This document shows positions 1 to 64,000 of a stretch of 64,000 nucleotides of DNA, piece by piece. The position numbers were made by a program, and so were the translations under genes. Within the stretch, counting starts at the first letter, position 1, and every line of letters starts with the position of its first letter. Source of the DNA: Spirochaetaceae bacterium. GTDB taxonomy: Bacteria > Spirochaetota > Spirochaetia > DSM-27196 > SKKC01. The notes beneath the pieces are model-generated. The model did not search any database. It had not been told where the DNA came from and saw nothing but the letters and a program-made list of their open reading frames with translations. The stretch is from the NCBI GenBank assembly GCA_007694005.1, contig RECN01000071.1:1-64000 (forward strand), given 5' to 3'.

Positions 1-530
1 GCGTAATCACCGTGTATGAGGGGAACGTTGAGTTTCCAGCGGGCGCTTCGCGCATCGTAGCTTTTCATAAGAAACGCGCGGACAGCCGCGTCAGGGATGT
101 ATTCGGCAAGAACAGCATCCGCTGCCGAGCGACGATCCGGGGCTTCCTCCGAAACCGCCTGCATGCCTTCGAGTATGCGTGTATGACTCGGTTCGTAACG
201 AACCGGGCAGATATCGACCACGATAAGCGACCGAACGAGTTCGGGGTAATCGATGGCGAGGGCCATGGCGACCTTGCCGCCCATACTGTGCCCGATCAGA
301 TGTACCGGCTCGCGTTCGCCGAGAAACGCCGCAGTTTCGGACGCCATGACCGGATACTGCATCGACGTCCCGTGAGGCGAATCGCCGTGATTCGGCATAT
401 CCGGCAGAATTACGTGAAAATCCCGACTGAGCTCGCGAGCCGGTCTAAGCCAGTTGTCTCCGGATCCGAAAAGCCCGTGCAGGATGACCAGGGTGTCACC
501 GCTGCCGAGCTCCTGATAATGAAGCGTCAC
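1..530 (-). CDS. alpha/beta hydrolase, YbfF-type esterase (partial, runs off left edge)
   Basis: Reverse-strand translation from a GTG at 530 gives MTLHYQELGSGDTLVILHGLFGSGDNWLRPARELS...VHLIGHSMGGKVAMALA: HG oxyanion motif and GHSMGG nucleophile elbow. No stop before base 1. Confidence 0.8.
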   Translation of the reverse strand, partial: MTLHYQELGSGDTLVILHGLFGSGDNWLRPARELSRDFHVILPDMPNHGDSPHGTSMQYPVMASETAAFLGEREPVHLIGHSMGGKVAMALAIDYPELVRSLIVVDICPVRYEPSHTRILEGMQAVSEEAPDRRSAADAVLAEYIPDAAVRAFLMKSYDARSARWKLNVPLIHGDY

Positions 531-559
531 CTGGAACCTCGTTTCTGACCATCAGGCGA

Positions 560-1660
560 TCAGTGTTTCCTCCGCTTACGCGATCGGGTCTCACCCGGTC
601 GTACAGCCTGCGCGGCCTGCTTCTGCCGGCGAATTTCCTCTTTAAGCGCTTCTGTCTCGGCAGCGTCGACGATCACTTTCTCGCGGCCACGGTCAGCACC
701 ACCGTCTGATGATGCGACTGACTGCTTACCGGAAGCATCGGAGCTGACTTTCGAGTGGCTGCGTTTCTGCAGCGCAAGAAGCGCCGGCGATGCAACGCCG
801 ATCGACGAATAGGTACCGACTACGACTCCGACCATGAGGGCAAGCGCGAAGTCCTGAATGGTTCCCGTCGCAAACACAAAGATAGCGAGAACGGCAAGCA
901 GCGTGGTAACCGATGTGATCAGCGTTCGTGTCAGGCTCTGGGTGATACTCGTGTTGATGACGTGCACGAAACGGGTCCCACGCATCAGCGTTTCGTTCTC
1001 CCGTATTCGGTCAAAAATAACGATCGTATCGTTCAGGGAGTACCCGACGACCGTTAATACCGCCGCTACGGTCGCCGTGGAGACCTCGATCTGGAATGCA
1101 CCGATGAATCCGAGCAGGACAACAACGTCGTGGATAATGGGAAGAATCGAACTGATCGCGTACGCAAAACGGAACCGTATCCAGACATACGTGAGAATCA
1201 GAAGAAACGCGACCGTGGTGAGCCAGAAAGCCTGCTGGGCGAGAGTCGCGGAGAACTGCGGTCCGACCAGGGCCGATTCTTCTTCGATAATCGCGTTCGA
1301 TCCGAATCGTTCCCTAAGCACATCGAGAAGATCGTTCTGTACCGTCGCCGTGAAGTCCGCGTCGGTACCGTCATCGATCACACGGATACTGAAGCGTTGT
1401 TCTCCTTCGGTTCCGACTGACTGCACAGCTACCCCGTCTATTCCGCTCAGTGCCGAACGAACGTCCTGGAGTGTGGCCGAAGAAACGGATGGATCAATCG
1501 CGACCTGCTGCCGGAGCCCTGCCTGAAAATCCACACCAAGATTAAAACCGCCCTGAGCGACCGTGCCGGCGATACCGGCGACGATCACGAGCGCCGACAC
1601 GATCAGAAAGATGAATCGTGCCTTCAGAAAATCGATTGTTCGAGTCATTTGATACCCCAT
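560..1660 (-). CDS. secF: protein translocase subunit SecF
   Basis: ORF 366 aa; typical SecF membrane motifs (GVDFQAGL, YVWIRFRFAYAISSILPIIHDV, GYSLNDTIVIFDRIREN); follows secD. Confidence 0.95.
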   Translation of the reverse strand: MGYQMTRTIDFLKARFIFLIVSALVIVAGIAGTVAQGGFNLGVDFQAGLRQQVAIDPSVSSATLQDVRSALSGIDGVAVQSVGTEGEQRFSIRVIDDGTDADFTATVQNDLLDVLRERFGSNAIIEEESALVGPQFSATLAQQAFWLTTVAFLLILTYVWIRFRFAYAISSILPIIHDVVVLLGFIGAFQIEVSTATVAAVLTVVGYSLNDTIVIFDRIRENETLMRGTRFVHVINTSITQSLTRTLITSVTTLLAVLAIFVFATGTIQDFALALMVGVVVGTYSSIGVASPALLALQKRSHSKVSSDASGKQSVASSDGGADRGREKVIVDAAETEALKEEIRRQKQAAQAVRPGETRSRKRRKH

Positions 1661-3378
1661 CCGATGCTCAGCTTCGACCGTCCGAGAACATCCGTTGCAA
1701 AATCATACGCAAGCCTCGAGACGAACAGTGCCGTAAACATTGAGCTGACAATACCGACGGCCAGTGTGACGGCGAACCCCTGTATGGGTCCCGTACCAAG
1801 CTGACTCAAGAATATTGCCGCAATAAAGGTCGTCACGTTCGCGTCGAGAACGGAAGACAGTGCTTTCCCGAAACCCGCTGCCACGCTCGCCTTGGCGCTT
1901 TTACCGAGCCGGTATTCCTCTTTAATTCGTTCAAACACGATGACATTGGCGTCGACCGCCATACCGACCGTCAGGATAATACCTGCAATGCTGGTCAGCG
2001 TAAGCGTCAGGTTGAAGACCGACAGTATTGCCATGATGAAAAACAGATTCAGGAGCAGTATCAGATCCGCCAGAAGTCCTGCACCTTTGTAATACAGGGC
2101 CATGAAGAGCACGACCAGACTGAAACCGAGAATGATCGCCTGTAACCCTGACTGAATCGCATCCTCGCCGAGGGACGCCCCGACGACCTGCTGATTCTGA
2201 ACGCGCAGGTCGATAGGAAGCGCTGCGGTACGAAGCACTCGTGCCAGATCGTTCGCCTCGTCGAAGTTGAATCCACCGTCGATACGAACCTGGCCAGTCG
2301 GAATTTCTTCGCGGATATTCGCGTAGGCTCTCACGTTCCTGTCCATGACAATCGCCATGGAGTTACCGACGTTGTCGCGTGTCAGCCGGCGAAACAGGTT
2401 CGCTCCCTGACCGTCAAGAACAAAGTTTACCACCGGTTGCTGTGTGATCTGATCACGACCAACCTGCGCCTCGGAAATGTAGGCCCCGTCAAGCCCGAAC
2501 TCTTCCAGATCGTCGTAAATCGCGATGTAGCGCACAAACTGGTCAAGCCCGTACTGATCGCGCTGGACGTAAGGGCGCACGACGGTTCCGGCGGGAATAA
2601 AGTCCGGAAGCGAGTCCCGCTCCGGATTCCAACCCGGGTTCTGACGCTGCCACGCGATGAGTTCCTCAGTGGCATCGTCGTTCACGATGTGAAAGTTGAG
2701 GGAGCCCCGCCCCTGAAGGAAGGACTCTACCCTTCCCCGGTCATCGTCGCCGGGGATCTCGATGTTGATGAGATTTCCTTCCTGCCGCCTGATCTGCGGT
2801 TCGGTAACACCAAACTGGTCGATGCGGTTCCGGAGTATCTCGATGGCAAGGTCGACTGCATCGTCAAGCTCGTCATCGGTCGGCGTACGGCCGAGTCGCT
2901 CCGCGAGACTATCAGCGTCGGCACTCAGCGTCACACTGACACCGCCCGAAAGATCAAGACCAAGCTCGATAATCCTGTTTCGCATCGATCTGAGACGCTG
3001 CACGTAGTCCCGGTGGTACGATTCGATCGCCTCAAACGCACGCGCCTCGGAGGTGAAGCTCGCAAGCGCTTCCCGTGCGGTCCAGCGATCCGGCTGATCC
3101 GCCCCCAGAGCGCGTCGATTGGCCCGGGCAAGCTCGATGACGTACTCGTACTGCGCGGGAACATCGGCGTCTGCGTCCGATCGGACCGCTTCCGCGAGAC
3201 CCTGCAGCGCCGCACGTGCATTACCTTGTGCATACTGCTGTATCTCTATGCGACTGCTTGCAGCGAGCGTCTGCTCTTCATCGGACAGAACAAAGTACCA
3301 CCGGATGGTCGGAGACAAAAAAACTCCGCCAACGACGACGAAGAAGAGAACAATCAAAAATCTAAATCGCTTACTCAT
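1645..3378 (-). CDS. secD: protein translocase subunit SecD
   Basis: ORF 577 aa; GLDLSGGVSVTL, ILRNRIDQFGVTEPQI, GMAVDANVIVFERIKEE motifs; overlaps secF by 16 bp. Confidence 0.95.
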   Translation of the reverse strand: MSKRFRFLIVLFFVVVGGVFLSPTIRWYFVLSDEEQTLAASSRIEIQQYAQGNARAALQGLAEAVRSDADADVPAQYEYVIELARANRRALGADQPDRWTAREALASFTSEARAFEAIESYHRDYVQRLRSMRNRIIELGLDLSGGVSVTLSADADSLAERLGRTPTDDELDDAVDLAIEILRNRIDQFGVTEPQIRRQEGNLINIEIPGDDDRGRVESFLQGRGSLNFHIVNDDATEELIAWQRQNPGWNPERDSLPDFIPAGTVVRPYVQRDQYGLDQFVRYIAIYDDLEEFGLDGAYISEAQVGRDQITQQPVVNFVLDGQGANLFRRLTRDNVGNSMAIVMDRNVRAYANIREEIPTGQVRIDGGFNFDEANDLARVLRTAALPIDLRVQNQQVVGASLGEDAIQSGLQAIILGFSLVVLFMALYYKGAGLLADLILLLNLFFIMAILSVFNLTLTLTSIAGIILTVGMAVDANVIVFERIKEEYRLGKSAKASVAAGFGKALSSVLDANVTTFIAAIFLSQLGTGPIQGFAVTLAVGIVSSMFTALFVSRLAYDFATDVLGRSKLSIGWGIK

Positions 3379-3472
3379 ACCTAGGTCACTCCAGACGAGC
3401 GTGAGGAATCAAACAGTTACCGACGGCACCGTGCGGGGCTTTGTCAGAAAACCTGGGGGAACGGGTTCCCGA

Positions 3473-3862
3473 TCAGGCCTCTGAATCGTCTTCCTGAGGA
3501 TCCGTTTCTACGTCTTTTTCTTTCGACGCTTTAATCTTGGGCTTCTTCTCGAGCAGGGAGCTGACCGCCGAGCGGGAAAGCTCAAGCTTGGTCGTGTCAT
3601 CTACCTTCACGACAACAGTATCGTCCTTGATACTCAGTATCGTACCACGAATACCACCAATGGTAGTAATTCGATCTCCCTTCTTCAGCGCATCGAGCAT
3701 TTTCTGCTGCTCTTTCTGCCGCTTGTTCTGCGGACGAATGATCAGTAGATACATGATCAGAAAAACGAGTCCGAAGGTTACAAGGGTGAACATGAGCTGC
3801 CCACCACCGGCTCCTGCAGGGGCTGCCTGCAACACCGGTAAACGTTGCCACATTAATTCCAT
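3473..3862 (-). CDS. yajC: preprotein translocase subunit YajC
   Basis: Single N-terminal TM, IIRPQNKRQKEQQKMLDALKKGDRITTIGGIRGTI motif; upstream of secDF. Confidence 0.93.
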   Translation of the reverse strand: MELMWQRLPVLQAAPAGAGGGQLMFTLVTFGLVFLIMYLLIIRPQNKRQKEQQKMLDALKKGDRITTIGGIRGTILSIKDDTVVVKVDDTTKLELSRSAVSSLLEKKPKIKASKEKDVETDPQEDDSEA

Positions 3863-3937
3863 AGGTGATTATCCTTGATTGGCCAAGATTTTAGACACGC
3901 TACCATAACGCCTTTTCAGGCGTCAAGTTACGCGACA

Positions 3938-4231
3938 TCAGACGAGCATGACCCTGTTCACGTTATCGGGAACCGTTGTGACACCAAACAGTCGTTTCAG
4001 CCGATCTACGCTCACCGGACCGAGGCCCGACACTGCTCCGAAACGCTCGCTGAACAACTGCAGCTCTGCCTCATCCCCGCTGTACAAAGCCGAACAGAAA
4101 GCCGCACGATGTAAACCTTCCCTGAACAGCTCATCGGTACCAAGACTGCCATACTGCTTTCGGGCTGTACGATCAACCATGGCAGTGCTGCCCTGATACC
4201 CGATGGTGAACACAAAATCTTCTCGTTTCAT
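3938..4231 (-). CDS. conserved hypothetical protein
   Basis: ORF trimmed to internal start MKREDFVFTIGYQGSTAMVDRTARKQYG...; the longer ORF start would run through the groL terminator hairpin. Confidence 0.55.
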   Translation of the reverse strand: MKREDFVFTIGYQGSTAMVDRTARKQYGSLGTDELFREGLHRAAFCSALYSGDEAELQLFSERFGAVSGLGPVSVDRLKRLFGVTTVPDNVNRVMLV

Positions 4232-4282
4232 ATCGCACCTGTATAATCGCAGGATACGAACGCTGTGTCGACCTGCGATCCG

Positions 4283-4317
4283 AAAAAAACGACGCCCGGC
4301 GTCTTGCCGGGCGCGTC
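4283..4317 (-). terminator. Rho-independent terminator downstream of groL
   Basis: Minus strand reads GACGCGCCCGGC-aaga-CGCCGGGCGTCGTTTTTTT: GC-rich stem followed by a T-run. Confidence 0.8.
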
Positions 4318-4374
4318 GCATACCCCGTCGTCGTATGACGACGGGCTTATACATCTATCGGTACACGGACGTTT

Positions 4375-6078
<1,704 letters not shown>

Positions 6079-6081
6079 TTA

Positions 6082-6108
6082 ACAGGCAACGTAAATTACG
6101 TTACCTGT
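6082..6108. promoter_or_regulatory. 27-bp near-perfect inverted repeat overlapping the putative groL promoter
   Basis: ACAGGcAACGTAAaTTACGTTaCCTGT: only one symmetric pair (c/a) is mismatched. On the minus strand it overlaps -35 TTGCCT, followed by 17 bp and -10 TACCAT. Confidence 0.7.
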
Positions 6109-6167
6109 CGTTGTGTAAAATACACGGAAACGCGTCGAGAATCAACACGAATTTGCAAAGGTGATGA

Positions 6168-7280
6168 TCAAAGTAATCCGGACGATTCAGCGGGCAGATG
6201 CACGGTAAAGGTCGTCCCTGTACCGGGAACGGTTTCGACGTCTATTCTGCCCGCATTCCGCTCGACGTATTCGGCCACAAGCACAAGCCCGAGCCCGGTA
6301 CCACTCTCTCCTCCCGTTCCTTTACGCTGAACCTTGCGATCGGACCGAAACAGGTAGGGCAGATCTTCTTCAGACACCCAGACGCCGGTATCCGCGACCG
6401 CGACACACACGCTGTCGCCTTCACGGCGGGAGGCTACCGAAACCGCACCTCCCGGCGGAGTGAACTTAACCGCGTTGTTGATCAGATTGCGAAACGCGCT
6501 TGAGATCATGTCCACGTCCGCGCGGGCGACGTGTGAGGGATGGACATCGCAGGTGAGCGTCACGCCTTTCTGCTCGGCAGCGGAGCTGAACAGATCGACG
6601 GCGGTTTCCACCACGCTGTGCAGATGCACAGGGGCGGGACGCGGCATCAGGAGCTGCTGCTGCAGCATGGCCCACTTCAGGAGGTTTTCGAGAAGGGCGA
6701 CGCCGCGGCCGGCGCTGCGATGCAACTCTGAGGCGATTTTCCTGAGTGTTTCGATATCGAGCTCCTCGGCACTTTCCTCGAGCAGACGCGAAGCCCCGAG
6801 AAAGCCGGTGAACGGCCCTCGTAGATCGTGGGCGATTATGGAAAAGAACCGGTCTTTCGTCGCATTCAGCTCTGCAAGCATTTCGCGCTGCTTCTTGATC
6901 GTGAGATGCGCTTCGACCCGGGCGAGAACCTCATCCTGCTGGAAAGGTTTGGTAATGTAGTCAACGCCTCCGGCTCTGAACCCCTCGATCTTGTCCTCGG
7001 TGGACGCAAGGGCGCTGATGAAAATCACCGGTACATCACGGGTTACCGGGTTCTCCTTGAGCCGACGGCAGATCTCAAAGCCGCTTATGTCAGGGAGCAT
7101 TACGTCGAGAAGGATCAGATCCGGGGTCTCATCTTCGACCAGAGGGATGACGGCCTTACCGTCCTGAGCGACAAGGACACGATAGCCCTTCCGATCGAGG
7201 TGATTGTAGAGCACGCCAAGGTTCGCCGAGTTATCGTCGACAATGAGCAAGCGCGCCGCTGCGCGATCTTCACGTTTCAT
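6168..7280 (-). CDS. response regulator receiver-histidine kinase hybrid (REC-HisKA-HATPase)
   Basis: REC domain (LIVDDNSANLGVLYNHL...DLILLDVMLPDISGFE), H-box FFSIIAHDLRGPFTGFLG, HATPase motifs GTGLGLVLVAEYVERN. Confidence 0.9.
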   Translation of the reverse strand: MKREDRAAARLLIVDDNSANLGVLYNHLDRKGYRVLVAQDGKAVIPLVEDETPDLILLDVMLPDISGFEICRRLKENPVTRDVPVIFISALASTEDKIEGFRAGGVDYITKPFQQDEVLARVEAHLTIKKQREMLAELNATKDRFFSIIAHDLRGPFTGFLGASRLLEESAEELDIETLRKIASELHRSAGRGVALLENLLKWAMLQQQLLMPRPAPVHLHSVVETAVDLFSSAAEQKGVTLTCDVHPSHVARADVDMISSAFRNLINNAVKFTPPGGAVSVASRREGDSVCVAVADTGVWVSEEDLPYLFRSDRKVQRKGTGGESGTGLGLVLVAEYVERNAGRIDVETVPGTGTTFTVHLPAESSGLL

Positions 7281-10200
7281 CTGATGCCTCCGGCAGCCGC
7301 TCTTCGATTGCCTTCAGTTTGAATCCGCGGGCGAGGCTCGTTAACGTTTCACAATACGGTGCGTACATCGGTTTCGACCCGGCAAGCGCTTCGCATGCAC
7401 CGATCACCTCGCGGATATCGCCGCGCCGAAGCGCGTGGGCAATGTCGGAGACCTCGTCCGGGCGTGGTACAGGGTCAGGTCCGTTTCGTTCAGCTTCACT
7501 CGAATCGTGGTCGGTGTTGTAGACGAATACGATGCTGAGGGTTTCGGCGATCAGACGCAGAACGCGATCCTTGTCGAGAGGGTGATCGAGGAAACCGGAG
7601 AAACCCACGCGAAGACACTCGTCGCGCAGCTGTGAGGACACGCTGCCGGAGCTGGCGATGGCCGGAATGTCTTTGAGCAGTTCGTTGTCCCGCAGCGAGA
7701 GGTAGGCTTCAAACCCGTTACCCCCGGGCATGACAACATCAATAATAATGAGATCAGGACGCCGGTCCTTCGCACACTCCACGAGCTCACCACCGTCTAT
7801 CGCCTCGTCAACCGTGAAACCGAGAGGAACCAGAAGATCGGTCAACAGCCTCCGGTTCGCCTCGACATCGTCCACGACCAGAATGTGCTTCGCATTGCCA
7901 ATGTATCCGGTGACATGAGCAAACGAAAGCCCGTGGTCGTCTCCATTGTTTCGACCGGACTGTGCATCCGCCTGCTCTTCGATCGCTCCCGGAAACGCCC
8001 GAAGGGGAAAGGCAACGTAAAACGTCGTTCCGCTGCCAACCGTACTCCGGACCGACACCGTTCCGCCGAGAAAGTCGACGAGGCGTTTCACGATGGCAAG
8101 CCCCAGTCCCGTGCCTTCGCCGTCAATCCGCGGTTTGTCTCCCTGTATGAACGGTGAGAAAATCTCTTCGAGTTCGTGCTCGGGTATACCAACACCGGTA
8201 TCGGTCACCGAGAACACAATGCTCTGCCCGTCAGCCGATTTCTGTGCAGCAACTCTGACCATGCCAGCCGGGGTAAACTTGACCGCGTTGGAGACAAGAT
8301 TCGTGAGAATCTGCTGCAGTTTCTTTTCATCAATAACAATGAGTTGTGGTAGCGCAGGGTCAATACCCTGCTCGAGGCGCAGACCTTTCTGCTGCGCCTG
8401 CACACGCACCATAGCCGTGAGCTCTGAGAGCAGACTGTCGACGTCGACCGCCGTATCGTGACGTTCGATGCGCTCAGCCTCAATGCGGCTGAGATCGAGC
8501 ACATCATTGAGCAGACCAAGCAGTCGATTACCGCTTGTCTCTATGACACCGACCGCCTCCCGGTATTCAGGGGCAAGGTCTTCATCTCTCACCAGTAGCT
8601 GTGCGTATCCGAGTATCCCGTTGAGCGGCGTTCGCAGATCATGGCTCATGTTCGCAAGAAACCGGCTTTTTGCCTGGTTCGCAGAGTCGGCATTAAGTCG
8701 TGCCGTGACCAGATCGGCGTTGATGGATCGCAACTCGTTGAAACTTGCAGCTATGTGTTCTGAAGCGTCGCGGAAATTATTAATGAGCACCTGCACTTCA
8801 CGTATTCCCGTCCTCGGCCAGGAGACCGGACGCTCCGATTCAAGGATGCGAGCCGGCAGACCGCTTGTTGTCCTGCTGAGCAGCCCGAGAGATTTCACCA
8901 TTGCAGTACCGAACACGCGCGAGAGCACGATCGTACCGAAGATCAGTGCAAACACCAGCGTAAGCGACTGTATGGAAAGCTCATTCAGAGACACCTGGTA
9001 TGGCGCAAGCGGCGCCGAAAGGACGAGCGTCCAGCCGGCGGCCTCTGAAAGGTCCCGCACCAGCAGGTAGCTGGAACTGTGCCACCGCTGCACCGCGGCA
9101 ACATCACGTGCGTAGTCGGGCACGTGCACGAACATAGACGCGTCCATCTCCGTCATGGTCCCGTAGCGCATGTAGCCGAGCGGATCATTCGCTTCGGTAT
9201 CGCGGTTCGTACTCACGAGCACCAGGTCACCCGGTCCTATGATGGTAGCATCCAGCCCCCAGGGTTCGACAATTCCCTCAAGCTGCCGCCTGATATTATC
9301 AAGACGCAGGGTTCCGAAGACGGTGCCCTCCCCCGGCGCATCGCCTCCCCAGGGAACCGCGACGGAGAGGCTTGGGACATCAAGGTGCTCGTAGACAAGA
9401 CTGGAAATGCCCAGACCCGTGTCGTCGAAGGAGGCTGTTACGGCGTCCAGATCGTGCGCCGAAAGCACGCGGCTGTTTGAATCGTCCACACCAGGATACA
9501 TGGCCTGAATCCGGTGACTGCTGTCGGCGATCCGCAAGCCGCTCACATCACTGAGCGCATCGCTTCCGAAACGAACAACCTGTGCGAGCGATTCCGGGCT
9601 GTGAGGGTGCTCGCTCCACGACCGGGCAACAGCCCCCAGAGCACGCGATATCCCTTCGATGCGATGATCGACCATGAGTTCAACCGCGTTTCCTATCGAC
9701 ACGAGGCGATCCTGAACCTCCTGCTCGGTGACCTGTAATGCCAGACGTGACTGAAGGGCAAATACCAGAAGAGCGGGTACGACGACAAAGCCCGTGATCG
9801 TGTACAGGATCGCGTCCCTGATCGAAACCGAGGCACGCTGCCTGCCCTGCATCACGACGTCGGAGGCTGACGGAAGCACTGCGATCACGACACCGGCGAT
9901 CAGCGCGTTCACCACGCCGTTGACGCCCTGCTTCAGCACGACGACCCACATGTTGGCCGGCGAAAGACGGAGAAGAAGCCCGTAGACGAGCAGGTTTGCG
10001 AGGAATCCGAGCGTAAGCCAGTACAGGGTGTCGATCATGAGCACGTTGTCCCCGCGCCTGCGGAGCAGGAAGCCGACGAAAGCCGCCTCGAGCGTAAAAA
10101 CGAGGACGGCGTAGGGCTGGTTCCAGAGAGCATAGGTGGGGAGGGCGATGACTGCCGCTGCGATCGTGCCTGGAAGAAAACCAAACAGATACACGATGAT

Positions 10201-10407
10201 CAGCGCGGCTATGCTGCCGAAAATCAGGTCAACGTTGAAAAACAGCTCAACGGTCAGCAGATTTCCGAGAAGACCTGCTCCGACAAGCAGGATGTAGGTG
10301 AGAACTGATTGAAGACGGCTGTTCCACGGATATCGCTGGCCGGCAGCGGGCTGTGAGCTCACGTACGGGAATATAACGCCCGAACACGTACACAGGAAAC
10401 CCGGCAC
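7270..10407 (-). CDS. membrane-anchored hybrid sensor histidine kinase (multi-TM N-terminus, extracytoplasmic sensor region, HisKA, HATPase, REC)
   Basis: Multiple N-terminal TM segments; SRFLANMSHDLRTPLNGILGYAQLL H-box; GEGTGLGLAIVKRLVDFLGG; C-terminal REC (ILVVDDVEANRRLL...DLIIIDVVMPGGNGFEAYLSLR). Overlaps the next kinase by 11 bp. Confidence 0.9.
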   Translation of the reverse strand: MPGFLCTCSGVIFPYVSSQPAAGQRYPWNSRLQSVLTYILLVGAGLLGNLLTVELFFNVDLIFGSIAALIIVYLFGFLPGTIAAAVIALPTYALWNQPYAVLVFTLEAAFVGFLLRRRGDNVLMIDTLYWLTLGFLANLLVYGLLLRLSPANMWVVVLKQGVNGVVNALIAGVVIAVLPSASDVVMQGRQRASVSIRDAILYTITGFVVVPALLVFALQSRLALQVTEQEVQDRLVSIGNAVELMVDHRIEGISRALGAVARSWSEHPHSPESLAQVVRFGSDALSDVSGLRIADSSHRIQAMYPGVDDSNSRVLSAHDLDAVTASFDDTGLGISSLVYEHLDVPSLSVAVPWGGDAPGEGTVFGTLRLDNIRRQLEGIVEPWGLDATIIGPGDLVLVSTNRDTEANDPLGYMRYGTMTEMDASMFVHVPDYARDVAAVQRWHSSSYLLVRDLSEAAGWTLVLSAPLAPYQVSLNELSIQSLTLVFALIFGTIVLSRVFGTAMVKSLGLLSRTTSGLPARILESERPVSWPRTGIREVQVLINNFRDASEHIAASFNELRSINADLVTARLNADSANQAKSRFLANMSHDLRTPLNGILGYAQLLVRDEDLAPEYREAVGVIETSGNRLLGLLNDVLDLSRIEAERIERHDTAVDVDSLLSELTAMVRVQAQQKGLRLEQGIDPALPQLIVIDEKKLQQILTNLVSNAVKFTPAGMVRVAAQKSADGQSIVFSVTDTGVGIPEHELEEIFSPFIQGDKPRIDGEGTGLGLAIVKRLVDFLGGTVSVRSTVGSGTTFYVAFPLRAFPGAIEEQADAQSGRNNGDDHGLSFAHVTGYIGNAKHILVVDDVEANRRLLTDLLVPLGFTVDEAIDGGELVECAKDRRPDLIIIDVVMPGGNGFEAYLSLRDNELLKDIPAIASSGSVSSQLRDECLRVGFSGFLDHPLDKDRVLRLIAETLSIVFVYNTDHDSSEAERNGPDPVPRPDEVSDIAHALRRGDIREVIGACEALAGSKPMYAPYCETLTSLARGFKLKAIEERLPEASDET

Positions 10408-10420
10408 ACAGGTATTTCAC

Positions 10421-11191
10421 TCAGAACGGGCTGCCTTCGAGTCGCCCGGCGTATACGCTCCGCCTGCCCGATTCCGTCTCCACGATGAGCCCTCCGACCT
10501 CATCGACGCCACAGACCCGCGCTTCTGCGGGCAGGGCATCCGGCATCCGGAACATGAAGCGCTTCCCCGCTCCGTAAAGGCATGCGTTCAGCTCCTCGTG
10601 AACCCGCGAGGTCTCTTCATCGACATAGCGCGCTATGTGCTCAAGCAGCAGTTTCAGTTCCGACTCATAGCTGCCGAGCCCCGACGCGCGGGCTTCGCGG
10701 AGGCTGACGGCAGCGCAGCCGGACGGCGAGGCGAACACGTTGACACCGACGCCGACGTGTAGGAGCCCCCCGCGCCATTCGCACAGAACCCCGGCGAGCT
10801 TGCTGGTGTCCACCATTACATCGTTCGGCCATTTTACCGTCGCCGATACACCGCGGGATGCCGCGTACGCGCGAACGGCCAGCCCGAACCTGATCGACGC
10901 GAAAGGCCAGTCAGCGGGACGGTCGATGACGACGGTCATGAGAACGGCTGCGTCGTCATCGGTCTCCCAGTGTCGTCCGTGCGTGCCCCGACCCGCGAGC
11001 TGTCTACCCGCAGCTGCCACAAGACCGTGCACCGGAGCCCCGGCTCCGGACCCAAGAAAGCGGCGGAGCACGGTCGGATCGCTGACCATGTCCATGGTCG
11101 ACGATACACGCGGATGGTAGACGACCGGCGCGTCGGACAGGGGATTCCGTATTGAAAGAACTCTGGCTGACTCGTACGTATCGTGATTCAT
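10421..11191 (-). CDS. birA: biotin--[acetyl-CoA-carboxylase] ligase
   Basis: AAAGRQLAGRGTHGRHWETDDDAAVLMTVVI and VKWPNDVMVDTSKLAGVLCEWRGGLLHVGVGVNV are BirA catalytic motifs; start trimmed to MNHDTYESAR. Confidence 0.85.
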   Translation of the reverse strand: MNHDTYESARVLSIRNPLSDAPVVYHPRVSSTMDMVSDPTVLRRFLGSGAGAPVHGLVAAAGRQLAGRGTHGRHWETDDDAAVLMTVVIDRPADWPFASIRFGLAVRAYAASRGVSATVKWPNDVMVDTSKLAGVLCEWRGGLLHVGVGVNVFASPSGCAAVSLREARASGLGSYESELKLLLEHIARYVDEETSRVHEELNACLYGAGKRFMFRMPDALPAEARVCGVDEVGGLIVETESGRRSVYAGRLEGSPF

Positions 11192-11227
11192 GGCGGATGC
11201 ATCACCCTTCAATAACACAATCGGTAC

Positions 11228-11256
11228 TTGCAAAAAAACCGATTCCAATGTAATTT
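11228..11256 (+). promoter_or_regulatory. putative sigma70-type promoter for the arg cluster
   Basis: TTGCAA - 17 bp - TAATTT upstream of argR. Confidence 0.5.
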
Positions 11257-11317
11257 TATACGATTATCTAAGCATTTATGCGTGTTTCATGCAATGCGTC
11301 CGACAGGCAGGTAGTCA

Positions 11318-11788
11318 GTGAGAGAGCGTACACTTCGACTGAAGGCAATTCGACGACTGATCAAGTCCCATCGCATCGACAGCCAGGAACGGCTCCTGCA
11401 GCACCTCGGCCACGACGGCTTTGTCGTCACTCAGGCTACCCTCTCGCGTGATCTGAAGCTTCTGAAGGTGAGCAAGGTGTCAGAAGGCGCAGATGGCTAC
11501 TACTACACGCTGCCGAGCGAGGAACAGGAGCGGGAAGCCCAGCAGAACTACATTCAGGACTTCGTTCGGGGCTACGTCAGCATGGATTTCAGTGCAAACC
11601 TGTGCGTAATTCGAACGCTCACCGGTCACGCGGACAGTCTTGCCCTGGCGCTTGATTCCCTCGGGATCGAAGAGATTCTTGGCACAGTCGCAGGGGATGA
11701 CACGGTTCTGGTGGTGTTGCGCGAGAGCGTCGGCGCCACGGGGCTGATCGACGCACTGCGCCGGCACATCCCCGATTTCGAGGAGTAG
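11318..11788 (+). CDS. argR: arginine repressor
   Basis: RLKAIRRLIKSHRIDSQERLLQHLGHDGFVVTQATLSRDLKLLKV wHTH and C-terminal GTVAGDDTVLVVLRE hexamerisation domain; GTG start. Confidence 0.93.
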   Translation: MRERTLRLKAIRRLIKSHRIDSQERLLQHLGHDGFVVTQATLSRDLKLLKVSKVSEGADGYYYTLPSEEQEREAQQNYIQDFVRGYVSMDFSANLCVIRTLTGHADSLALALDSLGIEEILGTVAGDDTVLVVLRESVGATGLIDALRRHIPDFEE

Positions 11789-11828
11789 CGAACACGCTTC
11801 GAACTCCCCTCACACAGGGTTATCAATC

Positions 11829-12872
11829 ATGAAAGCAGCAATTCTCGGTTCCAGTGGTTACGTTGGTCTCATTCTCATGAGACTGCTCGCGAAACATAGC
11901 GAGATCGAACAGATCATCCCGGTTTCCTCATCGAAGGCAGGTGTCTCCGTAGACGATCACGACCCGGGCCTCGGGCGCGATGCCGTGCGCAAGACCGACA
12001 TTACCGGCGGTAAACTTGCGACGCTCGAACGCGCGGCCGAACTCGAGCCGGACGTAGTCTTTGCAGCCCTTCCTCACTTGAAAAGTGCGGACCTCTGCGC
12101 ACCGTTTTTCGGGCAGTCGGTTGTGATCGATCTGAGCGCCGATTTCAGGATCAGGGACGAAATCGAGTTCGAAAAAGCCTACGGTGTCGCTCCTCCGAGA
12201 CCGGATCTTCTCGCAAAAGCCTGTTTCGGGTTGACGGAGTGGAACCGGACAGCCCTCCGGACCGCGGAACTGATCGCGACCCCGGGGTGCTATCCAACAT
12301 GCACAAGCCTCCCGCTCATTCCGCTGCTTGAGGCAGGCATTATTGAACCCGATATCTGGACAAACGCGATCAGCGGTCTCTCCGGAGCCGGACGATCGGC
12401 GAAGCAGAACATGCTTTACGTGGAACGCACCGAAAACATGAACGCCTACAGCCCCGGGACCCAACACCGCCACGTCAGCGAAATGAAGCAGATTTTCGCG
12501 GAGTTCGGCCAGACCGAGAATGCCGGGATGTTCTTTATCCCCCACATAGTCCCGGTCCGACAGGGAATGTTCTGCGCGAGCAGGGTGATACTCAAGGAAG
12601 GTCGAACCGCAGATGACCTGAGCGACTGCCTGCACGACCGCTATGAGGCTGAACGCTTTGTGAAGCTGCTCGGTACGCGAATTCCGGAAACGCGTCACGT
12701 CCGCGGGACAAACCGCTGCGACATCGGGTTTCACGCGGAAGACCGCTCGGTGGCGCTTTTCTCGAGCATCGACAACCTGTTCAAAGGCGCTGCAGGGCAG
12801 GCAGTGCAGAACATGAACGTCCGCTTCGGATTTGATGAAGCCTGCGGTCTGACCGACGAGGGGGAGTTCTGA
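11829..12872 (+). CDS. argC: N-acetyl-gamma-glutamyl-phosphate reductase
   Basis: AAILGSSGYVGLILMRLLAKH; ATPGCYPT active-site motif; PHIVPVRQGM. Confidence 0.95.
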   Translation: MKAAILGSSGYVGLILMRLLAKHSEIEQIIPVSSSKAGVSVDDHDPGLGRDAVRKTDITGGKLATLERAAELEPDVVFAALPHLKSADLCAPFFGQSVVIDLSADFRIRDEIEFEKAYGVAPPRPDLLAKACFGLTEWNRTALRTAELIATPGCYPTCTSLPLIPLLEAGIIEPDIWTNAISGLSGAGRSAKQNMLYVERTENMNAYSPGTQHRHVSEMKQIFAEFGQTENAGMFFIPHIVPVRQGMFCASRVILKEGRTADDLSDCLHDRYEAERFVKLLGTRIPETRHVRGTNRCDIGFHAEDRSVALFSSIDNLFKGAAGQAVQNMNVRFGFDEACGLTDEGEF

Positions 12873-12873
12873 G

Positions 12874-13668
12874 ATGAAGGGCATCACGGTAGTCAAACTC
12901 GGGGGCGCTGCTGCATCCGACAGCGGGACGCTCGGACAGCTTGCCGAAGAACTCGCATCGATCCTGAACCTGCCACCGGTGGTCGTACACGGTGGGGGCG
13001 CGATCGTGTCGAACTGGTCACGAAGACTCGGTGTGGAACCGCGCTTCGAGGATGGCGTCCGCATGACCTCTACGGAAGAAATGGACGTCGTCGAGATGGT
13101 ACTCGCGGGGTCGGTGAACACCGGGGTCGTCAGGTTGCTCTGCGCCCATCAACATAAGGCGGTCGGGCTGAGCCTGAGCGACTGCAGCCTCGTCAGCGGT
13201 GTCGCCCTGGCGGCAGGACCGGAAAACAGGACGGCCCGCCCCGGCGAGGTCCGCACCGATCTGATCCGACATCTCCTTGAGGGCGGGTATACACCGGTGA
13301 TCAGTTCGGTCGGAACAATGAACGACGGAGGCCCCTGCAACATCAATGCCGATGAAGCCGCGCTGGCGCTCGCACGTGCGCTCGGGGCTTCGCAGCTGGT
13401 ATTTCTGTCCGACGTGCCGGGAGTTCTGATCGGCGACGAAGTCCGCCACTCCATGAATGAGACCGATGTCGCCACAGCGATTGCCGAAGGGCATATCTCC
13501 GGCGGCATGATACCGAAAGTACGGAGCGCGCTCGACGCAACGGCTCACGGGGTCGGAAGTGTAATTATCGGGCAGTACGGGGGGACGGGAGATTTTACCG
13601 CCCTACTCGAAGGAACAGCAGGCAGCCGCCTGCAAGGAAGGCCGGCAGAGGCCGGAGAATGCGTATGA
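12874..13668 (+). CDS. argB: acetylglutamate kinase
   Basis: VVKLGGAAASDSGTL, VVVHGGGAIVSNWSRRLGVEPRFEDGVRMTSTEEMDVVEMVLAGSVN. Confidence 0.93.
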   Translation: MKGITVVKLGGAAASDSGTLGQLAEELASILNLPPVVVHGGGAIVSNWSRRLGVEPRFEDGVRMTSTEEMDVVEMVLAGSVNTGVVRLLCAHQHKAVGLSLSDCSLVSGVALAAGPENRTARPGEVRTDLIRHLLEGGYTPVISSVGTMNDGGPCNINADEAALALARALGASQLVFLSDVPGVLIGDEVRHSMNETDVATAIAEGHISGGMIPKVRSALDATAHGVGSVIIGQYGGTGDFTALLEGTAGSRLQGRPAEAGECV

Positions 13669-14924
13669 AAGAGCAAGTCTATCACGGCACCTACGACGGT
13701 GCGTACGTTTCCGATACGCACATCGCTCACTGTTATGCAAACCGCACAATGGTCCTGACCGACGGGCGCGGAGCAACGGTGCGCGATCGCAGCGGACGAC
13801 GCTACATAGATTTCACCGCCGGCATCGCGGTGAACATTCTCGGACACGGACGCCGTGACCTCGCGCGCATTGCCGCCCGGGAAATGCGTCGTCGCGTACA
13901 CGTCTCCAACCTCTTCGCGAGTGTTCCGACGCTCGAGCTCGCATCGCACCTCGTAGCATCGGGACCCTTTGCCGCCTGTTTCTTCGGTAACAGCGGGTCC
14001 GAGGCGAATGAGGCGGCGCTCAAGTTCGCACGTCTGTACGCACACCGCACACGCGGGGCCGGACATCACGGTATCGTCTCGTTCTCGAACGGATTCCATG
14101 GAAGAACGATGGGCTCGCTTTCGGCGACCCACAAGGCGGCGTATCGGGAACCCTTTGAGCCACTTATCGGCGGGGTGCACTACCTGCCCTACAACGACGT
14201 GGACGCGCTTCAGGAGCTCGATGAGCGCACCGCGGCGGTGATCGTCGAACCCATGCAGGGCGAAGGTGGCCTGACTGTCATGAGCGATGACTTCGCGGCG
14301 GCACTGAACGACATCTGCCGCGTACACGACATCATTCTGATTGCCGATGAAGTACAGAGCGGTCTCGGACGCACCGGCCGACTCTACGGTTCACACAGCG
14401 TCGGACTCGCACCGGACATCGTCACGCTGTCGAAGCCACTCGCTGCAGGACTGCCCCTGTCGGCGACCCTTATCCCGGAGCGGGTAAATGCCCTGCTCTC
14501 ACCCGGCGATCACGGATCCACCTTCGGCGGAGGACCGGTCGTCACCGCCGTGGGGCTGAAAGTCTGGCAGGAAGTCACCAGACGGGGTTTTGTCGATCGC
14601 GTTCGCGAGGCCGGAGAAGTGATTGCGGAGAAGCTCTCGGATATGTCTGCGAAATCGGACATACTGGGCTCGCCGCGCGGGCTGGGACTTCTGCGCGGAG
14701 TACCCGTTGAAACCGGAGGCTCGGACGACGGAAGCGTTCTCGGACGCATAATGGAAGCCGCGCGGGGCGAAGGGCTTCTGATTCTCAGAAGCGGAAGCAA
14801 TGTAATCCGTCTGGCACCCCCCCTGAACATACGCGACAGGGAACTGACAGAGGGACTCGCCCGTCTGGAACGGGCGGTGCAGCAGATCGAACACGAGTAT
14901 CACAAGGAGAAAAGTACTGTATGA
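13659..14924 (+). CDS. argD: acetylornithine aminotransferase
   Basis: Class III aminotransferase: FFGNSGSEANEAALKFARLY, FHGRTMGSLSATHK, LIADEVQSGLGRTG, TLSKPLAAGLPL; overlaps argB by 10 bp. Confidence 0.92.
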   Translation: MRMKEQVYHGTYDGAYVSDTHIAHCYANRTMVLTDGRGATVRDRSGRRYIDFTAGIAVNILGHGRRDLARIAAREMRRRVHVSNLFASVPTLELASHLVASGPFAACFFGNSGSEANEAALKFARLYAHRTRGAGHHGIVSFSNGFHGRTMGSLSATHKAAYREPFEPLIGGVHYLPYNDVDALQELDERTAAVIVEPMQGEGGLTVMSDDFAAALNDICRVHDIILIADEVQSGLGRTGRLYGSHSVGLAPDIVTLSKPLAAGLPLSATLIPERVNALLSPGDHGSTFGGGPVVTAVGLKVWQEVTRRGFVDRVREAGEVIAEKLSDMSAKSDILGSPRGLGLLRGVPVETGGSDDGSVLGRIMEAARGEGLLILRSGSNVIRLAPPLNIRDRELTEGLARLERAVQQIEHEYHKEKSTV

Positions 14925-16225
14925 GTGAAACGAACACACCGAAAACCGGAAAGAACGGACGCGAAATCCGCAAGATCGTTCTGGCGTACTCGGGAGGGCT
15001 TGATACCAGCATCATCATCCCCTGGCTTAAGGAGCAGTATCCGGGAGCAGAGGTCGTCTGCGTCTGCACGAATGTCGGACAGGCCGAAGACTGGGAAGGC
15101 ATGGAAAAGAAAGCCCTCGCCAGCGGAGCGAGCAAGTTGTACACACTCGATGTACAGGAAGAGTTCGTGCGGGACTATCTCTGGCCCATGCTGCGGGCCG
15201 GTGCCATTTACGAGGGGAAGTACCTGCTTGGAACCAGCATTGCCCGTCCGCTTCAGGCGAAGAAGCAGGTAGAAATCGCCCTGCAGGAGAACGCCGACGC
15301 CCTCGCACACGGCTGCACAGGGAAGGGAAACGACCAGGTCAGATTCGAACTGACCTACAAGGCGCTCGCCCCTCACCTTGAGGTCATTGCACCGTGGCGC
15401 ATGTGGCACATCCGCAGTCGGGAACAGGCCATCGACTACGCGAAGGAACACGGTGTGCCTATCGGTGATATCAGCAAGAAAAATATCTACAGCCGGGACT
15501 GGAACGTCTGGCACATGAGCCACGAAGGCGGTGAACTCGAGGACACCTGGGTCAGGCCTTCCGCGGAGATGTTCCAGCTCACCACCGATCCGCGAAACGC
15601 CCCGGACGAGGAACAGGAGATTGTCATCGATTTCGAGCACGGTATACCGGTCTCGGTTGACGGCATAAGCATGAAACCTCTTGAGATGCTCAACCACCTC
15701 AACGCGATCGGTGCGAAACACGGGGTCGGGCGGGCCGATCTCGTGGAGACCCGGCTGGTCGGCATGAAAAGCAGAGGCGTGTACGAGACACCCGGGGGTA
15801 CCATCCTCTACACGGCGCTCCGGGAGCTCGAAATGATTACGCTTGATTTCGACACCCTGGCCATGAAGAACGAGCTCGCCCTGAAGTACGCGGACCTCGT
15901 ATACGCAGGGAAGTGGTTTACCCATTTCAGGAACAGCATCGACGCGTACATGCACGCGGCAGCCGAATACATCAGCGGCAGCGTCCGAATAGTCCTGTAC
16001 AAGGGCAACGTCATGATCGCCGGCCGAACAAGCCCGTACAGCCTCTACCTCGAGGACCTCGCCAGCTTCGGAGAAAGCGCCTACGACCACTCCGACGCGA
16101 CCGGATTCATCAACCTCTACGGACTCTCAACCGGCGTCGCCGCGATCGTCCACGACAAGAAGCTGAAGACCGATGCAGGACCCGCCGTCGAAATGCGGGC
16201 CATGGCTGGATTCAGCGAAAAATAA
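14921..16225 (+). CDS. argG: argininosuccinate synthase
   Basis: KIVLAYSGGLDTSIIIPWLKEQY; TGKGNDQVRFELTYKALAP; ATG overlaps the argD stop by 4 bp. Confidence 0.96.
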   Translation: MSETNTPKTGKNGREIRKIVLAYSGGLDTSIIIPWLKEQYPGAEVVCVCTNVGQAEDWEGMEKKALASGASKLYTLDVQEEFVRDYLWPMLRAGAIYEGKYLLGTSIARPLQAKKQVEIALQENADALAHGCTGKGNDQVRFELTYKALAPHLEVIAPWRMWHIRSREQAIDYAKEHGVPIGDISKKNIYSRDWNVWHMSHEGGELEDTWVRPSAEMFQLTTDPRNAPDEEQEIVIDFEHGIPVSVDGISMKPLEMLNHLNAIGAKHGVGRADLVETRLVGMKSRGVYETPGGTILYTALRELEMITLDFDTLAMKNELALKYADLVYAGKWFTHFRNSIDAYMHAAAEYISGSVRIVLYKGNVMIAGRTSPYSLYLEDLASFGESAYDHSDATGFINLYGLSTGVAAIVHDKKLKTDAGPAVEMRAMAGFSEK

Positions 16226-16326
16226 TTAAAAAGTCCATAGTCTCATGCAAATGGGGCTATGGGCTTGACCTGCAGCGTATCGGCCTTGCACTGTATTATC
16301 CGTAATCTCATAAACGGAGCGACATT

Positions 16327-17919
16327 GTGACCGACCCCAGAACCGGAAAAAACCTGACAGAATGCGATTCTTACACGAAGCTTTCACGCCATGAACTCGT
16401 ACAGCCCTCACGCGAACTGACCGCCGAGCGGGTCAACTCCTGCGACGTTGACGCAGGCGGCGGCCTTCGCTTCAACTACGCGGCATCCTGCGTCAACGAC
16501 GCCGTACTCGCGGACCTCGAGGCGCTCTGCGACGAACAGAAACTGCACGACCAGTATCAGACCCTCTACGAAGGCGGGATCATGAACGTCGGCGAGGACA
16601 GGCTCGTTCTGCATCATCTGCTGCGTGGCCGTCTTGGTTCATCCGTCTCGGTGGACGGCACCGACGTAGGCGCCTTCTACCGGGAACAGACCGAACGCGT
16701 CGCGGCATTCGCGCGCGCCGTCCACGCGGGTGAGATCGTCGGGTCCACCGGCAAGCAGTTCAGAACCGTCGTACAGATCGGCATAGGCGGTTCCGACCTC
16801 GGTCCCCGCGCCCTCGCCATCGCGCTGCAGGGCTACGCTCATACACGCCACGGGCACCCCCGCATGCAGGCGGAGTTCATAAGCAACGTAGACCCCGACG
16901 ACGCCGCACAGGTCCTCGCAAACTTCGACCCGGAAACGACGCTCTTCGTGCTCGTGTCAAAAAGCGGCACGACGCAGGAGACGCTTACCAACGAACTGTT
17001 CGCCATAGAACTCATGGAACGCTACGAGATTTCGGGCCTTGCCCCCCGCAAACACATGGTTGCGGTCACGAGCAGAACGAGTCCGCTCGCGGCGTCGTCC
17101 GAGTATCTCGACGCCTTCTTTATCGACGACTACATTGGCGGACGCTACTCGGGAACGAGTCCGGTCGGTGGCGTAGTCCTGAGCCTTGCCTTCGGACCGG
17201 AGATATTCGAGGAGCTGCTTTCCGGCGCGCACGAGGCGGACTCCTCGGCGACACGGCCGTTCGCGGAGAATGCGGCCATGATCGACGCCGCGATCGGCGT
17301 CTACAACAGGAACGTTCTCGGGCTTCCGACAACAGCCGTCCTTCCCTACTCGAACGCGCTGATGCGCTTCCCGGCACATCTGCAGCAGCTCGACATGGAA
17401 AGCAACGGCAAGCGGGTCAATCGCCGCGGTGAGGCCGTCAGCTACCCGACCGGACCGGTGGTCTTCGGTGAGCCCGGCACCAACGGACAGCACAGTTTCT
17501 ACCAGCTCCTGCACCAGGGCACCAACATTGTTCCCCTGCAGTTCATCGGTTTCCGCGAGAGCCAGCGGGGAGATGATATCTCGGTGGACGGCTCTACGAG
17601 CCAGACCAAGCTCAACGCGAACCTCGCCGCCCAGATCGGTGCATTCGCATTCGGTCAGGACCACGAGAACCAGAACAGGGCCTTCCCCGGAAACCGGCCG
17701 TCAACGCTGCTCTACGGAAAGCAACTCACGCCGCGGGCACTCGGTGCACTTCTTGCGCATTTTGAGAACAAGGTGATGTTCCAGGGCTTTTTGTGGAATA
17801 TCAACAGCTTCGATCAGGAAGGCGTACAGCTTGGAAAGGTGCTGACGAAAAACATTCTTTCCGGCGGCGACGTCAACCCCGCGATGGAAGCCTACACGAC
17901 GCTGCTCGGGCTGCGGTAA
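16327..17919 (+). CDS. pgi: glucose-6-phosphate isomerase
   Basis: IGIGGSDLGPRALAIALQGY, VSKSGTTQETLTNE, GGRYSGTSPVGGVVLSL, GEPGTNGQHSFYQLLHQGT. Confidence 0.95.
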   Translation: MTDPRTGKNLTECDSYTKLSRHELVQPSRELTAERVNSCDVDAGGGLRFNYAASCVNDAVLADLEALCDEQKLHDQYQTLYEGGIMNVGEDRLVLHHLLRGRLGSSVSVDGTDVGAFYREQTERVAAFARAVHAGEIVGSTGKQFRTVVQIGIGGSDLGPRALAIALQGYAHTRHGHPRMQAEFISNVDPDDAAQVLANFDPETTLFVLVSKSGTTQETLTNELFAIELMERYEISGLAPRKHMVAVTSRTSPLAASSEYLDAFFIDDYIGGRYSGTSPVGGVVLSLAFGPEIFEELLSGAHEADSSATRPFAENAAMIDAAIGVYNRNVLGLPTTAVLPYSNALMRFPAHLQQLDMESNGKRVNRRGEAVSYPTGPVVFGEPGTNGQHSFYQLLHQGTNIVPLQFIGFRESQRGDDISVDGSTSQTKLNANLAAQIGAFAFGQDHENQNRAFPGNRPSTLLYGKQLTPRALGALLAHFENKVMFQGFLWNINSFDQEGVQLGKVLTKNILSGGDVNPAMEAYTTLLGLR

Positions 17920-17935
17920 GCCGCACGCGCGGGCC

Positions 17936-18025
17936 TTACGCGTCCGCCGGAGTTTCACGCGTCCGCCGGAGTTTCACGCGTCCGCCGGAGTTTCACGCGT
18001 CCGCCGGAATTTCACGCGTCAGCCG
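17936..18025. repeat. 19-bp tandem repeat array (~5 units) between convergent pgi and ATPase genes
   Basis: Units of ttTcACGCGTCCGCCGGAg at 19-bp period (CACGCGTCCGCCGGAGTTT x3 plus divergent end copies); the last copy contains the ATPase stop codon (18012-18014). Confidence 0.9.
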
Positions 18026-19784
18026 GGGCGCCGGAAGGCTCTCCGGCGGGCCCGACCGCTATGCATTGCATGCGTGCGAGTTCATCTGCACCCGCAGCGA
18101 ATGCACGCGACGCTTCGCGGTAGCGAAAACCGGTAATCACGCCAAGCCCGCTGAACAGGGCATCGTGGAGGGCGTTGCTGAACAGGGTAAGGTAGGCCCT
18201 GCGTTCAACCGCACCCGAGGCGTTCCGGATCAGCAGCGGTGAGGCGTCAAGCGCTTTCGCAAGCGCTGCTACCTGACGCGTCAACACGGGGTAGAGCGTT
18301 CGCAGCAGATCAACATAGACCCCGCGGTATTCATTATCACCTGCCGTCAGATACGCGATCTGTGTAAAGCGGTCGCGCTCGCTCACCGTTTTACGGGAGG
18401 ACTTCCGCTTTCCCGTAGTCCGGGAGCGAAGCGGAATCGCGTCTCTGACCCGTGCCGCGACGGTATCATTCGTGAGCATCTTGTACATGGAAAGATAGAA
18501 AAGCATGACCTGGGCGTTGCGCCGGTCGGGAAGCCTGCTCTCTTTCACGCAGCCGGTAAGCAGCGCACGGGCAGCGCCTTCCGCCTGCTTCAGGCTACGC
18601 GCGAGACTGTCGCTCCCTGCTGTCGCAAAACCGCGCACCGACGCACTCTGAGCTTCAACAGCAGCCGATACCTTCGCAACCGCTGTGCGGGCGGTGTTCC
18701 ACAGCGTGTGGCCCCTGACCGACGCGATCGCAGCGCGTACCTTCGCCCGCTTTTCGAGTCCGAGAAGCGAAAACTCGGGGTATTCGCGAACGATGCGCGA
18801 AAGCCCGGCAACGCGCGCACCGACGTGTGAACCAAGCGTATCCACGGCGAGTAGTTCAACCTCGGTCACCAGCTCATCGAGATCCTCGTCGGCAGCGTGC
18901 GAGCGTCCGAGCACCGCACGGGTAAAGCGCCGGAGAGCCTGGCTCATGTCCGACGAGGTTAGAATGCGTCCGGCGATGTCATCCGATATCTGTACGGCCA
19001 GAGACAGGAGACTGCGGAGCATGATGGTTCGAGCGTCGGGCAGGCCGGTCTGCAGCATGTTCAGGGCGGGGTCTTCGGGCACAAAGGCCAGATCAACGAC
19101 GCGGCCACGTTCGTCTTCGCTGATTCGCGCGTCATCCGTCGTGTTGTGGTTGTAGTTTGCGACCAGGTCGCGGGGGTTGAAACCGTCGGGCCCCTGCAAC
19201 TTGAAACGGTTGTGCCAGACGTGAACGACCCGCGAAGGGTCGCGTCTGAACACCTCGCGTATGTAGCCTCCTCCGGAGGTATGCGCGGTCGGTTCAGGAT
19301 TGGTAACGAGCAGGACGATGTCTGCGAGATCGAGGAAACGGACGTTCGTGTCTTCCTCGACACCGGCAGGAAGATCGAGAATGATGACCCCGTAGCGACT
19401 GCGCAGTGCCTGCCCCTGCTCGCCGGACAGCAGCGAAAAGAGCGCATCAGAATCCTCGACGCCGCGTTTCGCCTGATGAAAGAGAATATCGAGCCCGTTG
19501 AAAGGCTGTATGCTGTAGTCTGAAAGCTCCCCGTCGGCACGAACTTCCGTGGTATCAAGGCTGTGTTCGGGACGCGTCAGGTCCAGAAACGAAGTAACAT
19601 CGGACAGGGGATCGAGATCGACCAGAACAGTCGGGACGCCATGACGCGCGTAGTACAGGGCAAGATTCACCGCCGTCGTCGTCTTTCCGACACCGCCCTT
19701 CCCTGAGGTAATCGCGATGCAGCGCCCTGATCCACTCTCACTGCGGCCATCGTTCAAGGTTTCCACAGTCGCCGAGCATAGCAT
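18012..19784 (-). CDS. MinD/ParA-family ATPase with a long C-terminal helical extension
   Basis: CIAITSGKGGVGKTTTAVNLALYYARHGVPTVLVDLDP deviant Walker A; VIILDLPAGVEEDT; then ~330 aa without a recognised domain. Start trimmed to MLCSATVETL. Confidence 0.85.
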   Translation of the reverse strand: MLCSATVETLNDGRSESGSGRCIAITSGKGGVGKTTTAVNLALYYARHGVPTVLVDLDPLSDVTSFLDLTRPEHSLDTTEVRADGELSDYSIQPFNGLDILFHQAKRGVEDSDALFSLLSGEQGQALRSRYGVIILDLPAGVEEDTNVRFLDLADIVLLVTNPEPTAHTSGGGYIREVFRRDPSRVVHVWHNRFKLQGPDGFNPRDLVANYNHNTTDDARISEDERGRVVDLAFVPEDPALNMLQTGLPDARTIMLRSLLSLAVQISDDIAGRILTSSDMSQALRRFTRAVLGRSHAADEDLDELVTEVELLAVDTLGSHVGARVAGLSRIVREYPEFSLLGLEKRAKVRAAIASVRGHTLWNTARTAVAKVSAAVEAQSASVRGFATAGSDSLARSLKQAEGAARALLTGCVKESRLPDRRNAQVMLFYLSMYKMLTNDTVAARVRDAIPLRSRTTGKRKSSRKTVSERDRFTQIAYLTAGDNEYRGVYVDLLRTLYPVLTRQVAALAKALDASPLLIRNASGAVERRAYLTLFSNALHDALFSGLGVITGFRYREASRAFAAGADELARMQCIAVGPAGEPSGAPADA

Positions 19785-19815
19785 GCACACTTCGACTCTG
19801 CTATAGTAGATACCG

Positions 19816-20529
19816 ATGAATGCAAAATCCATCGTCTGTCTGCACGGCTATGGTGTCCGCAGTTTCTTCTGGGAACCGTTGAACGCCAGACTCGGGCAGT
19901 TGTTTCCGGACGTCATTACCCCCGACCTGCAGATGAAAGACATCGATACACTGCTGGAAACCACCTGTGAGGCCATTCGTGCAAAGGCCCGTCTCGACGG
20001 GGTACCGCTGGTCATTATGGGGCACAGTCTCGGAGGCATTATTGCCGCCCTCTGTGCCGAGAAGCTCGGCAGGTCGGCGGTCGGGCACGTGATCATTATT
20101 GCATCGCCCTACGGTACCCGCGACTCGGTTCCTGGTCCGGTCATGCGGTTTCTGCTGAAAATGCGACTCATTCCGGACGCACTCGCCCGTCCCCGCTTCT
20201 TCTCCCGTTCCACGCCGATTGAAGACCAGAAGTACCTCTTCGCACGCGCAGTGCCGGAATCCCCGGAGCTTCAGGCGGAGATCTTCAAACCCACGTGGTT
20301 TCACACCGACCGGTTCAGTGGACCGCTTCCACAGCGTGCGCTCGTCATATCCAGCAGTCGTGACCGAATCGTACCGAGCAGCGAAAGCAGGCGCTTCGCA
20401 GAGGTGCTCGGCGCCGAGTTCATCGAGTTTGACGGCACACAGAACGTCGGCCATAACGACTTCGTCTGGGCGCCCGATGCAGCTGCAAAAGTAATGTCAC
20501 ACATTCAGAGTTTCCTGGGACGCAGATAA
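19816..20529 (+). CDS. alpha/beta hydrolase
   Basis: CLHGYGVRSFFWEPLNARLG; VIMGHSLGGIIAALCAEKLG nucleophile elbow; GHNDF near C-terminus. Confidence 0.8.
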   Translation: MNAKSIVCLHGYGVRSFFWEPLNARLGQLFPDVITPDLQMKDIDTLLETTCEAIRAKARLDGVPLVIMGHSLGGIIAALCAEKLGRSAVGHVIIIASPYGTRDSVPGPVMRFLLKMRLIPDALARPRFFSRSTPIEDQKYLFARAVPESPELQAEIFKPTWFHTDRFSGPLPQRALVISSSRDRIVPSSESRRFAEVLGAEFIEFDGTQNVGHNDFVWAPDAAAKVMSHIQSFLGRR

Positions 20530-20532
20530 GGC

Positions 20533-20928
20533 ATGAGGACTTCCCGGCACATACAGCTCGCACAACTCACCATCCCGAAGGCCCTGAAAGTTCAGCTTGG
20601 TCTCGCTGCTTCAATCGAGTTGCTCGCCGCAACGGTTCTGGTCGTGCTCCCGGAGTCGGGTGTCGGGCTGCGCTTTTTTGCGGTTCTGCTCGGAGCGCTC
20701 GGGCTGCACAGCCTTGTATCGCTGCAGCAGGCGCCCTACAGCATGCGAAGCACCCTTCTCCTCCGGGTCATGGCGGCGGGCGGGATATGCATAGCGGGGG
20801 CTGTCGATCTGGTCGTGAACTGGCCGGCCGCGCCCGGGCTGCTTGCACTCGGTCTCACCGCGGTCGCAGCAGTTTCGATACCCGTGTGGTCTTACTGGCT
20901 TGTCCGGGTCGGCCGATTGCCCCAGTGA
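20533..20928 (+). CDS. small hydrophobic membrane protein
   Basis: 131-aa ORF with several hydrophobic segments; 3 bp after the upstream gene. Confidence 0.6.
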   Translation: MRTSRHIQLAQLTIPKALKVQLGLAASIELLAATVLVVLPESGVGLRFFAVLLGALGLHSLVSLQQAPYSMRSTLLLRVMAAGGICIAGAVDLVVNWPAAPGLLALGLTAVAAVSIPVWSYWLVRVGRLPQ

Positions 20929-21857
20929 CCCTGTGATCCGAGCCATGCAGTAACGGTACGAAACACTTCGGTGCGATCGAGTTCTTTTACCAGCTCATGA
21001 CGATCACCGGGGAAGATGCGCACGGTAACTTCGCAGGGCGTGTGTTCGCGAAGCAGTCTGGCCACCTTCTCGACGCCGGCACCCGAGTCGCCAACCGGAT
21101 CGCTGCCGCCCGATATGAGTAACACCGGAACGGGATCCTGCACTGCCCGTAGTCGCGACGGTGTGTTGATCTCAATCAGGCCGCCGGCCATATCGCGAAA
21201 AAAAGCCCGGCAGGGTACGAAACCACAGGCCGGGTCCTCGATATACGCGTCAACTTCCGCTTCGTCGCGACTCAACCAGTCGTATTCGGTCCGCGTCGGG
21301 AGGAACTGTCGATTGAACCCGGCCGAGGCCATTGAAGACAGGAAGGGACTGCGTGTGCGCCCACCGCGTCCTGCAGACAGCACGCGCGCGAGAAAGCGCC
21401 CGACGTAGCCGGATACACCGGGGTGTGAGGCCGTACCGCAGAAAATATAGCCGGCGTAGGCACTGGCTTCGCGGAGCATACAGCTTCGCGCGACGAAACT
21501 CCCCATGCTGTGGCCAAAGAGATATACCGGCAGTTGCGGGTACGCGCCGGTTATCCAGGCGCGAACCTGAAACACGTCGTCCACCACCGCGTTCCAGCCT
21601 GCCTGCGGGGCAAAGAAGCCGGTTCGGGTTTCTTCGGGTTCACTGACTCCGTGTCCGCGGTGATCGTGGGCGACCACAACGTATCCTGCTGAAGCGAGAA
21701 AAGAAGCAAACTCGAGATAGCGGTTCTTGTGCTCGGCCATGCCGTGAAGAATCTGCACAACGCCTCGCGCTTCGGCCCCTGCGGGCTCGAGAGCGAAGGC
21801 CTCGCGTAGCGTACTTTTATCCGAAGAACTTACCGTAAACGTGTTGAGACCTTTCAT
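20892..21857 (-). CDS. alpha/beta hydrolase (monoacylglycerol lipase/lysophospholipase type)
   Basis: ARGVVQILHGMAEHKNRYLEFASFLASAGYVVVAHDHRGHGVSE; YLFGHSMGSFVARS; start trimmed to MKGLNTFTV. Confidence 0.85.
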   Translation of the reverse strand: MKGLNTFTVSSSDKSTLREAFALEPAGAEARGVVQILHGMAEHKNRYLEFASFLASAGYVVVAHDHRGHGVSEPEETRTGFFAPQAGWNAVVDDVFQVRAWITGAYPQLPVYLFGHSMGSFVARSCMLREASAYAGYIFCGTASHPGVSGYVGRFLARVLSAGRGGRTRSPFLSSMASAGFNRQFLPTRTEYDWLSRDEAEVDAYIEDPACGFVPCRAFFRDMAGGLIEINTPSRLRAVQDPVPVLLISGGSDPVGDSGAGVEKVARLLREHTPCEVTVRIFPGDRHELVKELDRTEVFRTVTAWLGSQGHWGNRPTRTSQ

Positions 21858-21900
21858 TCGCCCCTCGCAATTCGCTGCATATTGCTGCATTATACTCCGC

Positions 21901-22986
21901 ATGATGCGTGCACACAATTTCTCTGCCGGTCCGGCGACACTGCCGGAAGTTGTTCTGAAACAGGCTGCGGCCGAACTTCCCGAATACCGGGGCACCGGTA
22001 TGTCTCTGATCGAATCGAGCCACCGCAGCAAGGCATACGACGAGGTTCACAGCGGAACAATCGAGCGGATCAGGCGACTGCTCAACATAGGAGACTCGCA
22101 CGAAGTATTGCTGCTCGGTGGCGGTGCGACCATGCAGTTCGGTATGGTCCCTCTGAATCTGCTGACCGGGAACTCATTCTGTGCCTTTACCCGCAGCGGT
22201 GCCTGGGCGGAGAAAGCCTTCGAGGACGCATCGAAGGTCGGTACGGTCACCACCGTGTTCGATGGAGCATCCACGAACTACACAACCCTTCCAAACCCCT
22301 ACGAACTCGAATGCGACCCGGAGGCGGCCTATCTGCACCTGACGAGCAACGAAACGATAGGCGGTCTGCAGTGGCATGACTTCCCTGATACCGGTTCCGT
22401 GCCTATCGTCGCCGACATGTCGAGCGACATCATGAGCCGCCCGCTGCCTGTCGAGAAGTTCGGCATAATCTACGCGGGTGCCCAGAAGAATCTTGGCCCG
22501 GCAGGTGTCACCGTGGTCGTCATCAGGAAAGATCTGCTTCCGAAATGCAATCCTGCGATTCCTGCCTACCTGAGCTATCCGGTACACGCCTCTACGCAGA
22601 GCCTCTACAATACCCCTCCTGTCTTCCCCATCTATCTCATGAACCTCGTACTCGAGTGGGTAGAAGAACAGGGTGGTGTCACCGCCATGCAGGAATCAAG
22701 CCGCATCAAGTCGGAACTGATCTACGGCATCATCGAGGAGTCGGATGGCTTCTACCATTGCCCGGTCGAAGCGGCGAGTCGCAGTCGCATGAACGTCGTG
22801 TTCACGCTGAAAAGCAAGGATCTCGAAGCAGCCTTTGTAAAGAAGGCAGCCGATCTCGGAATGGTCGGCCTGAAAGGACATCGAAGCGTCGGAGGTGTAC
22901 GGGCGAGCCTGTACAATGCGCTGCCTATGGCTGCGGTCCATGACCTTGCCGGCTTCATGCGGGGATTTGCGTCCGAAAACGGTTGA
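21901..22986 (+). CDS. serC: phosphoserine aminotransferase
   Basis: MRAHNFSAGPATLPEVVLKQAAAELPEYRGTGMSLIESSHRSKAYDEVH; YAGAQKNLGPAGVTVVVIRKDLL. Confidence 0.95.
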   Translation: MMRAHNFSAGPATLPEVVLKQAAAELPEYRGTGMSLIESSHRSKAYDEVHSGTIERIRRLLNIGDSHEVLLLGGGATMQFGMVPLNLLTGNSFCAFTRSGAWAEKAFEDASKVGTVTTVFDGASTNYTTLPNPYELECDPEAAYLHLTSNETIGGLQWHDFPDTGSVPIVADMSSDIMSRPLPVEKFGIIYAGAQKNLGPAGVTVVVIRKDLLPKCNPAIPAYLSYPVHASTQSLYNTPPVFPIYLMNLVLEWVEEQGGVTAMQESSRIKSELIYGIIEESDGFYHCPVEAASRSRMNVVFTLKSKDLEAAFVKKAADLGMVGLKGHRSVGGVRASLYNALPMAAVHDLAGFMRGFASENG

Positions 22987-22989
22987 GCA

Positions 22990-23787
22990 GTGCTGTCGGT
23001 ACGCGATCTGGAAGTCAGATTCCCGGCCGCGCGCCGCGGACAGGAAGTCCGGGCGGTTCGTGGCGTCTCTTTTGACATTCCCGAGGCGGGGCGCTTTGGC
23101 CTCGTCGGCGAAAGCGGCAGCGGAAAAACCGTCACCTGCATGGCCCTTACGAGGCTCCTTGCCGGCTTCCCGGCACCGCATATTCGCGGTCAGGTACGCT
23201 TTGGCGAAAAGGTCGAGGACCTTCTCTGCGTATCTGACCGGCGTCTCAACCATATCCGCCGTCACGGAATAGCCTACATCTTCCAGGACCCGGTCGCCTC
23301 TCTGAACCCCTACATGACCGTACGTACCCAGTTCCGGGAACTGCTGCGGCTCATTGGTGCACGTGATGATGACCCCCGCAGACTCCTGGAACTCGTGCGC
23401 CTTCCGGACCCGTCACAGGTACTCGACTCATATCCGGCGGAGCTGTCCGGTGGTATGTGCCAGAGGGTCTCGATTGCGCTTGCCTTAGCGGGCAGACCAC
23501 GTCTGCTCATTGCCGATGAACCGACCACCGATCTCGACGTCCTGACACGAAATGCGATCCTTGACCTTCTGCGGGACATGTCTGAACAGGCAAATATGGC
23601 ACTGCTTCTCGTTACGCACGATCTGGGCATAGTCGGTCATCTCTGTGACCGGGTCGCGGTCATGGAACAGGGCGTCATTATCGAACAGGGGGACACGGAG
23701 CATATCTTCTCGAGTCCCCGACAGACCTACACCCAAAACCTGCTGTCGGCAGTACCCCGACTCGGAGGAGGCTCCGATGCAGACTGA
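22990..23787 (+). CDS. ABC transporter ATP-binding protein, dipeptide/oligopeptide (OppD/DppD) type
   Basis: GLVGESGSGKTVTCMALTRLL; YIFQDPVASLNPYMTV; ELSGGMCQRVSIALALAGRPRLLIADEPTTDLD; GTG start 3 bp after serC. Confidence 0.9.
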   Translation: MLSVRDLEVRFPAARRGQEVRAVRGVSFDIPEAGRFGLVGESGSGKTVTCMALTRLLAGFPAPHIRGQVRFGEKVEDLLCVSDRRLNHIRRHGIAYIFQDPVASLNPYMTVRTQFRELLRLIGARDDDPRRLLELVRLPDPSQVLDSYPAELSGGMCQRVSIALALAGRPRLLIADEPTTDLDVLTRNAILDLLRDMSEQANMALLLVTHDLGIVGHLCDRVAVMEQGVIIEQGDTEHIFSSPRQTYTQNLLSAVPRLGGGSDAD

Positions 23788-24613
23788 TGACGGCCGCGCG
23801 GTGCTGCTTCGTGCCGACCACCTGACACTACGCTATCCGGCTCGAAAGGCGCGTCTCGGGCGGCCATCCCGGCCACCAGTCGATGCGGTGCGCGACGTGT
23901 CGCTCGCCGTCGACGCAGGTGAGATTCTCGGCGTCGTCGGCGAATCAGGCAGCGGAAAGTCGAGCCTGCTGCGATGCCTCATGCTCATGGAACGACCGAC
24001 GGCGGGCTCGATACGCTACCACGGACGGGAGCTGACCGAACTCACGCCCGTAGAGCTGTCCGAAACCCGTCAGGGCATGCAGATCGTCTTCCAGAACCCG
24101 TCGGCCTCGCTGAACCCGGATATGAGCGTGTTGCAGATTGTCGCCGAACCACTGCAGCAGCTCCGGGTCGGGTCTCCGCGTGAGCGCAGGGGGCTTGCGC
24201 TTGAAGCACTCGAGAAGGTCGGTATTTCCGCGTCGGAGGCACACGACCGGCCCGGGCATTTCTCCGGAGGCCAGAAACAGCGCATCGCCATCGCCAGGGC
24301 CATTGTCGTAAAGCCGGATATTCTGTTCGCCGACGAGGCGGTCAGCGCCCTCGATGTCACCGTTGCCGCCCGCGTTCTGGACCTGCTGCGCGCACTGCGT
24401 GACAGCATGGGGTTTTCCATGATCTTTGTCGCACACGACCTTGCGGTGGTCGCCGCGCTCTGCGACCGTATCGCGGTCATGAAGGACGGCCGCCTTCAGG
24501 AAACAGGACAGACTGCTGATATCCTTCACCGGCCGCGGGCGGAATACACCAGAAGACTGCTTGAAGCGGCGCGGCACACGGAGTTGCCACGGCACACGGA
24601 GTTGCGCTTTTGA
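23777..24613 (+). CDS. ABC transporter ATP-binding protein, OppF/DppF type
   Basis: GVVGESGSGKSSLLRCLMLMERPTAGSI; IVFQNPSASLNPDMSV; FSGGQKQRIAIARAIVVKPDILFADEAVSALDVT; start at MQTDDGRAV overlaps the previous gene. Confidence 0.9.
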   Translation: MQTDDGRAVLLRADHLTLRYPARKARLGRPSRPPVDAVRDVSLAVDAGEILGVVGESGSGKSSLLRCLMLMERPTAGSIRYHGRELTELTPVELSETRQGMQIVFQNPSASLNPDMSVLQIVAEPLQQLRVGSPRERRGLALEALEKVGISASEAHDRPGHFSGGQKQRIAIARAIVVKPDILFADEAVSALDVTVAARVLDLLRALRDSMGFSMIFVAHDLAVVAALCDRIAVMKDGRLQETGQTADILHRPRAEYTRRLLEAARHTELPRHTELRF

Positions 24614-26640
24614 ACACAGCTCATCCGTCCGCCGCAACCCTGAGGCGTGCACGCGCCGGCCTTCACTTTCTGCTTTCAGGCGGTTCACGCCTTCTGATAT
24701 TTCTCTCGATTACCTTTCTCGTCGGCGAAATTCTGCTTCGCACAGAACCCCTTCGCTACCACGTTCTCTACGAGTATCTGCTGTATCTCGGCCGCCTTCT
24801 CCGTTTCGACCTCGGCACGAACCGGGATGGCGTGCAGATCCTGTTCTACCTGCAGCCGGCCCTGCGAAATTCACTGAGGCTCTTTCTCGTACCTATGGTC
24901 GTGTCGCTGGGGCTCGCCTACTACATAGGCAGCAGAACGTACATCCGACGATCGGGAGTGATCGCGGGCGTTGTTCGTCGCATCGCCAACTTCGCCTCGG
25001 CTGTGCCCGTGTACTGGCTGGCACTGCTCTTTTTCGTCGTAGCCGTTGAGACCGGCTGGTTTCCGGTCGGGAACGTGAGCTCCCCCGGTGCCGACCGCCT
25101 GCCACGCGTTGCGCGGTCGCTGAACTATCTGCATCACCTCGCGCTCCCCTGGGCGAGTCTGATGCTCTACCCGGTCATGGTGCTCTCGGAGCGCATACAG
25201 ACGCGACTGCGCTCGGTGAGCTCACAGAACTTCGTCAAGGCACTCGAGAGCCGTGGATACCAGCGGTCGACCATCGTGCACAGACATCTCTACCCGGTGG
25301 TCCTGTCGGATCTTCTGCACGGTTTCGCCGCGCTCGTTCCCATGCTGATCACCTACCTGGTTCTGGTGGAGCGGGTCTTTAACTATCCGGGGCTGGGACT
25401 CATGACCATAGGCCAGTTTCAGGGCATCGCACCGGTACCCGATACAAGCGTCTCGCAGGCGGGCCTGACCTATCTCGGTATCCTCGCCATACTCATACAG
25501 ACGCTTGCGCGCAGCCTCGCAGGCTTGATACTACCGGAACCGACCAATGATTCCGGCGACGCCCGAACGGCCGTCTGGCGGCGAATCGCCCTCCCTGCTA
25601 TCGGGGTGAGCGCGCTGCTCCTGCCGGCTCTTGCAGCAGCGGGCCCATGGCAGACCATGCAGGCGCAGGATGCAGGCATGATGCCCGTACGCCTGCTGCT
25701 GCTTCTGCTGTCCGGTACCGCCTTTGTTTTTGCAGTGCGGCGGGTCAGGGCAGCATCTCCCGCGGCGCGCCTGTTTCGAACAGCCTCGCAGCAGCGGCTC
25801 CGTCTCTGTATACCCGTGCCTGATCCCGCCTGGGTCGGACGCGGAATCCGAACCCATGGCCGGCAGATTCTTACCATCGCGCTGCTTGCCGCAGCCTTCG
25901 CGTTGCTTCTCGGAGCCGGCTTCGTGATAGAGGCGCCTCCACGAAGCTTCGCGAACCCGATCATGGCCGAACGCGCCACGGGGATACCCTGGCCGGTCGC
26001 CTATACACAGCGGGCCATCGTGGCATCGCGATTCATGCTGATACCACTCGCGGCTGCCGTGGCTGCCGTCGTCGCAGGAACCCTTGCGGGGGGCATCGCC
26101 GGGTACCACGGGCTTCAGAGCGCCGATCGGATTGCCGACATCATCGAAACCTTTCCCTCGGTTACCGTCCTTGTCATGATGAGCGCCGCTACCGACCGCT
26201 CGATCATGGGTCTGCTTGTCACCCTGGCGCTCATCGGTGGTGCGCGCATGTACCGGAGAATCCGCTTCGAAGTCGAGCAGATCAGGGGACGCGATTACAT
26301 ACGGTACAGTACGCTGCTGGGAAGCCCGGCCGGGACGGTCATGTTCAGACATATACTCCGGAACACCGCCCCGCTGATCGCACAGGCGGGTGTACTCGTT
26401 GCCGTGGACCTGTTGATCCTCGAAGCAAACATGAGCTTCCTCGGTAACTTCTACAGTCTCCCATTCGAGTGGGAGTCGTTCATTCCCGTCCGCGGCTGGG
26501 GCCTTATGCTCAACGAGACGCGCTCGCTCATGATTCGTGGTGACATAGCCCCCGCCCTGATACCGGCGGCGTTCCTTTCGGCCGCCGTCATCATCGGTCG
26601 GGCACTCGCGGGCGCTGTACGGGGGAGAACGCAGTCATGA
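24610..26640 (+). CDS. fused peptide-type ABC transporter permease (OppB-like plus OppC-like halves)
   Basis: 676 aa. N-half has ALRNSLRLFLVPMVVSLGLAYYIG and KALESRGYQRSTIVHRHLYPVVLSDLL; C-half has ADIIETFPSVTVLVMM and RGRDYIRYSTLLGSPAGTVMFRHILRNTAPLIAQAGVLVAVDLLILEANMSFLG. TTG start overlapping the upstream stop. Confidence 0.85.
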   Translation: MNTAHPSAATLRRARAGLHFLLSGGSRLLIFLSITFLVGEILLRTEPLRYHVLYEYLLYLGRLLRFDLGTNRDGVQILFYLQPALRNSLRLFLVPMVVSLGLAYYIGSRTYIRRSGVIAGVVRRIANFASAVPVYWLALLFFVVAVETGWFPVGNVSSPGADRLPRVARSLNYLHHLALPWASLMLYPVMVLSERIQTRLRSVSSQNFVKALESRGYQRSTIVHRHLYPVVLSDLLHGFAALVPMLITYLVLVERVFNYPGLGLMTIGQFQGIAPVPDTSVSQAGLTYLGILAILIQTLARSLAGLILPEPTNDSGDARTAVWRRIALPAIGVSALLLPALAAAGPWQTMQAQDAGMMPVRLLLLLLSGTAFVFAVRRVRAASPAARLFRTASQQRLRLCIPVPDPAWVGRGIRTHGRQILTIALLAAAFALLLGAGFVIEAPPRSFANPIMAERATGIPWPVAYTQRAIVASRFMLIPLAAAVAAVVAGTLAGGIAGYHGLQSADRIADIIETFPSVTVLVMMSAATDRSIMGLLVTLALIGGARMYRRIRFEVEQIRGRDYIRYSTLLGSPAGTVMFRHILRNTAPLIAQAGVLVAVDLLILEANMSFLGNFYSLPFEWESFIPVRGWGLMLNETRSLMIRGDIAPALIPAAFLSAAVIIGRALAGAVRGRTQS

Positions 26641-28379
26641 AGCTTAGAGGTGCAGCCCGTCGCATACTCCTGCTTGCCTTCGTTCTGGTTGCGAGCACGC
26701 GGCTGACAGCAGAGGTGTTTGACTACGGTTCGACTGCAGGCAGATGGACGCAGAACCCCGCGACCGGTGCTGTCGTGCGTCTGGGGACGTACCGGGACGG
26801 AGACCGCACCGTGCTCAGACGTGTGGTGTTCGAGGATGAAACCCTGCACAGCGTTGACCTCGCAGACCTGTACATCGGCAACGCACGAATCCGTCGGGCG
26901 ATAGAAACCGGTGACGTCGTGCTCCTGTACGTCACCGACGGAGGAAGCCGGCTCCCGAACGGTCTGTACACGGTTCCCCGGACGGAACTCCTGGAGAATG
27001 GCGGACGGTCGGTCATCGACGCGTCGTGGCTCAGGGATCATCTGCGTGCCGATGCCGGACGCGTGGCCTCACACAGAGACTTTGACGCGCTTCCGGGCGA
27101 CCGGACCGGTTCGGAAGACCGGTACGTCGTTGCTCATCGCACACCCGAAGGATCGCAGCTCGTGGTGTACGGCGCCGACGGAGGCGCGCGAAGCGTCGAA
27201 GGAGTAGACGCGAGCCGCCTCGCGGGTGATCTGCGCGTCGCCCGCGACGAGCGCACCGGTCGCCTCCTCGTATCGTTCAGAAGCCGCGGGCAGACCGAGG
27301 AGGCAGGGCTTCACGTCGGACTTCTGCGACCAGGAAACGGCAGCTACGTGTACGAGGAACTTGCCCGGCTCCCCGGTCGTTTCTTTTCGGTGTTCGGCTC
27401 TACCGGTGAGGGTCCGCGCGGTCCGCTTGGCTTCGGCAGCACCTACCGGGATGCAGGGCACGACCTGATCGTGCTCGACGACGGCAGTATCGCCCTTGCC
27501 TACCAGTACATCACGCAGATTCAGAGCCCCCTGACACGGCCGAGCGCCGGTCTGGTCGTGTATCACCTGCCCACTGATTCAGGCGAAGCGACCCGCATGA
27601 CAGTCACTGAGCCGCAGACGAGTCGCTTTGTGTTTTCGCCGCGTCTGTATCAGGCAGGTGAACAAAGGCTGTCGGTGTACTGGATCGCCGAACAGCATCC
27701 TGAGTTTATCAGCGATGTATTCAGGGCCGACGTCGATCTCGCGACGGGACACACAGGTCGTCCGGAGAACATCAGTGCGAACGCCCGCATCGTCAGCGAC
27801 CCTGCTGCGGCAGGCCCCGGTGGAGCCTTTGTGCTGTATCTGCAGCACGAACCCCGGGCCGGAACCGCCCGGGTCATCGTCCGGCAGCCGGCCGTCCGTG
27901 GGCTGAGAGAGTGGCTGCGCGTTCCGGGAGACGGTGTTCCGGCAGAGGATCTTGCTGCCCTGCTGCTCACCGTGCCACTCGCCGCCCTTTACGGTATTGC
28001 ATTGATGTTCACACGCTCGCTTCCGGCGCTCCTGCTCGTATACGCCCTGACCGGTGCGCTGTATCGCTTCGGCCCCGAGCTCATTCGGCACGCGGGGACC
28101 CGCCTGATTCCCGTTCTGAGTTGCCTGTACCTTGCCGCTCACGGAGTTCCTCCGTTCAGTTTCGCAGCGGTCACGCACGGCGCTTCCCTGTTCGCACTTG
28201 CAGCGGCTGCAGCGCTGTACAGCGGCTATCTCGTACAGGCCCGTACATTCCCACCCCGGGGATCGACGACTAAGGACATGATGCTGCCGATCGCCGTCGC
28301 CGCGCTTGTGTTCAATGCGGTTCTCGCCTACCCGACCGTCGCCGAAATGCTCGCGGGTCTTAACAGCTTCGTGTACTAG
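26637..28379 (+). CDS. secreted/membrane-anchored protein of unknown function (signal peptide, large exported domain, C-terminal TM cluster)
   Basis: N-terminal signal-like MKLRGAARRILLLAFVLVASTRLTAE; ~400 aa exported region; C-terminal hydrophobic segments; overlaps the permease stop by 4 bp. Confidence 0.7.
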   Translation: MKLRGAARRILLLAFVLVASTRLTAEVFDYGSTAGRWTQNPATGAVVRLGTYRDGDRTVLRRVVFEDETLHSVDLADLYIGNARIRRAIETGDVVLLYVTDGGSRLPNGLYTVPRTELLENGGRSVIDASWLRDHLRADAGRVASHRDFDALPGDRTGSEDRYVVAHRTPEGSQLVVYGADGGARSVEGVDASRLAGDLRVARDERTGRLLVSFRSRGQTEEAGLHVGLLRPGNGSYVYEELARLPGRFFSVFGSTGEGPRGPLGFGSTYRDAGHDLIVLDDGSIALAYQYITQIQSPLTRPSAGLVVYHLPTDSGEATRMTVTEPQTSRFVFSPRLYQAGEQRLSVYWIAEQHPEFISDVFRADVDLATGHTGRPENISANARIVSDPAAAGPGGAFVLYLQHEPRAGTARVIVRQPAVRGLREWLRVPGDGVPAEDLAALLLTVPLAALYGIALMFTRSLPALLLVYALTGALYRFGPELIRHAGTRLIPVLSCLYLAAHGVPPFSFAAVTHGASLFALAAAAALYSGYLVQARTFPPRGSTTKDMMLPIAVAALVFNAVLAYPTVAEMLAGLNSFVY

Positions 28380-28780
28380 AACTGAAAGGGGTGCGGCAGC
28401 AGATCAGCCATCGTGTAATAGTCTTTGACCTCCGAAAGGTCGGCTATGAGTATACGCGTATCGGGAGACGCAAACTGCGAAAGCACCTGCAGGCAGACGG
28501 CACAGGGAACCGCAAGCGGATCCGCGTCGGTCACAACCAGCACAAACTCAAGCTTTGCGTATCCGATGTCTGCAACCATGGACATAACCGCACCACGTTC
28601 GGCGCATATCGTCGCACCGTAGCTTGCGTTTTCGACATTGCAGCCGCCGTAGATATTGTCGCGGTCTACAGGCTTGATCGCCGCGCCGACCAGAAAACCC
28701 GAGTACGGAGCGAAGGCGTTCTCACGGGCCTGCCGTGCGATCTGCAGTGCCTTTTCCATGACCATTATATCCATACTCAT
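28376..28780 (-). CDS. cdd: cytidine deaminase
   Basis: FAPYSGFLVGAAI, GCNVENASYGATICAERGAVMSMVA, VPCAVCLQVLSQF zinc motifs; start trimmed to MSMDIMVMEK. Confidence 0.92.
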   Translation of the reverse strand: MSMDIMVMEKALQIARQARENAFAPYSGFLVGAAIKPVDRDNIYGGCNVENASYGATICAERGAVMSMVADIGYAKLEFVLVVTDADPLAVPCAVCLQVLSQFASPDTRILIADLSEVKDYYTMADLLPHPFQF

Positions 28781-28873
28781 CGGCTGTTCTCCCCTGATGA
28801 TACGGTAGTACGAAGCGTCACCCCGTGCAAGATCGCAGATCATCACCTATACTGAAAAAACAGACGGAGGCAC

Positions 28874-30202
28874 ATGAACACCAAGACGTTTTTCTCAGCT
28901 GACAGGGTGGTATTCCTCAGATCGCAGAACAAGCGAGATGCGATCGAGACTCTGGTGCGCACTGCCTGCGAGTCGGCTGACATACGGAATCCGAGGCTGG
29001 TCGCTGATCTGGTGCTCGCGCGCGAGGACGAAATCTCAACAAAGGTGTCCGAAGGGGTCGCGATACCTCACGCCAAGTTGCCCGACTCCGACCGGACAGT
29101 CGGCTGCATCGGAATTTCCGCTGAGGGCGTTCCCTACGATGGCGGATCGGTTCACGTCATTGTGCTGATGCTCTGGGCGCACACGACAAACCTTCTGGTC
29201 CTCAGCGATCTCGGTCGTCTGCTGCGACGATCCGACCTCTACGAAGCGCTAAAGCGGTCCCGCACCGCGGAGCAGGTTCTGAAAGTCCTGTCGAATCCAC
29301 CGACACGCGTAGAAAAGGAACCCGAGCGAAACCGGACCGCCTCGTCGACCTTCCTGCACGCGCTCAGACTCGCCGAGTCCATAGGCCTTGAGTCCGTCCT
29401 GCTTTTTCCCGACGCGATGGGGTCGGTTCATTTCTTCAAGTCTGAACCCGGCCTGCAGGATGCCCGGACATCGTTTCGCGGCCGGGTTCTGCTTCTGACC
29501 AACGACCCTGAGGCATACACGTCCGATGGTATTGTTGACGAGATCATAGACATGCCCGTTAAATCGGTCAGTGAGCACAACCTCACCACCACATCGCTGC
29601 TTTTTCTGCTCAGTCGGGGCATTCTTGAAAAGACCGAGCGCGTCCTTACGGTATTCGGCGAACCTTCAAGCGGAGCACTGGATACCATACGGCTCACGAA
29701 CCTGAAACGCGAGTTCGGCCCCCTGTTCAGGCTTCCCAGCGGCGGCGTCGGCGGAGACATTGACGATCTGGTGTTTGCGCGGGTCCTGCAACTGGCGACG
29801 GAGCTCGCCCAGGAAGGCCGGGAAGGGAAACCCGCGGGTACGATTTTCGTCCTTGGTGACTACGAGACGGTAAAGGGCTACTGTCACCAGCTGCTCGTCA
29901 ATCCCTTTCGCGGTCTTGAGGCATCAGACCGGAACGTTCTCGACCCGAGCCTTGAAGAAACGGTGAAGGAGTTCTCGCGCATCGACGGGGCGTTTTTAAT
30001 CAGCGGAGACGGTGTGATTCAGAGCGCGGGCACCTATCTGCGTGCCGATGTGGAAGTTCAGGACCTGCCGCAGGGGCTCGGTGCCCGGCACACTGCGGCA
30101 GCCGCCATTACTGCTGTCAGCGCATCCGTTTCCATAGCGATAAGCGAATCGACAAAGCGGATCTCCGTCTTTCGCCAGGGACGGCGCGTCATGAGCGCCT
30201 GA
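28874..30202 (+). CDS. PTS EIIA (fructose-type) domain fused to a diadenylate cyclase (DisA_N/DacZ-like) protein
   Basis: N-term EIIA: REDEISTKVSEGVAIPHAKLPDSDRTVGCIGISAEGVPYDG (phospho-acceptor His). C-term DAC-like: GTIFVLGDYETV...NPFRGLEASDRNVLDPSLEETVKEFSRIDGAFLISGDGVIQSAGTYL...LPQGLGARHTAAAAITAVSASVSIAISESTKRISVFRQG (DGA and RH motifs). Confidence 0.82.
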   Translation: MNTKTFFSADRVVFLRSQNKRDAIETLVRTACESADIRNPRLVADLVLAREDEISTKVSEGVAIPHAKLPDSDRTVGCIGISAEGVPYDGGSVHVIVLMLWAHTTNLLVLSDLGRLLRRSDLYEALKRSRTAEQVLKVLSNPPTRVEKEPERNRTASSTFLHALRLAESIGLESVLLFPDAMGSVHFFKSEPGLQDARTSFRGRVLLLTNDPEAYTSDGIVDEIIDMPVKSVSEHNLTTTSLLFLLSRGILEKTERVLTVFGEPSSGALDTIRLTNLKREFGPLFRLPSGGVGGDIDDLVFARVLQLATELAQEGREGKPAGTIFVLGDYETVKGYCHQLLVNPFRGLEASDRNVLDPSLEETVKEFSRIDGAFLISGDGVIQSAGTYLRADVEVQDLPQGLGARHTAAAAITAVSASVSIAISESTKRISVFRQGRRVMSA

Positions 30203-30211
30203 TCCGGTCGC

Positions 30212-32482
30212 CTATGGCCCCGCGGCCGGAGGAGCCGCGTAGCGCGCAATAGCCTCGGCGCGCGCCGAAGCGCGCGCGCGTCGCAGGTCGTCGGCGCTGC
30301 CCCCCGGTGAAGATACACTGTCCGATTCCGGCAGGGGCTGCGTTCCGTCGTTCACCCGCATGACCGCGCCGGGATTACGGTCGAGAAAACCTTTGACATC
30401 TTCGAAGGCTATGGCAAAAACCGACACCTTCGTCTCACTCGTTACCCTGAGTGTACTCGGCTGTTGGCGGTGTAGATCGCCCATGCTCCCGGCAAGCATA
30501 CCACGCTGCAGTGTGTTCGTTTTTCCGCCCTCGTCTTCTACCCGGAGACGCCCGTCGCGCACCAGAAAGACTTCCTGCACAGCGGCCCCATGCTCAATGA
30601 GTACCTCAGAGGCTTCGTACTCTCGCGGCTGCAGCACCGACTCGAGCCACATCCGTTGATAGTCGGTCAGGTGAACGAAGGGCAGACCCTCAGCCAGCAG
30701 ATTCCAGGTCTCTTCGCTGCGATTGCGGATGAGGCGCCTGAGCACGGTCTCGAACTCGGTGCCGGCGATAAAATTCAGGAATCGCGACCGTTCTATGGAC
30801 AGAACCTCGACTTCCGATTCGGCGACAACGTCGGCTGTACGGTCGCTGTCGGTCATGAGAGCAACCTCGCCAAAGTAGTCATACGCACCAAGCGCTTTAC
30901 CGCGCACGAGGTTGTCGACAAGGACCGCCGCGTTACCGTTCATGATGATGTAGAAGTAGTTCCCCCGGCTTCCCTTGCGGATGATATGCTCCCCGGCGCG
31001 AAAGGTCTGCCGTTCGACGATGCCGAAGAACTGTTGAACTTTGGGCACACTCAGGTCTCGAGCGAAATCGAGCTGCTTGAGGACATCGAGAACCCGGTAG
31101 GCTTCCTCGTATTGCGGCGGAGCCGTGTCAAGATAGCGGGTGTTCTCTATGCCGAACGAAGCGCGGCTCAACAGCGAATCAGTCGGAAAGTCCTTTTCTG
31201 CGATGTGGAAGCAGGTGATCCTGCGCTGTACGTCTTCGGGGAGGCTCGCCAGATAGGTAACAGGAGTGTGCAGCGGCGCTATCCCCGCTTCGTGGTAGAT
31301 GACGTCTGCATCCCAGGGAAAGCTTTTCAGCTGTTCGTATCGTCGCTGATCGATCGTCCCGCCAGCACGCATCGATTCGTGGATATCGGGATCATTCTGG
31401 TGGTCACTCGAGTATACGAAGCTCTTGTCCTGAAATGTAAGGCGAAAGGCCATGGTCGGAATCGAATGGACCGAGTAATAGACCGTAAACTCTCCCCCAT
31501 GCACGTAGAAGCTCTGGTCTATATACACGGGGTGAAAATCGAAGAGCGACTTCAGGAAATCCGGGTGTTCGCCCGAGAAGGACGCGTACTTTCGCAGAAA
31601 GCCCTGCATGATCGTCGGCGTCGTATATACGGTCACACGGCCTTCCTGAAGAATCTTCTGAAAGGTTCCCGCATCGTGGTCCGCATGGCAGTGAGTAAGA
31701 ATGATGGAGTCTATGAACTTGGGGTTTACGTTCGACTGAAGCAGCCACTCGGTGCAGTTGACCGGAGGATCGACCATGATGCCGCTGTGATTAAGCCAGA
31801 TAATGAAACCGGAGGTGTTATCATGTGGGTCAAAACCATGACTCGGCCCAAGGCAGGTCACCCCGAACCGCGGGGGGACAAAGGGAGTCGGCAACCGCTC
31901 ACCAATATCATACTGTGGTGTGTAGGAGACCGCCGCCGGTACCGGGACCGCTTCCTGCCCGTCCCAACTGAACTGGAAGCTGTCGGCTGTACGGCGAATG
32001 TGCACCCCGTCGATTTCGACCACATCATCCTTGAAGCAGACAATATCAAACAGGTCTTCGAGGGCGAGCGACCCCCGGAAAAACGAGAGCTCGCGGCTGA
32101 TATCGGGAACCCAGGCATTCAGGTCATCCGAAAAGAGGTCCTGTCGCAGATCAAGCTTCTCGGGTCCGAACACCGACTCCCGGATCGCAACCGAAAGCCG
32201 CGCACCCTGTTCTTCGGTGCAGCATATCGTAACCTTCTGTTTGCGTATGAAAAAGTTAAAGTAGATCGGAAACTCCATGTCTCCGACGTTGATGCCTTTC
32301 TGCCAGTGAAAAAGCTCGTGCGGGAGCACGAAGAATCTCGGGACCGACTCCGGCGTTACCAGCGTGTCCTTGATCGTCTCGGGCGGAGCTCCCACCTGTA
32401 TGCCCCCGATCGGCGTCTGGACGATACGACCGCCACGCGGCAGCTCTACGACGGTCCCGACCTGTACTTCTGATTCCTTCAT
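30212..32482 (-). CDS. metallo-beta-lactamase-fold hydrolase with two C-terminal cyclic-nucleotide-binding (CAP_ED) domains
   Basis: IILTHCHADHDAGTFQ (HxHxDH), YSSDHQND, YHEAG; then FRAGEHIIRKGSRGNYFYIIMNGNAAVLVDN...GAYDYFGEVALMTDSDRTADVVAESEVEVLSI and a second module YEASEVLIEHGAAVQEVFLVRDGRLRVEDE. Confidence 0.85.
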   Translation of the reverse strand: MKESEVQVGTVVELPRGGRIVQTPIGGIQVGAPPETIKDTLVTPESVPRFFVLPHELFHWQKGINVGDMEFPIYFNFFIRKQKVTICCTEEQGARLSVAIRESVFGPEKLDLRQDLFSDDLNAWVPDISRELSFFRGSLALEDLFDIVCFKDDVVEIDGVHIRRTADSFQFSWDGQEAVPVPAAVSYTPQYDIGERLPTPFVPPRFGVTCLGPSHGFDPHDNTSGFIIWLNHSGIMVDPPVNCTEWLLQSNVNPKFIDSIILTHCHADHDAGTFQKILQEGRVTVYTTPTIMQGFLRKYASFSGEHPDFLKSLFDFHPVYIDQSFYVHGGEFTVYYSVHSIPTMAFRLTFQDKSFVYSSDHQNDPDIHESMRAGGTIDQRRYEQLKSFPWDADVIYHEAGIAPLHTPVTYLASLPEDVQRRITCFHIAEKDFPTDSLLSRASFGIENTRYLDTAPPQYEEAYRVLDVLKQLDFARDLSVPKVQQFFGIVERQTFRAGEHIIRKGSRGNYFYIIMNGNAAVLVDNLVRGKALGAYDYFGEVALMTDSDRTADVVAESEVEVLSIERSRFLNFIAGTEFETVLRRLIRNRSEETWNLLAEGLPFVHLTDYQRMWLESVLQPREYEASEVLIEHGAAVQEVFLVRDGRLRVEDEGGKTNTLQRGMLAGSMGDLHRQQPSTLRVTSETKVSVFAIAFEDVKGFLDRNPGAVMRVNDGTQPLPESDSVSSPGGSADDLRRARASARAEAIARYAAPPAAGP

Positions 32483-32581
32483 TGCTCCCCCGCACCACAC
32501 CGTATGGTTTTTGCAGTGTACTCGCGCTCCGGGTACGCTGCAATCTATACTATGTACTACACACTCGACGTGATTTCACGG

Positions 32582-32610
32582 TTGACGGCTCACCGGACCG
32601 GGTATAGCAT
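32582..32610 (+). promoter_or_regulatory. putative promoter of candidate ncRNA
   Basis: TTGACG - 17 bp - TAGCAT (alternative -10 TATAGC at 15 bp). Confidence 0.5.
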
Positions 32611-32658
32611 CATGGTAGATGGAGTGTTAATCCTCCATGACAAACGGAGGCGTGAACT

Positions 32659-32703
32659 ATGAAGAGTGAATGCGTTCCGCCGGACAGGGAAGGCCGGGTA
32701 TAA
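32659..32703 (+). CDS. possible 14-aa small ORF MKSECVPPDREGRV inside the candidate ncRNA
   Basis: GGAGG at 32646-32650, 8-nt spacer, ATG; stop TAA at 32701-32703. Confidence 0.35.
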   Translation: MKSECVPPDREGRV

Positions 32704-32849
32704 TCCCGGCACCGAACAGAGATCGCAATCGTGCGATTCACTATCCCACCCGTGGCGCCAGTCGGCGCACACGAACAGGCGGTCGAGGCGACTGAAGCAG
32801 CAAACAGTCGTAGCGGGTATATCCCGAAATAAATGAAAAGACCGCGTCA

Positions 32850-32876
32850 GCCGGCTCACAAGGAGCCGGCTTTTTT
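32850..32876 (+). terminator. Rho-independent terminator
   Basis: GCCGGCTC-acaag-GAGCCGGC-TTTTTT. Confidence 0.9.
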
Positions 32877-32911
32877 ATGCCACCTCCTATGGCGCTTGTC
32901 CTGCCCGATGA

Positions 32912-33796
32912 TCAGTACGATTTGCTCAGGGGGAGCGAGAGTTTCCGCCTCCTGAGGCCTGTGGTCGTAAACAGAAGTTCCCGCGCCTCGTCGTTCACCC
33001 ACTCGAACACCGCGCGTGCGCCGAAGCCCTGACTGACAAAGGATACCGCCGTGTCGATGCAGAGGTAGCGGCCCTCGTACCGTTTCAGAAACACCCCGGA
33101 GGTCTGGGGTGTGTGCCCGCAGACGTAGACCCTGGCGCGATTATTGTGGAGGAAGGTATGCAGAACCGTCGTATAGTCGGGCTGCGTGTGCTGCCCCGCA
33201 GCGTCGGAACACAGTATGCTCGTCTCCGGCGAGAACAGCGACAGAGGCAGGTCAGCGTCTCCGCGACGAAAAGAAGGGGTGTACTGGTCGAGTTCCTGTT
33301 TTACCGCCCGATTGATGTCGGCAACCTGAAGATCACGAAAGACCGGAGGAAGGTCAGCCGGAGCAAAGATAAAGGGGTCAATCCGGACGACCGCCGGCAG
33401 CGTCACGAGCCAGCGGGAGAGCCACCCTCCCGGAGCAAAGGCGGTCTCGAAAGCGGTCGCTTCGGCAGCAGCGTCGTCCTGATAGAAGGCACGTTCCGAC
33501 GCGGAGGAGTCACGGTGTATTCCAAACAGGTTCATGAGTTCGTGCTTACCGAGAAGCGCGTAGACCCGGCTCCCCCGTTTCGGCGCCTGCGCCTGCAGCT
33601 GAATCAGCGATCGGTAGATTGATGCGCTGTCGGGGCCCCGGTCGCACACGTTCCCGAGAACGACAAATGCAGTGTCGGTCGCGGTAAAACGGCCATTAGA
33701 ATCGGTGAGTTCGCAGGCCCGCAGTATGTCCCGATAGAAGTCTACGTCTGCGTGAAGATCTCCGACAGCTATGATGCGCTTGAACGCACGGGCCAT
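32912..33796 (-). CDS. PPP-family (Shewanella-like) metallophosphatase with altered metal-ligand motifs
   Basis: IAVGDLHADVDFYRDIL; VVLGNVCDRGPDSASIYRSLI; YALLGKHELMNLFG; VYVCGHTPQTSG; CIDTAVS. Confidence 0.8.
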   Translation of the reverse strand: MARAFKRIIAVGDLHADVDFYRDILRACELTDSNGRFTATDTAFVVLGNVCDRGPDSASIYRSLIQLQAQAPKRGSRVYALLGKHELMNLFGIHRDSSASERAFYQDDAAAEATAFETAFAPGGWLSRWLVTLPAVVRIDPFIFAPADLPPVFRDLQVADINRAVKQELDQYTPSFRRGDADLPLSLFSPETSILCSDAAGQHTQPDYTTVLHTFLHNNRARVYVCGHTPQTSGVFLKRYEGRYLCIDTAVSFVSQGFGARAVFEWVNDEARELLFTTTGLRRRKLSLPLSKSY

Positions 33797-33825
33797 ACTC
33801 GTGTCCCCCGGGCCTCAGATTTGCA

Positions 33826-34590
33826 TCAGAACATCATGAAAGTCAATACAAGAAACAAGCCCATGCCGAGCAGGCCGACGACCCCGCTTCCCTTAAGGTT
33901 CCAGAATGCGAGCTGACCGACAGACTCGAGAAACCAGGTCAGGAGGTACACAATGAGCAGGGGCACGACCGGCAGCACGAAGGGTCCGAGGACAAGCCTG
34001 ACAGCGAAGGTAATCAGACTGGCACCCAGAAACCAGCCGAAGAGATTCTGAAAAGGAATGCCGAAATACCAGCCATCCTGCTCCCATTCCCAGAACCCCC
34101 AACCGACCATCTGCGGGTCGAGAAACAGATCCCAGGCGGCAAAAGCTGCACCGGCGACCAGGGAGAAGGCGAAAATGTTCCCGCCGGGGACGAGGACGGT
34201 CGCGACCGCCCAGGCCGGCGGCATCATCATGATCCAGGCGATGGGGATGAGGACCGGCACCTCTCCGATCTGCGGCTGTAATACCTTCGTGTAGTGATAG
34301 CGTCCAAACGGATGGCCGGTGTGACTGCCGACAAACTCAAGGACCCAGCCGAGGACCGCCACGAGGACAGCGGCGATGAGCGTCGCCCGCAAGCCTGCCC
34401 CGAGAGCCATAAGCGCCAGGACGGTTGAAGCCTGAAGCAGTACACCGACGGATACGCCAAAGGGGACCGCCGAGTCAGAAAACACCCATCTGATGATCGG
34501 CAAGCCTATCATCGAGAGTAGCCACACAGTACCAAGCAGCAGGACAGCCACCGGCATCTCAGAGAGCGAAGCAATCATGTGTTCAAGCAT
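33826..34590 (-). CDS. carotenoid biosynthesis membrane protein (CruF/DUF422 family)
   Basis: Polytopic; GWVLEFVGSHTGHPFGRYHYTKVLQPQIGEVPVLIPIAWIMMMPPAWAVA and AAWDLFLDPQMVGWGFWEWEQDGWYFGIPFQNLFGWFL signature; adjacent to lycopene cyclase. Confidence 0.85.
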   Translation of the reverse strand: MLEHMIASLSEMPVAVLLLGTVWLLSMIGLPIIRWVFSDSAVPFGVSVGVLLQASTVLALMALGAGLRATLIAAVLVAVLGWVLEFVGSHTGHPFGRYHYTKVLQPQIGEVPVLIPIAWIMMMPPAWAVATVLVPGGNIFAFSLVAGAAFAAWDLFLDPQMVGWGFWEWEQDGWYFGIPFQNLFGWFLGASLITFAVRLVLGPFVLPVVPLLIVYLLTWFLESVGQLAFWNLKGSGVVGLLGMGLFLVLTFMMF

Positions 34591-34592
34591 AT

Positions 34593-35762
34593 TCAGGACC
34601 TTATTACCCGCCAGCCCGCCTTCAGAAAGGTCGGAATGGGTACGGTAGACATGAGTTTCAGATTTTCGCCTATGCCGCCTTCCTCGTCGAGAAAGCGGAA
34701 CATGCGGGTGACAGGATTCCGGTCGAAGAAGCGAACAAAGACATGTTCGGCAAGATCTCCGCGATCGAGCAATACCTGCAGGAGTATGGAATCAAAACGG
34801 AAGTATCGGGGCGGTGTACGGGGAAGATCGAAGGGATGCCCGGTCCGCTTGAGCGAATCTACGATGGCTTCCGAGTCCCACTGCATGCGCATGAACGCGT
34901 AGCCGGTGGACGCTTTGACCCGTCCGCCTCTCGTGCCGGTGCGCAGGATGTGACGTCCACCAGATCGTTCAAAAGGCTGGTCTGTCATGGGGATTATGCA
35001 GGACTCTTCTGCGGTGATTTCGTAGTCGGTAATGCCGAGCACGCCGTGGATGTAATCGCGAATCCGCCGATCGTACTCTTCGGGAGGCAGCGTCTGCGGG
35101 CTGAACAGCGTGTACTCCACGAGGGCCTCCCGCGGACTCCAGGGCAGAACGTAGAAGAAGCGCATGACATCGTGCTGTGGTGTCCGAAAGTCGAACATGC
35201 GCGCGACGTCCACATCGAAAAAGTCCTGGGGCAGGCGTATTTCCACGCCTTTGAAGTGCTGCTTCAGGTTCCGGTACTTCGATTCGTCGACGACAAGGTT
35301 CTGGTATTTCCAGAGACTGTCGAATACCCACCGACCCCGACAGGTACGGCCTCCGGCCACGATCTCCGCGCCGTCGTCGGTGTCGCGGACCTGATCGACC
35401 GTAGCGGTAAGAATTTCCACGTGCGGACACGCCGCCAGGCGCTCCTTCACAAAGCGATAGAAGTCCTCGGAACGAAGCATCTGATATCGATACGGAGCAA
35501 GCGGCAGAACAAGGTCCTTCCCGTCACCGGTGATCTGCAGCGTATCCCAGCTTTTTCGGGCGATACCGTCGAATGGTGTATCGCCTGTGACCCAGTAACA
35601 CCAGGTGCGGTCGTTCAGGCTCTTGTCTTCCTCGTCGACGATGAGGATGCGGGAATCTTCAAAACCGCCTTCGACGAGATGCCAGGCCAGACTCAGGCCT
35701 GCTCCTCCGCCACCCGCGAGAATGAAATCGTAGTCGGCGGAGACCGCCCCTGCGTGCGCCAT
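34593..35762 (-). CDS. lycopene cyclase (CrtY/CrtL type)
   Basis: YDFILAGGGGAGLSLAWHLVEGGFEDSRILIVDEEDKSLNDRTWCYW; FYVLPWSPREALVEYTLFS; GGRVKASTGYAFMRMQ. Confidence 0.87.
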   Translation of the reverse strand: MAHAGAVSADYDFILAGGGGAGLSLAWHLVEGGFEDSRILIVDEEDKSLNDRTWCYWVTGDTPFDGIARKSWDTLQITGDGKDLVLPLAPYRYQMLRSEDFYRFVKERLAACPHVEILTATVDQVRDTDDGAEIVAGGRTCRGRWVFDSLWKYQNLVVDESKYRNLKQHFKGVEIRLPQDFFDVDVARMFDFRTPQHDVMRFFYVLPWSPREALVEYTLFSPQTLPPEEYDRRIRDYIHGVLGITDYEITAEESCIIPMTDQPFERSGGRHILRTGTRGGRVKASTGYAFMRMQWDSEAIVDSLKRTGHPFDLPRTPPRYFRFDSILLQVLLDRGDLAEHVFVRFFDRNPVTRMFRFLDEEGGIGENLKLMSTVPIPTFLKAGWRVIRS

Positions 35763-35828
35763 GCCACCAATGTACCGCTCGCACAATCGCTTGACAACGA
35801 GAAAGCACCGTGCCCACACTGCATTCAT

Positions 35829-36809
35829 ATGCGAATACTTGTTGCCGGCGGCGCCGGGTACATCGGCAGTCACGTTACACGGGCCCTGCTCGATTCGGGC
35901 TACGAGGTCTGTGTCTTCGACGACTTCTCATCGGGTCAGGAAGAAAATCTCTTCCCGGAGGCACAGCTCGTCCGCGGAAACATCAAGGACAGTGCCCTGA
36001 TCGGTGAGACCCTGAGCACAGGCTTTGACGCGGTCGTTCATCTTGCAGCCTTCAAGGCCGCGGGTGAAAGTATGACCGAACCCGGAAAGTACGCCGACAA
36101 CAACATTGCCGGTACGATCACGCTTCTCAACGCCATGGTCGAGCACGGGGTCGAGAACATCGTATTCTCGAGTTCAGCCGCCGTATACGGGGAGCCGCAG
36201 TACATTCCGGTGGACGAAGCCCATCCGACCAACCCGGAAAATTTTTACGGGTTTACCAAGCTTGAGATCGAGCGGATCATGGGGTGGTACGACAGACTAA
36301 CCGGGCTCAAGAGCGCGTGCCTGCGCTACTTCAACGCAGCCGGGTACGATACCGACGGGCGGATCGGAGGGCTCGAACGCAACCCGGCGAATCTGCTGCC
36401 GGTTATCATGGAAGTCGCCGCAGGCACACGGAAAGAGCTCTCGATATTCGGAAACGACTACGATACGCCGGACGGAACCTGTATTCGCGATTACGTGCAC
36501 GTAACGGATCTGGCGAACGCCCACGTGGCTGCGCTGCACTATCTGTTCGAAACACACGAAAGTATCGCGGTGAACCTTGGAAGTGAACAGGGATACAGCG
36601 TACAGGAAATGCTCGAAGTGGCGCGCCGTGTGACCGGAAAGGAAATCCCGTCGAGGATTGTGGAGCGACGCGCCGGCGATCCGGCGAGGCTTGTCGCATC
36701 GAGCAGCATGGCATCACACAGCTTCAGCTGGGATACGCTGTTCTCGGACCCGGAGACCCTCGTCGAAACAACCTGGGAAGCCTATCAGAAGCACATGAGG
36801 ACACCGTAG
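35829..36809 (+). CDS. galE: UDP-glucose 4-epimerase
   Basis: MRILVAGGAGYIGSHVTRALLDSGYEVCVFDDFSSG; SSSAAVYGEPQYIPVDEAHPTNPENFYGFTKLEIERIM. The longer ORF start at 34743 is antisense to the cyclase and was rejected. Confidence 0.93.
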   Translation: MRILVAGGAGYIGSHVTRALLDSGYEVCVFDDFSSGQEENLFPEAQLVRGNIKDSALIGETLSTGFDAVVHLAAFKAAGESMTEPGKYADNNIAGTITLLNAMVEHGVENIVFSSSAAVYGEPQYIPVDEAHPTNPENFYGFTKLEIERIMGWYDRLTGLKSACLRYFNAAGYDTDGRIGGLERNPANLLPVIMEVAAGTRKELSIFGNDYDTPDGTCIRDYVHVTDLANAHVAALHYLFETHESIAVNLGSEQGYSVQEMLEVARRVTGKEIPSRIVERRAGDPARLVASSSMASHSFSWDTLFSDPETLVETTWEAYQKHMRTP

Positions 36810-36816
36810 CAGGTCG

Positions 36817-37737
36817 TCAGTTTTCCACCCAGGTCGACACGTACTCAACACCGCGCGGCATCCAGGATGGTTTCCGTTCCGTCCACGCGCCTCCGAAGCC
36901 CAGTTCATCGGCGACCGCGGAAAAGTGAGCCATGGCAACGCCGGCGTCGATACGCTGCATATCCACGTCCTTGATTGCCTTGTCGAATCCCGCCGTCCGA
37001 GCCACAAACAGATGCAGCAGATCGGGGCCACTGTCGGCGCTGTAGCGATACACACGCCAGGGCTGCTGATTGGAGGTCGATGGGGCAAGACGAACTGCCT
37101 CCAGCATGGCCTCGAAATCTGCGGCGGACGCCGGAGTCAGCGGATACGGCGAAGACTGGGGTTTGTCATCATCATCCCAGAACTCCACCTCGAAAAAGAG
37201 CTCCGACCAGCGTTTCCGTTTGCGCGCACCGACTGCAAAGCGGATCGACCCGTCACTGACGGTCCGGCGACGGGCAGGATACCCGATGGGCACGACGGCG
37301 GGAATGAGCACATCCCGGTCAAGACCGAGCGCCTTCGCAAATCCACCGCGGTTGAAGGTTCCTCCAAGCCAGCACGTAGACACAAAACTCGCCTCGATGT
37401 GGAGTACCGCCTGCTCGAGTACGAAGCCGAAATCTTCCATACTGTGACGACCCTTCTGCACGTAGCCGACTATAAACTGGGCGGGATTATGCACCACACC
37501 GTAGGGTGCCCGCTCGGAGATGTCGGCAATCATGGCGTCATCAGCGGGAACAAGCGCAAGCCCTACCGGTGATCCGAACGGGGGATCGTTTACCTGTTTC
37601 AACAGGTCGAGAACCTGTGCTTCATCCTCAGCCGACAAGGGCTGTCCGTCGAATGCTCGACAGCTGAGCCGCGAGGCAATAACTTCTCTGGCGTTTTTCA
37701 CGATACTACTCTTCCTGCCGGTCTTTTTCTCGCACAA
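36817..37737 (-). CDS. nitroreductase-family protein
   Basis: AREVIASRLSCRAFDGQPLSAEDEAQVLDLL; LEQAVLHIEASFVSTCWLGGTFNRGGFAKALGL; EAVRLAPSTSNQQPWRVYRY. Confidence 0.78.
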   Translation of the reverse strand: MCEKKTGRKSSIVKNAREVIASRLSCRAFDGQPLSAEDEAQVLDLLKQVNDPPFGSPVGLALVPADDAMIADISERAPYGVVHNPAQFIVGYVQKGRHSMEDFGFVLEQAVLHIEASFVSTCWLGGTFNRGGFAKALGLDRDVLIPAVVPIGYPARRRTVSDGSIRFAVGARKRKRWSELFFEVEFWDDDDKPQSSPYPLTPASAADFEAMLEAVRLAPSTSNQQPWRVYRYSADSGPDLLHLFVARTAGFDKAIKDVDMQRIDAGVAMAHFSAVADELGFGGAWTERKPSWMPRGVEYVSTWVEN

Positions 37738-37814
37738 TGCACGTGCAGAGTATACAGGATTATGCGCACGACGGCGACCGTACCTTTTGCCCGATGTGCC
37801 TCATTCCGGGTAGA

Positions 37815-39104
37815 ATGTCATCAGACATGATTGAACATACTAGCGCTCCACCCGGGGTGATCCTGGTCGGTGTCCGACACAAGGAAATGACGGTTTCTGA
37901 AGCACAGCAACATGTGGCGGAACTTGCCCGCCTGGTTGATACGCTCGGCTACACCGTCCTCGACACGAAGGTGCTTCGCGGGAGCACACCGAATCCCGGA
38001 CTGTTTATCGGAAGCGGACAGGCAGATGAACTGGCCAGCCTCGCTGACGAGCTTGAAGCAGAGGCACTCATTTTTGATGATGAGCTTTCGCCTTCTCAGC
38101 AGCGTAATCTTGAACGACGCACCCGGGTCGCCGTCTCTGACCGCCACGAGATCATTCTCGAGATTTTCCACGAACACGCGGTCACCAGGGAGGCACGCCT
38201 GCAGGTCGAGAAAGCCGAACTCGCCTACCAGCTGCCGCGTCTGCGGCGCGCATGGACGCACCTGTCGCGCCAGCGTGGTGGTACGAAGGGCACACGGGGC
38301 GAAGGTGAAACCCAGCTGGAAATCGACCGACGGCGAATAACCGCCCGGCAGCAGCAGCTGGAACGGGAACTGGCTGAGGTCCGTCGTCACCGTTCGACCA
38401 TGCGACAGAAACGCGAAGCGGTACCGGTACCTACCCTCGCCCTTGTTGGATATACGAACGCCGGCAAATCGAGCCTCATGACCGCGCTCACCGGCAAGAA
38501 GGTACTCAGACAGGACAAGCTCTTCGCAACGCTTGATCCGAAGTCATCGCGTATGGTGCTGCCCGGTGGCGTCGAGGTGATTGTCACCGACACGGTCGGG
38601 TTTATCAGAAAGCTGCCTCACGATCTCGTCGAAGCGTTTCGGAGTACCCTCGAGGAAACAGTCCGCGCCGACATTCTGCTCCACGTCGTCGACGCCTCAA
38701 GTCCGCAGGCGGCGGATGAAGCCGCGACGACACGGGCTGTGCTTTCGGAGATCGGAGCAGACACCGCGTCCATTGTCGTCGTGCTGAACAAGATGGATCT
38801 GCTCGGCTACGACAGGGAGTCGATCGCACAGGCATCCGTGCACGTGGCGGGGGTTGACGAAGGTGTGCCGGTAAGCAGTCTGACCCGAGCGGGCATAGAC
38901 GACCTGCGTGCACGTATCGCCGAGCTGGTTACGAGCAGCAGAGTCGAAGCCGACCTGGTCATTCCGCCGGACCGATGGGATCTTGTGGCCATGCTTCACC
39001 GGGAAGGCCGCGTGATCACTGAAGTCATGGAACAGGACAAGGTTCATGTTCGGGCTGAACTGGGGGGCAAGCTCAGGCAGGTTCTCGCCGAGTACGTCGT
39101 GTAG
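37815..39104 (+). CDS. hflX: GTPase HflX
   Basis: NPGLFIGSGQADELASL; RQRGGTKGTRGEGETQLEIDRRRI; VGYTNAGKSSLMTALTG; TDTVGFIRKLPHDLVEAFRSTLEE. Confidence 0.94.
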   Translation: MSSDMIEHTSAPPGVILVGVRHKEMTVSEAQQHVAELARLVDTLGYTVLDTKVLRGSTPNPGLFIGSGQADELASLADELEAEALIFDDELSPSQQRNLERRTRVAVSDRHEIILEIFHEHAVTREARLQVEKAELAYQLPRLRRAWTHLSRQRGGTKGTRGEGETQLEIDRRRITARQQQLERELAEVRRHRSTMRQKREAVPVPTLALVGYTNAGKSSLMTALTGKKVLRQDKLFATLDPKSSRMVLPGGVEVIVTDTVGFIRKLPHDLVEAFRSTLEETVRADILLHVVDASSPQAADEAATTRAVLSEIGADTASIVVVLNKMDLLGYDRESIAQASVHVAGVDEGVPVSSLTRAGIDDLRARIAELVTSSRVEADLVIPPDRWDLVAMLHREGRVITEVMEQDKVHVRAELGGKLRQVLAEYVV

Positions 39105-39245
39105 ACCGTCTCCCCGCGCCGCATGGCGCATGGCGCGAAACGCGTTCCGCGTTCCACGAACGGATTTCCAGGTTTTTTTTCTGTTTGTGTATACAGATTG
39201 TCGATTGAACAGATATTCTGTCTACTGAAATCCGGGAGACCGACC

Positions 39246-39806
39246 ATGTCGAGACAGAAAGAAGTCGTGTACTGCCATACCTATCATTCTCCCCTGGGCG
39301 ATCTTTACCTCGCCGTCGATCGCCGGGGGCGCGTCCTCAGGGTCAGTTTTGTCGAGTTTCTGCCCTGGGCACCACATCTTGATTTCGAGACAAACAAGTA
39401 CGCCTGCGGAGAGCTTGAGCTCCAGCTCGATGAGTATTTCCAGGGTTTACGAACCGCGTTTTCGCTGGAAACACGGGTCGATGGCACTGAGTTTCAACAG
39501 TCTGTCTGGAAAAAACTCTGTAAACTACCCTACGGTTCAACAACGACCTACAGCGAACTGGCAGCGCGTATCGGTCGTAGCCGGGCTGCACGGGCTGTCG
39601 GTAACGCCATGGCAGAGAATCCGATCTGCATTCTCATCCCCTGCCACCGGGTTCTACCAACGAGCGGTGGCATAGGAAAATACGGAGCCCGGCATCTGCC
39701 TCTTGAAATCGGACGCGACCGGAAGCGGTACCTGCTTTCGCTGGAGCGGCAGTCGAACAGCGACTCGCTTGATCTGTTTGCGGCTGCCTCGGAGGCCATC
39801 GCCTGA
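39246..39806 (+). CDS. ogt: methylated-DNA--protein-cysteine methyltransferase
   Basis: FQQSVWKKLCKLPYGSTTTYSELAARIGRSRAARAVGNAMAENPICILIPCHRVLPTSGGIGKYG with PCHRV active site. Confidence 0.92.
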   Translation: MSRQKEVVYCHTYHSPLGDLYLAVDRRGRVLRVSFVEFLPWAPHLDFETNKYACGELELQLDEYFQGLRTAFSLETRVDGTEFQQSVWKKLCKLPYGSTTTYSELAARIGRSRAARAVGNAMAENPICILIPCHRVLPTSGGIGKYGARHLPLEIGRDRKRYLLSLERQSNSDSLDLFAAASEAIA

Positions 39807-39816
39807 AACGGCTATT

Positions 39817-41391
39817 TTACTGTTTCATGGTCAGCTGCAGGAGCTGCATAAAGAAATAGACGGTGCGGTAGACCGACGCCATGCGTTCGTCTATGGATGT
39901 TTCCGAGTAGGTTTCTACCTCTTTCCAGTTCATCAGAAGCTCTGGTTTTTTCTTCTTCCGATCTTCAATAGCAAGTTTCAGCGTCTTCCCGATGGAAATA
40001 AGATGCTGCCCGGACTCGTTGATCAAGCGCTTCGCGTGTGCATCGATCTCCTCAACAATTGTGGCAACAACTTTCTGAGACGCCTTGTCGCGCTCCGATG
40101 ACCGCCCGATCGCTTTTTTGAGCTTCATACCGAGCTCGCCCTCGTCGGACAGGCTGTCGTCAAACTGCACGATTTTCGCGGATAAATCCATGAGGCTGTG
40201 AAAGCAGTCGCTCAGCTGCTGACTCGCAAGCGGCTCGGTCCACTTTCCCCGAATGACCAGCAGATCCTGCAACTCCCGGACGTCTTTCTTGAAGTAGTCG
40301 ATCAGAAAGGCTTTGAGATAGTTGAACGCGTCCAGATAGACGAAACCTGTGCCGACGCGAGGGCCAAGCGTTACGTTTGCCTTGTCCGTATAGAATTTCG
40401 CGCGGCTGACCGCGGTCTTTCCAAAAACCTCCTGACAGAGCCGCTCGATTTTCCTGTTTCGTTTTTCCAGCGAGATCTGCCGTAAATGTGCTTCTGCCTG
40501 TATCTTCAGTTTTTCCAGGTAGGGTTCAAGAATCCGATGCCTGCCGGTGGTAATGGTGGGCTCATAATACGGATCCCCGTCGGCCAGTCGCACGACCTGT
40601 GCAAGAACGTCCGACTTTCGCACATTCGCCAGCATGACCACGAGCTTCTTCCACGCTTTACGGTCTATGACGTCAACAGCACGATACTGCTGAAGAACAT
40701 CGAGGACATCGCCCCAGTCGGATTCGAGCTCAAGGGACAGGAAAATCTCAAGAAAATCCTTGATATCATCGCTGACATACGAGGCATTAATCGGCTCGAA
40801 CTTCGGTTGAAGATCGAAACTGTCCTCACCGATCGACGCATCAAACTTTCGCAGAACGAAATAGTAGTCGAACAGGACAAAGTCAAGGAACTGCCGCAGC
40901 AGTGTATACGTCCTGTTTGTGCGCTCGACCGACTGTGAGTCAAAGGACGTGTAGAACTGCTGCATAGCCGCTTTGATTCTGGCTACCACCTGTTTCGGAT
41001 CTTCTTTCTCCGCCAGTTCCCTGATCGTTTCCTCGGTGAATGCGTCACGGAAGCGTTGCTGTTCCTCAGTGAAGAAATGCTCTACAACCAGGTCCCGAAG
41101 GCCCTGACTGTCACGGGCGTTCTGAAGCAGACTTCGAGCCGGCCCGATGACGGCATAGATATCAAAAAAAAACTTCGCGAGACCGGGCATCGCGAGATCG
41201 CCCCTGGCGCGATAGAACTTGTATTTACTCCGGCCGAGTTCCTTCCCGATCTGCTTGAGCTGACGCTTCCGCTGCCGCTCGGGGTTGTTACCTCCGAACA
41301 CAATCGAAAGAAGTTTCTCCAGGATATTTTCGTTTTCGTCGGACACCGAATCAGAACCTGCATCGGTGGCCTTTCGGGTGCTCTCGGCCAT
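39817..41391 (-). CDS. conserved hypothetical protein, possibly spirochaete-restricted
   Basis: 524-aa ORF, largely helical/charged, no recognised catalytic motif; continuous and clearly coding. Confidence 0.75.
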   Translation of the reverse strand: MAESTRKATDAGSDSVSDENENILEKLLSIVFGGNNPERQRKRQLKQIGKELGRSKYKFYRARGDLAMPGLAKFFFDIYAVIGPARSLLQNARDSQGLRDLVVEHFFTEEQQRFRDAFTEETIRELAEKEDPKQVVARIKAAMQQFYTSFDSQSVERTNRTYTLLRQFLDFVLFDYYFVLRKFDASIGEDSFDLQPKFEPINASYVSDDIKDFLEIFLSLELESDWGDVLDVLQQYRAVDVIDRKAWKKLVVMLANVRKSDVLAQVVRLADGDPYYEPTITTGRHRILEPYLEKLKIQAEAHLRQISLEKRNRKIERLCQEVFGKTAVSRAKFYTDKANVTLGPRVGTGFVYLDAFNYLKAFLIDYFKKDVRELQDLLVIRGKWTEPLASQQLSDCFHSLMDLSAKIVQFDDSLSDEGELGMKLKKAIGRSSERDKASQKVVATIVEEIDAHAKRLINESGQHLISIGKTLKLAIEDRKKKKPELLMNWKEVETYSETSIDERMASVYRTVYFFMQLLQLTMKQ

Positions 41392-41508
41392 ACCGGCATA
41401 GAGTACGCGTGGATACCGGCAACGTCAAGTTCTTAGAGGTATTGGACAATTAAAAACGCGGCTCTCGTATTGCCGCAGCTCGCTTGTACACGATATGGTT
41501 GTGCAACT

Positions 41509-42807
41509 ATGAATCAACTCGCACGAGAACTCAACGCACTGCTTGAAGGTACGGTTATCGGCCGCGTATTGAGCGAGTACGGCCTGCGCTCATATTTCCC
41601 GAAAGGCATCGTCGCCCAGGCTTCAGAGGCCGGGGTTAAGGCAACACGCTTCAACGCGACCGTTGGTATGGCCTACGCCGGTGGCAAGCCCATCCTCACC
41701 GAGACCGCCTCGAAACAGATACCCGGATTCTCCGCAAAGGAATCTGTTGCCTATTCGCCGACGGCCGGCATTGCGGATCTGAGGACACAATGGGAGTCCG
41801 AGATCCGGCGCAAGAACCCCTCGCTCGCCGATACCCCGATGCTGAAACCCGTGCTCACGTCCGGGCTGACCAACGGTATTTTCCAGCTCGGCGAACTGTT
41901 CGTTGACCCCGATGATCGTATCATCATGCCGGACCTGTTCTGGGGCAACTACCGCCTCATGCTCGAAACCCGCCGGGAAGCACGCATCGTGACCTTTCCG
42001 TTTTTCGATGAATCGAATGCGTTCAATACCGAAGGGTTCCGTGCAGCGTGTGAGAAAAACCGGAGCGCCGGGAAGCTCATGGTTCTGCTGAACTTCCCGA
42101 ACAACCCGGCCGGATACGCCCCGACACAGAAAGAGACCGAAAGCATCATCAAAGTGCTCTACGATCTTGCCGAAGAAGGCACGGACCTGATCGTCGTAAC
42201 CGACGATGCATACTTCGGCCTGTACTATCAGACCGATGTGTATCAGGAATCGCTTTTCGCACGCTGCGCGAATCTGCACGAGCGGATCCTCGCGTGCAAG
42301 GTCGACGGCGCCACGAAGGAAGAGTACCTCTGGGGCCTGAGGCTCGGGTTCATTACCATTGCGGCACAGGGCCTGACGGCTGCTCACTACGACGCATTCG
42401 AGAAGAAACTCACCGGGAGCATCAGGGCTTCGGTTTCGAACGGCAATACGCTCGGGCAGAATATTCTGCTCCGCATGCTTGTTGATCCGGACTGGCAGGA
42501 AGAAAAACGAAGGATCTACGAAGACATGCACGCACGTTTTGATACGGTGCAGTCGATCATCGCGAAGTACAAGGGGCCTCTGCAGGCACTCCCCTGCAAC
42601 GCGGGCTATTTTATGAGCTTCGATTGTGGAGACCTCGATGCGGAACAGATACGGATCGCCCTTCTTGAGCGCGGTATCGGAACGATTTCGATACAGAATC
42701 GCTATCTGAGAGTTGCCTTCGCGAGTGTTGACAACCACGATCTTCCCACGCTGTACGGTGAAATATTCGATGTTGTTGAAGCGATTTCGCAAGAACAGAC
42801 GCACTGA
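41509..42807 (+). CDS. class I/II pyridoxal-phosphate aminotransferase
   Basis: FPNNPAGYAPTQKETESIIKVLYDLAEEGTDLIVVTDDAYFGLYYQ; start trimmed to MNQLARELN. Confidence 0.85.
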   Translation: MNQLARELNALLEGTVIGRVLSEYGLRSYFPKGIVAQASEAGVKATRFNATVGMAYAGGKPILTETASKQIPGFSAKESVAYSPTAGIADLRTQWESEIRRKNPSLADTPMLKPVLTSGLTNGIFQLGELFVDPDDRIIMPDLFWGNYRLMLETRREARIVTFPFFDESNAFNTEGFRAACEKNRSAGKLMVLLNFPNNPAGYAPTQKETESIIKVLYDLAEEGTDLIVVTDDAYFGLYYQTDVYQESLFARCANLHERILACKVDGATKEEYLWGLRLGFITIAAQGLTAAHYDAFEKKLTGSIRASVSNGNTLGQNILLRMLVDPDWQEEKRRIYEDMHARFDTVQSIIAKYKGPLQALPCNAGYFMSFDCGDLDAEQIRIALLERGIGTISIQNRYLRVAFASVDNHDLPTLYGEIFDVVEAISQEQTH

Positions 42808-44056
42808 CCGCTTTCGGCCCTTCGTTCTCGCTGTCCTGTTCGTAACGATTCTTGCCGGCTGCGCGGACGAGCCGGTATCCCGTGTGCGAATCTGGACGGA
42901 TATGCCCGAGATGCTCGACTATGCAATCCTGTTCAACCAGCAGCAGGATACCTTTACCGTCGAGGTCGAATCGCGCAGACAGCTGCTCAGCACCCTGCAG
43001 GACAGCGATGCCACACCCGATCTTGTCATCGGAAGACATCTGAATCAGGCCGCAGCCGAGGAGCTTTTCGCCGAGATAGGATCAGTCGTCGCCGCTTCGG
43101 GGGGACCACAGCAGTTCTATCCCGGGTTTCTCGCCATGGGGCGATTCGGAAACGTACAACGCCTGCTCCCGGTATCGTTCGATCTGCCGGCGGTGGTGTT
43201 TACCGATGCGATTACACCTGACCCCGAGTTCAGGCTGTATCTCGAGCTGGATGACATTCGGGATGCGGCTGCTGCCTTCAACGAACCGGGCTCCGCCGGA
43301 ACGGGACGCATGGGATACTCGCCGCTGTGGGACGACGATTTCACCCGGGTGCTCGCAGATGCCTACCGGGTCGCGTTTCGTCAGGGGCCCGGCGGTGGAA
43401 TACTCTGGAGCAGTGAACCGCTCCGGGACGCGCTTTCCTTTGCCGGTGAGTGGGTCGTTGAGCTGAACGAAGGGCCCGAACGTTCGGATGATTTCCACAG
43501 ACGTTACCTGACGCGACCGCGCGTTGATCTCGTGAACGACGGTCGCATAGGCTTCGCGTTTACTACCGGACAGGACTTTTTCGGAAGCAGCAATGCCGAG
43601 CGGCCGAACCTGAATCTGCGATGGGTAGCGCGTGACGGCGTCATCTCAGTCCCCGACTCCCTTGTCATGGCAGGAATTCCGGAACGCGCGCTTAACAGTG
43701 CCGGCGCCAGGGCATTTATACGCTGGCTGCTGAACCGCGAAACACAGCACGAACTGCTTGAGGCAGCCGCCGTGTCGGATCACGGTTCCCCGGGTATTGC
43801 AGGCGGATTCAGCTCCATCGTCAGAGTCAACGAACGCGACCTGCTCGAACTACATCCCTACATGCTCGGTCGCATACCGCCAGCATCCACACTCCGATGG
43901 CCCGCGAGATATCCGCAGATGTGGCCGAGAATGCGCGATGAAGCGGTGATACCATGGATGCAGGAGCAGATCCGCCTCGGAGAATACACCGGATCGCCGG
44001 AAAACCGCATTCAGACCTGGCTCAGACAGCAGGAACGACCATCCAGTCGCAATTAG
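42770..44056 (+). CDS. lipoprotein, extracellular solute-binding protein-like
   Basis: Lipobox-like VLFVTILAGCADE; VRIWTDMPEMLDYAILFNQQQDTFTVEVE; overlaps the aminotransferase by 38 bp. Confidence 0.75.
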   Translation: MLLKRFRKNRRTDRFRPFVLAVLFVTILAGCADEPVSRVRIWTDMPEMLDYAILFNQQQDTFTVEVESRRQLLSTLQDSDATPDLVIGRHLNQAAAEELFAEIGSVVAASGGPQQFYPGFLAMGRFGNVQRLLPVSFDLPAVVFTDAITPDPEFRLYLELDDIRDAAAAFNEPGSAGTGRMGYSPLWDDDFTRVLADAYRVAFRQGPGGGILWSSEPLRDALSFAGEWVVELNEGPERSDDFHRRYLTRPRVDLVNDGRIGFAFTTGQDFFGSSNAERPNLNLRWVARDGVISVPDSLVMAGIPERALNSAGARAFIRWLLNRETQHELLEAAAVSDHGSPGIAGGFSSIVRVNERDLLELHPYMLGRIPPASTLRWPARYPQMWPRMRDEAVIPWMQEQIRLGEYTGSPENRIQTWLRQQERPSSRN

Positions 44057-44075
44057 CCCCTATCGGGCTAAATTT
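44053..44075. terminator. short hairpin after the lipoprotein gene
   Basis: TTAGCCC-ctatc-GGGCTAA-ATTT. Confidence 0.5.
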
Positions 44076-44077
44076 CG

Positions 44078-44106
44078 TTGACATCGAGAAATATAGCATT
44101 TACCAT
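44078..44106 (+). promoter_or_regulatory. strong sigma70-type promoter for the ABC ATPase gene
   Basis: TTGACA - 17 bp - TACCAT. Confidence 0.75.
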
Positions 44107-44142
44107 CGGAAATACTAATATAACGCCGAATGGGGGTATTCC

Positions 44143-45264
44143 ATGGCAAACGTTGAGTTGAAGAACATCAACAAAATTTATGAAGGTAATGTTCAGGCGG
44201 TTAAAGACGCGAATATTACCGTTAAGGACAAGGAATTTGTCGTTCTCGTCGGTCCATCGGGCTGCGGTAAGACGACTACGCTTCGCATGGTTGCAGGTCT
44301 CGAAGACATAACTTCGGGCGAGCTCATCATCGACGGCAAACTCGTTAACGACGTTCCGCCGAAAGACCGCGACATCGCAATGGTCTTTCAGAACTACGCG
44401 CTGTATCCGCACATGAGCGTGTACGACAACATGGCTTTCGGTCTGAAGATCCGCAAGTTCTCCAAGGACGAGATCAAAAAGCGTGTTGACGAAGCTGCCC
44501 GTATTCTTGACATCGAACAGCTTCTTGAGCGCAAGCCCAAGGCACTCAGTGGTGGTCAGCGACAGCGCGTTGCAGTCGGACGGGCCATAGTGCGAAAGCC
44601 GAAGGTCTTCCTTTTCGACGAGCCGCTGTCAAACCTCGACGCGAAGCTTCGCGTACAGATGCGTGCAGAGATCTCGAGCCTTCACAACCGTCTGCAGGCG
44701 ACCATGCTCTATGTTACGCACGACCAGGTCGAAGCCATGACCATGGGTGACAAGATCGTCGTCATGAAAGACGGGCTTATTCAGCAGATCGGTGATCCGC
44801 TGACGCTGTACAACAACCCGGTCAACCGCTTCGTAGCAGGATTCATCGGATCACCTCCGATGAACTTCATGAGCGTGAAGATCACCGAAGAAGGCGGCAA
44901 GACCTGGATCGACGAAGGTAACTTCAAGATGATGATTCAGGGTGAGCTCGCCAGCATCGCCAAGGACTACATTGGCAAGGACCTTATCTTCGGCATCCGA
45001 CCCGAGGACGTGAAGTACGACCAGAAAGCTAAAGACGGTACGTACATTCCGGCTACGGTCGAAGTCGTTGAGCCGCTCGGTGCAGAGACGCACCTCTTCC
45101 TGAACACCGGCAATCACAACTTCGTCGGACGCGTCGAGCCTTCGATCATTCTGTCTGTCGGCGACCAGGGCAAGTTCGTCCCGGATTTCTCCAAGGTAAC
45201 GTTCTTCGATCCGGAAACCGAACAGAGTCTCCGTGCAGTCGCAGACATTCCGGTAGAGATCTGA
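44143..45264 (+). CDS. sugar ABC transporter ATP-binding protein (MalK/UgpC/MsmX type)
   Basis: [98 protein letters not shown]-terminal TOBE region. Confidence 0.94.
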
Positions 45265-45295
45265 TTCAGATCGCTTCGAATCCATAATCAGGATA

Positions 45296-45327
45296 AGCCG
45301 ATCCCTTACGGGGGGTCGGCTTTTTTT
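45296..45327 (+). terminator. Rho-independent terminator after the ABC ATPase gene
   Basis: GCCGATCCC-ttacggg-GGGTCGGC-TTTTTTT. Confidence 0.9.
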
Positions 45328-45392
45328 GTGTCAGCTTGGAGCGATTGGACAGATTGCGGCGACGGCCGGATCACCGTATACTCTAGCCCTCT

Positions 45393-47189
45393 ATGTCATC
45401 CTTCAGTTTTGATTTCCGGGAACAGATACAGGCAGCGCTTCAGGAACTCATTGTGCAGTCTGAAAGCTCGTATCTCAGAATCGGGCACAATTTTCCGCGA
45501 CTTCTGAAAGAAATGGACCTCGGACTCGCAGGCAGCAGCGAGATTACAACCACGCTGAAGGGCGATAACGGGTGTGGTGAAACCACAGCCCGCGAATGCC
45601 TGAAGCGTGCGATCTCGGACGTGAGAGAACTGATACAGGACGCCTCCGCCGGTTTCGGCGAAATGAGAGCAAAAGACCAGGAAAGCTTCGCGCAACTGCA
45701 CGATGCCCTGGAAAGTCTGAAGAGTCTCGACAGCAACATACACGAAATCAAGGAAGACTCCATCGAAATGGAGATCATCTCGATTAACGCGATGACCGCG
45801 AGCATCAAGGCCGGAACCGCGGGGAAGGCGTTTTCGTTCATTACCGAAGAGCTCAAGCGCCTCGCAGAACGAACGATCGCACTGAGCGAGGAAATCAACG
45901 AACGTGGCCGGCACCTCCGCAGTGTCTTCGAGACCTATCGCAGCAACATGGAGCAGTCCGCACAGAAGCAGGAAGATGTCTTCAGCACCGCCGGTGACCG
46001 ACTCGAGGAGAGCTTTTCATTGCTGCAGAACGGGATAGGAGAGGTGGTTGCGCGACTCGGGGACATCAGCGCCGGTGCCACAGAGGTCAGGAAACCGCTG
46101 CAGCGCATCATGGAAGAAGTGCAGCTTCACGACATAATCAAACAGTCCATAGACCACGTACTGATCTCCCTGCGGGAACTTACCGACATAACGACGCTCA
46201 CCAGCGACGAGGCCGCGCTGGATGAGCTCACGTTTTTCATGCAGCTCCCCGACCTGTGCAACGACATTCTGACCGACGTGCGCTCGAAGCTGCTTGAAAG
46301 CGTCGCGGTGTTCCGGCAGGAGTCTCACCGCGCGACTGAGATCATCGAGAACACGGAGAAGGAACGCAGCGCGTACGTGCACAGATTTCTCGACGGGAAC
46401 TCGCGTGACGAGGGCTCGGTACAGCACCTCTACGATCTGGCGCTGCGGCGGCTGCAACGTCTGGTCGACGACCTCGACGCCAGTCTCAGCGAGAAGCGGC
46501 GGGTCGCCGAACGCTCAAAGGTCCTGACGAAAGATGTTCTGCGGCTGTCGGAGGGCTTTCGCACCTTCCGCGTACTTCTGAACCGGTTTCGCAGCGTGGA
46601 TATACACAGCCGCATAGAGGTTGCAAAGCAGAGCGTCCTGCAGAACATGAGCGCCACCGTGGACGAAATGACTGCGCTGATTGCGAGAATTGAGGCCGAC
46701 GTACAGAACGGCGTAGACACGACATCCTCGTTTATGGCGGTCGCCGAACGGGTCCTCGGGGATTTCGGCGTAATCCTGACCGAAGAATCACACATGGTCC
46801 ATGTGTTTGCGAGCCGGATTCGCGCCTGCTACGACCGCTTTCAGGACGCCCGCAGACTACTCATGCAGAGCGTGAGCGACTACGAAGTGTTCACCAATGA
46901 CTTTCTCTCGCTCTTCGAAGAGTCAAAACGGGACTACACGAAACTGGAATCTCTTGCAGAGGAGATTGAGCGCGTGCGCAGTTCGCTGTTGAGCGTCCGC
47001 GATCAGGCCGCCTCAGAACGAAAACGCATCCTGCAGCGAAACGGCCTCTCGGAATGGAACATTGAGAGCGAACGCCTGCAGTCGATCATCGCACGATTCA
47101 CTATATTTACCCATAAGGAAACCGCCGGGAAACTCGCGGGGCTTGAAATTGAAGAAGGAATCGGCTCGGGAGACATTACGTTCTTCTAG
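45393..47189 (+). CDS. cytoplasmic MCP-like (methyl-accepting chemotaxis-type) coiled-coil protein
   Basis: IEMEIISINAMTASIKAGTAGKAFSFITEELKRLAERTIALSEEINE resembles the MCP hairpin region; no TM segment; followed by cheD. Confidence 0.7.
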   Translation: MSSFSFDFREQIQAALQELIVQSESSYLRIGHNFPRLLKEMDLGLAGSSEITTTLKGDNGCGETTARECLKRAISDVRELIQDASAGFGEMRAKDQESFAQLHDALESLKSLDSNIHEIKEDSIEMEIISINAMTASIKAGTAGKAFSFITEELKRLAERTIALSEEINERGRHLRSVFETYRSNMEQSAQKQEDVFSTAGDRLEESFSLLQNGIGEVVARLGDISAGATEVRKPLQRIMEEVQLHDIIKQSIDHVLISLRELTDITTLTSDEAALDELTFFMQLPDLCNDILTDVRSKLLESVAVFRQESHRATEIIENTEKERSAYVHRFLDGNSRDEGSVQHLYDLALRRLQRLVDDLDASLSEKRRVAERSKVLTKDVLRLSEGFRTFRVLLNRFRSVDIHSRIEVAKQSVLQNMSATVDEMTALIARIEADVQNGVDTTSSFMAVAERVLGDFGVILTEESHMVHVFASRIRACYDRFQDARRLLMQSVSDYEVFTNDFLSLFEESKRDYTKLESLAEEIERVRSSLLSVRDQAASERKRILQRNGLSEWNIESERLQSIIARFTIFTHKETAGKLAGLEIEEGIGSGDITFF

Positions 47190-47212
47190 ATCCAGTACAG
47201 GTAAAATCGCCC

Positions 47213-47803
47213 GTGTTCACACATCTGCACTCGAAGTTCGGCAAACGCATGATCACCATACATCCGGGAGAGTTCTATGTATCGGGTGATGATGAAATCA
47301 TTGCCACGGTACTCGGCAGCTGCATTGCAGTCGCTATGTACGATCGCATCTCGGGCTACGGCGGGCTGAACCACTTCATGCTTCCGGGTAATCTCGACCG
47401 CCCGGACAACTATCTGAGCGGCAGCGGCAAGTACGGAATGTTTGCGATGGAGCTTCTGATCAACGGGCTCCTGAAAGCTGGGTGTGACCGGAAGCGCCTG
47501 CGGGCAAAGGTCTTCGGAGGCGGTTCGGTCCTTCGTTCAAAGCCGGCAACCAACGGCCTCACCATCCCCCAGAGTAACATCGACTTTGCCCTCGGATTCC
47601 TGAAAGCCGAAGGTATACAGATAGAGTCGCAGGACGTCGGTGGCACCACCGCACGAAAGGTTCTTTTCTTTCCGAAGACGACGAAGATCCTCCTGAAGCG
47701 TTTCGCCGGCTCGGTGAAAACCGAAGTCGAACACGAGGAAGAACAGTACCTCGCCAAACTGCAGACGATACGCCCGAAACAGGAAGATGTAACGCTGTTC
47801 TAG
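47213..47803 (+). CDS. cheD: chemoreceptor glutamine deamidase CheD
   Basis: ITIHPGEFYVSGDDEIIATVLGSCIAVAMYDRISGYGGLNHFMLP; Cys and His active-site positions present. Confidence 0.92.
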   Translation: MFTHLHSKFGKRMITIHPGEFYVSGDDEIIATVLGSCIAVAMYDRISGYGGLNHFMLPGNLDRPDNYLSGSGKYGMFAMELLINGLLKAGCDRKRLRAKVFGGGSVLRSKPATNGLTIPQSNIDFALGFLKAEGIQIESQDVGGTTARKVLFFPKTTKILLKRFAGSVKTEVEHEEEQYLAKLQTIRPKQEDVTLF

Positions 47804-48807
47804 TCGGCAGCCTCGTAATCCGCCCCGGCGGACAGGCCGGAAATCCGCGCCTGATAGGCGAGCTCGGAGAACCGTTCGATGAACACCCCGAGACTGTCGG
47901 ATATCGACTCCTCGTGTGCGTCCCTGCCTGCGACCGGCGGACGGGCCGGAACACGCCGCATGAGGGCGTTTCGCAGCGACCCGGCTCCTTCGAGTGCAGA
48001 ATAGAGCGGAAACAGTCTGTACGCGGCCGTCAGAGCCGGCCTGAGTTCGTCGGCGCCGTAACCGGTGAGTTCCTCGACGTCCAGACCACCGCGGTCGCGT
48101 TCAAACGCATCGTCAAAGCGATCCCTGTTCCCCCGGGCCGTGTAATACAAGGACGTGAACGCTTCGAGGTCGCCCCGAATCTGTTCCCGCAGCGCGGCCG
48201 CCTGTGTAACGCCCGGGCCGACGCCGGGTACCGAAGCATGCGCATCCACCGGCACGGAGACAAAACGGGCGTGTTCGACATCGTACTGAAGTGCCCGCCG
48301 CGGAGTAGCAAACTGCGCGGGAGTCGCCACCGACTCTCTGGCGTGGGCGTCACGCATCGCGAAGGCTATTCCCTCGGAGACAGTCACGCGTACGCCTTCA
48401 GCGTGGCTCAGCTGTATCTCGCCGGACGTCCCGGTGACATCGACGGTGAGGTCAGCCGCCCTGATCGCGAAATCCGGACCGGTCTCCGGTGAACGCGCGC
48501 CGAAGGACACAGAACCGGAGAGAAGCCGCAGCACGAGAATATCATCATCAACCTGTTCGATCAGAAGCAGTGAGTCGGGCGCCAGGTGAATGACGGTCTG
48601 TCCGTGGCGCAGCTGCAGGACGCTGCCGCCTCCAATAAGATCGAAGGGCAGAAGCTCCATGCCGTCAGAACGGTCCTGCAGCCAGGGGCGAGCCTCCCGA
48701 AGCAGGAGCAGATCCCGGTCGGCATCGTAGAGTTCGAGCGCCGGGAGGGAGATTGCCGGCAGAGTCAGCAGGAGTATCGCGGTTCGGAGCAGACGGGAGC
48801 AGTACAC
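47800..48807 (-). CDS. exported FecR-domain-like protein
   Basis: Signal peptide; VIHLAPDSLLLIEQVDDDILVLRLLSGSVSFGARSPETGPDFAIRAADLTVDVTGTSGEI is FecR-like. Confidence 0.65.
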   Translation of the reverse strand: MYCSRLLRTAILLLTLPAISLPALELYDADRDLLLLREARPWLQDRSDGMELLPFDLIGGGSVLQLRHGQTVIHLAPDSLLLIEQVDDDILVLRLLSGSVSFGARSPETGPDFAIRAADLTVDVTGTSGEIQLSHAEGVRVTVSEGIAFAMRDAHARESVATPAQFATPRRALQYDVEHARFVSVPVDAHASVPGVGPGVTQAAALREQIRGDLEAFTSLYYTARGNRDRFDDAFERDRGGLDVEELTGYGADELRPALTAAYRLFPLYSALEGAGSLRNALMRRVPARPPVAGRDAHEESISDSLGVFIERFSELAYQARISGLSAGADYEAAD

Positions 48808-48886
48808 ATAACTAGAATCGGAGCGAACAGCCGTCTGCTTGAGTTTGGTTGACGCGGTGCCGAAGCCTCAGTAGCATTCGAGGACT

Positions 48887-50212
48887 ATGAAAAAGCCCGA
48901 GGCAGGCGTCCTTGTGGTGGGGTGTGGAACGGTTGGTGGCGCGACCGTAGAGACCCTGCTCGGACAACCCGAAATCATACAGGCACGAAGCGGCGTATCG
49001 CTTCGCCTTACCGGTATCGTAAGCCGCACCTTCGCATCGGCGAGGCGGCACGGATTCCCCGAAACGCTGTTCCGCGAGAACCTTGAATCCGCTCTCGAAG
49101 ACCCCGATACGGACATCGTCGTCGAGACCGTCGGCGGTGTCGAAACCGGTGAGGCGATTATCCGCGCCGCGATTGCCGCCGGAAAACACGTCGTTACCGC
49201 GAACAAGGCGTTGATCGCCGAGCGGGGAACGCAGCTCTTTGAAGCAGCCCGGAAGGCCGGGGTGACGATCGCATTTGAAGCGTCGTGCGCCGGTGGCATC
49301 CCCATTGTCAGAAGTCTGTACGACGGACTTACGGCAAACCGCATTGATGCCCTGTTCGGCATCGTCAACGGCACGAGCAACTACATCCTCAGCCGCATGG
49401 TTCAGGAGGGATCGAGTTACCGGGAGGCGCTCGCCGAGGCACAGCGGGAGGGCTACGCGGAAGCAGACCCGACCCTCGACGTGGACGGAACCGACAGCGT
49501 CCACAAGCTCGCTATTCTCTCGCGGCTCGCATTCGGTGTGGCCTGCCACCCGGACGACATTCCGACGGTGGGTATCGACAGTCTGAATAGCGAAGATATC
49601 GCACACGCCGCGCGCCTCGGCTACGTGGTAAAGCTACTCGCGGTAGCACAACGCCACGACGACGGGGTAAGCCTCTTCGTGCGACCTGCGTTTATCTCGC
49701 GCGAACATCCGCTCGCCTGGGTCTCGGGTCCGTTCAACGCGGTCAGTGTCTACGGAACGGTCACCGGACACACCATGTACTACGGCCGTGGAGCCGGCGG
49801 CGCCCCGACGGCGGGGAGCATAATCGCGGATCTCGTATCCATAGCCCGCGGAACCTACGCCCCGATCTTCGAGCACTCCTGCGCCTGGGACAGCCACGAT
49901 ACCGTAGCGGTCGTTCCTGCCGACCGGCTCGCGCACCGCTATTACCTGAGGATGCTCGTGGATGACACACCGGGGACACTCGCCCGCATCACGAAGATAC
50001 TTTCTGACCACGAGATATCCATAGCGAGCGTCATGCAGGCCGAGTCGGATGAGAGTACCCCCCCGAAACCTGTGCAGGTTGTCATTACGCTGCACCGTAC
50101 CGAGGAATCGAAGCTCAGTGCGCCTCTGGAAAAAATCGCGGCGCTCGACGCGGTCAAACAGGCACCGAGCCCGATCACGATTATTGATGAACACCCTGAA
50201 CAGGTCCCATGA
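48887..50212 (+). CDS. hom: homoserine dehydrogenase
   Basis: GVLVVGCGTVGGATVETLL; VTANKALIAERG; EASCAGGIPIVRSLYDGLTANRIDALFGIVNGTSNYILSRM; C-terminal ACT-like domain. Confidence 0.95.
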   Translation: MKKPEAGVLVVGCGTVGGATVETLLGQPEIIQARSGVSLRLTGIVSRTFASARRHGFPETLFRENLESALEDPDTDIVVETVGGVETGEAIIRAAIAAGKHVVTANKALIAERGTQLFEAARKAGVTIAFEASCAGGIPIVRSLYDGLTANRIDALFGIVNGTSNYILSRMVQEGSSYREALAEAQREGYAEADPTLDVDGTDSVHKLAILSRLAFGVACHPDDIPTVGIDSLNSEDIAHAARLGYVVKLLAVAQRHDDGVSLFVRPAFISREHPLAWVSGPFNAVSVYGTVTGHTMYYGRGAGGAPTAGSIIADLVSIARGTYAPIFEHSCAWDSHDTVAVVPADRLAHRYYLRMLVDDTPGTLARITKILSDHEISIASVMQAESDESTPPKPVQVVITLHRTEESKLSAPLEKIAALDAVKQAPSPITIIDEHPEQVP

Positions 50213-50283
50213 CTATCACCCTTACCTGGTGCACATCTACGCACCTGGTCTGATACACTCGGCTTGAGGTATAGTACTAGCGT

Positions 50284-50757
50284 ATGAACACACGGAACGC
50301 ACGACGGACCGCCCTTGCATGGGCGACAGTTATTTTCATCTTTGGATGTGCAACCGTTCCAACGGATATTCCCGAGGATCTCACTGCACCTGAGCTTTTT
50401 CAGAGAGCCCAGGAAGCGATCGATCAGAGCAACTTTCGCGCGGCCGACGTCTACTACCAGACGGCACTGGACCGGTTCGGCGACAGTCCCGATGTTGCGG
50501 TCGTCGCCGAGTACGAGCTCGGGTTCCTGCGTTATCGACAGGGAGACCTCGAAGGCGCACGACCATACTTTGAAGCGGTCCTGCGACGCTACGAGGGGTC
50601 TTCTCAGGCTCAGGCGCAGCTCCCGCCCTGGCCCCCGGTGCTGTCGCAGCGCTTTCTCGATCGCATCGAGGCAGGCGAAGGCCCTGACTTTGATCCTCCA
50701 CCGGGAGGCTCAGAACCACCGTCAGCCGCTCCGGGCGCGTCGCCGGATCTGCCATAG
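50284..50757 (+). CDS. TPR-like lipoprotein
   Basis: Lipobox VIFIFGCAT; ELFQRAQEAIDQSNFRAADVYYQTALDRFGDS TPR-like repeat. Confidence 0.7.
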   Translation: MNTRNARRTALAWATVIFIFGCATVPTDIPEDLTAPELFQRAQEAIDQSNFRAADVYYQTALDRFGDSPDVAVVAEYELGFLRYRQGDLEGARPYFEAVLRRYEGSSQAQAQLPPWPPVLSQRFLDRIEAGEGPDFDPPPGGSEPPSAAPGASPDLP

Positions 50758-50764
50758 CCCGTCG

Positions 50765-51997
50765 TTATCGCTGGCGGTCCGGTGGTAACAGTATGGTGTG
50801 TATCCTCACCTCGTGCTCAGCCGCCGCTATCACGACACTCTCGAAGGTGATGTTTCCCCGCGGGCGCGGATGCGGCGGGGCGTCTCCAATCAGCACGATA
50901 TGGCGTTCTTCCGTGGCCCAGTCATAGCCGTGAATCGCCGCGTAGAGCGCTTCGTGCACCGCCTCGGGTATATCCCCACCTCCGCCTACCGAAACATTTT
51001 CGAGTATTGCCCGTATTGATTCGGCATCGTGCTCGAAGGGAAGAACCCGGTTCAGATACACCGAAAAGTAGTCCTTGAACAGCGTTATACCGACCGCCAG
51101 GTCGGGGATGCGCTCGTACAGCGCGTCCACTGCAGTCGGAAGCTGTTCCCGTATGGTATCGACCCATATTCCCATGCTGCCGGTGGTATCGATTACGAGT
51201 ACGACTTCGGCAGCCGGGCCGGCATCTTCAATCGGGTCGAGAACCGCGCCAATGAGATCATCGGCTTCGAGTACATAGCGTTCGTCCCCGTCGGTCGCGC
51301 GCGCGAGACGACGGAACTCACGGATCGCGTCTTCATCGAGACGATCGTCGTCGGGGCGGGCCTCGACGATACGCTCACGCACCTCGGGCTCGGGTTCAAC
51401 GACAGGCTCAGGTTCAGGCTCCGGTTCGGGTTCGGGTTCAACGACCGGTTCCGGCTCGGGTTCCGGCTCTGGCGGGCGTTCCAGAAAAGAGACCCGCATG
51501 CGAAAGGGGTTGTCCCGGAACGCGCCGCTATAGTCACCGTAGGGGAGCGCGAAGGTGCGCACGCTGAGCCAGGTTCCGTCCCCGACGCTGATGCTGCCCT
51601 CACGCGACCAGGGATAGCCGTAGACGACCGTTTCGGGTATGAACAGCTCGAAAGCCTCTCCGAGACGTTCGTGCGGGCGTATCGAGGACGAAATGATCGA
51701 TTTCGCGGTGTTTGCCTCGTTCAGCACGTCGCCGTTGAGCAGTCGCTGTTCGCCTGCGAGCAGCGGATGCTCAACCGGGCTTCGAAGCGCGAAAGAAGCG
51801 GCCTGGCGCGCCGGGTCTTCGGTTGACTCGGTCAACAGTACCGAGCCTATGTCGGGCAACGCGCGAACCGAGAGAATGTAGCCCCCCTCAGTCATGCGGA
51901 TAGCAAGGTCGGCACCGGTGAGCTCGAGATCTGCTGCCGAAACTGCATACGTTGACAGGAGCGCGAAAAGCGCTACAAGACCTGGTCTGATACGCAT
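50765..51997 (-). CDS. exported VWA-domain protein with Pro-Glu-rich linker
   Basis: Signal peptide; PPEPEPEPEPVVEPEPEPEPEPEPVVEPEPEV linker; AEVVLVIDTTGSMGIWVDTIREQL MIDAS motif. Confidence 0.8.
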   Translation of the reverse strand: MRIRPGLVALFALLSTYAVSAADLELTGADLAIRMTEGGYILSVRALPDIGSVLLTESTEDPARQAASFALRSPVEHPLLAGEQRLLNGDVLNEANTAKSIISSSIRPHERLGEAFELFIPETVVYGYPWSREGSISVGDGTWLSVRTFALPYGDYSGAFRDNPFRMRVSFLERPPEPEPEPEPVVEPEPEPEPEPEPVVEPEPEVRERIVEARPDDDRLDEDAIREFRRLARATDGDERYVLEADDLIGAVLDPIEDAGPAAEVVLVIDTTGSMGIWVDTIREQLPTAVDALYERIPDLAVGITLFKDYFSVYLNRVLPFEHDAESIRAILENVSVGGGGDIPEAVHEALYAAIHGYDWATEERHIVLIGDAPPHPRPRGNITFESVVIAAAEHEVRIHTILLPPDRQR

Positions 51998-52054
51998 GTA
52001 TAGATTTTCGGCAGATATGCGTCGGGCCTTACTGTCCTCAACCGTGGTGATGAA

Positions 52055-52534
52055 TCACTCTATGGTCGCCGGAAGCCAGGATCCTCGATCTCCGGGTAGC
52101 GCGTCGCGGAAAAAGTCGAAATCAGCGAGAAACGACGGCAGAATTCGGCACAGATCCACCGCAACATCGGTATCCCAGGCGAAAATGAGCGTTTCACCGC
52201 CGTGTTCGAGCACACGCACCTGCAGATCCGGATCCTCAAGCACCCGCAGAACCCGCGTTCCGCACTGTACGGTCGCAGCGTCTTCCGGCAGTGGCAGCCC
52301 GGCTTCAGTGTAGTAGACAATGAGATCGACACCGGCAAGCTCGTAGCGCGCACGGAGGTAGGGCACGGGCACGGCCGGAAAGAGTTCAATCCCGACGATG
52401 CGCCGCGGTGCCTCCACGAGCACACCCGTTGCAGCCGAGGCGGGAAGCACCGCCAGCAGGGACAGCAGGACCGCTATCCGGGCCCGCTTACTCCACGGTG
52501 ACGCTTTTGGCAAGATTCCTGGGCTGGTCAACAT
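52055..52534 (-). CDS. exported protein of unknown function
   Basis: Signal-like RARIAVLLSLLAVLPASAATG; start MLTSPGILPK inside the 3' end of glmS in another frame. Confidence 0.55.
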   Translation of the reverse strand: MLTSPGILPKASPWSKRARIAVLLSLLAVLPASAATGVLVEAPRRIVGIELFPAVPVPYLRARYELAGVDLIVYYTEAGLPLPEDAATVQCGTRVLRVLEDPDLQVRVLEHGGETLIFAWDTDVAVDLCRILPSFLADFDFFRDALPGDRGSWLPATIE

Positions 52535-54314
52535 CACGGCCGAGCTCGAGGGCGGTATAGTAGGCGAAGAGCTGAAGCGGGACAACCGTCAGGTAGGGGT
52601 ACAGCAGCTCGTGTGTCTTCGGAACAAACATCACGTCGTCGACGATGTCAGCGAGCTCGTTGTCTCCGTCGACTCCGAGGGCGATCACCTTCCCGTTTCT
52701 CGCCTTCACTTCCTTCATGTTCGAAATAACCTTATCCCGCAGGCCGTCGTTGGGGACTATGAACAGACTCGGTGTTTCCTCGTTGATTAGCGCAATGGGC
52801 CCGTGCTTGATCTCCGCGGCGCTGTAGCCCTCCGCGTGAATATAACTGATTTCCTTGAGCTTCAGCGCCCCTTCGAGGGCCACGGGATAGTTAATACCGC
52901 GACCGAGAAAGAGGAAGTTTTTCGCCTGAGCGTATTTCTTGGCGAGTTCCTGTACGTGCTCCGTGCGGGTCAGGACTTCCTGAACCAGATCGGGAATCCG
53001 CTCGAGATCGTGCATGAAGCGAAGCCCCGCCTCATAGCTCATGTGCCGCATGCGGGCGAGCAGCAGGGTAAACAGATACAGGGCGCTGAGCTGACTCGTA
53101 AAGGCCTTGGTGGACGCCACGGCGATCTCGGGACCCGAGTGTATGTAGACACCTCCGTCGCTCTCCCTGGGTATGGTCGAACCGACCACGTTACAGATTC
53201 CAAGCACCCGCGCACCCTTGCGCTGGAGCTCGCGCATGGCATACAGCGTGTCGGCGGTCTCTCCGCTCTGGCTGACGGCAAAATACACGTTGTTGCGTTC
53301 GACAATCGGGTTGCGGTAACGAAGTTCACTCGCGAGCTCGCTGCCGGCGGGAACCCGCGCGAGGCTCTCGAGCGCGTACGCGGCGACGAGGCCGGCGTGG
53401 TAGCTTGTCCCGGCCGCGATAATCTTGACCCGCTCAATGTCGAGCAGCTCCCGGCTGGTCATGTTCAGGCCGCCGAGGTGGGCCGTCGCGTTCTCCGGCT
53501 CAAGCCTGCCCTGAATAGCCCGCAGGATACTCTCGGGCTGCTCGAAGATCTCTTTCTGCATGTAATGGTCGTAGCCGTTCTTCTCGATTTCCTCGATCTG
53601 CCAGCCTATGACCTGAAGCTCGCGGTCTATGGGCTTGTCGCGAAGGTCTGTGGTGCGATGACCGTCTGCGGTCATCCGCACTACTTCGCCGTCTTCTATG
53701 TAGAGAACCTGCTTCGTGTGTTCTACAAGCGCGGTGACGTCGCTTGCGATAAGCATCTCACCGTCTCCGACACCGACCACCAGCGGGGAGCCGTTGCGCG
53801 CACCGACGATCACGCCGGGTTCATTGACGTGCATTGCGAGCATCCCGTAGGTGCCCTTCAGCAGGGATACAGCGTGTTTCACCGAGCGTTCGAGGTCTCC
53901 GTCGTACAGGTCCGAGAGAAGATGCGCTATGACCTCGCTGTCGGTCTCCGAGACAAAGATGTAGCCTTTTCCCTGGAGTCGCTGCTTGAGCGCGCTGTAG
54001 TTCTCGATGATGCCGTTATGTACAATGGAGACAGAAGCCGCCGCATCGGTATGCGGGTGTGCGTTGCGATCGGAAACCTCGCCGTGTGTCGCCCAGCGGG
54101 TATGCCCGATACCGGTGCCTCCGGGCAGTTCGGCAGGAACCGCCTTACGCAGGTCCAGGATCTTGCCTTTTTTCTTGACAATCCGGTGTCGCCCGTCGGG
54201 GCCGAGCACACTGATTCCTGCGGAGTCATACCCCCGGTACTCAAGCCGTTTCAGTCCCTCGATGAGAATGGGGGCAGCAACCTTGGGTCCGCAATAACCG
54301 ATAATTCCACACAT
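52488..54314 (-). CDS. glmS: glutamine--fructose-6-phosphate aminotransferase (isomerizing)
   Basis: MCGIIGYCGPKVAAPILIEGLKRLEYRGYDSAGIS; AKSVTVE C-terminus. Confidence 0.97.
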   Translation of the reverse strand: MCGIIGYCGPKVAAPILIEGLKRLEYRGYDSAGISVLGPDGRHRIVKKKGKILDLRKAVPAELPGGTGIGHTRWATHGEVSDRNAHPHTDAAASVSIVHNGIIENYSALKQRLQGKGYIFVSETDSEVIAHLLSDLYDGDLERSVKHAVSLLKGTYGMLAMHVNEPGVIVGARNGSPLVVGVGDGEMLIASDVTALVEHTKQVLYIEDGEVVRMTADGHRTTDLRDKPIDRELQVIGWQIEEIEKNGYDHYMQKEIFEQPESILRAIQGRLEPENATAHLGGLNMTSRELLDIERVKIIAAGTSYHAGLVAAYALESLARVPAGSELASELRYRNPIVERNNVYFAVSQSGETADTLYAMRELQRKGARVLGICNVVGSTIPRESDGGVYIHSGPEIAVASTKAFTSQLSALYLFTLLLARMRHMSYEAGLRFMHDLERIPDLVQEVLTRTEHVQELAKKYAQAKNFLFLGRGINYPVALEGALKLKEISYIHAEGYSAAEIKHGPIALINEETPSLFIVPNDGLRDKVISNMKEVKARNGKVIALGVDGDNELADIVDDVMFVPKTHELLYPYLTVVPLQLFAYYTALELGRDVDQPRNLAKSVTVE

Positions 54315-54338
54315 ATCTGACTCCCGAGTTTATCTGTA

Positions 54339-54956
54339 TCAGCTGCCGAGGCCCGCTTCGTGACGAAGCGCTGTCTGATTCTCAAGATGGATGGTCTGTT
54401 CATCCTCGCTGAAAATCAGTGCGGCTACGAACTGCTTAAGTACATTCTCGACTATATCACGGTCGACCCCAAGGTTCCCGGCCACATCCTGTATCGTCTG
54501 CGCGCGGTCCATGGTGAGCTCATCCGGACTCTCAAGAGACCAGACGTAGAGGGTCAACGCGATCATGCGCCTGAAGTTGGCATTCACCATGGTGTCGATG
54601 CGATCGTTCGCCCCCTGCAGGCGCCTGCAGAGTTTATCTATGACATTCATGGCTATCTTGTTGTTCTTGGAGATGAGCCCCAGAAAGCCCTGCCGGTCAA
54701 AGGCGAGCAACTGAACCTCGTCGACAGCCTTTGCGCTTGCGGTTCGTTTTACCCAGCTGACAATGGCCATTTCACCGAAAAACTCTCCCCGCCCGAGCTG
54801 CGCGAGCTCCACCTGGCGGCCGCTGATGCGCTTGGTAATGCTTACCGTGCCGGACTGCACAATGAACATGAGCGTGCCGTCTTCGCCCTCGTCGAAAATG
54901 GTCTCTCCCGGGGTAAAAGACTGTCCGTACTGCTCAAATAATGATGACCCGGCCAT
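54339..54956 (-). CDS. CRP/FNR-like cyclic nucleotide-binding domain protein
   Basis: FTPGETIFDEGEDGTLMFIVQSGTVSITKRISGRQVELAQLGRGEFFGEMAIV; weak C-terminal HTH-like region. Confidence 0.8.
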   Translation of the reverse strand: MAGSSLFEQYGQSFTPGETIFDEGEDGTLMFIVQSGTVSITKRISGRQVELAQLGRGEFFGEMAIVSWVKRTASAKAVDEVQLLAFDRQGFLGLISKNNKIAMNVIDKLCRRLQGANDRIDTMVNANFRRMIALTLYVWSLESPDELTMDRAQTIQDVAGNLGVDRDIVENVLKQFVAALIFSEDEQTIHLENQTALRHEAGLGS

Positions 54957-55038
54957 GTGCGGTCACTCCCGTGATGCATTTATTCCAATCAGAACGGCGC
55001 GTGTGCGCGTATTACTCTGTACAAGGAGAACTGTGCGT

Positions 55039-56118
55039 ATGATGCCACGGATCATCCGTTTCCGACAACGCTCTGTTTTAGCGCCTGCCCTCTGTGCCCT
55101 GCTCGCTGTCGCGTGCTCGCCCCCGCGGGATCTGAGACCCGACCTGAACCTGGATGTCTGGCCCCCGCGACTATTTTCGGTCGCCATGGCGGCTCCGCAG
55201 GAACTCGTCCTTGAGTTCGACAAGCCGGTGACCGTCGTCGCCGACTCGCTCGCAGTCGAGCTGTTCGATGAAACCTCGGACAACACGGATGATGATGCAC
55301 CCGGCATACGCGTCGCACTCGACGGTGAATCGCAGGTGCGCCTCGCCTTTGACCGGCCGACCCGCCCCGGGATCCGCTATTCGGTCGGTGCGGCGGTTGA
55401 GGACACGCGCGGCAACAGCCTGCAGCTGGTAGCCTTTGCCTACGGCTATAACGACCGCGTTCCGCAGCTTCAGATCAACGAGTTCATAACGCGGCGCAGT
55501 GCAAACCATCCGGAGATGGCCGAAGTCCTCGTTCTCTCCGACGGAAACCTCGGCGGACTCACGGTGACCAACGGTACGAAGAGCGACTACATAGACCGAT
55601 TCATCTTCCCGTCGGTCGAAGTCAGTGCGGGTGAGTTCATCCTTCTGCATTTCCGTCCCGAAGGCGCGGAACACGAGATATCCGAGTTCGGAGACGAAAT
55701 CGACCTTTCAGGAGGACTGAATGCACAGGATCACGCGCGGGATATCTGGATACCCGGTGCGGCAGGGCTCCCGGGGAACAACGGCGTGCTCGCAATCTGG
55801 GAACACCCGGCCGGACCGCCGATCGATGCGGTGGCGTGGACAAACCGCACCTCAGCGAGTGATGAGCGCTACAGAGGTTTCGGGAGCGCCCGAATGGAAA
55901 GCCGGGTGCAGGAACTCGTTGACACCGGAGCGTGGGTCATAGAGGGCGTACGCCCGCGTCCTGAGGATCTTATCTGGATAGACTATTCAACGGCGACGCG
56001 AAGCATGAATCGAAGCCCCGGAGCGGCTAACACACGCTCCGCGACTGACTGGCATACCGCGCCGACGAGGGGATCAAGCTGGGGAGAAGAAAACACGACT
56101 GAGGTGCACATGCCCTGA
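55039..56118 (+). CDS. lipoprotein with lamin-tail-like domain
   Basis: ALCALLAVACSPP lipobox; LQINEFITRRSANHPEMAEVLVLSDGNLGGLTVTNGTKSDYIDRFIFPSVEVSAGEFILLHF; SD AAGGAG upstream. Confidence 0.7.
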   Translation: MMPRIIRFRQRSVLAPALCALLAVACSPPRDLRPDLNLDVWPPRLFSVAMAAPQELVLEFDKPVTVVADSLAVELFDETSDNTDDDAPGIRVALDGESQVRLAFDRPTRPGIRYSVGAAVEDTRGNSLQLVAFAYGYNDRVPQLQINEFITRRSANHPEMAEVLVLSDGNLGGLTVTNGTKSDYIDRFIFPSVEVSAGEFILLHFRPEGAEHEISEFGDEIDLSGGLNAQDHARDIWIPGAAGLPGNNGVLAIWEHPAGPPIDAVAWTNRTSASDERYRGFGSARMESRVQELVDTGAWVIEGVRPRPEDLIWIDYSTATRSMNRSPGAANTRSATDWHTAPTRGSSWGEENTTEVHMP

Positions 56119-56119
56119 A

Positions 56120-56437
56120 CTAAAGAACGGACTTGAGCATGTCCTCTATCTGTGGCCTCGGAACCGCACCAACCTGCTGCTTGACGACTTCGCCGTCTTT
56201 CATGAGCAGAAGAGTAGGTATACTGACGATGTTGTACTTGCTCGCAAGCTCCTGCTGCGAATCCACATCGACCTTTCCTATCGTGAGCTTGCCCTCGTAT
56301 TCTTTGGCAAGTTCTTCGAGCACCGGGGCAACCATCTTGCAGGGCATGCACCAGTCGGCCCAGAAATCGAGCAGAACGGGTACGTCCGAGTTCGCGACTT
56401 CGTCTTCAAAATTGTCTTTGGTTACTGTTACTTCCAT
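56120..56437 (-). CDS. trxA: thioredoxin (CMPC active site)
   Basis: VPVLLDFWADWCMPCKMVAPVLEELAKEYEGKLTIGKVDVD...YNIVSIPTLLLMKDGEVV. Confidence 0.92.
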   Translation of the reverse strand: MEVTVTKDNFEDEVANSDVPVLLDFWADWCMPCKMVAPVLEELAKEYEGKLTIGKVDVDSQQELASKYNIVSIPTLLLMKDGEVVKQQVGAVPRPQIEDMLKSVL

Positions 56438-56485
56438 GATCTCTCCATTGTACTGCTTTGCCGCCCGACCATCAATCAAACGCGC

Positions 56486-57235
56486 TCATTTCCTTCCCAG
56501 AAGCGACTCAGCCCGCTCTTTTACCGCCTCGTAGACGCCGCCACCCGACGCCGCGGCTATCGTCCGTACGAAGGCGCTCCCGACAACCGCTGCCTCACAG
56601 TGCGGTGCGAGGGCCTGCACCTGTTCTGCGTCCTGTATGCCGAAACCCGCGAAGATCTTCGTGCCCGAAGCTCCAAGCTTCTCGAGGAAGCCCATGTTCA
56701 ACGCTCCGAGCTCGGTGCGACTCCCGGTCGTCCCGGTCCGAAGCGCCACGTAGGTGTACTCAGGCCGTGTCGACAGCGCGAGGTCCACGCGCGTATCGGT
56801 CGAGGTCGCCACGAGCACCGGCACACAGGCTATCCCTGCGTCGCGGCAGGCCGTGTACAGGCCTTCGTCGTAATCCGGCGGCAGGTCGGGAACAATGAGC
56901 CCTGCCACTCCGTGTTCCTGCGCACGCGCGACGAAGGCCTGTACCCCCGGTCGGTATATCAGGCTCGCGTAGCTCATGAGAAAGATCGGAATGTCGGTGA
57001 AGCTTCTGATCTCGTCGAGGAAGGCAAAGCCGTCGGCCACGGTAAAACCGGCTTCAAGCGCGTCGCTGCACGCAGCCTGTATCGCCGGCCCGTCGGCGGT
57101 CGGATCGGAGAAGGGAAACTGCACCTCGAGGTAGGAAACGCCAGCGTCGACGAGTCCCCGGACCGCGTCCATGCTCTGCGCACGGTCGGGATACCAGGGA
57201 ATGACGTGTGCCATGATCCGTGTCGTGTCACTCAT
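56486..57235 (-). CDS. trpA: tryptophan synthase alpha subunit
   Basis: YLEVQFPFSDPTADGPAIQAACSDALEAGFT; GVAGLIVPDLPPDY. Confidence 0.93.
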   Translation of the reverse strand: MSDTTRIMAHVIPWYPDRAQSMDAVRGLVDAGVSYLEVQFPFSDPTADGPAIQAACSDALEAGFTVADGFAFLDEIRSFTDIPIFLMSYASLIYRPGVQAFVARAQEHGVAGLIVPDLPPDYDEGLYTACRDAGIACVPVLVATSTDTRVDLALSTRPEYTYVALRTGTTGSRTELGALNMGFLEKLGASGTKIFAGFGIQDAEQVQALAPHCEAAVVGSAFVRTIAAASGGGVYEAVKERAESLLGRK

Positions 57236-58455
57236 AGACTCTCAACCTCCCGGGTCAGAAACTCTTTCCAGCGCTCTGCGTCCAGTTCACGCGCGGTAAT
57301 AAAGAGGTCCTTGTCTCCCCGTCCACTCATGTTGATGACGACCGCGTCGTCGGGCGTAAGCTCCTTCGCGCGCTTTATGGCCACCATGCCCGCGTGTGCG
57401 CTTTCCAGCGCGAATATCACGCCTTCCTTCCGCGCGAAGTACTGAAGCCCCTCGAGCGCCTCGGCGTCGGTCGCCCGCTCAAAACGCACGCGACCGGTCT
57501 GCCCGAGATGCGCGAGCTGCGGCCCGACCCCGGGATAGTCGAGGCCTGCGCTCACCGAATGCGTCGGCATGACCTGCCCGTCGTTGTCAAGGAGAAAGAG
57601 ACTGCGGTAGCCCTGAACGATGCCCGGTGTGCCGAGGCCGTTCATGCGCGCGGCGTGATCGCCCTGTGCAGGCCCCCGTCCGCCTGCTTCCACGCCGATG
57701 AGTTCGGGTTCGCTCTGATCGATGTAAGGAGAGAAGAAGCCCATGGCGTTTGATCCGCCTCCGACACAGGTCACGAGCGTCGTCGGCCGCACACCGAGGT
57801 CTGAAAGCTGCGACACGACTTCTGTTCCTATTACGCTCTGAAACTCCCTGACCATGTCGGGAAATGGACTCGGGCCGAGGGCGCTTCCAAGCAGGTAGTG
57901 TGTGTCGGCGAAGTTGGCCGACCAGTCGCGCATGGCCTCGTTTACCGCGTCCTTGAGCGTGCGGGCGCCCGATGTTACCGGGACGACTTCTGCTCCGTAC
58001 ATCTCCATCCAGAACACGTTGGGTTTCTGACGCCGCATGTCGACTTCACCCATGTAGACCCGGCACTGCAGCCCGAGCTTCGCACAGACTGCCGCGGTTG
58101 CCACTCCGTGCTGCCCGGCGCCGGTCTCGGCGATGATGCGGGGTTTACCCATGCGTTTTGCGAGAAGCGCCTGCCCGAGCGCGTTGTTGATCTTGTGGGC
58201 GCCTGTTGCAGCGAGCCCTTCGAGCTTGATGTAGACCTGCGCGCCTCCCACGTCCCGGGTCACGTTCTCCGCGTGCAGAAGCGGCGTCGGTCGCCCGACG
58301 TAGCTCGCGAGCAGACGATGAAACTCGCTCATGAAGGCCTCGTCCGACAGCGCCTCGACGAAGGCACCCTCGAGCTCGTCGAGCGGCGAACGAAGCACCT
58401 CTGCTACGTAGCGGCCCCCGAACTCGCCGAAAAAGTCGTTGTACAACTGCTTCAT
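57232..58455 (-). CDS. trpB: tryptophan synthase beta subunit
   Basis: FGGRYVAEVL; YIKLEGLAATGAHKINNALGQALLAKRMGKPRIIAETGAGQHGVATA. Confidence 0.95.
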   Translation of the reverse strand: MKQLYNDFFGEFGGRYVAEVLRSPLDELEGAFVEALSDEAFMSEFHRLLASYVGRPTPLLHAENVTRDVGGAQVYIKLEGLAATGAHKINNALGQALLAKRMGKPRIIAETGAGQHGVATAAVCAKLGLQCRVYMGEVDMRRQKPNVFWMEMYGAEVVPVTSGARTLKDAVNEAMRDWSANFADTHYLLGSALGPSPFPDMVREFQSVIGTEVVSQLSDLGVRPTTLVTCVGGGSNAMGFFSPYIDQSEPELIGVEAGGRGPAQGDHAARMNGLGTPGIVQGYRSLFLLDNDGQVMPTHSVSAGLDYPGVGPQLAHLGQTGRVRFERATDAEALEGLQYFARKEGVIFALESAHAGMVAIKRAKELTPDDAVVINMSGRGDKDLFITARELDAERWKEFLTREVESL

Positions 58456-59924
58456 ACCGATGCCTCCTGAGCGATTGCCGCTTCGATCTCCGTGAACAGC
58501 GTTCGTATTTTCTGTGCGTCCTTGTATCCCGTTTCGTCCTCGAGCCCGCTTGAAACATCGACAAGCTCCGGGCCGAAGCGCCGCACAAGCTCGCGTACGT
58601 TGTCGGGCCTGATGCCCCCGGCGACCCAGAGCGGCCCCTGCGCGCAGACCGCTTCGAGGATTTCCGGGTCGAGTCTCCGACCCGTCCCTCCCCGCGCGTC
58701 CCGACTGTAGGCGTCAACGAGACAGCGCGGACAGTAGAACTCGCCAAGCCCCTGCGCGTCGTCGGGCGTGCGAAGCTGCATTGCCTTGTAGTAAGGGAAG
58801 GCAAGAGGTGCGCACTCATGCGGTTCTTCATCACCGTGCAGCTGCACCGCGTCCAGATAACCGTCTGCGAGTAGCTCCTGCACCTCAAGCGGAAGCACCG
58901 CCTCGGCGTCCTTCCCGTCACGCGCGACGACAACCGCAACCTTCAGCGCGTCGAGCCCCGCGCACTCTCTGACGCAGGCCGCGCTGCTGCGACGCGGGCT
59001 TTCGGCGAAGACAAAGCCCAGAAGGTCGGCACCGGCTTCCACCGCCACCGCAGCGTCTGAGGCGCGCATTATGCCGCAGACCTTGACCCAGGGGCGCCGG
59101 TGCCGTTTCGCGGTGAGGCGGTACCAGAACCCGGTGGGGACGCCGGCCGCCGGAGGCGCGCCGAGCGCGAGGCCGCGTTTGATCGCGGGGATGCGCGTAT
59201 GGTCGCGCACCACCGACTCACCGACGAGCACACCGCTGAATCCCGACTGTGAGGCGAGTGCGGCCTGCTCCTCTTCGAAGATCCCCGACTCGTAGACGAC
59301 GCTGCAGGGCCAGTCTATCGCGTGGCGGACCCGCACGGGTCCGAGTGGATCTATGCGGAAGGTCTTGAGGTCGCGGGCGTTTACCCCGACGAGCCCGGGC
59401 TTAAGCGGTGCAACGCGCCGGGCCTCGCGTTCATCGTGCACCTCTAGCAGAGCGTCCATGCCGAGTTCGCTCGCCCGCCGGTACATGGCCGACAGCTCGT
59501 CGTCAGACAGGAGCGAGGCTATGAGCAGGATGCAGTCGGCACCGGCGCGGTAGGAGTACTCGACGTCGGTCAAGTCGAGCAGGAAGTCCTTGCGGAGCAC
59601 TGGTAGATCGGGGAAGGTCTTCTTGACGACCATGAGGTCGGTCAGGTTGCCGCCAAAGTGATCCTCTTCGGTGAGAATCGAGATCGCATCCGCGCCGAGC
59701 TCGCGGTAGGTCCCTGCGAGCCGTACCGGCTGTATGCTCCCGTCTATGGTTCCCCGCGAGGGGCTTTTGCGCTTGATTTCGCAGATCACAAAGTTCGATC
59801 GTGGGAATGGCACTACGGGGTGCATGCGCTCGGCCGGAACGAGGGACGCGAGGCTGTAGCCTTCGGCTGCAACGCGCTCCCGGCGTTTTGTAGCGATGCG
59901 GGTCAGAATATCTACGTCGCTCAT
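58452..59924 (-). CDS. trpCF: fused indole-3-glycerol-phosphate synthase / phosphoribosylanthranilate isomerase
   Basis: IGPS half: CEIKRKSPSRGTI, AISILTEEDHFGGN, LRKDFLLD. PRAI half: VKVCGIMRASDAAVAVEAGADLLGFVFAESPRR, WVAGGIRPDNVRELV. Confidence 0.92.
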   Translation of the reverse strand: MSDVDILTRIATKRRERVAAEGYSLASLVPAERMHPVVPFPRSNFVICEIKRKSPSRGTIDGSIQPVRLAGTYRELGADAISILTEEDHFGGNLTDLMVVKKTFPDLPVLRKDFLLDLTDVEYSYRAGADCILLIASLLSDDELSAMYRRASELGMDALLEVHDEREARRVAPLKPGLVGVNARDLKTFRIDPLGPVRVRHAIDWPCSVVYESGIFEEEQAALASQSGFSGVLVGESVVRDHTRIPAIKRGLALGAPPAAGVPTGFWYRLTAKRHRRPWVKVCGIMRASDAAVAVEAGADLLGFVFAESPRRSSAACVRECAGLDALKVAVVVARDGKDAEAVLPLEVQELLADGYLDAVQLHGDEEPHECAPLAFPYYKAMQLRTPDDAQGLGEFYCPRCLVDAYSRDARGGTGRRLDPEILEAVCAQGPLWVAGGIRPDNVRELVRRFGPELVDVSSGLEDETGYKDAQKIRTLFTEIEAAIAQEASV

Positions 59925-61537
59925 GCCGCCCCCTCGTCGGGTGTCGTTCCGTGTGACCGCGACAGTATCGTGTTGATGCGATCCGCCGCAGACCCGTTGG
60001 CAAGCGCCGTTTTGACCCGCGCGACCCCGTCGGCGAGGTCGGCGGCTATTCCGGCAACCCAGAGCGCCGCACCGGCGTTCAGAAGCACCGCGTCGCGTAC
60101 CGCCGCCGGACCGGAGCCTGCAAGAAGCTCGCGCGCCATAGCGGCGTTTTCTTCGGCCGTGCCGCCGGCGAGGTCGGCGGTATCGTGGCCGGTTATCCCG
60201 TAGTCGGCCGGGTCGATTTCGAACTCGCGGATGCTGCCGTCAGGCTCGAGCAGGGCCGCAGACGTGATCGCTGCCGGGCTTATCTCGTCAAGGCCGTCGT
60301 GACCGTGGACCACAAGCGCCCGCTTGAGCCCGAGCTCGCGGCCCGCCTCCGCGACGACGCGGCAGAAGCGCGGGTCGAAGACCCCGATCAGCTGGTAGGC
60401 GGCCCCCGCGGGGTTAGAAAGCGGCCCGATGAGATTGAACACGGTCTTGATCTTGAGCTCGCGCCGCGGAACGGCGGCGTGCTTCATGGCGCTGTGATAC
60501 AGGGGCGCGAAGAGAAAGGCGAAGCCCTCAGCCTCGAGAAAGCGCTCGGCTTCCGCCGGTGTCAGGTCAAGGTTCAGACCCAGGGAACGATAGAAGTCCG
60601 CGCTCCCGCTGATGCTCGAGACCGCGCGGTTCCCGTGTTTGGCGACTTTCGCTCCGCAGGCTGCCGCGACGAGCGCGCAGAAACTGGAAATGTTGAAGGT
60701 ACCAAGACCGTCGCCCCCGGTGCCGCAGGTATCAAGCGTCTCTCCGCTCACCGTCACCGGTACGCGTCTGCGCTGCAGCACCGAGGCGCATCCAGCCACC
60801 TCCGACGCGGCTATGCCCTTCGCGTTCAGGCCGACGAGGACCCCGGCGATCTGGGCCGGGGTCAGACTCCCGTCGGTGACCTCTTCCATGAAGCGCTGCG
60901 CTTCGGCAAAGCTCAGGTCCTGCCCGGCTATAATATGATTCAGCGTGCCGGTATAATCGAAGGGATCGCGTCGGTAGCTCAGGAAGGCTCTGAGGACTTC
61001 CTTTCCGGCGGCACTGCCTATGGATTCGGGATGAAACTGCACGCCTTCCACGAGGTACTCCCGGTGGCGCACCCCCATGATCTCATCATCCTGACTTCTG
61101 GCGGTCACCTCGAGCTCGGCCGGGAGACTCTCCGGGTCAATGACGAGGGAGTGGTATCGCATGAAGGTCTCGGCCTTCCCTATGGTCCGGAAGACACCCT
61201 GCCCGTCAAGCCGCATGGGCTCTGCCTTGCCGTGCACGATGCGCTGTGCACCGACGATGCGCCCGCCGAAGGCCTCACCGATCGCCTGGTGCCCGAGGCA
61301 CACCCCGAGTATGGGGATCTCACCGGCAAAGGCCTTGATCAGGTCTATGCTGATGCCAGCCTCAGCCGGACGTCCGGGCCCCGGAGAGATGATGATGCGT
61401 GATGGAGACAGCACACGCACCTCATCCACGGTGATCCGGTCGTTTCTCACCACCTTGACCGCTTCATCGGTGAGTTCGCTGAGATACTGATACAGGTTGT
61501 GGGTAAACGAGTCGTAGTTATCAAGCAGCAGAATCAT
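59921..61537 (-). CDS. trpGD: fused anthranilate synthase component II / anthranilate phosphoribosyltransferase
   Basis: TrpG half: LLDNYDSFTHNLYQYL, ISPGPGRPAEAGIS, GVCLGHQAIGEAFGG. TrpD half: DTCGTGGDGLGTFNISSFCALVAAACGAKVAKHGNRAVSSISGSAD. Confidence 0.94.
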   Translation of the reverse strand: MILLLDNYDSFTHNLYQYLSELTDEAVKVVRNDRITVDEVRVLSPSRIIISPGPGRPAEAGISIDLIKAFAGEIPILGVCLGHQAIGEAFGGRIVGAQRIVHGKAEPMRLDGQGVFRTIGKAETFMRYHSLVIDPESLPAELEVTARSQDDEIMGVRHREYLVEGVQFHPESIGSAAGKEVLRAFLSYRRDPFDYTGTLNHIIAGQDLSFAEAQRFMEEVTDGSLTPAQIAGVLVGLNAKGIAASEVAGCASVLQRRRVPVTVSGETLDTCGTGGDGLGTFNISSFCALVAAACGAKVAKHGNRAVSSISGSADFYRSLGLNLDLTPAEAERFLEAEGFAFLFAPLYHSAMKHAAVPRRELKIKTVFNLIGPLSNPAGAAYQLIGVFDPRFCRVVAEAGRELGLKRALVVHGHDGLDEISPAAITSAALLEPDGSIREFEIDPADYGITGHDTADLAGGTAEENAAMARELLAGSGPAAVRDAVLLNAGAALWVAGIAADLADGVARVKTALANGSAADRINTILSRSHGTTPDEGAA

Positions 61538-61540
61538 TGC

Positions 61541-62938
61541 CTATACCTCCAGACCGATAGCCCGTGCGAGGGCCGAAAGCTTTTCCTGTGTTTCCTCATA
61601 CTCGCGCTCGGGGGTCGAGTCATAAACTACTCCCGCACCCGCCTGCAGGACCATCGTTTTTCCCGTTTTCATGGCACATCGGATGGCAATACAGGTATCG
61701 AGGTTGCCCCCGGGCTCGACATAGCCGACGACCCCCGCGTAGAAACCCCGACGATGCGGTTCTATCGCATCAAGCGTCTCTATCGCCCGGATCTTCGGCG
61801 CGCCGGAGACCGTACCCGCCGGGAAGGTCGCACGCAGCGCGTGTATGCCGTCGGCCCCCGGCTTCAGCGTTCCACGGGCCTCGCTGACAATGTGCATGAC
61901 CCGGCTGTAGCGCTCTATGCTTAGGAGCTCGGTCAACCGGACCTCGGAACACACCCGCCCTATGTCGTTCCGAGCAAGGTCAACGAGCATGCGGTGCTCG
62001 GCGAGTTCTTTTTCATCCGACAGGAGCTCTTTTTCAAGCGCCTTATCCTCGGCATCCGTCGCCCCGCGCCTGCGCGTCCCGGCAATAGGTCTGATCTGAA
62101 CCTCGCCACCTCTGACCTTCACGTGCACTTCCGGGGAAGCGCCGAAGAGCTGTGTCTCCCCGTAGTCGAGAAAGAACAGGTACGGTGCGGGATTCGCCGT
62201 CCTGAGCCTTCGATACGCCTCAAGGGCCGGAAGCTCGGTCACCGCTTCTACCCTGCGACTCAAGACCGCCTGCAGCAGATTCCCCGCCACAATCTCGTCC
62301 TTCAGCGTTGCCACCCCGTCGATAAAGCGCGCCTTCTCTTTGGGGTCGGCGCCGACTTTCGCCTCGTAGTGCCCGTCGTCGAGGGTCAGGTGCCCGTAAT
62401 CAGCGTCGAGGATGCGCTCGGCGACCCGGTCGACAGCCTCGCGCAGATCAACCTCGTGCTCCGTGTAGTTGACCCCGATCAGGTGAAGCTCATCGGTATA
62501 ATGATCGAAGATGATGAACACGTGACCGAACATGAAGGAGGCAAGCGGATTACCCAGAGGGTCGGGCCGGTCGGCGAGGCGGATCGTGTCGCACTTCGCT
62601 GAGAACTCGTAGGAGAGATAACCGATCCCGCCAGCCGGAAAGGGAACCCCACCCTGCATGGGCTCGTGCTGGTCTGCGATGTAGCGCAGGACGTCGAGGA
62701 TATCGCGCGCCCGGCTTTCCACCCGCCACCGGCGCCGGTCATCCTGCAGGAAGATACCCCGGTCGGTCTCGAAGACGCGGAATGCCTCATCGACCATGAT
62801 CAGAGAGTAGCGCTCCCGACCGTTGTGAAAGGTCGCCGACTCGAGCAAGACCCGTGCGTCGAGCTTTCGGGCGAGGGCAAAAGGGGTAAAACGTTCGCCC
62901 GAGAGCGTTCGTGTAATCGTGTCACTGCGGGTGTCCAT
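61541..62938 (-). CDS. trpE: anthranilate synthase component I
   Basis: IRPIAGTRRRGATDAEDKALEKELLSDEKELAEHRMLVDLARNDIGRVC; FPAGTVSGAPKIRAIETLD. Confidence 0.95.
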   Translation of the reverse strand: MDTRSDTITRTLSGERFTPFALARKLDARVLLESATFHNGRERYSLIMVDEAFRVFETDRGIFLQDDRRRWRVESRARDILDVLRYIADQHEPMQGGVPFPAGGIGYLSYEFSAKCDTIRLADRPDPLGNPLASFMFGHVFIIFDHYTDELHLIGVNYTEHEVDLREAVDRVAERILDADYGHLTLDDGHYEAKVGADPKEKARFIDGVATLKDEIVAGNLLQAVLSRRVEAVTELPALEAYRRLRTANPAPYLFFLDYGETQLFGASPEVHVKVRGGEVQIRPIAGTRRRGATDAEDKALEKELLSDEKELAEHRMLVDLARNDIGRVCSEVRLTELLSIERYSRVMHIVSEARGTLKPGADGIHALRATFPAGTVSGAPKIRAIETLDAIEPHRRGFYAGVVGYVEPGGNLDTCIAIRCAMKTGKTMVLQAGAGVVYDSTPEREYEETQEKLSALARAIGLEV

Positions 62939-62996
62939 GGCGGTCCATCCTTACTGTTCACCACCCTGGTGGTCGCTTTTGGCGCGCCGGAGGCAC

Positions 62997-63045
62997 AAAA
63001 AAAGGCCGCAACCGGTACGCTGAATCGCGTCCACCGGGCGGCCTT
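62997..63045 (-). terminator. trp attenuator terminator
   Basis: Minus strand AAGGCCGC-c-CGGT..ACCGG-..GCGGCCTTTTTTT: long GC-rich stem (with internal GCGT/ACGC pairing) then seven T, in the 5' leader of trpE. Confidence 0.85.
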
Positions 63046-63083
63046 CTTCGTCACACAGTTTACATGCGTGAAGAGCCCCGGTA

Positions 63084-63137
63084 TTACCGGAGCCACCAAC
63101 CAGAATTGTGTGTAATGTCTCGCAATTGAGAAATCAT
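63084..63137 (-). CDS. trpL: tryptophan operon leader peptide MISQLRDITHNSGWWLR
   Basis: ATG ATT TCT CAA TTG CGA GAC ATT ACA CAC AAT TCT GGT TGG TGG CTC CGG TAA: tandem Trp codons immediately before the attenuator stem-loops. Confidence 0.88.
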   Translation of the reverse strand: MISQLRDITHNSGWWLR

Positions 63138-63147
63138 CGTGGTTCTG

Positions 63148-63177
63148 AAATTACCCGCGAGATTGGTAATGTGTCAA
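63148..63177 (-). promoter_or_regulatory. putative trp operon promoter
   Basis: Minus strand TTGACA - 18 bp - TAATTT, ending 10 nt before the trpL ATG. Confidence 0.65.
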
Positions 63178-63188
63178 GATGTGGGGGG

Positions 63189-63458
63189 TTAATCGTAATG
63201 GCTCCACATCCGAATTACTTTAACGACTTTCAAGATATCGTCGACTTGATAGACGATACGGTGCTGTATGTTGATGCGTCGGGAATACGACCCACTGAGA
63301 TCCCCGAGTAGCTTCTCAAAAGGAGGATACTCAGAAAATGGGTTCTCGCGTAACAGCTCAAGAATCCGCTCTGCATTGGGCCGAAGACTGGAGGCTGACA
63401 GTTTTTTCGCGTCTTTTAATGCTTGTTTTGTGAATACGAGACGGTACACCGAATGCAT
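63189..63458 (-). CDS. yoeB: Txe/YoeB-family toxin
   Basis: YRLVFTKQALKDAKKLSASSLRPNAERILELLRENPFSEYPPFEKLLGDLSGSYSRRINIQHRIVYQVDD...VKVIRMWSHYD. Confidence 0.87.
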   Translation of the reverse strand: MHSVYRLVFTKQALKDAKKLSASSLRPNAERILELLRENPFSEYPPFEKLLGDLSGSYSRRINIQHRIVYQVDDILKVVKVIRMWSHYD

Positions 63459-63710
63459 CTACCACTCGATGGCATCCGAGCATTCGTCCAGGGGAGTTTG
63501 CATTCCTTCAAGAATAGATTCACGCATACCTGGTATAGCCGTCAGTGCGAGTGTTGCTTCGATATTGTTCCAGTCCTCGTCGGAAACCAGAACAGCTGCA
63601 CCGTTTTTTCCAGTGATCTGTATCGGTCGATGCGACTCTCTGACCTGTTGGACGATCTTGAAGAGGTCCTTTCGGGCGTTCGTTATGTTGATTGAATCCA
63701 TTGAAGACAT
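63459..63710 (-). CDS. yefM: YefM/Phd-family antitoxin
   Basis: MDSINITNARKDLFKIVQQVRESHRPIQITGKNGAAVLVSDEDWNNIEATL; directly upstream of the toxin. Confidence 0.87.
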   Translation of the reverse strand: MSSMDSINITNARKDLFKIVQQVRESHRPIQITGKNGAAVLVSDEDWNNIEATLALTAIPGMRESILEGMQTPLDECSDAIEW

Positions 63711-63712
63711 CC

Positions 63713-63730
63713 TGTACGTAATGCTGTACA
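63713..63730. promoter_or_regulatory. putative YefM operator
   Basis: TGTACG and TGTACA motifs 12 bp apart just upstream of yefM. Confidence 0.5.
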
Positions 63731-63929
63731 TAGTCTACACCCTCCTTCTTGTGCATGTCAAAAGACACCTCGCAGCATCGTCTCTGCGCCCGGGCGCACG
63801 ACGTGCACCTGAGCTACCCGTGCCTATATATACGCAGAAGAAACGTCACTTGATTGGAGGATTTCTAATGATCTGTGGTCGGCGATCGACCTTTGTGAAA
63901 ACACTTACAGATGGTGTACACTGATCTCG

Positions 63930-64000
63930 TGGAATACGCGGTTCATTTGAAACCAAGAGCAATCAAGGATCTTCGAAGCATTGATCAGACTATTGGGACC
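63930..64000 (+). CDS. RelE/ParE-type toxin N-terminus (partial, runs off right edge)
   Basis: GTG GAA TAC GCG GTT CAT TTG AAA CCA AGA GCA ATC AAG GAT CTT CGA: (M)EYAVHLKPRAIKDLRSIDQTIGT resembles RelE/ParE N-termini. An in-frame ATG at 63911 is an alternative start. Confidence 0.5.

Follow-up and report, generated by a model that had tools for sequence, protein, structure and literature searches.

The window, by which we mean the whole 64-kb stretch of Spirochaetaceae DNA analysed here, carries a gene whose product joins a phosphotransferase-system (PTS) EIIA domain to a diadenylate cyclase (DAC) domain (Table 1). The gene stands alone, with a divergent cytidine deaminase gene upstream and a convergent gene for a cNMP-binding/metallo-beta-lactamase protein downstream. 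Scans for promoters and terminators around it returned matches at chance level only, and no RNA family was detected within the 64-kb window.

Table 1. Coordinates of the EIIA-DacZ gene and of the features within it, in window positions.
Feature	Position	Strand	Basis
EIIA-DacZ fusion gene (EIIA / PK_C-like / DAC)	28874..30202	+	ORF, 442 aa, ATG start
Shine-Dalgarno-like GGAGG 5' of the ATG	28866..28870	+	direct reading
PTS_EIIA_2 domain, aa 6-141, Fru/Mtl/Ntr fold	28889..29296	+	Pfam, profile-to-PDB search, Foldseek
GVAIPHAKL motif	29054-29080	+	direct reading
His66, predicted phosphate-acceptor histidine (AIPH)	29069..29071	+	invariant in 35/35 EIIA-bearing members
Asn106 at the second active-site His position	29189..29191	+	family alignment
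Pyruvate-kinase C-terminal-like (PK_C / DacZ_P) domain, ~aa 152-285	29327..29728	+	Foldseek, profile
DAC (DisA_N) diadenylate cyclase domain, DacZ type, aa 312-437	29807..30184	+	Pfam, genome search, NCBIfam
GREGKPAGTIFVLGD motif, presumed DacZ-type counterpart of the CdaA GALI region	29816..29860	+	presumed correspondence
DGA motif (Asp371)	29984..29992	+	invariant in 38/38
GLGARHT motif (Arg405, His406)	30074..30094	+	both residues invariant in 38/38
SES motif, counterpart of CdaA SEE	30143..30151	+	Ser424 invariant, Glu425 in 37/38

Pfam recognised two domains in the protein, PTS_EIIA_2 (PF00359; E 1.5e-18, 67.5 bits) and DAC (PF02457; E 4.8e-19, 68.5 bits), each scoring more than twice its curated cut-off of 27 bits, and genome-wide searches with either family recovered this locus. 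The co-occurrence of EIIA with a DisA_N-like domain had been proposed in an earlier, sequence-only reading of this DNA; it is borne out by these scores, and the GVAIPHAKL, DGA and GARHT motifs named there are all present. Judged by sequence profiles and modelled folds together, the ORF is EIIA-PK_C-DAC. Because the DacZ/CdaZ cyclases likewise have PK_C followed by DAC, we call the protein EIIA-DacZ, in agreement with the DacZ-like module of the earlier reading. We rejected chance similarity on account of the Pfam scores, the same three-part protein in relatives, and purifying selection. A model of the full-length protein had a pTM of 0.48, at which the relative placement of the domains is unreliable. 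We propose that EIIA-DacZ is probably a soluble enzyme of the DacZ/CdaZ class, the second diadenylate cyclase of its genome, gated by phosphorylation of its N-terminal PtsN-like EIIA, and we weigh this against the alternatives as the evidence on each is given.

The surroundings of the gene say little about its role. In an ORF comparison, the order of neighbours was kept in the family member G408 and, within its short contig, in G413, and was conserved only near the genus or family level. Neighbours in other relatives include SbcC/SbcD-like genes, an alpha-amylase with a BCCT transporter, fumarase, lipoate ligase and MarR; among the neighbours scanned, none recurs across the order and none ties EIIA-DacZ to PTS or K+ genes. 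Given divergent and convergent flanking genes and no order-wide recurrence, we discarded an operon logic. A DisA-like connection to DNA repair was also discarded, since sbcD/sbcC-like genes adjoin the fusion in G371, apparently lie near it in G130, and were seen beside it in no other relative. In G371 (L083, 2833-8446) they form an sbcD-sbcC-EIIA-DacZ run in which EIIA-DacZ overlaps the stop of the sbcC-like gene, and a gene for a CBS-domain protein converges on EIIA-DacZ. In the window, the downstream gene (30212-32500, minus strand) combines a metallo-beta-lactamase fold, with HxHxDH present, and two cNMP-binding domains in one protein, which could be a nucleotide-responsive hydrolase; its pairing with EIIA-DacZ is apparently kept in L098 and L099. 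Farther upstream, a 580-aa ORF (26637-28379, plus strand) without a Pfam match at E 1e-5 directly follows a gene (24610-26640) whose ABC permease product has two permease domains.

For the EIIA domain, solved EIIANtr (PtsN) structures ranked first in both the sequence-profile search and Foldseek (1a6j, 3urr and 2a0j), but the NCBIfam fructose model (fruA, 41.6 bits) scored slightly above PtsN (TIGR01419, 33.6 bits against an equivalog cut-off of 138.7 bits), both being below cut-off. The subtype is therefore ambiguous, and the domain may act like PtsN without being classed as PtsN. When 67 EIIA domains were placed in a tree, whose deep branches are weakly supported, the fusion EIIAs adjoined stand-alone spirochaete EIIAs of ~160 aa, apart from the six other EIIAs of the genome. 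A constraint holding all fusion EIIAs together was not rejected (p-AU 0.317), and the fusion may have had one origin or two. Among the six other EIIAs, two form fusions with Na+/H+ exchangers (L104, 5172-7283, minus strand; L106, 3290-5515, plus strand) and one is encoded next to an exchanger (L104, 8663-9496), beginning at the end of the separate exchanger gene (7413-8660).

We aligned the active sites of 38 family sequences, down to ~27% identity, 35 of which bear EIIA. All 35 have A63, P65 and E51 in addition to His66, and R50 is retained in 33. The second active-site position, where a His is frequent in the domain though not universal, holds His in 27, Asn in 5 and Gln in 3, and Asn106 is common to the protein in the window and its near kin. 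Phosphate donors are encoded in the genome: three HPr, one of which adjoins HprK near a sigma-54 gene (RpoN), and four EI-type N-domains, one of them in a GAF-EI of 758 aa (PtsP-like). It is unlikely, in our view, that the EIIA is no longer phosphorylated and has become a mere docking or dimerisation module on an ordinary DacZ. Such a loss would fit the Asn at the second His position in this lineage and the faster evolution of EIIA and PK_C relative to DAC (pN against L050 of 0.35, 0.33 and 0.14, respectively). It would also fit two relatives of far greater length than the others (L009, 1495-3324, minus strand, 610 aa; L053, 1498-3036, minus strand, 513 aa), which imply that EIIA can sit on a long tether; in L009, low-complexity stretches between EIIA and PK_C and within the PK_C region suggest that the tether is flexible. 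Against it stand the AxPH His, still invariant at ~27% identity together with E51 and nearly so R50, and the presence of HPr and EI to supply the phosphate.

If the EIIA is phosphorylated, it might instead be a working part of a sugar PTS that serves an EIIB in trans as phosphate donor, DacZ being a passenger reporting sugar flux. The small advantage of fruA over PtsN favours such a role, as do a GAT-type EIIC and EI/HPr-containing clusters in the genome. We nevertheless consider it quite unlikely, as no EIIB or EIIC gene was recognised beside EIIA-DacZ, either here or among the scanned neighbours in relatives. In a PF02378 search, moreover, EIIC of this type was weak in the genome of the window and absent in G330 and G350, both of which have the fusion, EI and HPr, and the fusion EIIAs cluster with stand-alone EIIAs. 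The same absence of adjacent EIIB/EIIC genes and the PtsN-like clustering weaken the link to sugar uptake that had been drawn for the fusion by the sequence-only reading, although its identification of the fusion itself stood. Taken with the exchanger-linked EIIAs of the genome, they make a link from PEP or energy status to ion homeostasis seem at least as likely as one to sugar uptake.

The stretch between EIIA and DAC was previously described only as a middle region. In the protein of the window itself, aa 150-297 had no Pfam match; in the middle region of relatives Pfam matches reached E 8.8e-14 for DacZ_P and E 1.2e-4 for PK_C, and a family profile gave weak matches to residues 346-456 of E. 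coli-type pyruvate kinase (E 0.0065 and 0.015). We modelled aa 152-314 from 33 relatives (pLDDT 84, pTM 0.78), and pyruvate kinases made up all of the best 50 Foldseek matches to solved structures listed for this model. By its modelled fold and profile matches, then, this part of the protein is a PK_C domain, and it directly precedes DAC, as in the DacZ/CdaZ class.

Among the NCBIfam DAC models, DacZ (NF041371) matched best (E 6.8e-34 over aa 297-440) and was also the top model for all 15 family members compared, its score here of 117.4 bits lying below an equivalog cut-off (430 bits) that belongs to a haloarchaeal model. Although CdaA (DacA) and DisA share the DAC catalytic domain with EIIA-DacZ, membership in either was rejected: DisA scored 25.7 bits against a cut-off of 201, and our protein ends with DAC, without the linker and HhH that follow it in DisA; CdaA scored 26.5 bits against 188.8, and the transmembrane N-terminus (CdaA_N) found no match. 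The DAC motifs of the family have counterparts in the ATP-site list given for Listeria CdaA (PMC7288161), and G315-R-E-G318, G322, G328, N343-P-F345, D371-G-A373, G401, G403, R405-H406 and S424 are invariant among the 38 sequences. One apparent oddity, pointed out in the earlier reading, is RHT in place of RHR. The Thr is indeed there, but the residue after RH varies across the family (A in 22, T in 11, Q in 2, R in 2, Y in 1), and a haloarchaeal protein annotated DacZ has His there (RHH). We therefore see in RHT no sign of altered chemistry and rejected an altered active site; in the Listeria CdaA motif list, the residue after RH is not among the contacts (PMC7288161). EIIA-DacZ is a predicted cyclase with intact catalytic motifs.

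The same genome has a separate, ordinary CdaA gene followed by YbbR, and EIIA-DacZ would thus be an extra cyclase. A second DAC gene was present in 13 of the 15 genomes carrying a DacZ-type DAC. In G008 (L015/L088; 94% complete), the fusion was the sole DAC detected, with no CdaA. As for other c-di-AMP components, no PgpH-type phosphodiesterase was found in the genome of the window, which has five DHH-domain matches, and the c-di-AMP riboswitch RF00379 was found in none of 15 genomes. That CdaA already provides c-di-AMP, together with Thr rather than Arg after RH, might suggest that the DAC domain is inactive and senses ATP or c-di-AMP to control something else through EIIA. We regard this as very unlikely, given that the core ATP-site motifs are retained in 38/38 sequences, that the post-RH residue differs among family members, with His in the haloarchaeal protein, and that G008 would be left with no other detected cyclase.

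The fusion is not peculiar to this genome. In the order to which the window belongs, the family profile matched 34 of 46 genomes, which cover 14 of 16 genera, some of the matches being fragments at contig ends. Among 393 genomes sampled from the phylum, 12 carried the fusion and three (G003, G107 and G042) a DacZ without EIIA; the fusion also extends to four further families of the class and to one that lies outside the class. At L090, a class III adenylate/guanylate cyclase gene (4891-5961) is followed, 3 bases on, by an EIIA-less DacZ (5965-6843). A scan of genome contigs returned only a near-identical relative, a Spirochaetaceae MAG (isolate CSSed162cmB_249) that is the nearest public record and whose prefix we take to denote soda-lake sediment, and on plasmids haloarchaeal dacZ alone matched. 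Against a sister genome with 98% protein identity, dN/dS was 0.015, 0.031 and 0.032 across the three domains. An assembly or frameshift artefact, which the 204 contigs of this assembly might bring to mind, can be set aside, as the single-contig genomes G130, G371 and G350 (carrier contigs of 3.3-4.7 Mb) encode the same single-frame protein, as does most of the order, and the protein is under strong purifying selection throughout.

With an invariant acceptor His, donors in the genome and intact catalytic motifs, c-di-AMP synthesis under PTS phosphorylation control is the best-supported interpretation of this protein. We infer the catalytic activity, phosphorylation and gating of EIIA-DacZ, the PK_C ligand and the physiological output, and arrange them as follows. 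EI, or the GAF-type EI, would move phosphate from PEP to HPr, which would in turn phosphorylate His66 of the EIIA domain. The phosphorylation state of EIIA would then alter the pairing of DAC domains, without which two ATP cannot be condensed into c-di-AMP, and a metabolite bound by PK_C may provide a further input. PEP or energy status could in this way set c-di-AMP output and, most likely, K+ or osmotic control. It is unphosphorylated PtsN that acts on K+ transport proteins, and by analogy we lean slightly towards unphosphorylated EIIA-DacZ being the active state. In proteobacteria PtsN acts on K+ transport, which it controls in E. coli, and in most bacteria K+ is reported by c-di-AMP (PMC7900238, PMC13104625). 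Ion or osmotic control is the more likely output of EIIA-DacZ than sugar uptake alone.

Each of the three modules is known, and two are known together. The PK_C + DAC layout occurs in archaeal DacY/CdaZ and DacZ and in some bacterial homologues (PMC6741144); DacZ of Haloferax volcanii and CdaZ/DacY of Methanocaldococcus jannaschii likewise have a PK_C-like domain and then DAC with DGA and GxGxRH, but no EIIA is described for them (PMC6741144), whereas the protein in the window adds an N-terminal EIIA of ~145 aa. EIIANtr/PtsN resembles that addition in its EIIA_2 fold and in the phosphate-acceptor His of AIPH; it is a stand-alone protein, whereas the EIIA here is covalently tied to its presumed output enzyme. 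Closest in principle are the EIIA-Na+/H+ exchanger fusions of the same genome, which also place EIIA_2 on a non-PTS effector; there the effector is a transporter, and in EIIA-DacZ it is a second-messenger synthase. In line with the sequence-only reading, which knew of no characterised example, we found none: an EIIA-DAC protein is unreported in the mostly non-subscription literature that we searched, and an earlier mention is possible. The three-part protein is apparently a new combination that we have not found described.

The signals that control c-di-AMP synthases are largely open, and the known cases act via partner proteins or DNA structure. In EIIA-DacZ, a PEP-EI-HPr phosphorelay input would be covalently attached to the synthase, so that signal control becomes testable with one purified protein. 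More tentatively, the family may represent a synthase switched directly by PTS phosphorylation, in which a PtsN-type EIIA and c-di-AMP are joined and a glycolytic metabolite enters via PK_C, old and widespread in several spirochaete families. PtsN and c-di-AMP have been discussed as regulators of potassium homeostasis in different bacteria (PMC7900238); if our reading of EIIA-DacZ is true, the two kinds of regulation unite in one molecule. With a PTS phosphate acceptor and a predicted archaeal-type cyclase in a single polypeptide, PEP or energy status could directly set the osmotic and potassium signal in these spirochaetes.

Follow-up and report, generated by a model that had tools for sequence, protein, structure and literature searches.

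A probable ribosome-mediated trp attenuator with a predicted near-leaderless leader in a Spirochaetaceae bacterium

The trp operon of the Spirochaetaceae bacterium analysed here is very probably controlled by a ribosome-mediated transcription attenuator of the ordinary type. The ribosome-stalling switch for tryptophan genes is textbook knowledge from E. coli. The window, which is the whole stretch of 64,000 nucleotides under analysis, carries on its minus strand the features of a classical trp attenuator, namely a leader open reading frame with Trp codons, a terminator before trpE and an antiterminator which, as computed, excludes the terminator. This reading draws on the sequence, its conservation, the geometry of the leader and the energetics of the alternative folds, from which we infer ribosome stalling, read-through, the response to tryptophan and the near-leaderless start. 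The preliminary description had taken the host for a spirochaete, and this is borne out by the TrpE of the window, which is 96% identical to that of SKXQ01000054.1, a Spirochaetaceae MAG.

The operon behind the attenuator is complete and has the order trpE-trpGD-trpCF-trpB-trpA, all on the minus strand. The trpE gene (61541-62938) is preceded by a Shine-Dalgarno sequence AAGGA at 62952-62948; its best model was TIGR00564 (E 7e-148), below the curated cut-off, while PF00425 and PF04715 scored above theirs. It is followed by a trpG-trpD fusion (59921-61537; NF011201, above cut-off), a trpC-trpF fusion (58452-59924; NF006945 as best model, below the curated cut-off), trpB (57232-58455; TIGR00263, above cut-off) and trpA (56486-57235; TIGR00262, above cut-off), the cut-offs for the TIGR and NF models being those of NCBIfam equivalogs. 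The trp promoter is immediately preceded by genes for a YefM/Phd antitoxin and a YoeB/Txe toxin (63189-63731, minus strand). In the sister genome L003 this position is occupied by other DNA, which seems to be the end of a different RelE-like gene.

The leader open reading frame MISQLRDITHNSGWWLR (63084-63137) has 17 codons and ends in GWWLR, with Trp codons 14 and 15 at 63098-63093; L003 and L083 encode an identical peptide. In the predicted fold, strand 1 (GCUCCGGU, 63086-63093) has the last base of the second Trp codon as its first base, and strand 2 (ACCGGGGC, 63075-63082) can pair either with it or with strand 3. The 1:2 hairpin begins in the second Trp codon and extends into the stop codon around a loop of 3 nt. 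Its pairing and the inclusion of the leader stop had been described before and hold, but the 9 bp then claimed reduce to 8 bp, as the innermost A-U pair cannot close. Strand 3 (63033-63047), placed by folding of the nascent RNA with the ribosome footprint masked, overlaps the 5' arm of the intrinsic terminator hairpin AAGGCCGC...GCGGCCUU (62997-63049, about -28 kcal/mol), which ends in a 7-T run at 63003-62997. The alternative 2:3 pairing ACCGGG/CCCGGU given in the preliminary description is present in the sequence and was recovered in the masked nascent-RNA fold; the rest of the anatomy at 63137-62997, including the tandem-Trp reading frame and the terminator with its seven T, was base-exact on re-reading. 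Between strand 2 and the terminator a small hairpin (63051-63071), missing from that description, is predicted and is retained within the antiterminator. The leader of 153 nt folds with a z-score of -4.6, and none of 200 shuffles was equally stable.

A sigma-70-type promoter was read from the sequence at 63177-63148 on the minus strand, with -35 box TTGACA (63177-63172), an 18-nt spacer and -10 box TAATTT (63153-63148). It lies 10 nt ahead of the leader AUG, which places the predicted start at about 63141-63140 and gives a predicted 5' UTR of 3-4 nt; no Shine-Dalgarno sequence was read ahead of the leader ORF of the window. The same -35/-10/ATG layout was found across the relatives, where the leader start codon lies 6-10 nt past the -10 box in 39 of 42 leaders. 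A spacing of 5-12 nt was selected in 93% of the real upstream regions vs 20% of the shuffled ones. Since a spacing of 6-10 nt puts the predicted transcription start 0-4 nt from the leader AUG, the mRNAs of these 39 leaders are predicted to be near-leaderless, a feature that had not been described for the window before. Two WW leaders of family f11 (L176, L182) differ from the other leaders in having a Shine-Dalgarno sequence and apparently a longer 5' UTR.

The proposed mechanism is as follows. Transcription would start about 3-4 nt ahead of the leader AUG, and the leader would be translated on a near-leaderless mRNA. If charged tRNA-Trp is scarce, the ribosome would stall on UGG14 or UGG15 and cover the RNA to nt 52-55, that is over strand 1 (leader nt 45-52). 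Strand 2 (nt 56-63) could then pair with the emerging base of the terminator, and RNA polymerase would read through into trpE. Where the terminator folds, transcription would end after about 140 nt. The usual ribosome footprint extends about 15 nt beyond the first P-site base in the 3' direction. By this geometry a ribosome with UGG14 or UGG15 in the A site covers the leader to nt 52 or 55, masking strand 1 and leaving strand 2 bare, while a ribosome at the leader stop covers it to about nt 64 and masks strand 2.

The preliminary description had proposed folding with and without masking of strand 1, and such folds reproduced the attenuation logic in the nascent RNA, not at equilibrium. Folding the whole leader at equilibrium under a strand-1 mask was rejected as a test of the switch, for the terminator wins regardless: once finished, it is more stable than the antiterminator even under this mask. 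Nascent-RNA folds under ribosome masks were therefore used, with the sequestration probability of the terminator 5' arm as the readout. The greater stability of the finished terminator also means that the decision is needed during transcription, before strand 4 is made; according to these models the switch of the window must act co-transcriptionally, as expected.

Under the stalled mask the antiterminator ACCGGG.../...CCCGGU reached -19.4 kcal/mol vs about -10 for the stop position. The computed sequestration of the terminator 5' arm was 0.68 for the stalled ribosome vs 0.01 at the stop codon, in accordance with the earlier claim that a stall at the UGG pair frees strand 2 for strand 3. None of 300 shuffles of the region from the Trp codons to the terminator gave an equally large difference. 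The E. coli trpL control, whose sequence was confirmed against 5,399 genomes, behaved alike in the same kind of test (0.62/0.00/0.30 for stall, stop and no ribosome), and the near-identical relative L003 gave 0.51/0.06/0.24. When the mask was scanned along the window leader, sequestration was at its maximum at nt 48-54 and fell to 0.03 at nt 63; it was fairly high also elsewhere, e.g. at nt 27-33 and 72-78. Across the relatives, the stall-stop difference exceeded 0.3 in 20 of 41 leaders and had the wrong direction in 3. Many of the weakly separating relatives possess a further hairpin, 3:4, and a relay that the masking test does not follow.

Genomes of the family (7), the order (46) and the class (397) were searched for trpE, and about 130 of the upstream regions were inspected. 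Conservation of the Trp codons had been set as a test of the attenuator, and at order level a Trp-rich leader ORF (WW, WWW or WxW) was found in 25 of the 28 trpE upstream regions with enough DNA. Nearly all of these leaders have a recognisable terminator, L084 lacking a clear T-run. Two of the three exceptions (L095, L116) carry an GTTTCTATnnATAGAAAC palindrome, and the trpE match of the third (L183) is incomplete at the N terminus. Some ten other families of the class have Trp-rich leaders as well, with weaker calls for L124 and L126. A detector requiring a 'WW' ATG-ORF with a terminator behind it was run on the trpE upstream regions of the class; it gave hits in 39 of the 124 real regions, whereas none of 620 dinucleotide shuffles and none of the 124 reverse strands gave any. 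In the rest of their sequence most of the leader peptides are unrelated, so that what is conserved is the design. In families f2, f4, f6 and f7 the leader forms three hairpins, 1:2, 3:4 and a terminator 5:6; in the f2 clade strand 2 is complementary to strand 3, and strand 4 to strand 5, giving a relay of the kind seen in the his attenuator. Compensatory pairing, also expected in the preliminary description, is borne out by a single two-sided change in the f2 clade; such changes are otherwise very few, with hardly any variation within the genus of the window. As an argument, covariation in the f2 clade was dropped, its arms being almost invariant and shuffles nearly as good. The compensatory evidence being thin, support for the attenuator comes from the same design kept by unrelated sequences.

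If the terminator served constitutively to end an upstream transcript or a small RNA, and the WW reading frame were due to chance, this would account for a strong terminator (-28 kcal/mol) downstream of an unrelated toxin-antitoxin pair. This reading is highly improbable, as the toxin gene and the leader are separated by a sigma-70-like promoter, the Trp codons are correctly spaced from strand 1, and the pairing of WW with a terminator, seen in 39 of 124 regions, was never seen in shuffles. Still closer to negligible is the chance that a tryptophan-sensing RNA or protein (T-box, TRAP or riboswitch) drives the terminator and the leader peptide is incidental. One sub-threshold T-box-like match was found in the genome (G000:C179:9247-9540, minus strand, 49 bits, E 1.4e-9), but on another contig than the trp operon. 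Rfam gave no above-gathering match in the window, a scan of the leader region at E <= 5 returned chance-level matches only, none of them relevant, and no TRAP gene was found in the window's genome.

Control mainly by a TrpR-family repressor at initiation, with the attenuator as a minor tuner as in E. coli, is plausible for some relatives, for 12 attenuator regions also have the palindrome, and the genomes of 11 of these possess a TrpR-family gene. For the window it is very unlikely: a TrpR-family gene (PF01371) was not found in its genome, which is 96% complete, or in the sampled rest of the family, and the 18-bp palindrome GTTTCTATnnATAGAAAC is absent from its promoter as read from the sequence and from the near-identical L083 promoter. 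The ribosome-mediated attenuator may be standing in for the usual tryptophan repressor in the window's genome and many of its relatives.

The class as a whole was compared in this respect. Of the 397 class genomes, 287 gave a PF01371 gene. This model matches a B. subtilis protein as well, so some of these may be TrpR-like proteins and not TrpR. The GTTTCTATnnATAGAAAC palindrome lies near the trpE promoter in many PF01371-bearing genomes; L005, L009, L095, L116, L144 and L201 are examples of trpE upstream regions that have it. Of the palindrome-bearing regions, 79 of 85 fall in genomes with a TrpR-family gene, vs 7 of 45 without it (Fisher p 2e-19, kinship ignored). The palindrome is hypothesized to be the likely TrpR operator. 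Attenuators occur mostly where TrpR and the palindrome are missing; attenuator and palindrome avoid each other (Fisher p 1e-10, kinship ignored), and the associations among TrpR family, attenuator and palindrome range from p 6e-8 to 2e-19, again with kinship ignored. A quickly built trpE tree requires 11 or more state changes for the attenuator, 14 or more for the TrpR family and 9 or more for the palindrome. Palindrome and TrpR were never opposite in direction among the independent pairs; with 5 to 8 supported pairs only, the sign test was not significant (median p 0.25 to 1), and the exchange of repressor and attenuator is therefore stated as a hypothesis. In several genomes with both states the palindrome lies inside the leader ORF, encoding ..VSINRN.. 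at the start of the leader peptide. It is about an even call that in Spirochaetia near-leaderless attenuation and TrpR-family repression at GTTTCTATnnATAGAAAC are interchangeable for trpE, the attenuator having been overlaid on a repressor-controlled promoter and the repressor then lost in some lineages including that of the window. In family f36 (L129, L136, L137, L141, L142) the trpE upstream regions were seen with none of attenuator, palindrome and TrpR-family gene.

Among the known attenuators, E. coli trpL (RF00513, Trp_leader) shares with the window the tandem UGG codons, the short leader ORF, the 1:2/2:3/3:4 architecture, the terminator before trpE and the masking behaviour. The window differs from it in the predicted near-leaderless start without a Shine-Dalgarno sequence, in the extra small hairpin and in that no TrpR partner was found. 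The RF00513 gathering score (41 bits) was reached in 0 of 46 order genomes, and the window gave no match. The near-leaderless start is not new in kind, as leaderless trp attenuators are documented in two other organisms. In Sinorhizobium meliloti the trpL/rnTrpL transcript starts at the leader AUG and trpE is attenuated without repression (PMC7298713), which resembles the prediction for the window; unlike the window, this Alphaproteobacterium has a single trpE(G) gene instead of a full operon, and its leader sequence is unrelated. In Streptomyces lividans, trpE is preceded by trpL1, which codes for a leaderless WWW leader peptide MFAHSTRNWWWTAHPAAH and is accompanied by hairpins and a U-rich stretch (PMC8079986), but this is an Actinobacterium and its trpE is monocistronic. 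The his attenuator of Salmonella and E. coli resembles the f2, f4, f6 and f7 relatives in its hairpins 1:2, 3:4 and 5:6, and the f2 relatives also in its alternatives 2:3 and 4:5. The extra hairpin between its pause hairpin and terminator has been argued to reduce basal read-through (PMC1183508). It differs from the window in its His codons; the extra hairpin of the window is a small one, and the terminator arm is the direct pairing partner of strand 2.

The same genome was inspected at other amino-acid operons. Upstream of leuA (L225/L228, G000:C38, minus strand) a Leu/Ile-rich near-leaderless leader ORF (MTAVYQLGIALLSGLIILSLTGIAGWRAPHR*) and a terminator were found, and all 7 related leuA loci found (L229-L235) have Leu/Ile/Val-rich leaders with a terminator. 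The leuA leader is a likely candidate for a branched-chain attenuator, and by their sequences these leaders suggest that attenuation is used more generally in these spirochaetes. No attenuator was seen by eye at hisG and the preceding gene.

In the open-access literature we found no previous account of trp attenuation in spirochaetes, and a prior prediction elsewhere is possible; a survey of attenuation in Actinobacteria (PMC1262725) cites an earlier one in Proteobacteria. Judged against the open-access literature, the known distribution of trp attenuation is likely extended to spirochaetes. If this is true, the phylum offers related genomes with trpE under attenuation alone, under a putative repressor alone, or under both. 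It would then be testable whether operons with the attenuator alone depend on an extra hairpin of the his type against basal read-through, in line with the model for his versus trp in which such a hairpin keeps basal read-through low (PMC1183508). Near-leaderless attenuator leaders, known from Alphaproteobacteria and Actinobacteria, may also be commoner, as the present leaders hint.
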